Below the pieces are notes generated by a model. The model did not search any database. It was not told the DNA's origin and worked only from the letters and a program-made list of their open reading frames with translations. DNA of 64,000 nucleotides. It comes from Entophlyctis helioformis (taxonomy: Eukaryota; Chytridiomycota; Chytridiomycetes; Chytridiales; Chytriomycetaceae). Position 1 is the stretch's first letter, and each line of letters opens with the position of its first letter. Both the position numbers and the translations under genes were made by a program. Shown piece by piece: positions 1 to 64,000 of the stretch. The stretch covers positions 1-64,000 of the forward strand of contig JAHLKH010000015.1 in the NCBI GenBank assembly GCA_025526915.1, written 5' to 3'.

Positions 1-3000
1 GCGCTGCTTCACGATCCTAAGGAGGCAGATGCATTTGCCAATCGCGTCAAGAATGCATATGTTGCTGACCTGCTGTCGCTGGATGGTGGTGTGGCTCTTG
101 CCAAGAGCTTCCTCAATGCCTTTGGCGTTTTCGTCTACCATGATGAGTCAGGGACTTTTGCCAACACGGTCACATTCCCAACCAGCGACAGCAGTCAATC
201 TGGCAATGTGCCAAAGAAGAGGCAAGTCCTTGCATGACTGGTCATGGCATGGTGGCATAGATCCGTTTGCAATGCATGGCACTCTAAACTGGACCATCTC
301 TCACCACATGGCAACGACAACAGCGTGGCTGTTGGACGCGACCACCATGCATCAAGCAAAGTATGTATGCATGCATGTGATCTCTTGGTGTGTCCTGCAT
401 GACTGACTCTGTGCTTCTGTCTTTGATCCAACCACTGGATCGCGATGCAGGTGCCAGCCTAACATGACAGCTGCCTTGTGATCCATCCCAAGGCGCAGCG
501 AGGCAAGCAAAACCCCAACATCATCCATCTCATGCAGGACGACATCAGGCCACTTGTCAGGAACATTGTCAAGGAACAGCAGCTCAGTCTTATGCTGGAC
601 AAGGTCAAGGACTGCCCCACCGCACTCGACTGCGTCCTCTGACATGTGGCCCGATCGCATCACTCACATCACCAATGGGGTCAAAGGCCGCAACATTCTC
701 GCAAAGATCAGCAGGTTGGCAAGTGTGCAACTGTTGGAGATTGTCCGCAAGCAGGCTCGTGAAGCGGAAGAGCGGGCAAAGCTTGGCCCAAAGGATCGGG
801 CTATTTGGGATGGACATGTAAGTTGCTGCATGTCTCTGATGCATGTGCACTCCTCGCCTGGACGTGTCAAACTCAATCCACTGCTCATTGTACAGGGCGC
901 CGCTGAAAGGATGAAGAAGCAGTTGGGCAAGATTGTCAATCCTCTGTGCAAATCACACCGCCACCTATCGACGCCAAGTATGCGTTGCTTGTATTGGGAT
1001 CATGCCAACTCATGTACTGACAGCACCTTCTTTGCTGAACGGTGCTATTCCAGAAACAGATGCACAGAAAGACTCACAGCAAGGCACACAGCAAGGCACG
1101 CAGCAAGTCAAGCATCAAGGCAAGGCCATCACCCAAGGCAGTTCCCCATTGACCGCTGCCGACATCTGCAACAAGGCCGCGGACAGGCTGAACAAACTGA
1201 GAAGCATCACAGATGGCCAACCAGTGACACGCCACGAGCAGCTGAAAGAGGTCATTGACTTGCTAGAGTCCATCATCAAGCAAGCCACAGTACGTCTCCA
1301 TCTTCACTGGCTGTGTGTGCATGCAATGACTTGGCATGATTGCTCATTGTTCCACTTGACAGGAGGCTCAACTGCCCAAGCTGCCCAAGCAAGAACCGCC
1401 ATCCGCCGACGGCCAGGCTGGTCAAGCAGACTGCAAGATCTTGTATCTCAATCAAGATGCAGACATCCGGACGACGGTCAGTTCTGGTGTTCCATTGTTG
1501 CTTGCATATGCATTGTGTGCACTCGGAATGCATTGCTGATGGTGCATCCAACCTCCACAGGCGCGACGCCAAATCACCAAGCAACAGGAGGCTGCGAACA
1601 AGCAGAAGCGCGAAAAGCAAGCTGCCAAGGCTGTGGCAGACAAGGCCATCGACAGGAACAAGGAGGGTGCACGCCGGCAAGACCGCCACACCCAACCAGT
1701 GGACCCGAAGCAGACGTGAGTGTTGTACACTGTGCCATGTGCCTTGGGCATGCTTGCTGACATGTGTGGGGTTTGCAGACGCAAAGATGGAGCACGAGTG
1801 GCACAAGGTCGGGTTGACAGAAAGGGGGGACGCCTCACGTCAGGGGCACCCATGACGCTCCCTGCGGCCATTGGCGGCAACAATCAACAAGCTGCTGTGC
1901 ACGCGCCCGGTCAACCTGCTGCCGACACGCCTAGTCAAGCCGCCACGGACGCAACCAATCAAGCCGCTGCAGACGCACCTGATCAACCTGGAGAGGATGC
2001 ATCTGATCATCGTCATATGAGAGTGCTGCTGGAGGTATGATTTAGGATTGCCATTCTGCCTGCATGCATGGCTTTGAATGTACTGACTCAGAGGTTGGCT
2101 TGCATGGTGCTCAGGACATGTTGTCAGGCGGCCCGCAGAGCGCCCCGATCTTTGGCGTTCATGCCATCAGGTCATCAACAAGTTGGACACGCCGCCAACT
2201 TATTGAGGACATTGTCGCGAGGATTCAATTGTTCACGGTCGGCGTGCGGCATGCCGGCCTTGTCGTCATTGGTGCTGTCGTCGAGGAACTTCTCGAGCTT
2301 GACCAGGATGCGCCTCTGCCACCGTCGTACCATGTCTACAAATGGCCTGATGGCAAGGCGACTCAGTATTGTTTCCTGGACGCTGATCTCAAGGACCTCA
2401 ATGACCTTGGCGACAAGGACATCATCAAGGGCCTTGGCGCTGTCACAAAAGCGGAGCTCTTGTCCGGTCAGTTCACGCTTCGCGAGGACATTGCCGCGCG
2501 GACCATGTACGGTGCAAGTCAGTATAATGGCAGCAGCAAGCACCCTCGCTTTGGCCATCGTGTGCGACTGGTCAAGGGAACAAGACTCGAGCGCGTCATG
2601 TTTGAAAAGGTTGAGACGCGCAAGTTGCCCAACGGCCAGCCACCAGCACCAGCAGCACCAACAGTGCCAACGCCCAATGAGCTGCTTGCGATGCTTGTCG
2701 CCAGTGAGTTGGGTGGCCAGACATCCACGGCCTGCATCCTGCGGCACCTCTCGTTTGTCCTAACGGGCGAGCAGATGGTCAAGCCGATGTCCATCATGCT
2801 CACGCTCAATGTGTGGCTTGTCACGGTTGTCCAGCTGCTGATCCATTGCAGCTGGACACCTGGCAGCATGACCGACCAAGCTGCACCACCAGCCGACACG
2901 ATCAAGGCTGACATGGACACTGGCAATGCGCAGCAGGCAGGCGCGATGCGGACCACCACGCGGATGGCCGAGATGAAGGCAGGCGCGCGTCGACCGGCCA

Positions 3001-5638
3001 AGAAGCAGCAGACTCATGGGCGGCATCCAGACATGTGGTGGTCGAGCTTGCACCCAGCTGATGCACAGCAGGCCGACACACAGCAGGCAGTGGTGCCTTA
3101 TCGGCTTGTCAACACCCTGTGCGCGCGTGCGACCAACCAGATCTTTGAAAACCTGGCGAGGGAGGTGAGCGCCACACTCGCCAAGCACTTCATCGAGAAC
3201 CGGTCAAAGCTGGCATTGGTCGCAGCCCAGAGAGCAATGCCTGCTGTGACTCCCAAGCAGATTGCAGCGTGGGTCGATGCCATATTCAAGCCACTCAAGA
3301 CCACCAAGGTTGCCAGGCATGCTGCTGCTCAAGACGCCATTCAGGACGCCGCTCAGGACACTGCTCAAGACGCCCCATTGCCGGCCATCAAGGACGACGC
3401 CATGGACGACGCCATGGACGCCACTCAGGATGTCGCTCCTCCTGCCCCAAGTCTCAAGCGGACCGCGTCACAGCTTCTGCTGGCCACCGATGGCAGCACA
3501 TCCAAGAGGCGAAAGGACGAGACTACTGCCCCTGTCGCCACAGATGCCATGCAAGACACACCACCAGCCGCACAGGACGGGGACGCCATCGAGATCCCAC
3601 AAGAGCTGAAACCAATTCAGGCGATTGTGCGCAGCATGTCAACATCGGACATTGGACGGTTCTACCAACTCCTCAAGCTCGCTGGCACTTCAGTGATGAA
3701 GCTATGCCCGCAGCCAGCAAGCCGTGACCCGTTCATCCTCGTCACTGAGGCCACGCTCTTTTGGGCGGTGGTGGGGCTGCAAAGCGATCGCATTGGCAAT
3801 GAGCACGATCCTGTCCTCCAAGCATTGCAAAAGGAGCTCCTGGCCGCAGTTGGTAAGTTGCATGTGTCTATGCCAATGCCAATGCTCTTTGATGCTGACA
3901 CTGCACTTTTATCCAAGACTACAAAGATGCCAAGTTGGAGCTTGGGACTGACGACAAGGTCATCCAAAGGGCTTTCAGCAATAGCAAGGAGCTGGCCATC
4001 CTCGACATCCTCCTGCCTGGCCTCCGCCCCAAGAATCGATGCCGTCCAACGCAGGCCGAGGGTGATGAGGCCGCGGTTGATTCTCAGCCTCTGGTGGCTT
4101 CAAAGCAAGTGATCAGACAAGGCAGCATCATGACGGATGGATACAGCATCTACCAGCTGGCACTGGACTGCCGCGCAAACCGTCCAGAGTCCCTCGCAGT
4201 ATGTGGCGTGCTTGAATGCGATGGTGCACACATGGATTCTGACTGCCGCCTTGATCTGCAGATCCCAACGCAGCGTCTTCAGGCGAGCAGCCGTGGCTTG
4301 TTGACGAGGCTGATGGCGAGCCCAATTACATTAACGGCGAATGTGAGTTGCTGTGCCAATCCAGACGCGCACTTGTTGTCCACACTGACTGACATGCCAT
4401 CCACAGCCACCAATCCAGCCGACTCATCAGCCACCAAGCCAAAAGCGACCAATCCTGTAAGTCACTTGCATGCTAAACTCGCGCATTGGTGCACATGCAT
4501 TGCACATTCCTCACTCATGCCATGGCATGACAGGGCAAGCTCAGCTTCTACGCCTCGCAGCGATTGCTCAACATTGTCAAAGCCAACAAGTTGTTCACCA
4601 ACAAGGGCTACCGGTTTGTGCGTATTGTCAGCTTTGATTGGGGCCAGCGGTACCTGTATGGCGCGTCCAGCATCTTGGTCGATCTCAGAGACTTTTCGTA
4701 TAAGCTCGAGTCCAACTATGTGCTCTCCTCTGGCATGGCACGAGCTGAGGGCATCTTTCAGCGGTGGTATGCATGCAATGACTCTGCCACGTGCACTCTT
4801 GACCAGATCAACTCACAGAGCCTGCCTCTTGTGCCAGGCTCAACAATCGATATGCCAAGGCGTCCGACGTCCACGAGGCCATTGCATTCAAGACAGCAAA
4901 GTATGCCGATCCAGGCGTCTCAGCAGGCGAGAGAGCCTTTTGGGATCTGCGCTGCCATGCGTACTGCACGCCATTCCTGAATGCATGGGTACGTTTTCTC
5001 TGTCTCTGGATGCCCATTGACATGGCCGCCATGCTGCTTGATCGCCTGCTGATCGCACTGCATGGCATGGCATGGCATGGCATTCCACAGAAGGTCAAGG
5101 CCAAGCGGTTCACCATGCGCAGCAACAGCATGTCAATTCGCGGAAACGCTCTTGAGGGCATCATGAATCTGGCAGGATCAAAGACTGGAGAGCGTGCATC
5201 TCATGCGTCTCAAGGCCTCCCTGTCGATCCAAAAAAGTCGGCAGAGGACAACATTCCCGTTGTCTGGGCATTTGGCATCGACTTTACAGGCCAAGGTGGC
5301 CGGCACGCTGTGTTTGAGAAGTTTCTCATCAGGCATCTGCGGTCGTCTGGATATGCCTATGTGCGTCTGATGCCACGCTGTCCATCCATCCATCCATCCA
5401 TCTGTGCACCAACTGACACAATCATGCACACACACAGATCTACCGCTGCAACAAGAATCTGACCAGCCAGATGTGTCCGCAGTGCAAGCAGCGGATCCCA
5501 GACAAGAACCGCACCAACCTGCGACGCTACGAGTGCACAGACTGCAAGACCGTCTACCACCGCGATGTGCTTGGTGCCACCAACATCGGAATGGTTGCAC
5601 TGGGGCATCTGCTCTTTGGACACGGCCGCTCTACTTGA
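1..5638 (+). CDS. Fanzor/TnpB-like RNA-guided nuclease family protein, large multi-exon, 5' end outside window
   Basis: Predicted exons: <1-221, 471-~817 (with an internal frame jump near 600-640), 896-977, 1024-1289, 1363-1476, 1561-1715, 1779-2034, 2115-3852, 3918-4198, 4291-4342, 4407-4456, 4534-4766, 4838-4988, 5091-5360, 5438-5638. All junctions I checked keep phase. The C-terminal exon carries a zinc ribbon CPQC...YECTDC followed by YHRDVLGATNIG, the arrangement around RuvC-III in TnpB/Fanzor. Upstream are a block containing SIMTDGYSIYQLALD, typical of the pre-RuvC part of Fanzors, and VSFDWGQRYLYGA, a plausible RuvC-I aspartate site. The family is known as OMEGA-like RNA-guided DNA endonucleases spread by transposons. 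About 1,000 residues upstream of the core are unrecognised and include acidic Ala/Gln/Asp repeats. The fusion of the first 2 kb with the Fanzor part is inferred from phase-compatible splicing and could instead be two genes. Confidence 0.75.
222..470 (+). other. GC-AG intron in the Fanzor-type gene
   Basis: The reading frame from base 1 leaves an exon ending AAG-AAG-AG, followed by the strong GC-type donor GCAAGT at 222. The acceptor CAG is at 468-470. Joining 221 to 471 keeps frame (phase 2, giving AGC) into an open frame that runs on to 639. No nearby GT donor gives an equally good join. Confidence 0.55.
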
Positions 5639-5993
5639 CGCACACGCCAGTCGATCCGCCTGTCAACAGCATCGCAGCAGTGTCCTCCACAGACACAGCA
5701 AGTCACTCCATGTGACTTCCAGCACCACCACCAGCACAATATGAATCGGGGAACCTCCCGATCGACCTAACGGGTCACTTTTTCTTACGAGAAAGGTAAG
5801 CCGCTCATGCCTCGCCCGCTTGTCGTCGCATGCTCGTTGCTGACTCGAACCTTCCATCGTGTGATGTGCTTGCTTGCATTCGTCGCTTCTCGGGTCGAAT
5901 CCAATTCCAAAACGCTTGGTAATTGTTTGAATGTCGGGCCATTTGCCGGCGGTTTGCCGGCATTCCCTCGCCCTATTGCCCACCCCTCGCAGC
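5639..5993. other. Intergenic 3' flank of the Fanzor-type gene with a hairpin cluster
   Basis: No convincing coding sequence. The stretch 5745-5796 holds three adjacent short hairpins: ATCGGG/CCCGAT at 5745-5762, GACC/GGTC at 5764-5776, and TTTCT-TACG-AGAAA at 5781-5794. Fanzor and TnpB guide RNAs are usually encoded at or just after the 3' end of the nuclease gene, so this is a candidate guide-RNA scaffold or element end. It could equally be 5' leader of the oxysterol-binding protein gene that starts at 5994. Confidence 0.35.
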
Positions 5994-8900
5994 ATGCCAA
6001 ACACGTTGCCCGCTGCTGCTGGCAGTGACAGCAACAGCAACAACAACGACGCTGCCACCGGTGCTAGGCCCATGTCGCACTCGCACTCGGCTCTGCGGCC
6101 GTCCGCCAGCACCCACGCCGCCTTGGCGCCGTTGGCCTCTGGCTCAAGAGCATCGGCCTCACAAGCACATCATGTGCCGCAGACGGCTGCTGCTGCTGCT
6201 GCTGCTGCTGCCTCCAAAGGTACACACACATGCTCTGTCGACATGGGGCCATGTCGTTCCATGCTGGCTGGCTGACTGACTGGCTGACCGACCGACCGAC
6301 CGGCTGGCTGGCTGACCGACCGACTGGCTGACCGACCGGTGCACCATCGCCGGTGCCACTTGTCAACACAGAGCACTCGCTGGAAGACTCGGTCAAGCAT
6401 CTGCAGCTTGTCAACGCACTGGGCACAAACGACCCCGAAGCTATCCTCAAAGCCATTGCACGCCTCTCTGCAACGACTGCCGCCGCCTCGGGCCCGTCAA
6501 CACCGTCGTTTGGCAGCCCACTGCACCTGGTCATCACGCTGTGTGCCAAGCCGATCGCCGAGCGCGTCATCACGACCTTTTGTGTTCCTCAAGGCGCATC
6601 TGGTGCACCATCTGCTGGTGCCACCCTCGTTGATCACAAGGACGCTGGGTCGGGCCCGCAGTCGTGGGTCAATGTCCGCAACTCTCCAGATGGCGAAACG
6701 CCGCTGCACATTGCTGCTCGTCTGGGCCGCGCCGATGTCGTCGACCTGCTTTTCCGCATCCCTTCCATCGACGACACCATCCGAACTGCCAGCGGCAAGA
6801 CGGCGGAAGAGCTTGCCAAGGACGAGCGAGTCATTGCCACTCTGTCCAGTACGTCCCGCTTTGACACTCGAGTCGAATGCATCGCCACCATCACATCCAC
6901 GCAGAGGGCCCTGTCTCGGCCCTTCGTGTTGGAGTGCACGCCGACTCAAACTTACCATCGGCTGGCTCGTGCAAACAGAGCATCGCGAGGAGTGCTGCGA
7001 CCTCGTGCTGACCAAAGTTCGGTCGCTGCTCAGCACCAATGCCACGCAGGCCGTCATTGACCTCTTTTCCAGCAACATCCGTGCCCGTTCTTATCTGGCG
7101 CTCGGCTGGATTGACATCAACGGCCCAATCGACGCTGCTACCGACCGCAGCATCCTCCATCTTGCTGCAAAGGCAGAAGACATGAACCTTGTCAACTGGG
7201 CTCTTTCGCATGGAGCTGACCCAAACGTCAAGGACAAGCGTGGCAAGAAGCCGTGGGAGGTGAGTTATGGCCTGCCATGCTGCCGTAGGCGTAACCGCGA
7301 ACTTTGTGTATCTGACGCCGTCACACTGCCGTCGCGTTGCCGTCCGTGTTCTTGTACAGCTGTGCAAGAAAGACAGAGTCAAGGAGCGACTCAAGAATGG
7401 TAACGATGCCGCGACTCTTGAGGTTTCTGTCCATTGACAGCCTTTTAACACTGCCATGCGTGCTCCCAGCACTCGCACAAGCTCCAATCCAGTCGCTCAA
7501 CTTAACTGCACAGGCAGTCGCGCCGAACGTGTTGGCTCCCCAAGGCGTGCACCGCGGCCCTCAAGAAGCACCCGTTTTAAAGGGCATGCTGTTCAAGTGG
7601 ACCAACTACACCTCAGGCTACAAGTCGCGATACTTTGTCCTCGAGAATGGCTCATTGTCGTATTACCACGACGCCACCGACTACCCGCATAGCTGCCGAG
7701 GCTCCATCTCAACCATTGCCGCCAACGTCACCATGCCCGACGCCAACGACAACAGCCGCTTTGACATTGTTGCGTCGGGGAACGTCAAGTACTCGATAAA
7801 GGCCCGCAGTCCTGCTGACGCCAAAAAGTGGGTCTGGTATCTCATGGAAAGCAAGCGCTTTATGACCGACCTGCGCAAGGCTCAGATGGCCGGCTCGCTT
7901 GGCAACGCCTCGCTTCCGACCGCGGCTTCGTATCCAACAACCGTGTCGCCCCGCACATCGGGCACGTCTTTAGCCGCCTTTGGCGCATTGGCTGCAACAG
8001 CTGGCTCGGCAGCGTCGTCGACCATGGCACTGTCGACATCAGGCATGGCGTTAGCGAGCCATGCAGCTGGAGGCGTCGCACCAATCCCTGCTGCTCTGTC
8101 GGCTCCAGCTCTTGCAGCAGACAAGTTCTGGGATCCTGCCGACGGAAACGATGATGATGATGATGATGATTTGCAGGACGCCACAGACGACGAGCCGCCT
8201 GTTGAAGACCCGCTGCTCAGCAAAGTCTCGTCCGCCCTCTCTCTCTTGAAGCTCAAGTCGTCCGACTCTGCCAGTGCAAGTACACGCCCGTCCACAACCA
8301 ACGCGCTCCCGGCCCCTAATGGTAGCCGAACATCCGCCGGAAACCGCCAGAGCCTTTCGGCAATGGCAAATGCTGCCACTTTCGGCCCGACAGAAACGGA
8401 GCTTACCGCGGGGGCTGCCTCTGCTTCTGATGCCGATGCCCCTCCGCAACGCCGCTCGATTCTGCTCAACGCTGATCACGTGCCGATCCTCGAAACCATG
8501 CGCGCCAAGTCACGCACCAATGTCCATACGCTGCTTTACTTGCTGGACGTGCAGCTCGAGGTCCAGGAGCGTGTTGTGCAAACATTGGTGGACAACCTGT
8601 CAGCATTACCCCCGTCACCAAACGCCGCACAAACCACGGCCGATCCAGAGTACCACAGCAGCTTGGTTCAGCTTCCATTGCTTCTCCAGGACTCGGTGCA
8701 GCACATCCAGCAGACAGCCAAGCGAATCGTACGGCTCTACGACTCGCGTGAAAAGATGTGGGGCAAGAGGCTACATCGCGAGGTCGAATCACGCAAGCGA
8801 TGGGAAGAGGTCGTCTCGTGCGTGGTTGGCATTGAAAACACGGCTCCGTTTGCTGCACCAGACATTCGCACAGATGCCGACGAGCATGGTTCAAGCACGC

Positions 8901-10834
8901 AACAGCGCGCATCCACGTCCGAGTCTTCTGCAATGTACGCTACGCCACAGCCGGCTGGCAACGCCAGCACCCCAACTTGGCCCAACCACTCGGCCAAGCC
9001 GTACGTACGACCAACGGAAGCAAGCCGCAAAGGCACACTTGAGTCGCCGAGCGCCTCGTCGTTTGGCGGAGACAGCGCCGGCAACTCTGCACATGCCCAT
9101 CAATCCAGTTTCGACGACATGGATGACATCCCCGATCAAGGTGATGACGACGATGGCGAAGACGATGTCTTTTACGACGCGCATGATGGCCAGACAACCG
9201 AGAGCTTTATCGAAACAGTCCTCGGCCTTTCATCCATGGATCAGCCTCGTCCCATGCCCACGTCGCTGGATCTGGTGCACTCGCCGACTTCGCCTGTTCT
9301 GGACTCGTCCAACTTTCCGAGCATGGACTCCCTTGTCGCCTCCTTTTCTGGGTACGATCCCATCGGCAAGGCGCGTCGCAGCCTCCCGCTGGATCCGTCA
9401 AAGCCAAAGCCGACCTTGGCTGTCTGGTCATTCCTCAAGTCGGCCATTGGAAAGGACATCTCCAAGGTTACGCTCCCCGTGTTCTTCAACGAGCCCCTGA
9501 GCATGCTCCAGCGGATGTGCGAGGACATTGAGTACATTGAGCTCCTCTCGCTTGCAGGGCGGATTGGCAGCAAATCTGGGCACCCGTCGACGTCTGCCAG
9601 CGATCCAACAGACATCCACAATGATCCTGCAGCGCTTGCGGCATCTTGTCTGCAGCTCGATCTGAACCATGCCGAAGGACTTGCAGGCGAGGACGCAAGC
9701 TTGCTGCGACTCATGCTGGTCGGCGCATTTGCCATGAGCAACTACTCGAGCACCGTTGGCCGCTCGAACAAGCCCTTCAATCCGATGCTGGGCGAGACGT
9801 TTGAGCTGGTGCGCAAAGACAAGCGGTTCCGGTACATTTCGGAGCAAGTCTGCCACCATCCGCCGATCAGCGCCTGCTACTGCGACTCGCCAGACTACAC
9901 ACTGTGGACCGAGGTCTATGTCAAGTCCAAGTTCTGGGGTCGATCGCTTGAGCTTCAACCCCTGGGGACCTGCCACGTCTCCCTGCCAGTCTTTGCGCGC
10001 GACCCCAAGTCTGGAGCCGCCATCGTCGCCGACTCGGAGCACTACAGCTGGAAAAAGGTCACCACATGTGTGAACAACATCATTGTCGGCAAGCTGTCGA
10101 TCGACCACAACGGCGACATGGTGATCCGCAACTGGCGCACGGGCGAGGAATGCGTCATTACGTTCAAACTGAAGGAATCGGGCGGCTGGTTTGGCGGCGG
10201 TGGCAGCAGCAGCAGCCGCGATGATGGCGGTGGCGGCGAGCTTGTTGGCCAAGTCAAAGATGCCACTGGGCGCGTCCGGTTCGAGCTCAAGGGCCGCTGG
10301 GATGACCAGCTGATGGCGATCCCCGTGTCGCCGCCACCGAGTGCGATGCTCCAGCGTCCGTTCCTGTTGTGGAAACGCACCCCGACACCAGGCAATGCGG
10401 CACAAAACTTCAACTTTACCGAATTCGCCATGACGCTCAACGAGATCAACCCGCAGCTAAGATCCCTCTTGCCGCTGACCGACTCGCGGCTCCGGCCAGA
10501 CCAGACGGCTATGGAGCGCGGCGAGTGGGATCTGGCTACCAAGTCCAAGGAGAAGCTCGAGCTGTACCAGCGGAACAAGCGCAAGGAAATCGTTGCGCAT
10601 TACAATGCAACCGGCATCTCGAATGGACCCAAACGAGATGTTGCAGCGATTGATATTGGCGAGGCTTGGTGGACGCCGCGGTGGTTTGTGCGCGAGATCG
10701 AGCCCGACACCATGGAGGAGCACTGGCGATTTACCGATGAGTACTGGACTTTGCGACAACGAGCAGCAGTCACCAACACCTGGCCAGAGTACGTGAGCGA
10801 CGTTTTTGGCTTGACGGATCCTGACATGGAATAG
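5994..10834 (+). CDS. Oxysterol-binding protein, Osh1/Osh2 type (ankyrin-PH-FFAT-ORD)
   Basis: Five exons (5994-6219, 6372-6848, 6979-7259, 7360-7399, 7470-10834) sum to exactly 1,463 codons including the stop. After an Ala-run N-terminus come ankyrin repeats (ETPLHIAARLGRADVVDLL; SILHLAAKAEDMNLVNWAL...GADPN), then a PH domain beginning LKGMLFKWTNYTSGYKSRYF. A FFAT-like motif DDVFYDAHDG within an acidic stretch would bind VAP proteins of the ER. The C-terminal lipid-binding domain carries the family signature EQVCHHPPISACYCDS. Domain order matches yeast Osh1/Osh2, which move sterol/PI4P at ER contacts with the nucleus-vacuole junction, Golgi or plasma membrane. The length of about 1,460 aa is slightly longer than yeast Osh1/2. 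A 7-Asp run and disordered Ser/Ala linkers separate PH from ORD. Intron 1 contains a tetranucleotide satellite. Confidence 0.95.
6253..6343. repeat. CTGG/CTGA/CCGA tetranucleotide microsatellite
   Basis: Interrupted tandem tetranucleotides (ctgg, ctga, ccga) inside intron 1 of the oxysterol-binding protein gene. Non-coding. A six-frame reading gives only Ser/Arg/Gln/Val repeats on the other strand. Confidence 0.85.
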
Positions 10835-11189
10835 TCTCAAGCGCAGCCAGATAGAGCTGTATGATGAATGGCAATGAACAAGTCGCAATATTGCCGATTC
10901 GCATTCTTGCTTTATGGTGTTTTCCATGCAAAGGCCCAGGTGCTTTGGAGACAAGTGGCATGGCACCGCTCATTGTTACCACACATGCAGTGCAAGCTGC
11001 CGGAACGTGGCCGTATAAGTGGACTGGCCATTTATCGCATGACCTCTGAGATCTGCGGCCCGGTGGACTGGTGGTCGCGATCTGCGCGTGGGATCTGGGA
11101 CCACAGCAGCGCATGCGTGCCTGTTGATGTCAGGGGGACGGCAAGCGAATTCCATCGTTTCATGTCAGTCAATGACCCACGAGTGGACG
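10835..11189. other. Convergent intergenic region
   Basis: Lies between the 3' ends of the oxysterol-binding protein gene (+) and the FAM72 gene (-). I see no gene, RNA or strong repeat in it. Confidence 0.6.
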
Positions 11190-12717
11190 TCAACCGACGG
11201 CACACAACTTGCCATGGTCAGATGTGCGGTCTCGAGACTGGACCTCTGAGACGTGGAACATCCAAAAATGACTGCGAGATTGCACGATTGGCATGGGATC
11301 CAGCCATGGCGAGCGGTCGGACACGGCATTTGAGCATGTCAGCTGCAGAGCAGCAACAACGCAGGCAGTCGACTTACCCATTGTTGCAAGCTTCCATGCA
11401 CGGCTCGCACGGCTGCGTGACGTGGTATCCAATCACATTTCCGCTGTGCCATGCGCATGCGTTGGAGTTAAGATGCAACCGTCAGTCAGATACTGCCAAC
11501 CTGCCAGGCCTGTGCCTGTGCTGATGCCGACAGCATTGCATGTCAGACAGCCTGACAGCCACGCCGCGTCTCACCATCCAAGGCAGGCAACGTCGCGAAT
11601 GCGGCAGTAGCAGTTTCGTGTTTCATAGTCATCGTTGACAAGCTGCACACCTGCCAACCGCAGCCATTGAACCACCGCACAGGGTCAGTCTTGCCATGAC
11701 CATGCATTGATGGTGCACGAGCATCTTTCTAGTTACCAAACGGCGGCGAGTCTGTCGAAAAGAGCTCAATCTGCAAGGGGGTCGTTGCCGTTCCAGAGTG
11801 CACCATCAGCAAACGTGCATGCATGCACCCAGCATCCGGCATGCACAACGCCTCATGGCAAGGACGCTTACATTCATGTCGGCAAGCAGAATCGCCTTCA
11901 TGGCGCGACGGCACACCTCGCTCTGGCAGTGCTTGCAGTTCAGCACACACACAATCTTGGTGCGGAAATGCGGACGCATATTGACGGCGTGATTTGCAGT
12001 GCCTGCTGGTGCAGAGCCGGGATGCTGGCGCGGGTCGCCATACCCGCCAAGCTCGTGCTGTATGATGGCTTGGTTGGCAGATATGCCCGTGCCGCGAGTC
12101 GAACGCGCGACGTAGTAGTTGAAGCCCTGCGCACCTCCTGCAAACTGGAGATCCCAAGGGTTGGCAAAGTGGTGGTGCATGGCGTTGATTCGGGTCACGG
12201 TGGCCATGTCGATGGCGTTGGCCGATGTGGGGCTGGTCAAGGGGCCCGAGTTGACTGGCGGGCGAGCACTTGGTGTTGTCGGCGTCAAGGGAGACGCGGA
12301 AGATCCAGAGGACGGTGTCTGGTATGTCTGAGTGGACGTTGACGACGATGCAAACACAGGCGCCGAGGATGGCGCAGTGACTGCAAACGGAGGCGGCTGG
12401 ATAGAGGCCGCGTTTGCTGCCGAGGATGCAGTGGAGATGTGGCGACGGAGTGGATATGCGACCGAGCTCGATGACGTGTAAATGGCGCCTTGGATGACTG
12501 GGGCTGTTGCAGACGCTACGACAAAGGAGGGCTGCGATCGAAAGGCGGTTGCTGCAGAGGAAGCGGCTCGTGGCTGGGCAGACTCTACGTCGGCGGAGAG
12601 CAAAGGATCAGAGTTGGGGCCACCTGCAGAAGCAGAGGCAGACCCGAGGGCCGGCGTGGGCTGGGGAGCATCAGGATGTTGGGCCGTGGAAATGTGGTTT
12701 GGCGCTTCGAGCGACAT
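11190..12717 (-). CDS. FAM72 family protein with a long disordered N-terminal extension
   Basis: Five exons on the minus strand: 12717-11872, 11770-11737, 11650-11575, 11443-11378, 11271-11190. They sum to exactly 368 codons including the stop. The C-terminal ~140 residues match FAM72: KIVCVLNCKHCQSEVCRRAM, KAILLADMN, ELFSTDSPPFG, the cysteine pattern NCYCRIRDVACLGCGN, then GYHVTQPCEPC and CNNGHFWMFHVSEV. FAM72 is a small cysteine-rich family (about 149 aa in human). Human FAM72A is known to bind the nuclear uracil-DNA glycosylase UNG2. The first ~230 residues here are Ser/Ala/Pro-rich and have no counterpart in the animal protein. Splice phases are consistent throughout, so the family assignment is strong. 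Function in this organism is unknown. Confidence 0.93.
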
Positions 12718-13066
12718 GGTGCTTCAATGGACGGCTGTGGCTTTGTGGCGAGAGAGCTGGTGTGCACGCACAGGAGGGTGGGACGGATTGGCCAGAGTGT
12801 GAATACAAGTGCTCACGAGAGCAGGCGCACTAACCACTTGCGCATACTGGGAACAGCTCGGCAGCCAGACTCACGCACCAATGCCCAACGATGTTGCACA
12901 CACTGGCAAGAATGGAAGTCTGCGAGCCGGACTTCATCGTTGCTGTGTTGATGCGTGGATGCAGCGGTAAATCCACGGAACGCGCCTGTAATGGAACGCG
13001 CGGGTCCTCGAAATCACATGCAGATCCGGCCACTCTTTGCCACGTTATTGACAACCACCGAGGCAA
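12718..13066. promoter_or_regulatory. Shared divergent upstream region
   Basis: About 350 bp separate the start codons of the FAM72 gene (-) and the orphan membrane-hairpin gene (+). No coding potential was noticed. It must contain both promoters, but I saw no clear TATA box. Confidence 0.45.
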
Positions 13067-14287
13067 ATGGGCAGGTCCAACAAGCCGTCCAACAAGAAGC
13101 AGCGCACCGGCGATAAGCAGCAGCAGCAGCAGCAGCAGTCGCAGCAGTCGCAGCAGCAGTCTGCCTTGCCCAAGTCGGCAGACACCAACGCACAAGTCGC
13201 TGCAGGTACCACGGCCGCCGCTGCTTCAGCTGGCGCACCGCCCATGATCACCGAGACATTGACGAGGACCAGCGCAACGACGAGTGCCACTGCGAGTGCG
13301 GCCGCGAGCGCTCCCGTCTCGCCGAGACGTCCCTCGGTGCTGGTCATGCAGCTGGCCAAGTCGTCGTCCGTCCACTCGGTGTCGGCCCCCCACTCCCGGT
13401 CTGCGTCGCTCACTGGCGTTGAAGCAACCCCTGCGTCGAGCGTCGGTGCGAGCCCGAGCCACAGCCGCCAGCACTCGGCTGCGTCTGCGTCGTCTGTGCA
13501 TCTGGCTGTCGAGCAGCCGGCCGTCCTGTGCGCAGTCTCTGCTGGTGCACCGAGTCCGACGCCCAGCGCCGTCTCCGTCCATGACTCTGGCGTCCACGTC
13601 ACATCCTCTGGCCTGCAGGAGCTGTCCGGCGGCGCTTTTGAATCTGGCACCGTTCAACCCGCTTCCGCCACCGCCGTTCCAGCCGTTCCAGCCGTTCCAG
13701 CCGTTCCAGCTGTCACTGCCATCAGCGACATGGCCGATGCTGATGCCAGCATGCACACCACGTCGCCCTTGTCGCCCACCGTCAGCCAATCCACTTCCGA
13801 TGTGTGTGCACCGTCGTCTCCCGTCCAACTCGCCGGCCACAGCAAATCGTGCCGTGCTGCATCGCCATCGTCCTCACCATCGGCTACTTCACACGGCCGT
13901 GATGCAAAGACCGGCGTGGTCATGGCCACCGCTCACTCTTCCAAACCCATGGCCAGCGAAAGCGGTTCGCGCCAGGAACAGAAAACGCTTCTTGGCGCGG
14001 CCAAGAGCCTCGTCGACATTTCCGACTATCTGCTTGTGCTCAACCGCACGTTGGCCCTGGCAGGACCTCTTCAGCGAAAAGCCATGTCTCGCCCGCTTGT
14101 CTACCCACCGATCGTTGTTGCTCTGCTCGCTTTCGCCACCCCGTTCTTCTTCCTTTTTGGCCCGCTTGTCTTTTTCCTGCTCGTCGTCTACCACTTTACG
14201 CCACTGCGCTGGAGACGCCCCGTTCACGTTGTTCTTGGCGCTGCCGAAAGACGGCTTCTGTCCGCTCTTGACAGCCAAAGCCGATGA
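13067..14287 (+). CDS. Unrecognised Ser/Ala-rich protein with C-terminal membrane hairpin
   Basis: Single-exon 406-residue reading frame. It starts with a basic Gln-rich segment (GRSNKPSNKKQRTGDK followed by Gln/Ser runs) and continues with about 250 residues of Ser/Ala/Pro/Val low complexity, including a Val-Pro-Ala repeat encoded by a 9-bp minisatellite. It ends with a helical segment LLGAAKSLVDISDYLLVLNR and two adjacent hydrophobic stretches (VVALLAFATPFFFLF and PLVFFLLVVYHF) before a basic tail. The hairpin resembles ER-shaping or lipid-droplet proteins in outline only. I recognise no family. It sits between two membrane-related genes (OSBP and Lam-like). The start codon is the first ATG of the frame. 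Confidence 0.7.
   Translation: MGRSNKPSNKKQRTGDKQQQQQQQSQQSQQQSALPKSADTNAQVAAGTTAAAASAGAPPMITETLTRTSATTSATASAAASAPVSPRRPSVLVMQLAKSSSVHSVSAPHSRSASLTGVEATPASSVGASPSHSRQHSAASASSVHLAVEQPAVLCAVSAGAPSPTPSAVSVHDSGVHVTSSGLQELSGGAFESGTVQPASATAVPAVPAVPAVPAVTAISDMADADASMHTTSPLSPTVSQSTSDVCAPSSPVQLAGHSKSCRAASPSSSPSATSHGRDAKTGVVMATAHSSKPMASESGSRQEQKTLLGAAKSLVDISDYLLVLNRTLALAGPLQRKAMSRPLVYPPIVVALLAFATPFFFLFGPLVFFLLVVYHFTPLRWRRPVHVVLGAAERRLLSALDSQSR
13674..13710. repeat. 9-bp minisatellite (gttccagcc)n
   Basis: Four copies of gttccagcc in frame inside the orphan gene, encoding Val-Pro-Ala units. Confidence 0.9.
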
Positions 14288-14536
14288 TGCATGAGCGACG
14301 CGTATGTGGCCGTGTCTGTCTTGACAAACGACGGGCTGCTTGAAAATGAATGGTGTGCCAGGGTGTGCTGCATTTTTGTTCACGTGGTGGCTGCTCCCCC
14401 CAACTACCCCAGCCCGTCAGCATGGAGCACGACCATCGCCATCTAGCACGCGTGGTGTGCGAGAAGCAGTCAAGATTCACATGCCATTCATTATGTATGC
14501 CAAGTAGGGTGTGGAGGAAGAGTATATACATCCACG

Positions 14537-17500
14537 TCACAGCTCGCGGTGTCCATCATATGGGTCAGACTCGAGACCAGATGCTTCCGATATTGTTGTC
14601 GCTGCTGCTGCTGCTGCTTTCGGCGATAGAGTCAACGTGTCTGCCGACGTCTGAACAGTTGCCAGCAATCGACTGCTGGGAGTTTCCGACGCAGTCGCAT
14701 CGAACCCTGTCGCGCTGCCCAGTTTGGCAAGACCCTCTCCAGCCAAGGATGACCAGACTGGTGTGGCGACAGCCGCCGGGGAGATGGCCACCGACTGACG
14801 ATCGTGCACTATGCGATTCAACTGCGTGACTTGGTTCCGGAGCTCATCCACCTCGACGGACAGATTCCAGATGATGTAAAAGTTGACGACCGTGAGAATG
14901 GCCAGGGCAACGGACAGGGCAAAATGCAGGCCGTGGAAGCGGCCGAGCAACGTCCATCGCAGTGGCGCTGCGCTGGCCGACGAGGACGGCACGCGCGGTC
15001 CAGTCAAGTCGCTGTCCCGCCCTGCCGTGAGCCGCGTGCCCAACGCTGCGGAACCACCCTCCGTGTCACGCGTCGCAGGTGTCGACAGCACGGCATCTGG
15101 ACCTGCCGATGATGTCGTGGGGGCAGCCGTCTTTTCCGCAACAGCAGCCGCTGACAAAGGACCGCCTTCCGATACATGCCGAGGCAGGGGCGCGTCTGCC
15201 GCAAGCGTGTCGATAGCAATGCCTGGCGTCGCAGCAATGTATCGCAGCAGCTCATTCACGAGGCTTGTGTGGTACGTCTTGATCCCGTCGGGTGCAGCAC
15301 GCTCAATGGCAACTGCCCAGTTGGGAGAGCCACATGTCAGTGCCAGAGTCGGTGGGAGCATGCGGTGGGGCTTGATCATCACGCGCGCAGGCGGCCACGA
15401 TGCACGGTCAACGAGGTGGACTTACTTCGGATCCATGTCGACTTGAGAAACTCCACCTCGCAAGAAAGACGGATGTGCGTGACATTCAGTGCAACAAACG
15501 TGATGCATAACCGAGAAACGACCTGGAAGCAGTTTCCTGAGGGAACGTCCGGCGTCACAGAGACGGACTTGATGCACACATGGCTGCCGCAGTGTGGCGC
15601 CACGGTTCAGTGCAAGGTGTCAGTGGCTTGGTACATGTCGGCGTGGCGTGGCGTGGCTTGGCGTGAACCATGGACTCTACTTACTTGCTAGTCTGGCTCA
15701 CTATCTCGTCATGGATCTGACAACGCGTCTCTTTGGGTCCAAGTGGATTAGTGAGCGGCACGACATATTCGATGCGGCGATGGTGGCCAGGGGCGAGAGC
15801 TTCATATGGAACAGGTTGTGGATTGACAGTAAAGCCTGCGGGGTCCGGAATGACGGTCGCTTTGTCTGCCCAATCACAGCCCTTGATGTCTGTCATTGGA
15901 TGCCAGAGAGGGAGGAGTAAACAAGAGCGCATATAGAGCCATGATGAGCACGATCGCTTTGCCCGCAAACTTACTCTTGTGCTTGCAAGGCCCTTCCCAG
16001 AACCGGCGCACAAACCCATTTGCGGCAGACTCGTGGCCATAGACGAGTGTCCAGACGACATCGACAGGAAGAGGAATGTCTGCATCGAGCAGGCGTGTCA
16101 TGCGTTGATGAACTGGGCTGCAGGCACACTCGACCGGCGACTCGGGAAGATCGGTCATGTGGCGTCGCCGCTTGTCCAAGCCTGCCTGCTTGGTTGGATG
16201 AGATGGATCTAGCGTGGCACCAGGGGAGGGCGGACCCGACGTGACCAGCGTGGCGTTTCCAAGGGCCACGCCAAGAGTGGTGCGTGCCATGGCCGACCGT
16301 CGAGGCTTTGGCGTGTCGAGCTTGGTCAGCGAGACGCGGTGCTTCTGGTGAATGATATAGGCACTGGAGCTGCTATGCGGATCAAGGGAGTCGTGGTGCA
16401 TTTCAAGCGAGCCAGAGAGCGTGGACTGTGCTTGCTCTGGCGAAGCAGCGTCCAGGCTGGCGATTTCAGCGAGACCCAACGACCTGGATGTGGGTGAGTC
16501 GGACTTGGGGAACAGCAGTAGGTTGGCCGAGCTTGCGGTGGTCTCTGCACTCGCCAGACTGCCACGATCGGCAAGCGCGTCGGATGCAGAGCGTGGAGCG
16601 TTTCGCCAAAGCGGGCTCTGAGGGCTGCTGCTGCGGCCGGCTGCTGACCGAGAGGGACGGATTGAGCGAGCAGTCAAGGATCAGTGCCGGTCACTCATCA
16701 TGCCAAAGTGGATCCAAGCACATTGGCAAGAATGCTATGCGCACCAGAGTTTGAGCCTGAAAGCACGAGAGAGCCGGAAACGTCGGCAGGAAGGAGCCCG
16801 TGAGATGACGCCGCGCGCTGTTTGCCCGCGCCTGCATCGGCAGTGTGGCTTGGCGACGACGAAAGGATGGATGGGACCGTCTCCGAGTCGCCGTTGGTGC
16901 CGTTGCCGTTGCCGTTGCCATTGCCGTTACTCGCGGCCGATCCGCCCGAGCCTGTGAGCTGCAGAGCAGACGAAATGAGGGATAGACGCGAGGACCTGCG
17001 CGAGACGGACGGCTTGGTACCGTTTGCATCGTCGGGGCTGGGCGACTTGGCTTGCATCGTGTAGTCTGGAAAGCCCGTCCAGAGACGCATCATCAGATCG
17101 AGCGTCCGATCTCTCGATAAGAAGCTTGCAAAAAAGTACTAGTGGATGGGATGGATGCGATGGATGGGATGCGATGAATGTAATGGTTGGTTGAAGAATG
17201 TCAAGGTCAGTCGCATGGTCACTCTTGCTTTCCGTCAAGTCAAGATATCGCCAACCGACCTTGTTTGTTTTGGTGGAGACTTCGATGGCGTTTGGGAAAA
17301 TGCCTGCAATGGTCTTCTTTTCGAGAGAGACAATGTCCGTGTACGGGATGATGGCCTGGACACAAGAGCGGCGGGCGGAACCCCAGAGGACAACTCATCA
17401 GTACATGCCAACGGCAGCAACATGCACGCCAGGTCCAACTACCTTGTATGTCCAGATGAGCGTAGCAATAAACATGAGGCTGCGATCCGTCACGTAGATC

Positions 17501-18985
17501 CTACCTTGAAGAAGCACGTCCTTTTGCCATGCACAGGCAAAGTCTGGAGCGCTTGTTAGTCGTGTCGACCCGCAGTCCCATGCAGAGCCATGCAGAGCAG
17601 CACCGTCCTTACCGTCCACCAAAAGCTCGTCAACGGGCATGTCTTGAAAGATCTCGTGCAGGTCGCGGTTGCGCTTTGCGCTCGCCACGTCCAAGCACGA
17701 GCCATCTGGCTTGGCGAGCACCATCCCAGACTCGTTCTCGGACCCAAAAATGTCGTTGAAGATGGACGAGTTGGGCGGCGATGAGCCATTCGATGTGCTA
17801 GAGGAGAACCACGACATGGGCGAGGTCTGCGAAGGGCCTTGCGGCGAAGGTGTAGCGCTGATCGACGTGGATGGCTGCGACCTGCTGGTCCGCACCGACA
17901 CGGGCCGTCCCGACCCACTGTCGCGAAGCGAGTCGCGACTGGCACTGGTGCGGAACCGTTTGTCGTCGGCCAGCCCCAAGCGAGCGGCGGAGGCAGGGGC
18001 ATTGGCTGCCCCAGTGCTAGCCGTGTCTGCAACAGGTACGGCAGGAAGCACATAGTTTTGCTCGAGCGACATGGATCCCAGGCTCGCTGTGCCGTGCATG
18101 GCATGGATGCTCTCAATGTCGTCCATGACCGTGTTGGCAAAGAGGCTCTCGAGCATGAGCATGGATCCGCTGCCCAGCGAGACGCTGCGAGAGCTGCGCG
18201 TGGAACCAGCAGAGGCAGCAGAGGCAGCCGGCGGCCCGGAAGGAGGGAGCGCGCTGTTTGCCTCGATGGACGACACAGGTGGTTTTGGAAGCTGCGACTG
18301 CTGCGGCTGCTGCGACCTAGCGTGCGGCGGGAGCGAGCTTGCCCTCGATGACGATCGCGGGGGCGAGGAAGATCTCGACGCAGGCGTCGCTGGTGCAGCC
18401 GAGCTCGGGACAGCGGCGTCGGACGCGTTTGCCTTGCTTGGCGCAGTCTCAAAGGATCGGTCGGAGCGGCTGTCCGAGGCCGTGCTGCGCTGGGACTGTC
18501 CCGAGGCGCGGCGTCTGAGCTGGCGGATGACGGTCGTTTCGTCGTCTGTGATGTCGTCGTCTGCATCCACATGGTCGTAGCCGTCCATGCCGGCTGTTGC
18601 CTCGGTGGGATGGCTGCTTGGGTCGTGTGACTGGATCTGTGACGCCTCCAGCGATGAGTCTGGTGCTGTTGCACCAGACTGCCGCTGAGAGTGCTGCTGG
18701 TCGGCCGGCTGTGCTCGCAGCTGCTGAACGACAAGCAGCTCCGGCAAGGGCTCTGTGGGCACGTCCGGGGTCTCTGGCTGTGCAGGGCATGCCGCACATT
18801 CGGGCGATGCTCGTCAGCTCATCGGTTGGCATGCACGGCTGGACGGGGCAGATGCTGCTCACGCTCTGGTCGTCGGACACGGACGAGTCGGACGGCTGCA
18901 GCTGGGCGTGGCGGTTGTTCTCGAGCAGCGCCTCGACCAGCAGGTCCGACAGCGGCAGTCCCGTGAGTGCGGCATGCTCGTCCAT
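14537..18985 (-). CDS. GRAM-VASt-TM sterol transfer protein (Lam/Ltc, GRAMD1/Aster family)
   Basis: Multi-exon gene. Exon 1 encodes about 40 residues and ends in the GTGAGC donor near 18862; the next exon begins after a TGCACAG acceptor near 18788. A long disordered Ser-rich region precedes a GRAM domain: RDLHEIFQDMPVDELLVD, then across an intron DFACAWQKDVLLQGRIYVTD, and KKTIAGIFPNAIEVSTKTNK in a further exon near 17270-17310. A VASt domain follows (PVDVVWTLVYG..., HHRRIEYVVPLTNPLGPKET, VTPDVPSGNCFQVVSRLCI, between about 16080 and 15420). A C-terminal hydrophobic segment (LHFALSVALAILTVVNFYIIW) and a short coiled coil follow. This order is that of yeast Lam/Ltc and animal GRAMD1 proteins, ER-anchored sterol carriers at membrane contact sites. 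The stop is at 14537. It is divergent from MCMBP. Confidence 0.92.
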
Positions 18986-19016
18986 GGCGGGCTTGTTGGT
19001 TCGCTTCTGCCCAATA
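18986..19016. promoter_or_regulatory. 31-bp divergent start-to-start spacer
   Basis: Only 31 bp separate the ATG of the Lam-like gene (-) from the ATG of MCMBP (+). Any promoter elements must be shared or overlap the neighbouring 5' exons. Confidence 0.5.
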
Positions 19017-21613
19017 ATGTCTGCCGTTCAAGATCTCGGCGAGTTTGTTGTCAAGCCGCTCAAGGCCGTCGAGCAGCTGCTGGCGACGACCGACAAGAGC
19101 CAAGGCAGCGCCCATGCCCGAGTGCACGCCCATGTCAAGCAGCTGGCAGAGACGACCCCACTGCTGGCGCAGGTGCCGCTGCTGACGCACACCAACATGG
19201 CGTCGCTGCCCGACCGGTCGCTGGTGCGATTCCGAGGCTTTGTGCAGGACAACAGCTCGTCGTTTGAGGTCTTTCCGGTCGAGTGCACCGTGCGTCACTC
19301 GGTCACCGGCGAGCAGGTAGGCAGGCCTCGTTCACACCGGCCGTCGCTGGGCTGCCCGACTGACCCTGCCTGTGCCGTGCAGCGTCTGATGAACCTGCTC
19401 TACATGGACGTCACCGAGGTGGGTTGCTGCGCATGTCCTTGCTGCTCTTGCTGCCCGCCCGACACTGGATCGTCGGGATCGGATGTTGTCCGGACGTCTG
19501 ACGCTTGCCTGGCACACTGCACCGCTGTCCGCCCGTAGAGCCCCTGGGAGATGACGCCCGAAGACCTGCACACCGTCACCAAGTTTGCAGAGAAGCAGCC
19601 GCACTTTGCCATCGGCGTGCCTGCCGAGGCCGGCTGGGTGCACGACACCATCGCCACCGCCGAGGCAGCCGGCCTTGCGGGATCCATGGATCAGCTCTCG
19701 TTGGCCGACACCCAGCCGCCGGCAGCTTCTGTCACTGCCCCTTCTTCTGCGACTGCCACAGCCTACCAGCGCCTGCTGTCCATGAAAATGGCTGGTGCAG
19801 CCAACGACGCCGATGTGCCGCTTGCCGTTGTGCTCAAGGTCCGTTCAAGCCCCTGCCGCTCTTTGACTGTGGCTGCGCTGATCTCATCCGAGCCCTCGGA
19901 CATGCTTCTCTGCAGACGTACGGCGACAGCCAGCTGGAGCTGAACCAGATCGTCGAGGTGGTGGGCGTCCTCGAGCGTCCAACGGCCGTCGACGAGTCCG
20001 CCGCAGACGCAGACCCGTTGGACGACAGGTAAGGAGATGTGCTTGCCCGCGTCCGGCACTGGCAGCTGGCTGACGTGCCCTGACACCACGTCCAGCGAAA
20101 CGTCGCCCTTTGACGCAGTGCCGCGCATCCACGTCATCCTGTCCGAGCCGCTCTCGGGCCGCCAAGTCAACCCCCTGACGCGCTCGCCATCCGTATCGCT
20201 TTCGTCGTGTGAGTCGCCCAGCGTCGCCGATCCATCCTCTTCCTGTCCTCTGCGGCTGCGTCTCCTGGCTAACACGCCTGCCAATCCTGCACAGTGGGGC
20301 TGGATGCCGAGGCTGCTCGCCATGCTGCCATTGCCCACCTGCAGGGACTTGTGCTGGGCGATCGTCTCGCTGCAGAGTACCTGTACCTGCAGCTGTTTTC
20401 ACGAATGTGAGGAGCCGTGCTGGCCGTGCTGTACACGCTGGCCCATGGATACTGACACCGCCACCTGGACGGACCGGCCCACCAGCACCAACATCACAAG
20501 CGCCTTCCCTGCCGGCTACTTTCCCATCAACCTCTGCCGCGTCCCGTCCCAGGCAGCGTCGCCCTCGTTTGTGCCATCCCTGTTCAAGGCCCTGCATTCG
20601 CTGGTGCCCCATGCGCGCTACCTGCCGCTGGCCATGGACGATCTCAACACCAAGCTGTGGATGGAGCCAGACCAAGCACGCCACGCGCGCGACACGACGG
20701 CGCCGGATCTCGGTCTCTGCACCGGTGCGCTCCAGCTGCCGCTGGGCACGGTCGTTGTCGTGGACGAGACGCGTCTGTCGGCGGGCACGCTCGGCCAGCG
20801 CGGCGTGACCAACCTGCAGCAGCTGAGCCAGGCCATCCAGAATGCCCAAGTGGCGTACCACCTGGCCTATGGCGGTGCCCTGGAAAAGCCGGTGGATTTC
20901 CGCTTCCTGGTCGTCAGCGAGGGCAAGTCCATGTTCCAGGTGCGTTTTTGGGTGGTGTGTGTCCTTGTGCCCGTCTTGTCCGTCTCTCACTCACGAGGGT
21001 GGCCTTGGTGCACGCGTGGTGATTGACCGACCGTCCATGGTGCGATGCGTGGAACGCTCCAGGTGGACTGCACCTGCCTCTGGAGCCTTCCTCGGGCAGC
21101 GAGTCAGTCGACGCGGTCGCTCTCACGGCCGCCCAGTTGGACGCGATCCGCGTCTGTGTCGAGCTCGGCAAGGCGGGCAACCCTGTGCTCTCGGCCGAGA
21201 TGGAAGAGGTGAGGACGGATGCTCCGTGTCTGTGCTGCTGCTGCTGCTGCTGCTCTCTCTCTTTGCCACTGTCAACTCTCAGCAACTGACACGGCCGACG
21301 CGGCTCTCTCGCCACACACACACGACAGCGCATTGCACAAGACTTTGCAGAGTCGCGTGCCGCAGCCCGCAGTGCCCTGCAGCCACTGGACGACGGCTCG
21401 CTGCTCCTGCAGCGTCTCAGTCTGGCGCAGCTGATCCGCCGCTCGCTGGGCCGCGATGCGCTCGACGTGGACTGCTGGCAGATGGCTGGCGAGCTCGAGC
21501 GCAAGCGTCTGGATCGCTGCAGCCGTCTCCCGACTCTGGCTCGCCCTGCACCGACCACGGCTCCCGCGGCGCCATCACCGGCACCCGCATCCTCGGATGT
21601 GCCGCGTCGTTGA
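19017..21613 (+). CDS. Mini-chromosome maintenance complex-binding protein (MCMBP)
   Basis: About seven exons. The N-terminal part has the MCMBP-type stretch PDRSLVRFRGFVQDNSSSFE followed by RLMNLLYMDVTE in a separate small exon. Middle parts show LELNQIVEVVGVLERP and PRIHVILSEPLSGRQVNPL. Then LGDRLAAEYLYLQLFSR, a segment with LPLAMDDLNTKLWMEP and GALQLPLGTVVVVDETRLS, a GVTNLQQLSQAIQNAQV helix and FRFLVVSEGKSMFQ. These blocks follow the order of MCMBP/ETG1, which binds Mcm3-7 in place of Mcm2 and supports MCM assembly and unloading and sister-chromatid cohesion. The C-terminal exon (about 21330-21613) ends with a Pro/Ala tail. Donors and acceptors are visible at each frame change. Confidence 0.88.
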
Positions 21614-21768
21614 GTTGGCTCAGCCCAGCTTGGCCAAACCTTGGTCCATGGTCATGTGGCAAATGAAAGAAAGAGAGATGAGCATGCATTCAATAAGGGG
21701 GCGAAGTGGTGGGAGCGTCTAGGCACACGGAAAAGGGAAGAAACAAGACAGGACACGGGGCCCGCTGG
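21614..21768. other. Short convergent intergenic spacer
   Basis: 155 bp between the stop codons of MCMBP (+) and the deubiquitinase (-). No feature seen. Confidence 0.5.
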
Positions 21769-24028
21769 TCACCAGCTGGGAGAGGGGCTGCGGCGCTTGG
21801 GGTCGGCTGCGTCGTGTGAAAACTCCACGTCCGTATCACTGTAGGGCGGCGGGTCCGAGCCAAAGTCAATCGGCGTTGGGCTGTCGCGCGACGGATCCAG
21901 CGACATGTCGTCATTGGCGTCCGTGTCCATGGTGTCGAACTCCGGGCTGGGCTGCGAGCCAAAGGCAAAGCCGACGCTGTATGAGGCATCGGGCATGGAC
22001 GCGCTCGGCAGATCGCTGTTGATGGGCACATTCGAGTAGTTGACGGGGTAGTGGGCCACGCTGGGCACCGTCGCAAGCCCATCTCCATCTCCATCGCCAT
22101 CCACCAGTCCCGACATGCGGCCCTTGTCCTCGTCAGCGTCGTCAGAGAAACTGATCGTGGCTGTCGACGACGAGTCGCGCGATCTGGACATGTACGCGGG
22201 CGGCATCGGGGGCGGAGAGGGCGGCGGCAGGTGTGGGCCAATGATGGGCGACGACGAGGGTGACCATGTAGGGGCAGCGGCAGCTCCGTTTTGGTCAGCC
22301 AGACGCTGCCGACGCTGCTGCTCTAAGTCGCGCCGCTGCTGCTGCTCACGCTCAAACTTTTGCTGCTGCTCCTGCCGCTGTGCCTCCATCCTCCTGCGGT
22401 GCTCGGCTTCTTCTGCGCGGGCTCGTTCGTTGGCCTCTTGCACCACCTGCGCCAGATCCGTGCGTGGCAGCGACCGGTGCACATAAAAGAGCAGATAGGC
22501 AGCCTCGGTCACGATCTGGTCCGAGGACAGGGGCGACACGCGGCTGTCGTCGCAGTTGTACCACACGCCATTGACGGGGTTCTTGGCGTAGGCGGTGTAG
22601 TGGCCGCCGCCCAGACCGCCAAAGTGGTTCGAGACGGCATACAGGTCGTACAGGTCGTCATCTGGGTTGGCCGTGGGAGGCCGCGGCTGCACGAGCACGT
22701 CGGAGAGGTCCAGTCCGGTCGTTGGCGCGTCCACATGGACGTCAATCTTGCTGCGCGACATGCCGCTGCGGCCGCCATTGGCAAACCGCTTCAGATGCAC
22801 CACGAGGATCTTGGGTGCGTTGTAGACGTCGAGCTTCTTGCGGATGGGGCGGTGCTCCTTGCACTTGCTGCAGTACATGGTGTCCATGCCCTGAAGGATC
22901 TCTTCTCTGCTAAACTCGGCCAGACAGTCCTTGAGCGAGATGCTCGTGGACTTGGCGCGCTCCTTGAGATCGAGCATGTGCTGCCTGGACACGTGGTCCA
23001 CTTCGGGGTCGAACGTGGTGGTCGAGGCCGAAGAGCCGTAGGAGGAGTAGGACGAGTAGGACGAGTAGTAGGCCTCTGTCTTGATGGCCTGCTTGCCAAA
23101 CACGTGTGACGCAACGGCAGGATCCCAGTCGAGGACAATCTCAAAGTCGCTGCTGAACGTGAACTCGTCGTACAGCGGCTCGTTGACTTTGACGGCCTGG
23201 GCCGACTTGCGGCGTGCGGCGGCAATGGCAGCGGCCGTGGCGGCCGACATTTTCGGCGAAGAGATGGACGCTTTGCTGTGCACACGCGAGGCGAGGTCCG
23301 ACGAAGGGCTCTTGGAGTTCTCATCTGCAGCATCGTCTGCCATGGGCGTGACTGCACCATCGGCTGCATATGGAGGGCGGCTCGTGGACGGACTGGTCTT
23401 GCTGTTGAGTGCACCGACCGTGGCATCCTCCGTCTTGGCGTCGTCTGTGGCATTGGCGTCGATGCCGCTGGCCGTGCCATCCTGTGCAGCCGTCTTTGAG
23501 AGCCGGCCGGCCTCCGCCTCTTCAGCGCCGAGCGGATAGAGCAGGTCCTTGTGGTAGTTGCTGTATTGGCGGTAGCTGGGCGTGTATCCAGACCGCTCGG
23601 GACGCGACAGGAAGATGCGGAACAGGTTGGGAATGGGCTCCCACTCGGCCTCGTTCTGAAAGTCATTGTCGGCCAAGTCAGCGGGCCCCCATGACGGCGG
23701 CGCTGGCGGCGCAGACTGGCTGGAGCGCTCCGCCGGTTCGGCAGCAGAGGACTTGCGATTGACGTGCGGCCCGGGGGCGGCTTGCGAGCTGGCATCGGCC
23801 ATGTCACCATTGGCGTCGAGCTGGTGGTCCTCGGCCGTCAGCATGCTGTCCTGGGTCGAAGCAGCCGCAGGATCCAGGCCGGCGGGGTCCATGTCCAGCG
23901 ACATGGGCTGCACCGACGCGCTGTAGACGTCTCCGTTGGCGGCGGGCATGGCCGATCCACTGGCGCTGCTATCGGTGCTGTTGCGGCGGGGACGCGGGCG
24001 GTGGCGGCTGTTCTCGACAATGTCATCG

Positions 24029-24059
<31 letters not shown>

Positions 24060-25635
24060 TCATGGCCCGCTCGCTGTCCAGACTGTCTGTGATCCCAGCG
24101 CGGTGGCGGGGAGACTCGTGGCCAAGGTGCCTTTGCGACGGAAGAGCGGCACCAGCGCGTAGCGGCGAAGGGAGCGCACGATGACGCGATAGAGGACGTC
24201 GCCCATGCTCTTAAAGGCGGCGGCCTGGCTCAGCCGGTCCGTCCAGAGCAGCGTGGTTGGGACGGTGATGACGAGGGGTTGCCAAAGTGCTTGCCGATTG
24301 TGTAGGACGAGGATGAGTAGGACGTGGACGAGAGACGGGCCGAGGATGCAAAATGGTTGCCGCCAGCCGGGGCCAGAGTGAGCATCACCTTGAGCTGCGT
24401 GAGGGCAAAGGGGGGCCGAAGCGACGCGACGGGGGCGTGTGCAGCCGAGTCCGCGTGTGCAGCCGGCTCTCCTCGTGCTCTTGCTCTTCTGCAGTTTCCA
24501 GCAAGACGTCCTGGACGCGTCCGCTTGCATCGAGGATGCGTGGCCAGGCGGCCGTAAAGTCTGGGGCCGGCGCACCGAGCTCGACGATGCAGATGACGTC
24601 GTTTGGGGCGAAGCTGTCAATGGTCTCGTCGTCGTCGTCAAAGACCTTGTGCACCTTGGACTGGAAGAGCTCGACGACCATGGAAAAGGCGGGATCGGCG
24701 CAAGCCAGCGGGCTCCACGCGAGGAGCTGGGCGACTCTGAGCTTGAGGTCTCTGATGGTGCTGGCTTTGGGGAGGATGACATGGATCTTGCGCGGACGCA
24801 TCGAGGCAGCAGGGGCGGACGGGGCGTCGTGCGGGACGGCGACGATCTCGACGGCGGTGTCGCGCGGCTGGGGGATGGGGACCTGCAGGTACATGTAGGG
24901 GTCGAACTTGATGGACACGTGGGAGCAGACCTGGCAGACGGTGCGGTTCTTGAGGAGGGCCTGGAAGAGATCGACAATGACCGAGTCGTTGCGTCTGCGG
25001 TAAGCGTCCCACGAGATGCGGGCAAACTCGTCGTCGGACTCGCCGGCCCTGTCGGGATCCTCGACAAAGACCTTTCTGCGGATGCGGTTGAGGTCCTCGT
25101 GCAGGCCGTCGAGCAGCGACTGGAGCAGCTCGTGGGAATCCTGCTGGCCGTAGCCCTGGAAGGTGGAGTTGCGCTGGCCGATGGTGAGCTTGAAGTCGCG
25201 CGGGGCGTAGCTGGCGGGGCGGTCGATGCCGGAGCGCCAGAGGTTGCGGATGAGCGTGGCATAGGCCTCTGGGATGCGGCCGCCCATGCCCAGCGGGTTG
25301 TCAGTGTTGAGCTCGTCGCGCCAGGTGCCGCGCAGGAAGTAGTCTGTGAGGGGGGCAGTTGCGGACAGACACTGCAGGGCCGAGTTCATGAAGCAGGTGT
25401 TGCCGAGGTTGACGAGGCCGGTTGCGCCGGGCGGCAGCGTGTTGATAAAGGACGAGGTGGGATTGCTGCTGTTCAAGTGGGCGGCTGTGGTTGTGGTTGT
25501 GGTTGCTGTGGTGGTGGTGGTGGTGGCATTGAAGCTGCTGTTGAGGCTCGAGGTGCCGCTGTTGCTGTAGTAGTCGATGGCGGGCTTTGGGGCAGGCGAG
25601 CCCGAGCCCGAGCCGAGCCGCAGCTGCCTGTCCAT
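21769..25635 (-). CDS. Ubiquitin carboxyl-terminal hydrolase, USP4/11/15-Ubp12 type
   Basis: The start chosen is the ATG at 25635 (MDRQLRLGSGSG). After a short Thr-rich linker comes the Cys box TGLVNLGNTCFMNSALQCLS with the catalytic Cys, then the QQDSHELLQSLLDGLHEDLN helix and a knuckle CQVC. A long insertion separates the two halves of the fold, as in USP4/15. The second half has CSKC, KILVVHLKRFANGG and the His box GGLGGGHYTAYAKNPVNGVW, ending YLLFYVHRS. A 160-residue disordered tail follows. The deubiquitinase cleaves ubiquitin from substrates in cytosol or nucleus. The frame is broken at a G6 run (24410-24415) and a G4 run (24275-24278); one added base at each restores a continuous protein through VITVPTTLLWTDRLSQAAAF. 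I therefore treat the gene as intact with sequence errors. Confidence 0.88.
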
Positions 25636-26342
25636 GGCGGCGGCGGCAGCAGCAGCAGCGGGCGACGGACGCGACTGGGGTGGTGGTTGAGGAGGGTCGA
25701 CGGCGGTCGACAGGGGTCGACAGAAGGGTCGACAGAAGGGTCGACAGAGAGCGAGACAGCGCCGGCAGCCGCGACGGGATCGTAGGCGAGCATCAGCGGC
25801 AGCGACGACGACGGAGTCGCCCGATGGTCGCCGGCAGGGTTGTCGCTGGACTGCCCGCTGGACTGCCCGCTGGACAGGCCTTTGGACAGCCGGGCCACAC
25901 GCTCGCGCTTTGCTCTGAGGCGGGCGGCATCGGCGGCAGCGTCTGCGACAGCTTGAGCGTCTGTGGCAGCGTCTGTGGCAGCGTCTGTGGCAGCAGAGTG
26001 TGCCGAGTCTGTCGACAGAGGGCAGCGTCAGCGGGAGAGAGGCAAGGCAAGGCAAGCCAAGGCCGGGGGTGGACGGCCGTGAGCAGACAGCAGACTGGCA
26101 GACTGACCAAAGACGGACGCACCTGGCTGAGGCTGCATGTGTCTGGCGAGAGTGTCTGGCGAGAGTGTCTGGACAGACAGACAGACAGACAGACAGAGAG
26201 TCGCTTGGAGAGAGTCGCTCACACACACGCTCACACACCACTCGCTCGCTCGCTTTGCTCACACGCGCGATCTCGCTCGGGTCAACCTGGTCCAGCCAGT
26301 CTTCTCTCTCCCTCCCGGCCAACGACAAACAGATCTCCCGCC
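25636..26342. promoter_or_regulatory. Divergent intergenic region with short tandem repeats
   Basis: About 700 bp between the ATGs of the deubiquitinase (-) and the M1 aminopeptidase (+). It contains repeated GGTCGACAGAAG units (about 25690-25755), CTGGACTGCCCG units (about 25848-25880), GTCTGTGGCAGC units (about 25960-25995) and a pure (GACA)n run at about 26161-26190. No real coding sequence was recognised; the long open frames here are repeat artefacts. Confidence 0.6.
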
Positions 26343-29300
26343 ATGGCCTCCTCCAAGGCCGCTCCCTCCTCCAAGCCTCTGAGCGACGAGGTGTGTCTCG
26401 CGCTGTCTCTCGCTGTCTCTCACACTGTCTCTCACCCTCTGTCTCACTCACTCACTCTGTCTCACTCACTCGCCCGCTGTCTCTCTCTCTCGCCAGTGCA
26501 AGCCGCTGCTTCCGGTGCGTGTCTGTCTCACTCACTCGCACATGTCTGTCTGTCTCACTCCACACCTGTCTCACTCATGTCTCACACTCATGTCTCACCC
26601 CTGTCTCACAGACCACCACAACCACCACAACCTCGCCCACCCCCAGGCCGCGCTCCCGCCTCGCCCGCCTGTCCGTCGCCCTCGTCGCCGCCCTCGCTGC
26701 CGCCTCCGCCCTGGCCCTGGCCCTCGGCCTCTCGCCCGCCTCGCTCCTCGCCCCTTCCTCGCCCCGCTCGCGAGATCGTCGTCGTCGCCATCGACCGTCC
26801 CCGGCGTCCCTCTCGTCGTCTCCCGCCCCGCCGCCCTACGACCCCGCTGCCTCGGACTGGTCCGACGTCCGCCTGCCGCCCTGGGTCTCGCCCAACCACT
26901 ACTCCCTCGACGTCACCACCTGGCTCTCAAACTTCTCCTTTGCCGGCCACATCGCCACGGACTTCAACATCGCCCAGCCGTCGTCCTTCCTCGTCGTGCA
27001 CCAGCTCGACCTGTCCATCCAGCATGTCGCCATCTCGACCCCCCAACCCCCGCCTCGCCCGCGCGCCCCGTCGCCATCGACCGCATCGAGACCCGCCGCG
27101 ACCTCCAGTACATGGTCATCTTCCTCAAAGAGACCCTCCCCCCGGCCCTCAACTACTCCATGGCCATCGACTTTGCAGGCCCCTCTCCACCGGCCTCGAG
27201 GGCTTCTACCGCTCGCACTACGTGGACAAAAAGACGGGCAAGGACCGCTACATCGCCACCACCCACTTTGAGCCCGTCTACGCCCGTCGCGCCTTCCCGT
27301 GCTTTGACGAGCCCGACAAAAAGGCCGTCTTCCGCGTCTCCGTGACCGCTGAGCCCGCCTTCCACGCCCTATCCAACATGCCCGTCTCCTCCATCACCTC
27401 CCTCGCAAACGGCATGCGCAAGTTCTCCTTTGAGCCCACCGTCCGCATGGCCTCGTACCTCGTCGCCTTTATCGTCTCCGACTTTGAATATGTCGAGTCC
27501 AAGACCAAAAACGGCATCGTCGTCCGCGTCTTCACCCCGCCAAAGTCCACCTACCTCGGCAGATACGCCCTCAAGGCCGCCGTCGCCATCCTCGACTACT
27601 ACCAGTCCGCCTTTGCCATCGACTTCCCCCTGCCAAAGTGCGATCTCATTGCCATCCCCGACTTTTCCGCCGGCGCCATGGAGAACTGGGGCCTCATCAC
27701 CTTCCGCGACACCGCCCTGCTCTACGACCCCGCAAAGGGCACCGCCACTGAGAAGCAGCGCGTCGGCACCGTCGTCGCCCACGAGCTCGCCCACCAGTGG
27801 TTTGGCAACCTCGTCACCATGAAGTGGTGGAACGATCTCTGGCTCAACGAGGGCTTTGCCCAGTTTGTCGAGTACAAGGGCACCCGTGCCGCTGAGCCCA
27901 ACTGGCGCATGGACGAGCAGTTCCTCTTTGCCGACCTCATCCGCGCCATGAACGCCGACGAGTCCTACTTTACCCACCAGATCGCCATCCCCGTCAAGAA
28001 CCCCTCGGAGATTCAGGACATTTTCGACGACATCTCGTACGGCAAGGGCTCGTCCATCCTCCGCATGCTCGAGGGCTACCTCGGCGCCAAGGCCGGATCC
28101 GCCTACTTTTTCCAGCGTCTGAGCAGCTACCTCTCGGGCCATGCCTACTCGAATGCCGAGACCAACGAGCTCTGGGCCGCCCTCGAGGGCCCGTCCACGG
28201 TAGAATCGCCGCGTTCATGTCCACCTGGACCGACCAGCCCGGCTTCCCCGTTGTGTCCGTCTCGTCGCCGTCCAGTGCGGTCGCCGATGCCGATGCCGAT
28301 GCCATGCCGTGCCTCGTTCTTTGAAATCTCCCAGGAGCGCTTCTTCTTCTCGGGCCTGGTCGACCCGCTCGCCCAGGTCAACCCCGACGACATCCCGCCC
28401 ATCATCCGCTCGCCCGACCCGGCCAACCAGACCTGGGCTGTTCCGTTCACCTACGCCCTCTACTCGAACGCCACGGCAAGGTCAAGAAGGTGGCCGACAC
28501 GACCGTGTTTGACTTTGTGGCAAGGGCCCCGTCCAGGTGCCGCTGCCCAAGAAGCTGCCAAGGACACCATCATCCTCGCCAATGCCGGCAGAACCGGCGT
28601 GTTCCGTGTCCAGCACGACGCCCGCACCCTGCACTACCTGCTCGACTGGCTCAAGAAGGACCTCCGTGTGCTCCCTGCCATTGAGCGCGCCGGTCTCCTA
28701 AGGTCAGTGTGGGCAGGACTCGATGTGTCTGGGCCTGATCTTGATTGTGCATAATCTGTTCACGGTCATTGTATCGCGACGCCGTCATGCCATACACGGT
28801 TTATGCTTGTCTGTGCACCTTTCCCCCTCTCTAACCCTCGCCATTCGTCCTTTACACCTTGCCCGCCGCACACAGTGACGTCTTTGCCCTGACCTTCTCT
28901 GGCCGCCTCAAGGACGTCACCATCTGCCTCGAGTTCTCCAAGTTGCTTGAAAAGGAAGACGACCCCATCGTCTGGAAGACGGCCCTGCTCGACCTCGGCA
29001 CGTTCAAAAAGGCGTTTGCCCACCACCCCTCGTACGGCCTCGTCATCCAGTTCCAGCAGCGTCTGCTCGACCGCATCGTCAAGACCATTGGCTGGACCGA
29101 GACCACCAAGGACAAGTCGGCCCACCACATCCGCGGCATCGCCCGTGCTGCCATTCTCCAGGAGGCTGTCCGCACCGGCCACGCCAAGACGGTCAAGACG
29201 GCCCTTCGCTACTTTAAGCTTCTCCGCAGCGGCCGCCGCAGCGAGGTGGATGTCTCGCAGGACGTGCTCGGCGCCATCTACATGGCCGGTGTCATGCACG

Positions 29301-29887
29301 GCGGCGACGACCACTACGACTGGGTTCTGGACCAGTACATGCACACGACCTTTGCCCCCGAGCAGCAGCAGTACCTGTTTGCCCTGGCCTCGTCGCCCGC
29401 CTCGTACCTCCAGATGCGCACGCTCAACCTGACGCTCACGGGCGAGGTCCGCAAGCAGGATGCCACGCGTCTCATTGAGGATGTGTCGTCGATCACGCCT
29501 GTTGGCCATTTGACGTCGTGGATCTTCCTCATGGACAACTGGGACCAGATCACGGGGCTCTGGAAGGGCGGCGACTTTTCAAAGTTCAACGGCCTGCTCA
29601 AGGACATTCTCGGCAAGTTCACCAACGCCTACCTCATCTCCGAGGCCCAGCGTCTGTTTGTCGACCGCAAGGACCCCAAGTTCTTTGTGCCGCCTGGTGC
29701 CATGGTCTCGGTCCTCAAGGGCCTCGAGACGTCCAAGCAGCTCCTTGCGTGGCAGAGCCTGATCCGCAAGGATGCAGCTGCCTGGCTCCGCAAGGAGCTC
29801 GGCCTCCGCAACGCTCTCGACACGTCTGTCTCGGATGAGACCGAGACCGAGACCCAGGATGAGGACCAGCTTGCCATTGCAGCCTGA
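26343..29887 (+). CDS. M1-family zinc metallo-aminopeptidase, membrane-anchored
   Basis: The start MASSKAAPSSKPLSDE is followed by intron(s) rich in TCTCTCAC. A hydrophobic signal-anchor (LSVALVAALAAASALALALG) follows an Arg-containing segment, indicating type II topology. M1 hallmarks: FPCFDEPDKKAVFRVSV, exopeptidase motif GAMENWGL, zinc site HELAHQWFGNLVTMKWW with the third ligand Glu in NDLWLNEGFAQF. The C-terminal ERAP1-like domain runs to the stop at 29887, with an intron at 28703-28875 (phase joins LL-SDVFALTFSGRL). It removes N-terminal residues from peptides. The frame breaks at about 27039-27044 (C6), 27180-27183 (C4), 28199, ~28320, 28475, 28519 and 28558. At all but ~28320, one extra C or G restores conserved M1 sequence. 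I therefore call it a gene with sequence errors, though a decaying copy cannot be excluded. Confidence 0.88.
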
Positions 29888-30210
29888 GTGCAGCCTTGTG
29901 GCTCTCTGACCCATGCTGCGGATCCTCTTGAAGCTTCCCATAATGGCCCGCTTTTCCTTTTTTGCTCATGAATAATACTCTTCTTTTTCATTGCAGAGCC
30001 CGTGTTTATTGGCTTGCGGATGAGGGGATGGCTGTGTGCACGCGTCGGGACCACGGGCTCCCGACGCGTCTGTTTTGGCCATGGCGCGCTGTCAGCCAAA
30101 CGGATGCATTCTCTCCGTGGGCACGAGCACCGAGACACGTCCATGGTATACGACCGACTCGGGCCCGTCCTGTCTGGCGTCCGTCAGGCTCGTGAGCCAA
30201 GCCATGGTGC
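29888..30210. other. Convergent intergenic region
   Basis: 323 bp between the stop codons of the aminopeptidase (+) and the F-box/LRR-like gene (-). AT-richer than its surroundings around 29930-29990, as expected for 3' processing sites. No gene seen. Confidence 0.5.
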
Positions 30211-31903
30211 TCATGCGTTTCCCGTCTTGACGGCAATGAGGTACACGGGCAACAGCACCTGGAACGGATGCCCGCCCGCGACGCCCTTGGCCAGATGGTC
30301 CAGCACCGCCAAAATGACCGAATCCGTGAACCGGTTGCACGACATGCCGCCAGGCTTGCGCTCGCGGGCATCGCCGTCGACGCAGTGGCACGTCATGTCC
30401 AGCAGCCGCAGTCTCGGCCACGGCTCGTTGGTGAGAATCGCCACGAGATGGGCGTCGGACAGCCCGCACGGCAGGCGCAGCGTGCGCATCTCGCGCGCAT
30501 GCGCCAGTAGGAGGAACAGGATGCGGTCGGCGATGCCTTGCGAGTGGCCCGACAGGTCCAGCAGACGCAGCTGCGTCGACGTGTGCGCAATCTGCTCCAG
30601 CCCGCCGGCAAAGAGCTGCTCGTCCCAGCCGAGCGTGTTGGTCCGAGCGCTGGCGTCAGCACCAGCTCTTCCAGCGCCGTGCCGCCGCGCTCGGACAAGA
30701 GGTACCACCCAGGGCACCAAAATTTGTCAGGCACCGCGGCAGCCGGATCTGCACGAGCCCGTTGACCGGCGACGCGCGCAGCAGCTCCAGAATCAGCTTC
30801 TCGGGCAGCCGCAGGCATTTGGACGTGACCGACAGCCGCGACAGCCGTGGGAACGTGACCTGCGCGTGCAGGTACAGGTAGTCGGCCGGCAGGTCCATGA
30901 AGCTGTCGTCGCCGATCGCGAGCGACACGGCGCGGATCGTCGGTGCGCACAGCCCGAGCAGGTCTCGCACCAGGTACCACGACTGCAGCGGCGTCGAGCC
31001 AGGCTCCTCAAACACAATCTGCGAAATGACAAACGACCGGATAAAGGCGTGGTACTCGAGGAGCGTCGGTCGCAGATCGATCGAGTAGGACCGTGACCGC
31101 ACGCCGTTCTGGTGCTGCTGCTGCTGCTGGTACGGGTCTTGTCCTGCGTGCCTTGACGCTGACGATGACAATGACTGCTGTGTGGCCTGCGAGTGCGGGT
31201 GCGCGCCAGACGCATTGGCAGCCACGACCGAGCTGTGGAGCGTCTTGAGCGCCGACCGCAGCCGGTGGCCCGAGAGCTGCGAAAAGTGCATCTCGGCATA
31301 CAGCTGGATGGCGGCGGCCTTGAACCACGTCCACGACAGGGTCAGACACGAGTACAGGTCGGCGGGGTCGAGAAACCGGACAATCGCAGGGATCAGCTCG
31401 CTGTCGACATGGACCGACTTGGCGCGGCTGCGCTGGTTGTTGAACGGGTCGTCGGACGTCTGGCGGCCGCGATGCGACGGCAGGTGCGGCACGTGCTGCA
31501 GCTTGTGCTGGTTCTGGTACTGCGTCTGGCTGGGGTACGTGTGCGGCGGGCCGTGCGCCTGCCCTGGTCCGTGCCCGAGTCCAGGCGACGGTGGCACAGC
31601 AGCCATGCCCGCCGACGTGATGCCTGCCGACAGAATCGGCGTGGGCGGCTGCTGCTGCTGGTTGAGCAGCTGGATGCGGGGCGAGCGGAAGCCGAGCTGG
31701 CCCGTGGCGGTGCCGTACAGATGCCCCGCCTCCTCGGCAATGGTCTCTGGGATGGGCAGCGAGTCGTTGGACGCACTCAGCGATATCTCGACCATGCCCG
31801 ACGACGACGACTCGGACGCCACGGACGGGCCTCGTCGGGACGACAGCGGGTTGTAAGCGTTTGCCATTGCAGGCGGACGCGTTTGTTTCAGCTGTGCGGA
31901 CAA
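30211..31903 (-). CDS. F-box-like protein with LRR-like C-terminus
   Basis: The N-terminal ~160 residues are disordered (Gln, Pro, Ser-rich). The stretch ELIPAIVRFLDPADLYSCLT then LSWTWFKAAAIQLYAEMHF resembles an F-box, the Skp1-binding motif of SCF ubiquitin ligases. Downstream leucine-rich units follow, such as FPRLSRLSVTSKCLRLPEKL and LRLLDLSGHSQGIADRILFL, ending VYLIAVKTGNA at 30211. The C-terminal third is in different frames: breaks at a CCC run (30708-30710) and near 30640-30644 are each healed by one extra base, giving continuity through GWYLLSERGGTALEELVLTP. Two possible starts exist (MSAQLKQ at 31903 or MANAYNP downstream). Substrate unknown. Divergent from a second F-box gene. Confidence 0.68.
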
Positions 31904-31945
31904 GGTCGCTGTGTTTCATGCTTAGCTTTCAACCCCTGCGACAAG

Positions 31946-33637
31946 ATGGCTGCTCAGGACGACGCTGGCACCAGGACAGAGACAGGCGCTCTTGGCATAC
32001 AGACCGCCCCTCACGGCACAGCGTGCGACATGGCCGGCCGTCGCAGGATCGCAAGCATCCACAGCCTGCCTGTCGACGTGCTGCTGCTCGTGTTTGCACG
32101 CTTGGACGCCGTGGCGCTCTGCCGGTGCGAGCTCGTCTGCCGCCACTGGCACGAGGTTATTGCCAACCACGACCGCACGGTGTGGCTGCCAGCCCACATG
32201 CCGTCCCGGACCCGCTGCCCTCGGGATCCGTCTCGTGGCGATCGCTGGCCAAGGTCACTCACGTCTGGCATCATGTACTGCCCACGACGGTGCAAGGCTT
32301 GTCCAGCCACGGACACGAGCGGCACCAGCAGCAGAGCGCAGCATACTTTTCATCGTTTGACAGCCTTGCAGCTCATGTGGCCCAGCAGCCAGACGAGACT
32401 CGTTGGCGACCCATCATGGCACTGCCCAGCAGCGGCTGGAACTCGCGTGGACGCTGCTCGGTCGTGGTGCAAGACTCGGCCATCTGCATCATGGGCCCGT
32501 CGATTGGGTTCCGAGTGGTGCACCTGGCCCAGACCCGCCACGGCCCGTCGCTGGTCGATCGGCGGTACCCCATCGGAGCCAATGCCCAAGTCAAGTGGCT
32601 CGAGCCGTGGGTGCGCACCAGGTGGATCGCCTTGAACGAATGCGATTCAGACTACCTTGGCGGATTCACGTCGTTTTGGCAGCTGCAAGACAGCCGCAGC
32701 AGCGATGCTGCAGTGTCAGAGACTGCCGACACAACCGATACCACGACACACGCGATGGACAGGCTTGTCAAGCAACCCGTTTGCGTGGCACGGTTCCAGG
32801 CACTCGACGGTCACCATACGGGATCCGTCTGCGGCGATCTGTATGCCTGTTGCACGGGCTGGTGGACTGAAGACGGCGACAACGACAACGACGACGGCGA
32901 CAACGGCGATGTTGAAGATGTAACAGCCGACGGCCAGCCCACCCCTCCAGCACGAGACGCTGCGTTCGGCTCTGGAAGATCGGCAGCACACCGCAACTGC
33001 TCTGGAGCCGGCCCATGTCCAAACGCGTGATTGACGTCGTTGCAGGCGAGGTGTTTGTCGCGTGTCTGCTCGAAGACGCCACGGGGCTGTTTGTGCAGCT
33101 GCTCCACACGGCCGACGGCTCGCACTATGCCTTTCTGCAGCGCGCGAGTCGCGCCGACGATCGCGGCCAGAGGGACGAGGCCGACGCTGTCAGCGACACG
33201 ACCAACTTTGGACACAAGGGGATCCAGAAGCTCTGGATGACGGGCCACGGCAGCAGCACAGACGCATCCCGCGCGCCAGACCAAGTCGGGCAGGGCGGGA
33301 ACCTGCTCATCATGCAGTCGCTGGGATCGCTGATCGTGTTTGACTTGGCCGTGTGCCCGCCTGCGCGTGTCCAGCAGGTGGACATGGGTGGCTGCCACAT
33401 GGACATTATCCCGGTGCAGATCCAGGGCGGGCTGATGTGGGTGCCGTCGTACTTTACCAAGGAGGGCATGGCGCTGGTGGACCTGGCGCGCGGCCGCGTG
33501 CTCCAGTTTGACGTGCCTATGCAGGCCAGCGAGGCGACGGGCGGCGTGTGGATTGTGATGGGAAGCAGAGGCGATGGCCATGGCAATGGGGGCCCGAGTG
33601 CTCGCTGGTGTTTGTGGAAGATGCGCTGCTTGTGTGA
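31946..33637 (+). CDS. F-box protein
   Basis: The F-box is clear at the N-terminus: ASIHSLPVDVLLLVFARLDA followed by VALCRCELVCRHWHEVIANH. The rest (about 480 residues) is beta-rich and unrecognised, possibly a propeller-like substrate domain, with an acidic Asp/Asn insertion near 32875-32930. F-box proteins recruit substrates to SCF ubiquitin ligases. The frame is broken at CCC 32205-32207, CCCC 32942-32945 and GGGGG 33588-33592. Adding one base at each joins the three segments and changes the C-terminus to ...ECSLVFVEDALLV with a stop at 33635-33637. The start ATG lies only 42 bp from the divergent F-box/LRR-like gene. Confidence 0.75.
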
Positions 33638-33691
33638 GTAAAGACATCGTGGTTGAACGCCATCGCCAACCTTCACATCGTTGCGGGATTG

Positions 33692-36600
33692 ATGGCAGAA
33701 GCGCAAGAGCAGCAGCCGCCGACACCGACACAGACGCAGGGCCGGCCGGCGACCTGGGCGAGCGGCGTGGCAGCAATGCGAGCATCAGCGACGGAGAGCT
33801 GCCGCAGCAGCCTCTGCCGCACGGCCAGCCAGCGGGGCGGCCGTCTGGGCTGCCGCCTGGGCCGCCGCACGCAGGGCACGGCGCAGCAGCGGATCGTCAC
33901 GCTGTCGGCGACTACAGAGACGCACCCCGGGACCTGTCGAGGGACCTGCCGAGGGACCTGCCACGGGACGGCGGGCGGGACTATGGGCGGCCGCCGTACA
34001 GAGAGCGGGAGCGGGAGCGGGACAGAGAGCGTGACCGAGACCGGGACAGAGACCGGGACCGAGAGCGGGACCCGAGAGCTCCGCGAGCGGGACGGCCGTG
34101 ACTACTACGCACATGCCCACCCAGCGTACGCTCGACTGGACCCGCGGGAGTTCCGCGACCCTCGCGAGCATCCAAGAGAGCATCCGCGCGAGTTCCGAGA
34201 CCCGCGCGAGCACCCGAGGGAGAGGGAGCTGGGCAGGTCGCCGCCGCCACCGCCGCTGCACATGCCGCCGCATCTGGCAGGCCGTCCAAGAGACCGCGGC
34301 GATGGCCCATCCGATCGCGACCGAGAACGGGACCGGGACCGAGACCGGGACGACGGGACCGTGACAGGGACAGGGATCGAGAGTACTATTACCATCAGCA
34401 GCAGCACAGCAAGCAGCAGCAGCAGCAATATCGCTCATCCTCTGGCAGAGGGTTCCCGCCGTCAGACCATGCATCTGGACCAGGAACTACACCTGCGCCA
34501 ACATCAAGTCTTTCTGGATTGCCGCCATCGCAGGGGCTTGTAGCCGCATCAAGCCGTTCGGAGCGTCCAGAGTGGGATGGCGATCGTGGCGCGATCGAGA
34601 GAGCGTTGACCATCCCCCGTTGCCGCCGTCGCGATCGTCTCGCGATGTTGAAGCTGCAGCACTCGCCAGATCATCTTCGCCCACATCGCAATCAGCTGCA
34701 TCGCTACACAGATCGCCCTCTGCGACAGCGCCGCCTTTGTCAGCAGGCGGCGTTGCATTGGAAGCATCGGCTGCCCCCGTGTTCATGGCGCGTGGTGGGA
34801 GTGGCGAAGGCCACGAACGACGCCAAGACGGTGCCTTGTCCATGAACGCTCCTCGGTATCGTGAGCATCTCGGCCCTCCTCCGCCTCCTCCTCCTCACGG
34901 CCGAAGCCTTCGGGATCTCCACGATCCCCATCCACTCGACCCGCGCGCAGATATGCGGCATCTGCGTGACCATCGCGACGGCTTAAGAGATGTCCGGCAT
35001 CCCAGAGACCGCGACCCAAGAGATCCACGAGAGCTGCGTGATCCACGAGATCTGCGCGATCCCAATGACCCAAGAGATCCCAGAGATCCCAGAGATCCCA
35101 GAGATCCCAGGACCCCAGGGACCGCGAGCGTGACAGGGAGCGCGAGTGGGATCCTCGCGAACGGAGCCGTCGAGAGCTGCCGCTGCGAGACAGAGATCGT
35201 GAGCGGGATCCCCGCGAACTGCATGACAGAGATCGGATTGAGAGAGGCGAACGAGACCGCCGCGATATCCGCGACCTACACGAGGCTCGCGACCTGCGTG
35301 ATCCGCGCGACATGAGGGACCCACGCGACCCACGCGACCCACGAGACCTGCGCGACCCACGCGACCTGCGAGAGCGGGATAGAGACTATGATCGCGACCG
35401 AGATCGCAACAGGGATCGCGACTGGTATGCCGACCCTCGCCGAGGACCTCCACCGCTCCCTCTGCCTCCAACGTCGCCATTCTCTGAGCAACCGCCACTT
35501 CCACACCAACTGCGAGAGCTGCGCGACATGCCCGCCGATCATCCCCGATCGCCATACCGTCAAGACCCGCAAGCTCTGCCTCTGCAGCCTCCACCACCGC
35601 CTGGATCATCAGTCTTGCCAGCACCAGGGCCAAGCCATGGATACCCACCAGGCACAGCTGTGTCGCCTCCTTCACAGGCAGCAGTAGCAGCAAACCACCA
35701 TCCTCACTCGCTCCATCCGTCTCATCCCGGGTATCACCCTGCACCCCGAGACTATCCGCCTCGCGACTATCCACCCTTGCGCGATGCCGCCATGCATCCT
35801 CAAGGACGAGACGGGCGTGACTTGCACAATCGTGGATCGCCACCTCGAGGATATCGTGACCCAAGGGACCCGAGAGATCCAAGAGACCCGAGAGACCAGA
35901 GAGACCCGAGGGACCCAAGGGACATGCCACCTCGCATGGATCCGCACGAGTATGGACGCATGACCGGCAGCGAATTCGTCGAGTTTGGACGCGGCTATAG
36001 AGACCCGCACGACCCACGCGACTCACTGCCCTACGGTAGACACCCTCGCTCTCATCCGCTGCCACTGCCGCCGCACCTTGCCCACGCGCCGCCACCTTAT
36101 CTGGATGCGCGCGGCGACTGGAATGACGTGATGCGCGACGGCCGAGACCATCCACACGACATGCATCGGCCGCCTGTGTCTCGCCGCCCTTCGCCCCCCA
36201 TGGCGGGTCCCATGATGCATTCGCTGCCTGCCACACCGCTGATGAACAAGGGCAGCAGTGCGCACTTGATGGACGAGCCCATGCCGCGCGACTCGCCGCT
36301 CGGCGGCATTCGCAGCGGAAACGCCATGACGCCTGTCCATGGCGGTGTGCAGCCCATGCGGGACTTGGACCGCGACACGGCGCACACTTGCCAGCCTCTC
36401 TGACACCGTCGCTGTCGCAGTCGTCTTTACTTGGTGGCCGATCTGGACAGCTCCTGAGCAGCGATTCGCCTGCAACGCCGCTGGGAGCCCATGGAACCAG
36501 TGGCGGTGGCCGGCAGCCTCCTGGCTCCCACGGCGCCACAGAGTCCAAGCTGCGGCCGCCGATTGTCCCGATTGAAGAGGTACGTGCTGGCCATGCAAGA

Positions 36601-36842
36601 TACTCCCTATCTGTGTGAGGCGACTAACTCTGTGTCGTTGTGGGATGGCTGGGAACGCGCAGTTGGATCCGTTTGCACAAGAGCTCAAGCGGCTGCGGAC
36701 AGAGGAGAACAAGCACGACGGCGAGCTTCGTCGCATCGTGTTTGACATGACGCTCGTCGGGCTGGGCATTTCTCGGTTCCAGAGACAGCTCGATGCATTG
36801 ACTGCCGAGCTTGCTGACCATGATACCAAGCTTGTTCCTTGA
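33692..36842 (+). CDS. Arg/Asp/Pro-rich mixed-charge low-complexity protein with C-terminal coiled coil
   Basis: Starts about 55 bp after the previous gene at MAEAQEQQPPTPTQTQ. Most of the protein consists of dipeptide-like R-D, R-E and D-P-R units (for example RDRDRDRDRDRE and DPRDPRDPRDLRD), with Pro-rich and His-rich linkers. The final ~60 residues (LDPFAQELKRLRTEENKHDG then IVFDMTLVGLGISRFQRQL) lie in a separate exon after an intron with GTACGT donor near 36580 and are predicted helical. Such mixed-charge arginine-rich domains are typical of nuclear speckle and RNA-processing proteins; function here is inference only. The frame shifts several times inside the repeats, consistent with the window-wide one-base errors, so exon structure is uncertain. 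Confidence 0.55.
34990..35400. repeat. Arg-Asp-Pro coding repeat array
   Basis: Imperfect 9- to 12-bp units such as cagagatcc and gacccacgc in tandem, the best part at about 35073-35110 and 35305-35365. They encode the D-P-R units of the mixed-charge protein. Confidence 0.8.
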
Positions 36843-37150
36843 TTGAAGATATTTGGCCGACTCTGAGCGTGTGGCCATCGTGGCATGTGTCCATCTTGAA
36901 GCAATGCTGCAGTGGCACAGCAGGTGGCTGTTTGACACTGCCACCCAGTCACGTGTGGCACACGTGACCAGCCTTGCATCTGGCACTATTTCAGAGGCGG
37001 AGATGGAAACGATCACCCAAACAAGTCGCATTCGCATAGGTCGGTGTGATGACAGATTCACGCCGTCCACTTGTGCATTAGGTTTCCATGCATGCTACTG
37101 ACTCTCTGGCCATCCCATAACATGCTGGCCTCTGCAATGTGACCAGCGCC
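36843..37150. promoter_or_regulatory. Upstream region of the first GH26-like gene
   Basis: About 308 bp without coding sequence. It contains the inverted repeat GTCACGTG-TGGCA-CACGTGAC at 36948-36968, reported separately. Confidence 0.5.
36948..36968. promoter_or_regulatory. Perfect inverted repeat of two CACGTG E-boxes
   Basis: GTCACGTG, a 5-bp spacer, then CACGTGAC: an exact 8-bp inverted repeat in which each arm holds CACGTG, the core of bHLH sites (Cbf1, Pho4, SREBP/USF class). It lies 183 bp before the ATG of the GH26-like gene and about 100 bp after the stop of the previous gene. Confidence 0.5.
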
Positions 37151-39084
37151 ATGGCCATTCGAGGACAACTCCGACGAACCCTGTGCGGCATCCTCTTCTG
37201 GACCAAGTGCACCTTTGCCTTCCTGATGGCCTTGGGCGGCCTGGGCTATCTGGGCTACATGGTGTATGACATGTACAAGAATGCCCCGCCACCTCTCAGA
37301 CCCGTTCTGCAACCAGTTGAGTGATTGCTTGTGTTGTTGCTTACGAGCAGGTGGCGGCGGTGGCACGGTGGCTCAGCACAGCTCGGCACATCTCGGCATG
37401 GTGGCTCGGCACAGCACAGCACAGAATAGCACAGCACAGAACAGCGCAGCACAGCACAGTGGCAGGCCTGCGAGGCATCTTCTGCCGTAAGCAGGCAGCA
37501 GGGATCGGAGATGTCCGCCTCGGCCTGCACCCTCTGCTGCATGGCTTGCGCTGCGATGTTTTCCATGCTCTCGCCATCGTGCGACAGACTCCGCCTCCGC
37601 CCGCGCTCGTCGCCTTTCCGACTCTGCCTGCACTGCCCCGTCGGAAAATTGGCGACAATCTCTGCTGACAACAAGCATGCCCTCAGCTGTCCATCGACCC
37701 GCTCAAATGTGTCGCAGATCCAAGCATGGGCCGGCTCGAGACTCCGACGGGCCGTCTGATGGTCGGGTTTCATCTGGACTGGAAGCTTCAGACACCCCTC
37801 GACATGTCGCGGCTCATTGGCTTCGTTCCAGCAGTATCGTACGCAGCCCCCATCGCCCATGCACGACCTGTGGCACCACCATCTCCTGTGCTCACCATGC
37901 CGTGCACCGTGTCTGCAGAAACGCATTCATGCGCATCAATCCAGAGTTGCCTGTGCCGTTCGACTATGATCTGTTAACGTGGCATGTGTGGCAAGTGTCG
38001 CTCGTGGGCGGCATCTTTGAGCTCACGATCGAGCCGCTCTACATTGAGCGGATCACCGAGGCGATCCTTGACCGGTTTGCCCAGTCGCTGCGTGACCTGA
38101 ATGCCAAGTACGGTGTGCCCATCCTTTTGCGCTATGGACACGAGATGAATGGTGAGAGAGCAGGTCATGTCCCCGCCATGACGCAGTCTTGCTTGCTGAC
38201 TGATCACTCGCGTTTGCATGGCTGTGCAGGTGACTGGACCATGTATGGCAACAAGCCCATCCAATACATTGCTGGCTTTAGGCTGGCAGCGCGTCTGGTG
38301 CGGCAGTACACCAACATGACAGGTCTGTTTGCACCGACGGATTGCCATGTCCACTGGGTCAACTGCCTGTGCTCATCCTGCATGCATCGGACGGGTTTTG
38401 TCTGCAGCCATGGTCTGGGCTCCCAACCTCGGCATCACGTATCCATTCAGATCTCCAGACGGAATCTCGCCCATGCCGACCCTCGCCAACGACCCCGACA
38501 ACTTCCGCGCACTCGATACCAACAATGACGGCGTCCACGACTGGCGCGACGATCCATACGGCCCATTCTATCCAGGCGACGAGTATGTGGACTGGGTCGG
38601 CCTGTCGCTCTACTGGTACCCCGACGCCAACACGGGCTACAACCGCATCCCGCCTGCCGGCTACTTTATGGACAACCTGCGCGGCCGTGGACCCAACATC
38701 GCCACCGTCAATGCCGATGCGCTCAACGACGGCGGTCTTCGCGACTTTTACGGCCGCTTTGCAGAGGCAAAGAACAAGCCGCTGATTCTTCCCGAGACGT
38801 CCGCGCCGTTTATGCCCAACCGGCCAAACGGCGACGCCGAGCCAGCCATCAAGCGGGAGTGGTGGCGGCAGATCTTTGCTGCGAGCAAGGAGCTGCCGCT
38901 CCTCAAGGCCGTTGCCTTTTTCGAAGAGCGGAAAGACGAGAATCTTGACCTGCGCGACTGGCGCCTGTTGGCGAATCCGCTGTCGCGCGCTGCCTTTATC
39001 GAGGATCTCAAGGCAGGCGGCAAGCAGTTTGTGTTTGGCAACGAGCTCAAAACCACCTGTGCTGGCCAGATTACGTACGCATGA
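37151..39084 (+). CDS. Membrane-anchored GH26-like glycoside hydrolase, copy A
   Basis: Exon 1 encodes a short cytosolic tail and a hydrophobic anchor (TLCGILFWTKCTFAFLMALG). After an intron containing a CAGCA-type repeat the catalytic part begins MGRLETPTGRLMVGFHLDW. The donor GTACGC near 37842 joins in phase to NAFMRINPELPVPFDYD, giving FVPAV-SNAFM as in copy B. The GH26 acid/base motif RYGHEMNG is split by a phase-1 intron and continues DWTMYGNKPIQYIAGFR. Later blocks are MVWAPNLGITYPF, YPGDEYVDWVGLSLYWYP and LPETSAPFMP, the last holding the probable nucleophile Glu. GH26 enzymes act mainly on beta-mannans and related glucans. A type II anchor suggests cell-surface or Golgi action. Tandem with copy B downstream. 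Confidence 0.85.
37371..37466. repeat. CAGCA-type short tandem repeat in intron
   Basis: Imperfect repeats of agcacagcacag and gctcggcacag within intron 1 of GH26 copy A. Non-coding. Confidence 0.75.
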
Positions 39085-39205
39085 GGTCGATTCTGTTGGT
39101 CTGTTGGTCTGTTGGTCTGTCTGATGATTACCTGCTTCAAATCCATTCGTTTGTCATTTTTCGTGAGGCTCCTTTCCTTTACAACACAGTAGACTGAAAG
39201 AAAGC

Positions 39206-41073
39206 ATGTCACCGTCGTCGCGCAATCGCATATGCGGCATCCTGTTCTGGGTCAAATTCACGGTCGCCTTCCTCATGTCGGCAGGCGGCCTGGTCTTTCT
39301 GAGCTACAAGGTGTTCTCCATGTACAAGAGCCCATCTCCCAAAGCCGTCACGCTCAACGGGCAGGAGGGCCAGGTGACCATTGGCCCTGACGGCAAGCCG
39401 GTCGTTGCCGGGACTGCTCCGCCCGTGCCCACGTGTCTTGCGAGTGCCGCGCCGCGTTCCCTTGCGCGTCTCGAGCCGCCCAATGGACGCGTTCTCGTTG
39501 GATTCCATCTCGACTGGGCCTATGACACGCCTTCTAGACTGACCTCGCGCATGGGCTTCCGGCCAGCTGTCAGGTATGCACGCCAACTCTTCTGCAACGC
39601 TGCCCTGCTGTATTGTTCTCGGCTATGCAGCCATGTCCCTCTCGCCAGCTTGTGATGCCTCTGTGCTTGCCATCACCAGCCTTGTCATCACAGTCATCCG
39701 CATGCAATCTGACGATAAGATACCATCTTGACATTGCCCGAATCGCCAACCAGCAACGCCTTCATGACCATGACGCCGTCCGAAACCGAGCCAGTCAACT
39801 ACGACATGCTCACATGGCACATGTGGCAAGTGTACCTGTCTGGCGGCGGCATGTTCGAGTTGACCCTCATTCCCAGCACGCTCAATCTGCCCGACGCCTC
39901 GTTCACGGCGCTGTCCGTCAAGCTCAAGGAGCTGATTGAAAAGTACGGCGTTCCCGTCTTTATCCGTTTCGGCCACGAAATGAATGGTGAGATGCCCTTG
40001 GTCTTGCATGCGCAGATGAGTGTAAAGGTGTATGGATGCATACGAACTGACCCCCTTATGGCTTGCGGCATACAGGCAACTGGCTTCCATACGGCCTGCA
40101 GCCAGCACAGTACATTACCGCCTTCCGCAAGATGTCGGTGGCTGCACATGCGCAGAGTGATCTCATTGGTAGGGCTGGTGCTGGTCGCGTTGACGCGATA
40201 CTCTGGGCAACAGACTCACTCGCCCATTCGACATGCGCGTGCGAACGGGTATTGTACGACTGCAGCAACCATCTGGGCACCCAACATTGGTCTCACGTAT
40301 CCGTTCGCCGGTGCTGGCGTGGTCACCATGCCGACCCTTCAATCCGACCCTGTCAACTTTGCGCTCTTGGGTAAGCGGCTGGATTGGTGCCAGACACGTC
40401 GGCATGCACAGCCCTCTGTCCTGCGCTCGCTCACGTATTCCGTGTCTCTTGTGCCCACCATCCATCGACCACGTGCGCACACGCGTCTATCCCATGTCCA
40501 GACACCAACGCCGATGGCGCCATCAACACTCAGGACGACCCCTACGGCCCATTCTATCCGGGCGACGAGTACGTGGACTGGATCGGCCTGTCGCTCTACT
40601 GGTACCCCACCGCCGCCGTAGGATTCAACGTCCTCGTGCCGGCCAACTACCTCGTGACGTCGCTCAACGGTGCGGCCGCGGTGCCCTTCCCGACCATCAA
40701 CGCCACAGCACGCGACTTCTACGGCCGTTTTGTGCAGGCCAAGAACAAGCCGTTTGCGTTCCCCGAGTCTGGTGCGCCGTGGGCACCGCTAGAGCCCGCG
40801 CAGCCGGGCATCACCGAGCTCGATGTCAAGCGGTCGTGGTGGACGCAAATGTTCTCGCCCGACTTTCACGCGGCGTTTCCAAACATCAAGATGGTGGTCA
40901 ACTTTGAGGAGCGCAAGTCGGACGGGCTTCCCCAGGACGAGCGCGACTGGCGGATCACCAACGACACGGTCATTGCGAGCGCGTTTAGCACGTTCCTGCA
41001 GCAGCAGGCCACGTTTACGCTCGTGGGCAACAACACCGCGTTTGCGTGCAATGGCGGCTTGGTTGTCGTCTGA
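39206..41073 (+). CDS. Membrane-anchored GH26-like glycoside hydrolase, copy B
   Basis: Starts MSPSSRNRICGILFWVKF with a hydrophobic anchor very similar to copy A (CGILFW.K.T.AFLM..GG), then a ~45-residue stem (QEGQVTIGPDGKPVVAGTAP) absent from copy A. Catalytic part: ARLEPPNGRVLVGFHLDWAY, then FRPAV-SNAFM across an intron (donor GTATGC near 39573), GVPVFIRFGHEMNG split by a phase-1 intron and continuing NWLPYGLQPAQYITAFRK, IWAPNIGLTYPFAG, YPGDEYVDWIGLSLYWYP and FPESGAPWAP. Intron positions at the HEMNG and PAVSNAF sites are shared with copy A, which proves tandem duplication. The stop is at 41071-41073. The 122-bp intergenic gap suggests each copy has its own compact promoter. Confidence 0.87.
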
Positions 41074-41651
41074 TCCGAATGACCGTTATGCGCGCGGATG
41101 GCGGTCATCCTGGCTAGATGATGTGGTGTGATGCGCAACTCCTTTCTCTGTTTGTTTATCATGCTCCTGCCGGCGTCTTTGATGCTTTCTTCCTGAATCC
41201 AATCTCTCGCTCATCGCCTGACTATAAACATGCCGATCAGCCTGACCCAGACTGGCCCAGCCTGGCGCTGCTCTGGCCATTGGCAATCAGCGCATTCCTT
41301 GATCATTACGTGGCCAAGACAGGCATGAACTGGTGCTAGGCCACACTATGCAGAGGTCCTGTTTCATTCCCAGCGGGCACAAGCATGACAGGCGAGCCAA
41401 CCCCGCACGAGCCGAGAGACGGGGAGGTGAGCTTGTCATGCGAGCAACGCGTCGAGAAAGTAGATAAATGGATGGGTGGAGGGGGGAGGCGACCGTAATG
41501 AGAAGCGCGAGAGAGTCAGAGAGAGTGAGGCCAAAGACAAGGGAAAGAGAGGCAGGGAGGCACGGCAGAGACAGTCGTGGCTACAAAGGCGATGGTTGTC
41601 GTCTTTGTCGTCGTTGCTCAAGGCAGCAGAGATAAAGTGCGGCGACGATGT
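41074..41651. other. Convergent intergenic region
   Basis: 578 bp between the stop codons of GH26 copy B (+) and CDC42 (-). A purine-rich GAGAGA tract lies at about 41475-41575. No gene or RNA recognised. Confidence 0.55.
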
Positions 41652-43727
<2,076 letters not shown>

Positions 43728-44717
43728 ATGTGTCTGCTGCTGAAGCTGCCCACCTCTCTCTTCTCGTCTGTGTCTGCTGCGTCTGCCGCCGCCCTGCGCT
43801 CTGCCACCGCCGCCCGCACCCGCTCCTTCTTTGTGTCGGCTGCCGCTCAGGGTGTTACCAAGGAGATCGTCAGAGCCGGCGATGGCACCAACTTCCCCAA
43901 GAAGGTCAGTCCGTGTGTGGCATGCCGGCTGCCAGGCTGTGCCAGGCTCTGCTGCCTGCTCTGTTTGCGCTCTACTCACACGAGCATGCTGTCCGACTGC
44001 TTGTGTTGAACAGGGCGACACCGTCACCATGCACTGTGCGTGTCTCTTGCTCGGCTTGAATGCATGAGCACCTTGCACAAGGCACTGTTGCTGCTGCCAC
44101 CGTCACTGTTGGCGCACACTGATACTGACAAGCCCTTCTGGCCGGCTGTTGTTCACACTCCGCTCTGCACTGCATCGCCTGTATCTGCGTGCCGCAGACC
44201 ACGGCACTGTGAGTATCGCCATGCTCCGACGCGGGCCGTGTGTGTCCAGGCCAAGCACCGCCGACTGACCTTGAGCTCTCATCCATTTCGCCGCATGCAT
44301 CGCATCTGCAGTTCACCGACGGCAAGAAGTTTGACTCGTCCGTCGACCGCGGCCAGCCCTTTGTGACCCGCATCGGTGTCGGCCAGGTCATCCGCGGCTG
44401 GGACGAGGGCGTTCCCCTCATGTCTCTCGGCGAGAAGGTGGGTCGGCCGATCCGTCGGGCAGTCTGCAATCGTACCCCGCCTGCGATCGAGTCGCTGACC
44501 TCGTGTGGGCTGGCATGCTGTGATGTGGAACAGGCCAAGCTCTTCATCTCGTACGACTTTGCCTACGGCGAGCGCGGCCACCCTGCCGGCGTAAGTTGCG
44601 CCATCTGCTCTGGCTTGGTCCGCAGCCGTCCACTGACTGACTGGCGCGGCATGCCACTCCCAGATCCCGCCCAAGGCCGACCTCATTTTCGAGGTCGAGC
44701 TGCTCAAGATCAACTAG
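43728..44717 (+). CDS. FKBP-type peptidyl-prolyl isomerase, probably organelle-targeted
   Basis: Six exons: 43728-43904, 44014-44035, 44198-44208, 44312-44437, 44534-44590, 44664-44717. They sum to 149 codons including the stop, all phases consistent. The FKBP12-like core runs [38 protein letters not shown], then [50 protein letters not shown]: the rapamycin/FK506 pocket residues Tyr, Phe, Asp, Val-Ile, Trp and Tyr are present or conservatively replaced. The first ~40 residues are Ser/Ala/Arg-rich without acids ([20 protein letters not shown]), like a mitochondrial presequence. The start codon is the least certain point, since the frame is open upstream. Exon 3 is an 11-nt microexon. Confidence 0.92.
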
Positions 44718-44999
44718 GCGCATTGCTGATCTGCCCCACCTACGAGCTCAATAAACCTCCATCTATCCTCCTTGGCAATGCCATCTAAAGCGTCCCCTTG
44801 GACTCGTACTAAGCAGACTGGAGAGATGCGATGGTTTTTGAGGTGCGCCAGACAGGTCAATGAGAATAGAAGAAAGATGATGGATGATAATGAATAGACT
44901 GAGTGTAGGGATGCGGGAGTAGGTGAGGTGCAGGTGTGTGTGTGCGGAGATGGGGGTGGTGTGGTACAATGCAAAGAAGGAGGGGGAAAGGCCGTGCCC

Positions 45000-47900
45000 T
45001 TAATGCGTTGGCCCCAGCAATGAAATGTGCGCATGCTCAATGTGGTACTGTGTCGAGACAGCCGTCGGATCGTGTAACGAGTGCCGTGTCAGCATGCAGT
45101 CTACGCACTCTTTGGCCACACTGTCTCGGCCACGCCATGCCAATACATACCTTGAGCCCATTCAGGTTCTTGTACCGCTTGCCACATTCGGCCACGGTGC
45201 ATTGGTACGGCTTGTGAATGATGTTGTTCATCTCAGGGTCGCCCGTGTCCTCGCAGTGGCCGTGCTGCATGTGGTACTTGAGACCCCCAGGGTTCTTGTA
45301 CGACTTGACACATCCAGGCTCTCTACACTTGTATGGACGGTCGTCCCTGCCCGACACGGCCGTGGCTGTCGTGGTCGATACTGGCGACGTGTCTTCGAGC
45401 TGAGCGATCGACGCCTGCGACTGCAGAGCGTGGCTGGGGGCTGGGGTGGCTGGGACTGGGGCCGGGGTCGGGACTGGGGCAAATGCGGCTTGCGCCGGCG
45501 TCTGCGGAACGTTGGTGTCCAGACCAGCCGACAGGGACGCCGCAGATGCTGTGGCAGGTGTCATGGGCGTGGCTGCCAACGACATGGACGGGGACAGCGA
45601 AGCAGGCACCTGAGTGGCGGTGGTCATCTGCATCTCTGGACTCGTGGTTGGAAAAGAGGCGGTGGGCGACGAAGGCGAAGGCTCTTGGCGATAAGGATAC
45701 TGTTGTTGGTCGAGGTGCTGCTGCTGTTGCTGCTGCTGATAAAGATACGATTGTTGCTGCTGTTGCATCTGCATTTGCATTTGCATCTGCATCTGCTGTA
45801 GTTGCTGCTGGTCTTGCGACAGAGGGGCAGCACTGTGGGACGGCGTCGGAGAAGGAACAGAGGCTTGTGGCGTCGCGGTCATGTCCATGTCCATCTCCAC
45901 ATCGTTCATGTCGTGGTCACGAACAACCTGCGTGGGGCCATCAAAGCTGAACGGGATCGTCGCTGCGCCGCCGTGTTGCTGCTGCGGCTGCTGCAGATGG
46001 CGATGCTGTGCCGCATTGTGCTGCTGCACCTGAGTGTGCAGTTGCTGGCTCAGTGACGACTGTCCTTGCTGGTGTTTATGCCGCCGTGACTTGGATGTGC
46101 CGTGTGTGCCGCGCTTGCGGATGACAGACGTGTCGAAAGCAGACACGGAAACGACGCTTGGCGCAACGCCCAGGGACGCAGCCATGGCCATATTGGCGGC
46201 AGCGGCGGCCTGGATCGAGCGCGACGGCATCAGGCCGTCCGAGTAGATTTCTGCCAATGCAACCGAATGCGTTTGGCCGCCCGACGAAGCAGCTGTTGCC
46301 GTGGCTCCGGCTGCTGCTGCCGCTGCAGCTTTCATGGTGGAGACTGCCGAGGACGCACTGGAGGACGTGCGTTTGAGGTGATGTGCGGGGGATCTGAAGT
46401 GCATGTCCGAGTAGTTGAACGATGAATCGCCGTCGCTCATGTCCGTGTCCATCCCGTCCATGCTTTCGAGCTCAAAGGGCAGATCGTCGTCGCCCTCGTC
46501 AGCGTCGTCCGACTCGACATGCACGTGATTCTCCTCAAAGTGTTGGAGCAGGTCGTGGAGATCGCGCAGCTGCTTGCCGCAGCAGAAGAAGTCGCGGCAG
46601 AACTGGTCTTCGAGGCCAGCAAAGTGGGCGAGATCTCTTGCGGGCGAGAGGACTGCGGGAGATGGCGCAGCAAACTGGAAGTTGTACACGGCCCTGCAGT
46701 GGCAAAGAGGCAGCGGTGTCGCGAGTTGGTCAGTCACTGGCATGTGCAGCCATGGACGGCATGGGACAGGCTCGATGGTTCGGACGGGACGGGATGTAGC
46801 CACTGCCTGCGGCACCCGCCCACCAGCCACAGGCGGAGATCGCCCTTGTCGCCAGATCCAATTCATGCGATCCAGATGCGCGTCAAGCGCCGCAGATCAG
46901 AGATGGGCACGGCTGAACACTGGGGGGTTGATCCACATGCCAGTCAGATGCAGTCAAGGCAGACTCAGCCAGCCAGGCCAGATCCGCAGAGATGCAGACC
47001 AAGTCGCGTGGTGGTAAAAGGCAGCGGACGGGCAAGGAGCAGGGCAGGAGGCAGGAAGAAGGGGGGCAGACATCGCATGTGGGACAAGGCAGAGCAATGT
47101 GGCCCACAGCGCAACATCATCATCGGCAGCAAGCAGCGCAAACTGCCGTGGCTCTGTGGCGAGTTAGCACCTCTGGAAGACGGCTACCGGCGTGCTGCTA
47201 CTTTGCAGTCTGGGCCCAGACAGGAACGCGGGTCGACACAATGCGTCTGGAAACCACGCCGCAGTAGCTGGCTCTGGCAGTCCAGCCACCAGACGCACGG
47301 TGGCCACAGGGCTGCGCAAGTGTCGAAGCAAGCGCACGGCAGGCCTCGCCAGGCTGCAAATGCCGCTTTGGGGGGAGATACCGTCGAGTGTCAGGGCGTG
47401 GGAAGCAGGGGGGGATGGGATGGCAGTGGGCTCGAGGACAGCGGCCGCGGTGACTGCGATGACTGCGACGGGCGCTGGATGACGTGCGGGCGAGAGGGCA
47501 AGAGGGCGAGCAGCGCAGTGAACCCACAGACACAGGCAGGCAGGCAGGCAAGCAGGCAAGCAGGCGGCGGGCAGGCAGCCACCGAGCGACGAGTCATACG
47601 ACAACATACTCAAAGAACTCGTCGTTGCGGGACAGCGACTTGAGAGAGCCCACGAGCGAGCGGGACATGGAGCCTGAAATGGAGCGGGAAATAGACTCCA
47701 TGACCCGCCGTCTGTACGAGCCGGTGGTGTGGACGGGGACCTGCAGCGAGGTCAGGCTGGTGCTCATGTCCATGTTGGTGCTGTTGCGGTGGTGGTTGTG
47801 GTTGCTGTGCGGCTGGTTGAGGCTGTGGTTGAGGTGGGCAGCGCCGTTGCCGCTGTAATTGTTACTGCTGTTGCTGCTGTTGCCGTTGCCGTTGCTGGCG

Positions 47901-48064
47901 AGGCCAAAGCCAAAGGTGCCGAGGGTGCTCTGGTTGTTGCTCTGGAGGCCAAGTGGATGGCCTGCCTGTGAAAGTCCCGATGCTGCTGCTGCTCCCTGTA
48001 CCGAGGCTGATGCGGCGGCTATTGTGGATGCTCCCGGCGCCAAGGCTCTTGGCTGCTCGTGCAT
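45000..48064 (-). CDS. Sfp1-like C2H2 zinc-finger transcription regulator
   Basis: The C-terminus has two C2H2 fingers, YKCREPGCVKSYKNPGGLKY...HGHC and YQCTVAECGKRYKNLNGLK. The second is completed by a small last exon (about 45053-45000) reading YHIEHAH and ending at the stop. The finger consensus (KxYKNxNGLKYH) and the upstream block FCRDFFCCGKQLRDLHDLLQ followed by HFEENHV are those of fungal Sfp1-type regulators of ribosome biogenesis and cell size. The centre is Gln-rich. The first exon (48064 to about 47600: Ser/Asn-rich, ending near SRSLVGSLKSLSRNDEFFEY) is joined across a ~900-nt intron; this assignment is less certain than the finger part (46700-45000). The protein is expected to be nuclear. 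Confidence 0.8.
47530..47580. repeat. GGCA/AGCA tetranucleotide repeat
   Basis: (caggcagg)n with agca variants, inside the proposed long intron of the Sfp1-like gene. Confidence 0.8.
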
Positions 48065-48567
48065 GATGGATCACGGATATTGAAGGTTGTGGGAGAAAGG
48101 CGTCAGGGCCTGATCACTGCGTGGATGTGAAACGGCGATGCGGACGAGTCCGCGGCCGCCCTTCCGCGCCGCCGTGCAGCGTTGCGCCGGCCATGGCGTG
48201 GTTGCTGTCGCAGGTTGGCTCACCTTGTGGACGCTGTCGATGACGTCGAGGCAACCTGGCTGGCTGGCCGACTGGCTGTGGGTGAATTCAAGCTCCCGCG
48301 AGAACGCAAATTTGGCCGGCCCTTCGTTTGCGGCGCACGTACCCGTTGTGTTGTGCGGCGGTCAGGCGGCCGCATTATTGGCCACACTATCGGCCTTGTG
48401 CCGTGCGTGCACACATGGATCGCCACTGTCGGCAAGGGCGGCATGTCGGTGGCCCTTCCACTCTCACGCCACGCTGCTCGCGCTCCGTTTATTCAAGCAT
48501 CCGATGCCCCACTTGTCCACATGCACTCCACGTCGTGTAGGATCACTCCTCCCATGCCGGTGCCAAC
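48065..48567. promoter_or_regulatory. Region upstream of the Sfp1-like gene
   Basis: About 500 bp between the first ATG of the Sfp1-like gene and the stop of uL22m, both on the minus strand. A CTGGCTGG tract lies at 48259-48275. No additional gene recognised. Confidence 0.45.
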
Positions 48568-49795
48568 CTAGACATACACCGGCTTGACGGGGCGTGCAGT
48601 GCGCTTCTTGGTGTACACGCTCTCGGCGTCGGGAATGTAGCCAGCCAGCCGGTTGCGCATGCGCACGCGCACCCACTCGAGCGGGTCGTTCTCGCGCACT
48701 GCAAACGGCTTGTCGCGCTCCTGCAGCGTCACCTCCAGCAGCGCAGACTTGATGTGCGGCGTCGCGCCGTAACGGCCGCGTCCGCGCAGGTACTTGCGCA
48801 CAAGCTCCTTGGACAGAATCGCCTTGTTCTCTCTCGCAAACGCCTCGGCTGTGGCCAGACAGATCGCGGTTGCCTGGTCAGTCACACTGCCCAGCCCCCA
48901 TCCACCGCCTGGCATCGTCTCGCAAACCGCATACCAATGTAGGTGCGCTTGAGATCAAAGCCCTCCTCCTTGGCCACAAGGATAAAGTCGCTGAGCGCCT
49001 TGCGCATGCGCTTGCCAATGGGCTTCTGGTGCCATGCAAGCTGCAGCAGAGCATCGTCCAGCGACAGACCCTTGATATCGGTACAGACTTGCACAAAACG
49101 AGTGTACTCGACGTGGATCGCGCTGTGCTTGAGTTGCAGGATCTGTCATGTTGGTGTCAGTCTGCCTGCGCTGCTGATGGGATGATGGGCCAATGGGCCG
49201 AATCATGGGTGGCGATGCTCCACAGCTCTCGTGTGATGCATCCCAAGTGCACACCGACCTACCTTGTCACCGCCGTCGGCAGCCAGTCGGCGAAGGAAGC
49301 CGCCGCCAAGATGCTTGGTGCCTTGCACAGACGACACCGGCTTCAGGGATCCGTTGGTGCGGAATGCCTCCTGTGCCCGTCTGAGTGCCTCGATGTGGTC
49401 GGGCGTCGAGTTGAGGCCCTGCGTGACGTCCACGCTGCCCGACAGCTGCTGCTTGATGCGGCCATACACCTGCGGCGCCTTGGTGTCGGTGCGCAGCGTC
49501 ACCTTGTGCTGTCCCTGGCTGTCGCTGCCCGAAAGAATCGTTGCATGGAACGCACTGTCCAAGAAAAGTGCCCGCCGGTTGCGCAGGCAGGCAGGCAGGC
49601 AGGCAGGCAACGAGGCCCAGCGTCAGTGGCTGCCGCACACACTTGAATGGGGCGTGCATGCACTGGCACCAGCTGGCCAGCCAGCCGGCTCGCTGGTCGC
49701 ACGAGCAGCGCTCACCGGACTGGGACAGCCAACGCTTGTCTGGCAGAGAGCAGCGCCGTGCTGGCCGCTGAGAGTGTGGAGCGAGCCGAGATCAT
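48568..49795 (-). CDS. Mitochondrial large ribosomal subunit protein uL22m
   Basis: At least four exons. Exon 1 (49795 to about 49716) encodes MISARSTLSAASTALLSARQ, an Arg/Ser/Ala presequence without acidic residues, ending at a GTGAGC donor. A middle exon carries a mitochondrion-specific linker (TKAPQVYGRIKQQLSGSVDV). The uL22 core begins ILQLKHSAIHVEYTRF and TDIKGLSLDDALLQLAWHQK, the helix after which uL22 proteins pack on 23S rRNA, and continues KPIGKRMRKALSDFILVAKE. The last exon has the RGRGRYGATPHIKSALLEVT beta-hairpin region that reaches towards the exit tunnel. The frame of exon 2 is uncertain near its start. Divergent from COA6. Confidence 0.82.
49584..49610. repeat. (CAGG)n microsatellite
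   Basis: Uninterrupted (caggcagg) run in intron 1 of uL22m. Confidence 0.9.
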
Positions 49796-49850
49796 TTGAC
49801 TGTGGGCGGGCAAGCGCACAGCGTCGCCAGCGATCTCAACACCGTTGTTC
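49796..49850. promoter_or_regulatory. 55-bp divergent spacer between uL22m and COA6
   Basis: The two start codons, both for mitochondrial proteins, are 55 bp apart on opposite strands, indicating a shared bidirectional promoter. No TATA box is visible. Confidence 0.5.
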
Positions 49851-50366
49851 ATGGCGCCGGCAGCACCACCAGGAGCACCTCCACCAACCCGTGCAGACCG
49901 GGCCAAGTGCTGGGCGGCCCGCGACGCCTACTTTGCCTGCCTCGACTCACACAACCTCTGGCTGCACGGCATGCCCGAGCCCAAGGACTACCAAGCCATG
50001 ATGCGGCTGGACCCCACCAAGCCGCCCGTGCTGAGCGACCGCGAGGCGGCTGCTGCGGGACTGCCGACGGTCTGCAAGGCACTGCGGGACATGTACAAGC
50101 TGGAGTGCTTGCCCAGCTGGGTATGTCTATCCGGCTTGCTCTCTCGCTGGCTGGATGGCTCTCTGGCTGGCTCTCTGGCTGGCTGGAGGTGTTGCTTCTG
50201 CGGCTGCTGACTGCCACGATTGCGATCTGGACAGTCACTGCACTTTGAGATGCTGCGAGTCAAGGACATGCAGTCCAAACGCATGGTTCAGAAGGTGCAG
50301 CAGGAGGAGGCAGAGCGGCACAACAACGAAAAGGAGTTCTGGGATCGCGTGCGCAAGAAGGACTAG
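49851..50366 (+). CDS. COA6: Cytochrome c oxidase assembly factor COA6-like
   Basis: Two exons, 49851-50120 and 50235-50366, 133 residues. It has the COX6B-fold twin-cysteine signature with one CX9C (CWAARDAYFAC) and one CX10C (CKALRDMYKLEC), the combination characteristic of COA6, plus the family pattern RxxCWxARDxYFxCLD and SW-x-x-HFE (LPSWSLHFEMLRVKD across the intron). COA6 works in the mitochondrial intermembrane space as a thiol reductase in copper delivery to Cox2 of complex IV. The N-terminus is a Pro/Ala stretch (MAPAAPPGAPPPTRADRA); import would be through the Mia40 pathway. The charged C-terminal tail is helical. Convergent with the Ccc1 gene downstream. Confidence 0.92.
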
Positions 50367-50552
50367 GATGGATCACTTGGACATGGGCAAGGTCGGGTCT
50401 CAATAAAAGGATTGTTTATGGTGGCCGGTGAACAGTGGCCAGTATGGTCGATGGGCGACAGTCGGGCAGAGTTACGTTTTACAGTCAAAGAGAGCAGGCG
50501 GCAGGGGCTGTAGTGGGAAGCATCCGAAGACAGAAGGAGGTTCAAGGCGCGA

Positions 50553-52217
50553 TCACGGCGATGCGGCTGGCTTTGCAACAGTGATGGAGTCGTGTAGCGT
50601 GTCGACGCCTGGAACAGCCTTGGCGACCCAGAACGAGACAAAGGCAGCAAGCCCACCAATGACGGTCATCTGGACGGCGCTGTAGAGCGGCCGCTTGCTC
50701 TCGATCGCAAGAGCCTTGAAGTATCCAAAAGCAAAGAGTGCGGTGAGGGTCACGGCAATCGACACGTGTATGGCCTGATGGGCAGCCGGAATGAACATGT
50801 ACGGCGTCAGCGGCACAAGCCCGCCACAAAAGTACGAGAATCCAATCGTGAGTGCACTCATCTGGATTGGATCAAGAGGGGCAGTGTCAGTCACAGACAT
50901 TCTGCGGTCAGCCATCCAATCCCAATGAGCAGAGCGACCCCGCCGTACCAGAGCACGCCACTTGGATGGCCGGTCAAGACCCTGATCAAACTTCATGATA
51001 AAGTCGAGCCACGACTGCTCGCTGGCGGCCAGCTCGTTGACAAGCGGGGTGACAGATCGCCGCGACACGCCAAACGGCTCAAACACGGAATAGACGCCTT
51101 CGCGCTGGAGATTGGCGTTGGTGGCAAGCTGCTCTGCCTCCTTGGCACGCTGGTTGTCGTAGTACTCTTGCTCGGAGAGGCCGGCGAGGTAGCCGCCGAG
51201 ACCCATTGAGATGGAGCCGGCGGCGATTTCCGCGAGGCCGGCAAGGACGACGAGTTTGGAGTTGTTGAGGGCGGCGAGACCAGCAGCGAGGGCGAACGGG
51301 ACGGTAAGGCCGTCCGAGAGGCTGGAAGGGAAGAGCGGCAGGGTCAGCTTGAGGGTCGGAAAGCATGATCACCGCGATGTTTTGGAGGTTGGGGCGGAGA
51401 CTGGCAGTCAAGGCATGTGTGATGGGGGTGCAGCAGCAGGGTCGAACGGGTCGAGACGCATGGGCCGGCCCATGCGCGACAGGGAACCCGTCCAATACAA
51501 GATACAGCACGCAAGGGACGAGGGGACAGGCAGACAGGCAGGTAGATAGGCTGATTGGCAGGCTGGCAGGCTGGCAGGCAGCAGACAGATGGACGGACGG
51601 ACGCACCCAATGATAATGTCGCGGACCACATCGACAGTCGTGATCTGGCCATCCTCGCCACGCTGGCCGTCATCATCGCCGCCGCCGCCTTTGCCGCCGC
51701 GCTGTGCACCGTCGTCATCGTCGCCGTGAGAGGCAAGATGCACGTCCTCGAGGTCGCTTGGCTTGCTGTAGCTGGTGTTGATCTTGAGCGGGATCCTGGC
51801 CTCGATGTCGCTGAGGAACTTGGCCGGACTGTACAGGGCCTTGGACGGCATGCTCGGCACAGCGTTGATGAATTTAGCCGTGTCGGCCATGCTGGACGGG
51901 TTGGACGGGTTGGACGGGTTGGACGGCGATCCAGAGGCTGTCGTGTTGTGCGGTGAGCGGGCCGTATCGAACGACATGGCGGTCCTGGATGCGTAGCTGG
52001 TGGTGGTCGTCTCGTCTGCGTCCATGTCGTTGTCCATGTCGTTGGCGGTCATGTTGTTGGTGATGTCGCCATCGGAGACGTGGGCGATATCAACGTGGTG
52101 AAAGTCGAGCGCCACTTGCTCAAACGATGGGCGTTGTACAGACAAGGTGCTGGGCCGTGTGGCAGATACCGCTGCGGTGGACGAGCGAGCATCCTCGTTG
52201 GTGTGCTGGACGGTCAT
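50553..52217 (-). CDS. Ccc1/VIT1-type vacuolar iron/manganese transporter, copy A
   Basis: Three or four exons. A disordered N-terminus with Asn-Pro-Ser repeats and an acidic Gly/Asp tract precedes TM1 (ITTVDVVRDIIIG then across an intron LSDGLTVPFALAAGLAALNN). TM2 is KLVVLAGLAEIAAGSISMGL followed by GGYLAGLSEQEYYD. A cytosolic helical domain follows, then TM3 (MSALTIGFSYFCGGLVPLTP), TM4 and TM5. The metal-binding Glu-rich cytosolic domain and the DGL and GSISMG motifs are those of the VIT1/Ccc1 family, which import Fe2+/Mn2+ into the vacuole in exchange for protons. The acidic D/E residues expected in TM1 and TM2 are present (Asp in LSDG, Glu in LAEIA). Tandem with copy B. Confidence 0.9.
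51896..51934. repeat. 10-bp-like minisatellite (gttggacgg)
   Basis: Four tandem ttggacggg units, in frame in copy A of Ccc1, encoding Ser-Asn-Pro repeats on the minus strand. Confidence 0.85.
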
Positions 52218-52706
52218 TGTGTAAAGTCAAGTCTGGTGTCTTGTGTTTGCAAGGTGGACGGAAGTTGGGCAAGGATCAGGGGCCAGGTGCACCACTTGGA
52301 CTGTCTGTGGACAGAAGGGTTCGCTCGCAAAGGGGAGGCAGGCAAACACGGGTAGCTCCGCTGTGCACGAGGCCAACAGGCCGGAGATCGTTCGAGACGC
52401 TCGAACGTGCGCAGCCTGCGACCCTTGTTTGTCCACGTGCACCAACACGCGCTCATTTCATTGGACATCGCGCATCCCACAACAGATCGCTCTTGTACTT
52501 GAGCCAGCCCCTGGCACCATGATTGGAGTTGGATGGAGGTGTGGGGCAACGTGCGCATCAACCTTGCACCAGGTGAACGGCAAACTCTGCCTTGTCGAAA
52601 AGCACCATAAAGAGTGGCTTCAATAAAAGTGAAGGTGGATGACAAGAAAGGAGTAAGGGTGGCGATGAAGAGAGAAGGAGAGAGGCGATGAAGAAGGTAA
52701 ACACAT
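52218..52706. other. Intergenic region between the two Ccc1 copies
   Basis: 489 bp between the stop of copy B and the start of copy A (both minus strand). No gene recognised. It should hold the copy A promoter. Confidence 0.5.
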
Positions 52707-54172
52707 CTATCCAAACACATAGGCGGACACGGCCTCCTGTGGAATGGCTTTTGCAATGCCATATGCAGCACCAGCAGCAACAGCGCCAATGATGGCCATC
52801 TGGAGAGCGCTGGATAGGGGTTTGGAGATACCGAGCAGACGAGCCTTGACGTAGCCAAAGATCAGCAGAGCGAGGATCGTGACGGCAACAGACACGTTGA
52901 GGGCTGTGATGGCAGAGTTGATAAAGACGTATGGCATCAGGGGAACAAGACCTCCCATCTACAAGCGTCGCATATCGTCGCAGGGTCAGTGCACTTGCGT
53001 GTCAACAGCCAAGAAACAAGGGGGCAGCTGGCCGTCCAAGCACTCACAAAGTACGAAAACCCGATCGTGAGCGCACTGATCTGTGGATTGGAATGACAGA
53101 CGCGCAATGGTCAGCAGCTGGCTGCACACAGACGGACATCAAAAGCCCAGCTTGGCTTACCCAAGACCGGTGGACGCTGGGCTTCTCCAGGTTGAGCTCA
53201 AACTTCATCATAAAGTCGACCCAGACCTCCTTGTCCTGCTTCAGCACGTCGATCATGGGCTGCACGACGCTGCGGGTGATGCCATACGGCTGGTTACACA
53301 TCCATCCACGTGTGGCGTGTGAGTTGGGTTGGCGGGCACAGCTGGAGCGGCACGGCGTACAGAAAACGCACCTCGAAGATCTCGGCAATCTCCTCTTCCT
53401 CGCGGTGGGGCACCGTCTCGACTTCACGAACCTCGCGGATTCGCTCCGAGTTGTAGTGCTCAATCTCCGAGAGGCCGGCAAGGTAGCCGCCAAGACCCAT
53501 GGAGATGGATCCAGCAACAATCTCTGTTTGTCCAGTCCGCATATGTCGGCATCCATAAGGCGCATCCCGATCCATGGTCCAAGCCGAGATCAATGGTCCA
53601 AGCCCGTTCCAAGCAGTCCAGCCAGATCAAGTTCCGATGAGGAGGCACAGAAGCGGTGTTTGGCAGGCAGGCAGGCAGTCGACCGCCACGAGAGCAGCAG
53701 CCAGTGCAAAGGACAGAGGGAGATGCAGAAACAGACAGACAGAGAAGGCGTCAGTGGAAAGGCTATACGAGTGTGCACGGCACAACACCGCCAGGCCAGC
53801 GCCTCACCTGCAATGCCGGCCGTGACCACAAGACGAGAGTTGTTGAGCGACGCAAGACCCGCAGCCAGCGCAAACGGCACAGTCAGGCCGTCGGACAGTC
53901 TGTTGTTCGGCCGCAGCCAGTGGCACCAGCGACGGTCAGTTGCCCACAGTGCGCACCACAGACAAGGCAGAGCGAGTGGCATGAACGCACCCGACAATCA
54001 CATCTCGGATAATCTCAGCGCCCTCAAAGTGCGGCTCCTTGTGCGAGTCGGCAATGGACGAAGTGTCGTCGTCGTTGTCGTCGGGGCGGATGGCCACATG
54101 CGAGGACGTGGGCACGGCGCCGTAGCCTGCGTTGTTGTTGCTGTTGTTGTTGAGTGACATGCCGCTCGCCAA
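52707..54172 (-). CDS. Ccc1/VIT1-type vacuolar iron/manganese transporter, copy B
   Basis: At least five exons, with shorter N-terminus than copy A (MASGMSLNNNSNNNAGYG, then an acidic stretch). Core: EGAEIIRDVIVG then LSDGLTVPFALAAGLASLNN, SRLVVTAGIAG, EIVAGSISMGLGGYLAGLSE, a Glu-rich cytosolic helix (ETVPHREEEEIAEIFE), ISALTIGFSYF, MGGLVPLMPYVFINSAITAL and two final TM segments ending AYVFG. Sequence and intron placement parallel copy A, so this is a tandem duplicate. Differences concentrate in the cytosolic metal-binding helical domain, which is more Glu-rich here, suggesting diverged metal sensing or regulation (inference). Confidence 0.88.
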
Positions 54173-54300
54173 GAGTGAGTTGTCCAGTTGGTTAAAGTGG
54201 TGGAAGTGAGGGTAATAATTTTTCTTTCCTGTATTGCTTGTGAGGCACCACCATCACCCGATTGGTCGCCGGCTCGGAACCGGAGATATATAAAGGAGGC
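54173..54300 (-). promoter_or_regulatory. Upstream region of Ccc1 copy B with TATA-like site
   Basis: 128 bp between the stop of the RhoGEF gene and the ATG of copy B. The near-palindromic ATATATAAA at 54286-54294 reads TTTATATAT on the minus strand, about 115 bp before the ATG, and may serve as TATA element. Confidence 0.4.
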
Positions 54301-57300
54301 TCACTGCTTCCGCTCGACGTAGTTGAACGGAAACCACCCGCTTTGACCGACGGAAACACCGTCCTGTGTCGCTGCTGCGTCCGCAGACAATATTTCGCCG
54401 TACCACCAGTCGCCGCCCGTTTGCTCGTCCCGCCCGCCAACCTGATACACCATGACCGTGCATCCAACGGCCAGCGAGAGCTCGTCGTCAAACTCGGCCG
54501 CGAATGCATACATGGCGACGGCCTCGAAGGGGTCGGTTGAATAGTCCTGATGCACGCTTGTGTCTGCCATGTCGGCTGGCGACGCGACAAACTGGCCGCC
54601 GGGTGTGGGCAGTGGCGCTTTGACAGGCGTCAGCGTCTTGTTGGACACGAGAATCGTGCTCCGTACGATCGCGTCCGTGTCCGTGTATTGCCGTATTTTT
54701 CTAGGTGCAGGCGCTGCACGGCCAGCAGCAGTCGGCACATGAAGCATCAGACACCAGACATCAGACAGATGGATCGAGATTCGAGCCACTCACCTGACCC
54801 AGAGAGATCGACAAGGTGTCCATTGGGGCCATAGGCTGGTGATGTTGCAGAGAGCGGAGATGTGGGCATGGGAGAAACGCGATTCTGTGTGGCCGGCCAA
54901 GCACCAGGAAGCGACGGCCGTCCTCCGTTGCGACGATCGGGCGATGAGAAGCTACTGCGTGCACCATCGCTGCCTGCATCGCCGCCGATGCCCCACGTCT
55001 CTCCGCGCCATCGGCTTGCAAGCACGAGCTGCCGTGTCGCCACCTCGACGGGTCCGTCCATAGCCATGTGGTCGCGGAACTTTTGCAAAATGTCCTCGGT
55101 TGTCTCGTACATGCTGATGCGCATGGACTCGGTGAGAGGGACGATGTTTTGGCGGATGTAGTCGTACAGATTCGCCTGGATATCCACGAGGTGCATAAGC
55201 ACCTGGTTGATGTACACGGATACGAGCGTCATAAACTGCGGCAGCTCCTCGATCAGCTGCGCATTGATGGAGGGATACGTGTCTGCCGAGTCTGCGAGAA
55301 GCTTGTCCACCTGCAGGCCGCGACGAGACAAACGCTCAGCAACACAAACAGCAAATCACAACAATGTCGCCCGTCGAATCAATGCACGCACCGGCTCGCC
55401 CTTGAGACGGATTGCCTTTGCCCGCTCGTAGTCGAGCAGTTTGTCGTCACGCTTCTTCATCACCAGCTGCGGCTCTCTGAATCGCTCAACAAGCTTTTCC
55501 AACGCCGGGAAGATAACTGAACGGATTTGGGTTTCCTGGAGAAACGCGCATTGTGGCAGGTCAGAAGCCAGGAACCAGCAAAAGCAAAAGGCAGGCGAAG
55601 CCAAGACAACGCCGTGCGTGCCAGACACTTACGACATCGCGGTATGGCCCAGTCAGCAGGCGTCCACACAAAGCGCGGTACTTTTTGACAAGGGCAGGGT
55701 AGTCAATGCGGTCTGGGTTGGTATAGTCGCCTGCGGGGATGCTGTCGACATAGTAGACCTCATCCAGACACGTGGCGACCAGCTCTTCATACTCGAGATA
55801 CTCTGGAACAGCACCATGGTCGGTCAGTGGATTGGGAAAATGGCTACTTGGGCAGTGCAGCACCTGCCCAAGACAAGGCACGCAGCACCTACCCTTGGTC
55901 GTCCGCAGCCACGCAAGCAGCTCCTTCTGCAATGCATGTACAGACTCAAACTGCGCATGGAACCGCTCATGCAACGCGTCGTACAGCGCGTCGCTTGCCT
56001 CTTCCTCTGCACCAGCAAGTCCCGTTGCTTTCTTGAGCTGCTGAGCGCCGCGACCAAGCTTCTTGGAGATACCGTGGAGCATGTTGGTCGGTGCTTTGCC
56101 GGCCACATACTTTTCAACAATGTCTTTGCGTTTCTTGACTTCGTTGATCTTTTCAGCGACAAGCTCAATCGCCTCGAATGCCTGCACGAGCTGCTCAAAG
56201 TCGGAATGCGTTGGCGGCGTCTCCTTGAGGAGTGAACGGATCAGGAGAGGGTACTTGAGCACGCGTTGCACTGGCTTGACAACCATGCTCGCGAGATCCC
56301 ATGCCGATGTGCGTCCTTGCAACTTGACTCGAGACTCTTCCAAAAACGCCTTGATGGCATCAGGGCATGCTGGACTGGCATACTCTGTCAGCTTAGCCAA
56401 CGCTGCCTCATTGTGCTTGCAATAGTCGCAGTACGTTGTCTCGATCAATTTCATCTATGCGGGACAGAGGGGATGATGGCAATGGTCAGTAAGCTCAACA
56501 AAATATGGCAACGGCAAGCAATCTACGAACCACTTGATTGAATGCATTGCCGATCCAGTCTTCTCTTCCAGGCTCTGTGGCTGCCTCGAAAAGTGCCAAA
56601 ACCTCGGTGGATGTGGCAATGACGGAATCGAGCTGCCCAAAGAGCAGCTTGTGATCGGCAGGTGGGAGCACGCCGGACTGAAGAGAGGGCACTGCATAGA
56701 CCTGGATGGCTCGGCATGTCAGTCCACAATGGCTCCATGGAGATGCGCATACACATGCCCAGCCAGAGACACGCAAGAGACTGCCTCGACACACACCTCG
56801 GCAAGAACATGCATGTCCGAGAGGAAAGATCGCTCCGTATCAACCAGTTCCTTGGCAATCCTAGAGCGTTTGAGAGCACTCTTTTCGGCAGAATCCTCGC
56901 CAGTCATTTCAGTCGTTGCCGTCGCGAACGATTCCTGAGATGGATTGCGATGGACACCGCGCGAGTTGGGATCCGTGTGGGAAGAGTGTCCCTCTGAGCT
57001 GCCATGGTTTGACGTTCGTGAGGCTGTTCTTGGTGTTGCTGGTGGATAGAGATCGCCTGCGGACGAGCCTCCCGTGTTTTGCCGGACGATGGGAGGGCGG
57101 CTGGTCAGCGAGGGGCGGGGACGGAGTTGCGGCTGCGGCGCGAATGCCGGAGAGTAGTCTCCGTTGGGGGACTCTGCAGGCGTAGCGTATGTAGACGGAT
57201 GGGCATCATCGTACTGCTCTGCAATGGTTGCAGGCTGCGGTGCACGAGACACGAACGTGTTTCCAAGACGCGAGAGGGAGTCGAGTCGGTTCTCGAGGTC

Positions 57301-58431
57301 GATGGTGGCTGTCGAGAGGCGATCGGCGCCAGAAGACAAATGCTGGTCCTGGGAAGATGCCAAGGACGATGTGGATGGCGCTTGTGCATGCAGCTGAGGT
57401 GCATACGAGGAGGAAGGCTGGGCCGACGACGGCCCTGCAGATCGCTCTTCCTGGGCCATGAAAGGGTTGTCGGACGATAGCGGGCGAGCAATGGACGGTG
57501 GAGACGTGTGAGATCGGAGACGGGCATTGGTGCTGCTGGCGGCGGACGAGAGGGCGGCCGGCTTGGGAGGTTTTACAGGCGGCGGATGGTTCAAGGTCTG
57601 GCTGCGTCTGTTGATGGCCGGAGCAGAGAAGTCGCGGCGCATTGATCCGCTACCTGCGCTGCGCAGCCCGGCAGGCGAATATGACGACGATGACGACGAC
57701 GACGAGGGAAGCATGCCGGGATCAGCCTGAGCGTCAAACATGCGGCTGAGCCGCGAGACCGAGAGCGACTCGGTGCCGGTGCTGTTGGAGCCAGCGGTGC
57801 TCCCTTGGCCGTGCAATGCGTGAGCCCCAGCAGCACCAGAGTTGGCAGCCGAGCCAAGCAACGAGCCCGGCCCAAAGCGAGTGCTGGGGTTGGCTGATGC
57901 AGCCGGATCTGACGGCCGCAGCGGCGAGCGGGCAGGGCCAGCACCGATGCTCGACGCAGTTGATGCTGCCTTTGGGCCACTGCTGGCAGAGGCTGTTCCA
58001 GCTGTCCCTGCTGCACCAGCTGGACGAAAGCGGTTGACGCTTGGTGCGTCAATGGTGACACCGTTGCCGCTACGGAACGGTTGTGGCTGCAGAGGTGCCT
58101 GCGAAGCCTGCGAAGGTGTTGCCGAGGACAGCTGCGACGGAGAGGCTTTGGGTGCAGACGAGGCGTAGACGGACGATGGGCGTGCATACACGGACGAGCG
58201 GCCAGCCAGCCCGGCAGCCGACGACGACAGCTGGTGCTGGTGCTGCTGTGGTGGTGGTGGCATCGTGGCGCCACCAGCCGCCGAGGACGCCGACGACGAC
58301 GAGGCCGCCGACGAGCGCAGGGCAATCTCAGACTCGAAGCGCTGCCAGAGGTTAGCGACCGACTGGCGGCCCTCGGTGACGTCCTCGCCCGACGGGCCGC
58401 GCGCGGTGTCGCGCTGCTCGCTGTTGGCCAT
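54301..58431 (-). CDS. DH-BAR-SH3 RhoGEF (Tuba/DNMBP-like), candidate Cdc42 activator
   Basis: The start is at MANSEQRDTARG (58431). About 500 residues of disordered Ser/Ala/Pro sequence include PPPVKPPKPAAL, a likely SH3-binding site. The DH domain follows: ALKRSRIAKELVDTERSFLS, AATEPGREDWIGNAFNQV, AWDLASMVVKPVQRVLKYPL (CR3, the GTPase-binding helix) and LIRSLLKET. There is no PH domain; instead a BAR-like helical region runs from about 56150 to 54990 (VKKRKDIVEKY, DKLLADSADTYPSINAQLIE, SVYINQVLMHLVDIQANLYD). A C-terminal SH3 domain ends the protein (AVAMYAFAAEFDDELSLAVG, GGDWWYGEI, SGWFPFNYV). DH-BAR-SH3 is the DNMBP/Tuba order. Those proteins activate Cdc42 at curved membranes. Several introns with GT/AG ends interrupt it. 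Confidence 0.88.
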
Positions 58432-59046
58432 TGCAGGTGCAGGCGATGGTCTGTGCGAGGGAGAGCGTGCAAGGGCGTGCAAGGTCGTGCAGGACCGTGC
58501 AGACCAGATCTGTGATTGGTCGCGCCAAGAGCAACCACGGCAGCAAAAGGCTTCCCGCTCTGGATGCAACGGAGGGGCCCAAGCCGCAACAACAGCAACA
58601 GCAACAGCTTCACCAGCAGCAGCAGCCACGCCCAGCCCGACGCCACGCAGCCCAATCCGTTTGCCGCCGCCGCCACGCCGTCCGCCGCCGCACGCTCCCG
58701 CCTCCCGAGCGCAGGCAGCCCGCACAGCCCGCACGCCGCGCAGTCCATCCCGCTCACGCAGCTGCACTCGCGCTCGGCCACACGCTCGTCGTCGTCTGCC
58801 GTCGGCCCGTCTGCAGGCGCTTCAACCTCAATCTCGATCTCGTCAGCCGACGCTCTCGCCAACCAGCACCGGCGCCAGCCCTCTGCAACCCACGCCGGCC
58901 ACAAGCAGACGCACCAGCAGACGCAACAGCAGCAGCCGCAGTTCCACTCGCCCTTCCCCGTCAGCCTCGCCAGATACAACAGCGGCCCGCCCCCGCCCCC
59001 GCCCGAACCCAGACTCTCCGTCCTCAGCGACCTGCCGCCGTCCACC

Positions 59047-60134
59047 ATGTACTCGTCCAAAGGCGCCTGGCTGTCGTACCTCGTCGCGCTCCTGGCCCTG
59101 GTGGTGGCCCTCAACCTTGTCTTCACGGGCAACGGCGAGCTGTTCTCGCCCGGCCGCTACCTCGAGCGGACCACGCCCTACATGTGGGGCATGCTCGGCA
59201 CTGGCCTCACCGTCTCGCTCTCTGTTGTCGGCGCTGCCTGGTATGCGCCGCGTCTTCCCCTCTCCCTCCCTGCCCCCGCTCCCCTGCTCCCGCCCAGTCT
59301 CGTCTGTCTTGCATCGTGTCACGTCTGCCTGTCACGTCTGCCCGTCCGCCCGTCTCGCCTCGCAGCACATTTCATTCCCGTTTTGCCCAACCACACACAC
59401 ACACACCTACTCCCTCTCTCCACCTCCCCCCTCAGTTGGGTGTGCTGGCCAGATCTGCCATGCTAATCCAATCGCTTGCTTGCATGCCCGTGGAACAGGG
59501 GCATCTACACAACTGGCTCCAGTTTGCTTGGTGCCGCTGTCCGTGCTCCGCGCATCCGGACAAAGAACCTGATCAGGTATGCATGCTCGGCGTGTGCCGG
59601 TCACTGCCACCGACATGCGGCCCCGTGGCCTTCAACCTGCATCTGCCGACTGACACGCCTGCTCGCTCGCAGCATTATTTTCTGTGAGGTCGTGGCCATC
59701 TACGGCGTCATTATTGCCATCATCTTCACCTCCAAGCTCAACTTTGCAGAGTCTGTTCCCGACGCTGGCATGACTTGGTCGCGCATGTCGTACTTTTCTG
59801 GTAAATACGGCCGTCGCTCTGTCCCTGCCGCGATCTCTGGCATTGGCCTGTTTGCCAGCCTGTCTCACATCTCGCTCAACGTCACGGCGTGGGTTTGGCA
59901 GGCTATGCGCTCTTTTGGTCGGGCCTCACAGTCGGCATCTCAAACCTGGTGTGCGGCATCTGTGTTGGCATCACGGGATCCACCTGCGCGATTGCAGATG
60001 CTGCCGACGCCCAGCTGTTCGTCAAGGTGCTCATCATTGAGATCTTTGGCTCGATTGTCGGGCTGTTTGGTCTCATTATCGGCCTGCTCATGTCGGCAAA
60101 GGTCCGCGACTTTGAGTTTGTCGCGGCGGTCTGA
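59047..60134 (+). CDS. VMA16: V-type proton ATPase subunit c'' (Vma16)
   Basis: Four exons from the chosen ATG: 59047-59240, 59499-59576, 59673-59800, 59902-60134. They sum to 211 codons with stop, the usual c'' length. Five hydrophobic segments: [37 protein letters not shown] then [40 protein letters not shown] with the essential proton-carrying Glu (FCE) as in yeast Vma16; [20 protein letters not shown]; and [20 protein letters not shown]. It is part of the V0 proteolipid ring in vacuole and Golgi membranes. The frame is open upstream to 58516 and would add 177 low-complexity residues. I prefer 59047 because it gives family length, but the longer form cannot be excluded. Confidence 0.93.
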
Positions 60135-60484
60135 GCCGTCCGAACCTTGCACTGTTTGTCCATGCCGCCCACTCTCTGTCCTGATATCCACCTTCGCCCG
60201 TCTGGCCTGTCCAAGCCCAGGCAATCCCGTTTCTTTCTCCACACAAATACATTCGACCTATTGACCGTCGTTGGTATCCCCAGATCTGCCATGCTCTTGG
60301 TCATGGTGATGACACCACAGTGCAATCGCAGCGACTTGGCGACTTTGGCGACGGGCAAGAGCAAGAGCAAGAAAGTGTATGTGAAGAGCCGTCCATTTCA
60401 TGTCACATTCGGATGCACAATGCACATTCAGACAAGGGGGGTGGTTGAAAGAGTGAAGGGGAGAGGGGCCAGTCAGGGGCGACC
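60135..60484. other. Convergent intergenic region
   Basis: 350 bp between the stop codons of VMA16 (+) and the GPI-type surface protein (-). No feature recognised. Confidence 0.5.
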
Positions 60485-61340
60485 TCAGAAGACAGATCCC
60501 GCAATCAGGCCAGACGCAAGGACGACGGCAGCGATCGAGGCCATGGACGATGCACCGCGCATGACGGTCGGCACAGCAGCGCTTTTCGACGAGGAGTTGG
60601 TTCCAGTGTTGGCGCCAGTGCCGGTACCCGCGTTGTTGGAAGGAGACGGCGAGGCGGCGGTGGGAGCAGCAGTGGGAGCAGGGGCGGCAGTCGAGATGCC
60701 AAACACCTGCCACGGCGCAGGCTGGGGAAGGGCCTTGGGGTTGAGGCCGACGCCGCCGCAGGTGGACACACTCTGGGCGGTCACCGAGGGAAGCTGGCCA
60801 GCGACGGTTGAGTTGTTGGGGCATTGCAGGTAGCAGAGCCTGATGAACAAGAGTGTCAGTCCATGGCGTGTGCGTCGAGATGAGTCTTCCGAGGTCGATC
60901 ACAAGATCCATGGGTGATGACTGCATGGACAGTGTGCAAGACGGTTCTGGGGCTCGCTGTGGGGCTCGCTGTGGGGCTGGCTGGTCCCTGGCCGCCGTGA
61001 GACACAGGGGGGCAGGTGCGCACGCACAGCCACGCACACACGGGGATGCACCACACACACACAGCCATGCACACACACAGCCATGCACACACAGAGATGC
61101 AGGCACACCGCAACAAACAGCAACAGTGACAGACGAGACTCACTCTCTGTTGACAAAGCCGTAGCACAGGCACTGCTGGTACGTTGTGGCGTTTCTGGCC
61201 TGGAACGGTCCGCAGGTCGAGAGGTTGAAGACGTCGTTGAGGTTGAGGCAGGCCTCAAAGTTGACCGGGCACGGCTGCTGTGCATTCACAGCGATGCTGG
61301 CGACGGCCACAAAGACAGCGGTGATGGCGTTGAAGAGCAT
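60485..61340 (-). CDS. Cysteine-rich GPI-type surface protein, copy A
   Basis: Two exons. Exon 1 has a signal peptide (MLFNAITAVFVAVASIAVNA) and a cysteine-rich head (CPVNFEACLNLNDVFNLSTC, TTYQQCLCYGFVNR). Exon 2 continues LCYLQCPNNSTVAGQLPSVT, the shared motif LNPKALPQPAPW, a Thr/Ala/Pro/Ser/Asn stalk and a C-terminal hydrophobic tail (SMASIAAVVLASGLIAGSVF) preceded by small residues, as for GPI attachment. It is therefore expected on the cell surface or wall. I do not recognise the cysteine-rich head as a named family. About eight cysteines are shared with copy B. The intron of roughly 300 nt contains CACACA repeats. A TATA-like TTTAAATA lies about 70 bp upstream. Confidence 0.75.
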
Positions 61341-61704
61341 GGTTGGTGTTGTTCAGAGGTGTGCAGAAGGCAGATTTTGGTTGATGGTTCGAGGACGGCA
61401 ACCGCCGTTTAAATACGCGGAATTGCGGCCAGCCCATCCACGCCACCAACGTCCGCTCGTTCGCAGGCGGACGTGGAGACGGCACTGCAGGCGGGCGGAG
61501 GTTGTGTGGCTCTCCGCCGGTGCATCCACTGCGTTGCACCGCCAACGCGGCGCTTGCTGACGGCTCTCCGCTGCGCATGGAGCCAGCATGACGAGTGAGA
61601 TGGAGACGGCCATGGAAGACTCTCGTGGACGTGTGCAGGGTGGATGCGAGCGGCATCATTTATTCGTGGATCTAAGTAGGAGATGCTTGGCAGCACGGGC
61701 AGAC
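61341..61704 (-). promoter_or_regulatory. Intergenic promoter region of surface protein copy A, with TATA-like site
   Basis: 364 bp between copy B stop and copy A start. TTTAAATA at 61408-61415 reads TATTTAAA on the minus strand, about 70 bp before the ATG. Confidence 0.45.
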
Positions 61705-62422
61705 TTAGCGAGCAAAGACGGTCGCCAGCAGCAGGCCGGCAACACCAGACGCAAGCGCAAGAGATCCGGTCATGGCATCAAACACACTACGCGGGCCGCC
61801 AGCACCGGCAGCCGACTTGGCGGGCTGGCTGCCTGTCGACGTCGAGATCGTGCCGTCTGTGGCGGGTGCGGTCGATGCCGCTGCCGCCGCCCCCGCCGCC
61901 GTTGTCTGTGCAGCGGGCTTGGGAGGGGGCGGAGGCGCCACCCACGTCTGCCATGGAGCTGGCTGAGGAAGCGCCTTTGGGTTGAGATTCGCGGCGGTGC
62001 ATTCCGCAGTGATTTGCGGCTGCACAGAGCCCGCCAGCTGAGCCTGCACAGTGGGATCGTTCGGGCAGTGCGGGTAGCAGTTGCTGTCCGCACGCATGCC
62101 ATGCAGGATATCGTTGCATCGATCGGAATGCCTCTGGTCAGTAAGTCTGCTCGCCAGACATTGGACACCAGATCTGGTCGCGTCAGAAAATGACAGCAGG
62201 CCGGCCGGGCACTCACGCAACGTTGACAAAGTGATAGCAGCGACACGCTTGGTAGTGTGTAAAGTTTCTCGTCTGCAGCGGCAAGCACGTCGTGTCAAAG
62301 AACTGCTGGTTGGCATCCAGGCACGGCTGGAAAGTCTGGAAGCAGTTGGGCTGTGCCTGAGCCTCGGACGTGGACTGGGCGACCAGAAGAAACAGGAGGG
62401 CGGCCGTGTTTGCGAGATGCAT
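61705..62422 (-). CDS. Cysteine-rich GPI-type surface protein, copy B
   Basis: Start MHLANTAALLFLLVAQSTSE gives a signal peptide. The head has CFQTFQPCLDANQQFFDTTC and THYQACRCYHFVNV, matching copy A in spacing. After an intron: NCYPHCPNDPTVQAQLAGSV, then the motif LNPKALPQPAPW identical to copy A, a Pro run, an Ala/Thr/Ser stalk and a C-terminal hydrophobic segment (LALASGVAGLLLATVFAR) fitting a GPI signal, though it ends in Arg. The order signal peptide, Cys head, PALP motif, stalk and tail is the same in both genes, so they are tandem duplicates. Role unknown; probably cell-wall or adhesion related. A GATAAAA-like box lies about 70 bp upstream. Confidence 0.74.
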
Positions 62423-62748
62423 CTGTGATTGTTTGCAAGGATATGATCTTGTGGACTGAGCAAAGCATATTGTGTGCATCGCTGCATTTTATCTGATGCC
62501 GCCTTGGTTTGTTTACTGCGATGCTTGCTCTCACAGTCTGTCGCTGGTCTGCCCAGCGCAGAGGCCGGTCTCGCGATCTGGCAGAGGCGGCGCTCGCTGC
62601 ATCGGCTGCACGCTGCTCAGAGTGACTGGCACTCAGGGGATGCGCCACGGGTCGCGAGTGCGCCACATCCACTGTGCAGTCCCGTACTGCGCACCGCGAC
62701 GTCGCAATGTGGCGCGCCACTCATTGTCCTCTCCGCTCGCCAAGTGAC

Positions 62749-62755
62749 TATAAAA
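62749..62755 (+). promoter_or_regulatory. TATA box (TATAAAA)
   Basis: A consensus TATAAAA 102 bp before the ATG of the 62-residue repeat protein. The clearest TATA box I found in the window. Confidence 0.65.
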
Positions 62756-62856
62756 TGGCCGGCCGTCCCCACGCCATCTTGCCTCAGGCCAGTGCACACA
62801 AGCAGGCAGCGACTCCTCTACTTCTCCTCTTCTCCTCCCGCAAACAGCTAGCAAGC

Positions 62857-63045
62857 ATGTTCGATATCAACGCCATGATTGTCAAGAACTCGTCCAAGCT
62901 CCTCATTGGTGCTCCGCCGGAGCGTAAGCTCATCAAGGGCGGTGCCAACAAGCTGCTCATTGAGTGTGCGCAGGAGCCTCGCAAGATTGCGTACAGCGAG
63001 CGTCTCCTCATCACGTCGCCCACCAAGAAGTTTATCACACTCTGA
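62857..63045 (+). CDS. 62-residue protein of three short repeats, family not recognised
   Basis: Intronless frame of 62 codons plus stop, with a consensus TATA box 102 bp upstream and a CT-rich leader. After MFDINAMIVK the protein consists of three imperfect 17-19 residue units sharing the pattern (S/N/E)-(K/R)-L-L-I-x(2-4)-P-x-(K/R)-K-(L/I/F): SSKLLIGAPPERKLI, ANKLLIECAQEPRKIA and SERLLITSPTKKFITL. Basic (many Lys/Arg) with regularly spaced LLI. No signal peptide and no long hydrophobic helix; the periodic alternation would suit a small beta structure (inference). I recognise no homologue. The clean promoter and regular repeats argue that it is real. Confidence 0.6.
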   Translation: MFDINAMIVKNSSKLLIGAPPERKLIKGGANKLLIECAQEPRKIAYSERLLITSPTKKFITL

Positions 63046-63276
63046 TCGTGGATTCGCTCAGCCCAGCCATGGCATTGTCTCATTCTCTGCCTAGTACACA
63101 TTTCGCCCGACTCTCTTGCATTCTTGCAGCCGCATTGAATGAAGCATACCCGTCTCTCGGTCGCTGCCATTCCGACAATGCACATTCGCAGGCGCTGGAT
63201 ATCGATCGGTCGAATGCTGGGTGGTTTTGTGGTAGCACGGTTCTTGATTTCTACGGACCTCGACACCCTCTGAAAG

Positions 63277-63359
63277 GACAACGTGGCCGAGTGGTCTAAG
63301 GCGACAGACTTGAAATCTGTTGGGTTACGCCCGCGCAGGTTCGAACCCTGCCGTTGTCG
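63277..63359 (+). tRNA. tRNA-Ser (anticodon UGA)
   Basis: Acceptor stem GACAACG/CGTTGTC with discriminator G, D-arm starting TGGCCGAGTGGTC, anticodon stem CAGA/TCTG with loop CTTGAAA (anticodon TGA), a long variable arm (GTTGGGTTACGCCCG region) typical of class II serine tRNAs, and T-arm GCAGGTTCGAACCCTGC. A and B box promoters are intact. No intron. A T6 run follows immediately. Confidence 0.97.
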
Positions 63360-63367
63360 GTTTTTTG
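63360..63367 (+). terminator. RNA polymerase III terminator
   Basis: A run of six T directly after the tRNA-Ser 3' end. Confidence 0.8.
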
Positions 63368-63577
63368 CCAACTTTCAGATGGACAGCCTTTTTGCCACTT
63401 TGTCCGTCTGGTTCTGGACACACCGCTCGATCCAACTATGCGACGAGTACATGGCCACACACTTCCTGCCGTTCACTGTGGATCGCCGTTGTTTGTCTCT
63501 GCTATCGCCTGCGATGTGTCGAGCTCGCTTGAACAGTTTGCCGCTCCTCTGCAAAGTCCGCACGCCGATCTGCCCAA

Positions 63578-64000
63578 ATGGCCGTCCTCAGCACGCTGAC
63601 TGACTCGCTGGCGTCCAACAAGCCGCTGCTCGCTGCGGCTGCGCTGCCGCTGCTGTGGATGGTGCTGCGTGCGCTCACGCCGTCAACGCCAAAGGGCGTG
63701 CCTGGCCCATACAACTGGCCCATCGTCGGACAGTTCCTGACCGTAATGAGGTCGGTCGTGCAAGTGCCACTGCCCAAATGCCGCTGACACCTTCCAACCC
63801 TGTGTGATCCTCGCACTCCGCCACGCAGATACGGCATCACTGGCAACATGCAGGCCCTGCTTGCCGCCAACGCTCGTCTGTACGGCGAAGTCTTCGCCAT
63901 GCCAATCATGCTCATGACCTTTGTCGTTGTCAGCGATGCCGCCGCCATCAAGACCATCATGAACAGCCCCGACTTTTACCGCGACGAGCGCACGCAGATG
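63578..64000 (+). CDS. Cytochrome P450, N-terminal part (runs off the window)
   Basis: Exon 1 (63578-63750) encodes a microsomal-type N-terminus with a hydrophobic anchor (LLAAAALPLLWMVLRAL) and the Pro-rich hinge VPGPYNWPIVGQF, a hallmark of membrane P450s. The intron at 63751-63828 joins in phase to YGITGNMQALLAANARLYGE, VFAMPIMLMTFVVVSDAAAI and NSPDFYRDERTQM, matching the beta1 sheet and B-helix region (VVVSDPxAIKxI...) of P450s. Heme-binding Cys and the I-helix lie beyond the window, so the subfamily cannot be given. It is divergent in arrangement from nothing nearby; its 220-bp upstream region follows the tRNA. Confidence 0.8.

Follow-up and report, generated by a model that had tools for sequence, protein, structure and literature searches.

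A Fanzor-type nuclease gene in a probable multicopy DNA transposon of Entophlyctis helioformis, apparently joined to a FEN1/XPG-like domain

A contig of the chytrid Entophlyctis helioformis (JAHLKH010000015.1, positions 1 to 64,000; this 64,000-nucleotide stretch is referred to as the window) opens with an intron-rich reading frame that ends in a zinc ribbon. An earlier note took it for a large Fanzor-type RNA-guided nuclease gene in a host gene-like setting. The reading that we favor, and hold to be rather likely, identifies this locus as the 3' portion of a DNA transposon with terminal inverted repeats, whose complete copies would encode a single protein of ~1,875 aa (FEN/XPG-like domain, middle region, Fanzor) guided by an RNA from the element's 3' end.

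By homology to the intact copy C38, the window contains 16 exons, namely part of E4 and then E5-E19. Coordinates are mapped from C38, with any further evidence given in brackets.

1..221, + strand: 3' part of E4, end of the XPG/FEN-like domain, with GC donor AAGAG/gcaagt (homology to C38, public model P0006)
324..360, + strand: E5, linker, 37 nt
451..817, + strand: E6, middle region, with +2 and +1 insertions and a TGA at 640
896..977, + strand: E7, middle region
1060..1289, + strand: E8, middle region
1363..1476, + strand: E9, middle region
1561..1715, + strand: E10, middle region
1779..2034, + strand: E11, middle region
2115..3852, + strand: E12, 579 aa, without a Pfam match (Pfam search)
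3927..4198, + strand: E13, where the Fanzor part begins, SIMTDGYSIYQLALD; alternative acceptor at 3918
4262..4342, + strand: E14, with an uncertain acceptor (the window frame stays open with 4291)
4407..4456, + strand: E15
4534..4766, + strand: E16, RuvC-I motif VSFDWGQRY
4838..4988, + strand: E17
5091..5360, + strand: E18, VVWAFGIDFTGQGGRHAVFEKFL
5438..5638, + strand: E19, zinc ribbon CPQC..CTDC and YHRDVLGATNIG (PF07282)

The earlier note had described a spliced frame of at least 15 exons spanning 1..5638. The exon count holds, and 2115-3852, 3918-4198, 4291-4342, 4407-4456, 4534-4766, 4838-4988, 5091-5360 and 5438-5638 can be joined into a single open frame of 992 letters, stop included, using acceptors 3918 and 4291 where the C38 mapping gives 3927 and 4262. 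The frame is not open throughout 1-5638, and the gene starts outside the window. Relative to C38, indels shift the frame of the window copy near 334, 460, 650, 4192 (a 1-nt deletion in E13) and 5622, and a TGA interrupts it at 640. Its E5 measures 37 nt, as against 36, 30, 39 and 33 nt in four subfamilies, all multiples of three, and is therefore frameshifted. In E19 the motif NKNLTSQMC has Lys for the family's Glu; the E19 frame continues in C38, where the exon end as mapped corresponds to 5715. With five frameshifting indels, one stop and its presumed catalytic Glu replaced by Lys, the window copy is probably inactive.

C38 has a single open frame of 19 exons and 1,875 aa without a stop. All of its 18 introns have AG acceptors, with 17 GT donors and one GC donor. 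The start of E1 and the boundaries of E5, E9, E13 and E14 were set by hand or by the open frame, and two of the hand-set splice sites were chosen among alternatives because the frame stays open. Ahead of the Fanzor part stand exons E1-E12 (~1,420 aa), which include the FEN/XPG-like domain; E1-E3 and most of E4 lie upstream of what the window covers, as does nearly the whole XPG-like domain. The N-terminal extension is thus very large, as the earlier note had it, and exceeds the ~800-1,000 residues proposed there.

The TnpB/Fanzor assignment of the C-terminus is supported. The zinc ribbon CPQC..CTDC followed by YHRDVLGATNIG, with SIMTDGYSIYQLALD and VSFDWGQRYLYGA upstream, recurs in the spliced window frame as first described. 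In the profile search that had been proposed as a check, PF07282 (TNB zinc ribbon) matched at 43.3 bits, above its curated cut-off of 26.3, and NCBIfam guided_TnpB (E=4.3e-7) matched the C-terminal stretch only, at 29.5 bits against a cut-off of 100. The accessible text of PMC3627910 gives the Fanzor motif as D-X(125,275)-[TS][TS]XX-C4-X(5,50)-RD. It fits, with 190 residues from D to TS in C38 and in the window, and 5 residues from the last Cys to RD in C38. The family also has the catalytic order D..E..D, for which the accessible text of PMC11423790 gives D383/E541/D606 in SpuFz1, when E541 is equated by eye with the Glu before TS. This presumed catalytic Glu is present in 46 of 48 distinct zinc-ribbon contexts (Lys replaces it in the window copy and in one more), and RDV.GA.N in 44 of 48, being absent in 4. 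The RuvC-I Asp occurs in 51/51 matches of a pattern permitting other letters, a count that keeps overlapping loci. A PDB sequence search of the Fanzor part gave no significant match, and the diverged copy C2 has stops in this part when splice sites are mapped from the window.

The N-terminus resembles the XPG/FEN1/EXO1 nucleases and has a predicted FEN/PIN fold. Its acidic motifs follow the XPG/FEN order (D..D..E-x-D..D-x-D..D), and the Asp of HVD and of HVDG is kept in the three rows of our alignment A1 that cover them. An AF2 model of low confidence (pLDDT 61) had 24 PDB matches at E<=1e-3, and all 24 were EXO1, FEN1 or ExoIX (TM 0.26-0.42). None of the Pfam XPG models matched above cut-off. 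XPG_I_2, which we take to be Asteroid-type, was the best or only Pfam match in five of eight public proteins, with sub-threshold scores of 13.7-16.9 bits in these five and C38 (cut-off 24.2). The XPG part of copy C2 had zero Pfam matches, and PDB sequence profiles compared with the XPG part yielded no XPG/FEN1/EXO1-family nuclease. As candidate relatives, the host's own XPG_I_2 and RAD2-like proteins were rejected, as they show motif likeness only (hhalign probability ~1% or less).

The genomic context is that of a mobile element. Window 1-5988 most probably represents the 3' portion of a DNA transposon truncated at the contig end (base 1 is the contig end), and two copies with both termini read give an element length of ~10 kb. 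Its candidate inverted terminal repeats are CGAGGGG..CCCCTC. A genome scan for the zinc ribbon yielded 205 candidate places, and the 150 that were scored all match it, so the match is not due to chance; the 5' terminus recurs in 40 scored of 86 candidates. Target-site duplications, read by eye, were perfect 8-bp repeats in three of seven copies, agreed at 6/8 bases in two and were absent in two. The 3' end of the window copy comprises the following features.

5742..5940, + strand: conserved block of ~200 nt ending in CGGGCC (aligned in 30 loci)
5742..5797, + strand: three tandem hairpins at the block start, candidate guide-RNA scaffold (z -2.17)
5941..5988, + strand: terminal segment of the window's subfamily, ending in CCCCTC, the element's 3' end (end comparison of copies)

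No transposase was found in the element: the divergent 5' gene, searched as three pieces, had no Pfam match of any kind, and a Pfam search of the XPG, middle and E12 parts returned nothing besides XPG_I_2. A MULE origin was rejected on the ground that the genome lacks any PF10551 match. For hAT there was no match in the genome, but the control genomes also gave none, so that this result is uninformative. KDZ transposases make 8-bp duplications, and the genome has four KDZ matches on three contigs, three of them with stops. One, on C396, lies ~9.1 kb upstream of a zinc ribbon; the 640 bases at this site had no blastn match among the compared element loci, and their tblastx matches were all weak (E 0.002-0.007), with two falling in DNA beside, not inside, the C38 element. 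Among viral contigs, 23 pattern matches were found and 0 confirmed.

We regard the conserved 3' block as a candidate for the guide RNA. Window 5639-5880 had 202 candidate matches, of which 40 were scored, and the 30 aligned loci are the best of these 40. For the three-hairpin stretch, 9 of 200 shuffles were as good, and the whole block folds no better than shuffles (z -0.33). The alignment of the 30 loci contains no compensatory changes, and an Rfam search of the block returned nothing above cut-off.

To assess the linkage of the two nuclease parts, we counted zinc ribbons around matches to XPG E1. In 71 of 144 XPG-E1 matches, a scored zinc ribbon follows downstream on the same strand at a distance of up to 14 kb (opposite strand 1, upstream 0), and in 56 of the 71 at 5.6-7.2 kb. 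The count uses scored rows only (150/205 zinc ribbons), and one match list behind it comprises the 114 listed rows starting near the query start, of 181 matches. At the E4-E5 junction, the length of E5 and the splice phases fit a continuous frame, and public models P0007 and P0012 join E4-E5-E6. From these phases and two models we infer an XPG-Fanzor fusion; other models disagree, as P0006 ends at a stop after the GC donor and P0013 continues past the donor in another frame.

We weighed two alternatives to an active fusion protein. One transcription unit could instead yield two proteins acting in trans, the unspliced GC-AG intron giving a free FEN/XPG-like nuclease and the spliced form a fusion or a Fanzor-only protein. 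Translation that continues past the GC donor meets a stop five codons on in 5/5 copies examined, the residues before it differing between copies, and P0006 terminates there. Against this stand the E4-E5 intron of 65-102 nt, below the usual promoter size, an E5 that is in frame in all four subfamilies, the two models connecting E4-E5-E6, and the lack in C38, C2 and C50 of any Met, in the frame of E6, from the stop ahead of it up to its conserved start. We consider the two-protein arrangement somewhat unlikely. It is also unlikely, and slightly more so, that the N-terminal domain has the FEN/XPG fold and no nuclease activity, binding only DNA or partners. The closest Pfam model is the Asteroid-type XPG_I_2, and in public protein P0009 one of the acidic positions is Asn; however, E147, D149, D175, D177 and D235 are invariant across the four rows of A1, at identities down to 39%.

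The remaining alternatives concern the family as a whole. That the locus is an ordinary host gene, rich in introns and encoding a large Fanzor, the view of the earlier note, agrees with its many introns and standard splice sites. The 150 scored matches, conserved ends, target-site duplications and broken window copy leave it hardly any probability, and we rejected it in favor of a multicopy transposon. Alternatively, the protein may work nowhere today, its copies spread by another element's transposase and its constraint a relic of the past. Of six copies compared (C38 and five others; C240 and C13 stood outside the comparison), only C38 is intact and the other five have 2-15 frameshifting gaps; gaps were tallied singly, and some in C121 and C312 sum to multiples of three. 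These gaps may be real, alignment-made or assembly errors. The lost Glu of the window copy and the transposase results, with no MULE transposase and mostly interrupted KDZ matches, also suit a defunct family. Conversely, C38 is intact, 143 of 144 XPG-E1 matches are without a stop, the Glu is kept in nearly all contexts and single-base indels may be assembly errors. Many exons, moreover, have dN/dS far under 1. Among matches at 40-97% identity with >20 synonymous sites, the medians were 0.25, 0.25 and 0.26 for XPG E1, E2 and E4 (4, 5 and 5 copies) and 0.23, 0.43 and 0.27 in three stretches of E12; E3 gave 0.41 and 0.78 in two copies, and the medians were 0.82 for E6 and 0.85 for Fanzor E18. We regard a family without any working protein as improbable.

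If complete copies do make the fusion, its layout would be an N-terminal FEN1/EXO1/XPG-type 5' nuclease, a middle region and a C-terminal Fanzor/TnpB with zinc ribbon. Guided by a structured RNA whose transcript spans the 3' end of the element, the Fanzor domain would open an R-loop at, and cut, a target matching element-adjacent sequence, for example the empty site after excision. The attached FEN/EXO1-like domain could then trim a flap or 5' end, or cut the R-loop junction, after which repair would copy the element back. That an RNA-guided nuclease and a FEN1/EXO1-type repair nuclease share one polypeptide, coupling the guided cut to end processing, is a proposal that we make tentatively, as a serious possibility; if true, such coupling would let a transposon control the repair of its own break. 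On this view the GC-AG intron, with its stop just inside, may act as a switch between the free nuclease and the fusion. TnpB and Fanzor are not known to do more than cut, and turning the break into transposon copying is left to the host. A Fanzor tied to a flap or 5'-exonuclease would point to some elements supplying an end-processing enzyme of their own, and a natural joint protein would be a model for repair-steering editing tools. Within a single genome, the family comprises well over a hundred natural variants. Their Fanzor halves and 3' blocks are alike and their N-terminal halves diverge, which makes it possible to test what each part contributes.

A Fanzor and a FEN1/EXO1-related nuclease in one very large protein appears to be a combination not yet described, as our literature search found no XPG-Fanzor fusion. 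The N-terminal part shares acidic-motif order and predicted fold with the EXO1/FEN1/XPG (RAD2) family, and differs in scoring below Pfam cut-offs, in its apparent fusion to Fanzor and in being transposon-borne. It likewise shares the EAD..IAR ... DSD core with XPG_I_2 proteins, among them the one encoded by the host (C38:89474, outside the element), to which its similarity is otherwise weak and non-significant. As far as the accessible text of Bao and Jurka (2013, PMC3627910) goes, Fanzor1 elements are hosted by DNA transposons, one family has ~150 copies, one has a common 3' Fanzor half with differing 5' parts, and MuDr-like elements have no transposase and 9-bp duplications. The E. helioformis element agrees in its C-terminal motif (D-X-[TS][TS]XX-C4-RD), DNA-transposon carrier, high copy number, shared Fanzor half with varying 5' parts and lack of a detected transposase, and differs in its 8-bp duplications and its 1,875-aa, 19-exon protein with a FEN/XPG-like domain. 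SpuFz1 of the chytrid Spizellomyces punctatus (Saito 2023, PMC10432273, accessible text) has a ~2.1-kb locus with one open reading frame. It is a RuvC and zinc-ribbon nuclease, as predicted for the protein described here, it likewise has many copies, and its guide RNA comes from the element end, to which the candidate 3' block may be likened; that text mentions no FEN-like domain, unlike the protein described here. Most Fz1 proteins measure 600-700 aa according to the accessible text of PMC11423790, compared with 1,875 aa for that of C38.

Joining the eight C-terminal exons in the window gave an open frame of 992 letters, including the stop, that terminates in a zinc ribbon and YHRDVLGATNIG. 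In profile searches of these exons, PF07282 matched above the Pfam cut-off, and the NCBIfam model guided_TnpB matched the same stretch (E = 4.3e-7) at 29.5 bits, under its own cut-off of 100 bits. The frame fits the Fanzor/TnpB motif as described in PMC3627910, the spacing from D to TS being 190 residues. Therefore, the core observation of the earlier note, a spliced frame with a Fanzor/TnpB-type end, stands.

Because base 1 of the window is the end of the contig, the window contains the 3′ part of the element only. The unusual feature lies mostly outside it, in relatives of the window copy, where a FEN/XPG-like nuclease is apparently fused to the Fanzor. By comparing the copy on contig C38 with diverged copies on C2 and C37, we derived a model of 19 exons (E1-E19; C38:76610-83628) with an uninterrupted frame of 1,875 aa. 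Some of its boundaries were placed manually, and an open frame was the reason for choosing two acceptors. The donor after E4 is GC, the other seventeen are GT. If the frame is continued past this GC donor, a stop follows after five codons in all five copies examined (window position 222 and its homologues). In four subfamilies the next exon stays in phase, with lengths divisible by three (36, 30, 39 and 33 nt); the window copy has 37 nt. The public gene models take several routes here: P0006 terminates at the stop past the GC donor, P0007 and P0012 continue into E5 and E6, and P0013 continues beyond the donor in a different frame. This GC-AG intron, with its stop five codons inside, is a possible splice switch. 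Further downstream, P0001 follows our model through E16, E17 and the larger part of E18 and then loses the frame, and P0003 and P0004 depart from the frame at E17.

The two parts are linked across the genome. The first XPG exon had 144 matches dispersed over the genome (148 candidates, every one scored), only one of which contains a stop. For 71 of these 144, a scored zinc ribbon follows downstream in the same orientation at a distance of up to 14 kb, at 5.6-7.2 kb in 56 cases; as a control, it was found once on the opposite strand and never upstream. Median dN/dS relative to C38 was 0.25 for E1 (4 copies), 0.25 for E2 (5 copies) and 0.26 for E4 (5 copies) of the XPG part, and the two usable copies of E3 gave 0.41 and 0.78. 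Medians were 0.23, 0.43 and 0.27 in three stretches of E12, 0.37 in E17 and 0.33 in E19 of the Fanzor part, and higher in E6 (0.82), E16 (0.52) and E18 (0.85).

The N-terminal part carries acidic motifs (HVD, HVDG, EADVCIAR, GDSDL, NDY) in the order known from FEN1/EXO1/XPG nucleases; a comparison with the host's own XPG-like proteins showed similarity in the motifs only. Pfam XPG_I_2 was the best or sole match in five of eight public proteins (P0006-P0010) and the sole match for the XPG part of C38, each time under the cut-off; the XPG part of C2 had no Pfam match, and PDB sequence and profile searches did not retrieve a FEN1/EXO1/XPG-family nuclease. An AlphaFold2 model of P0006 (14 sequences; mean pLDDT 61, pTM 0.49) was compared with the PDB by Foldseek, and every one of the 24 matches at E ≤ 1e-3 was an EXO1, FEN1 or ExoIX structure (lowest E 7.6e-6; probability 1.00; TM 0.26-0.42). 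The domain likely has a FEN/XPG-type fold and is a putative nuclease.

The window copy differs from C38 by five frameshifting indels and one stop. A Glu three residues ahead of TS is present in 46 of 48 distinct contexts; the window copy and one other locus (L044) have Lys. If this Glu corresponds to SpuFz1 E541, with which we aligned it by eye, the window copy would be unable to cut. It is a real but probably dead copy. Frameshifting gaps relative to C38 also occur in C178 (6), C3 (2), C121 (15) and C312 (15), some of those in the latter two summing to multiples of three; because many gaps are single bases, assembly errors are a possible source. Identity between the window and C37 runs from 44-64% (2251-4000) to 87-94% (4501-5500) and then down to 74-78%, and dS differs within the same copies, for example in L017 between 0.84 for the first stretch of E12 and 0.14 for E16. 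These comparisons indicate sequence exchange among copies.

The element ends in CGAGGGG and CCCCTC and is ~10 kb long in C38 and C178, with a greater end-to-end distance in C3 and C312. The 5′ terminus of C38 recurs at 39 other places at 91-94% (40 scored of 86 candidates, C38 counted among the 40), and 34 of the 40 matches start at bases 10-20 of the query, the terminal repeat being at base 12. Among seven copies inspected by eye, an 8-bp duplication is perfect in three (C38, C178, C3), partial in C13 and C312 (6 of 8 bases identical) and not seen in C130 and C89. C121 and C312 (L062, L061) are 98.9% identical upstream and have their 3′ flank in common, which is a segmental duplication or an assembly artefact. 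A divergent minus-strand gene with several open segments lies at the element's 5′ end (L065, ~7861-9400; C38:73860-75400); three pieces tried had no Pfam match. Contig C396, which has a Fanzor zinc ribbon, also carries a KDZ transposase fragment (222-449, L071) ~9.1 kb upstream of the ribbon and on the opposite strand. The window copy ends at 5988. In the stretch beyond it (5989-10834), an ATG at 5994, separated from the element by five bases, may be the start of a host gene with ankyrin repeat, PH and oxysterol-binding domains, whose promoter the insertion could affect.

Downstream of the Fanzor frame, ~200 nt from TGAATCGGGG to CGGGCC are common to 30 loci, which were taken as the top matches among 202 candidates for window 5639-5880. 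Two hairpins keep every pair in all 30; a third varies in sequence and kept its folding in six of seven variants tried, the exception being L047. The first 48-72 nt gave z of -0.90 to -3.08 across seven variants, the whole block folded no better than shuffles (z -0.33), RNAalifold found no compensatory changes among the 30 loci, and no Rfam family exceeded its cut-off. By position and conservation only, the block is a candidate guide RNA. The 3′ ends of L029-L058 are of two types, a GGGCC end or ~48 extra bases to CCCCTC.

The family is abundant in this genome: PF07282 has 205 candidate places, and all 150 scored matched; window 2115-5900 has seven further full-length copies at 90-93%, along with numerous partial copies, among the 40 scored of its 346 candidates. 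All five proteins retrieved with the Fanzor part come from the chytrid fungus Entophlyctis helioformis. The XPG part was found in this species only, in three protein searches of 5.8 billion sequences, in two of which scoring covered just the 7,999 candidates with most words in common. None of the papers searched named both Fanzor and XPG. Most Fz1 proteins have 600-700 aa, according to PMC11423790. The element is a new variant of Fanzor transposon.
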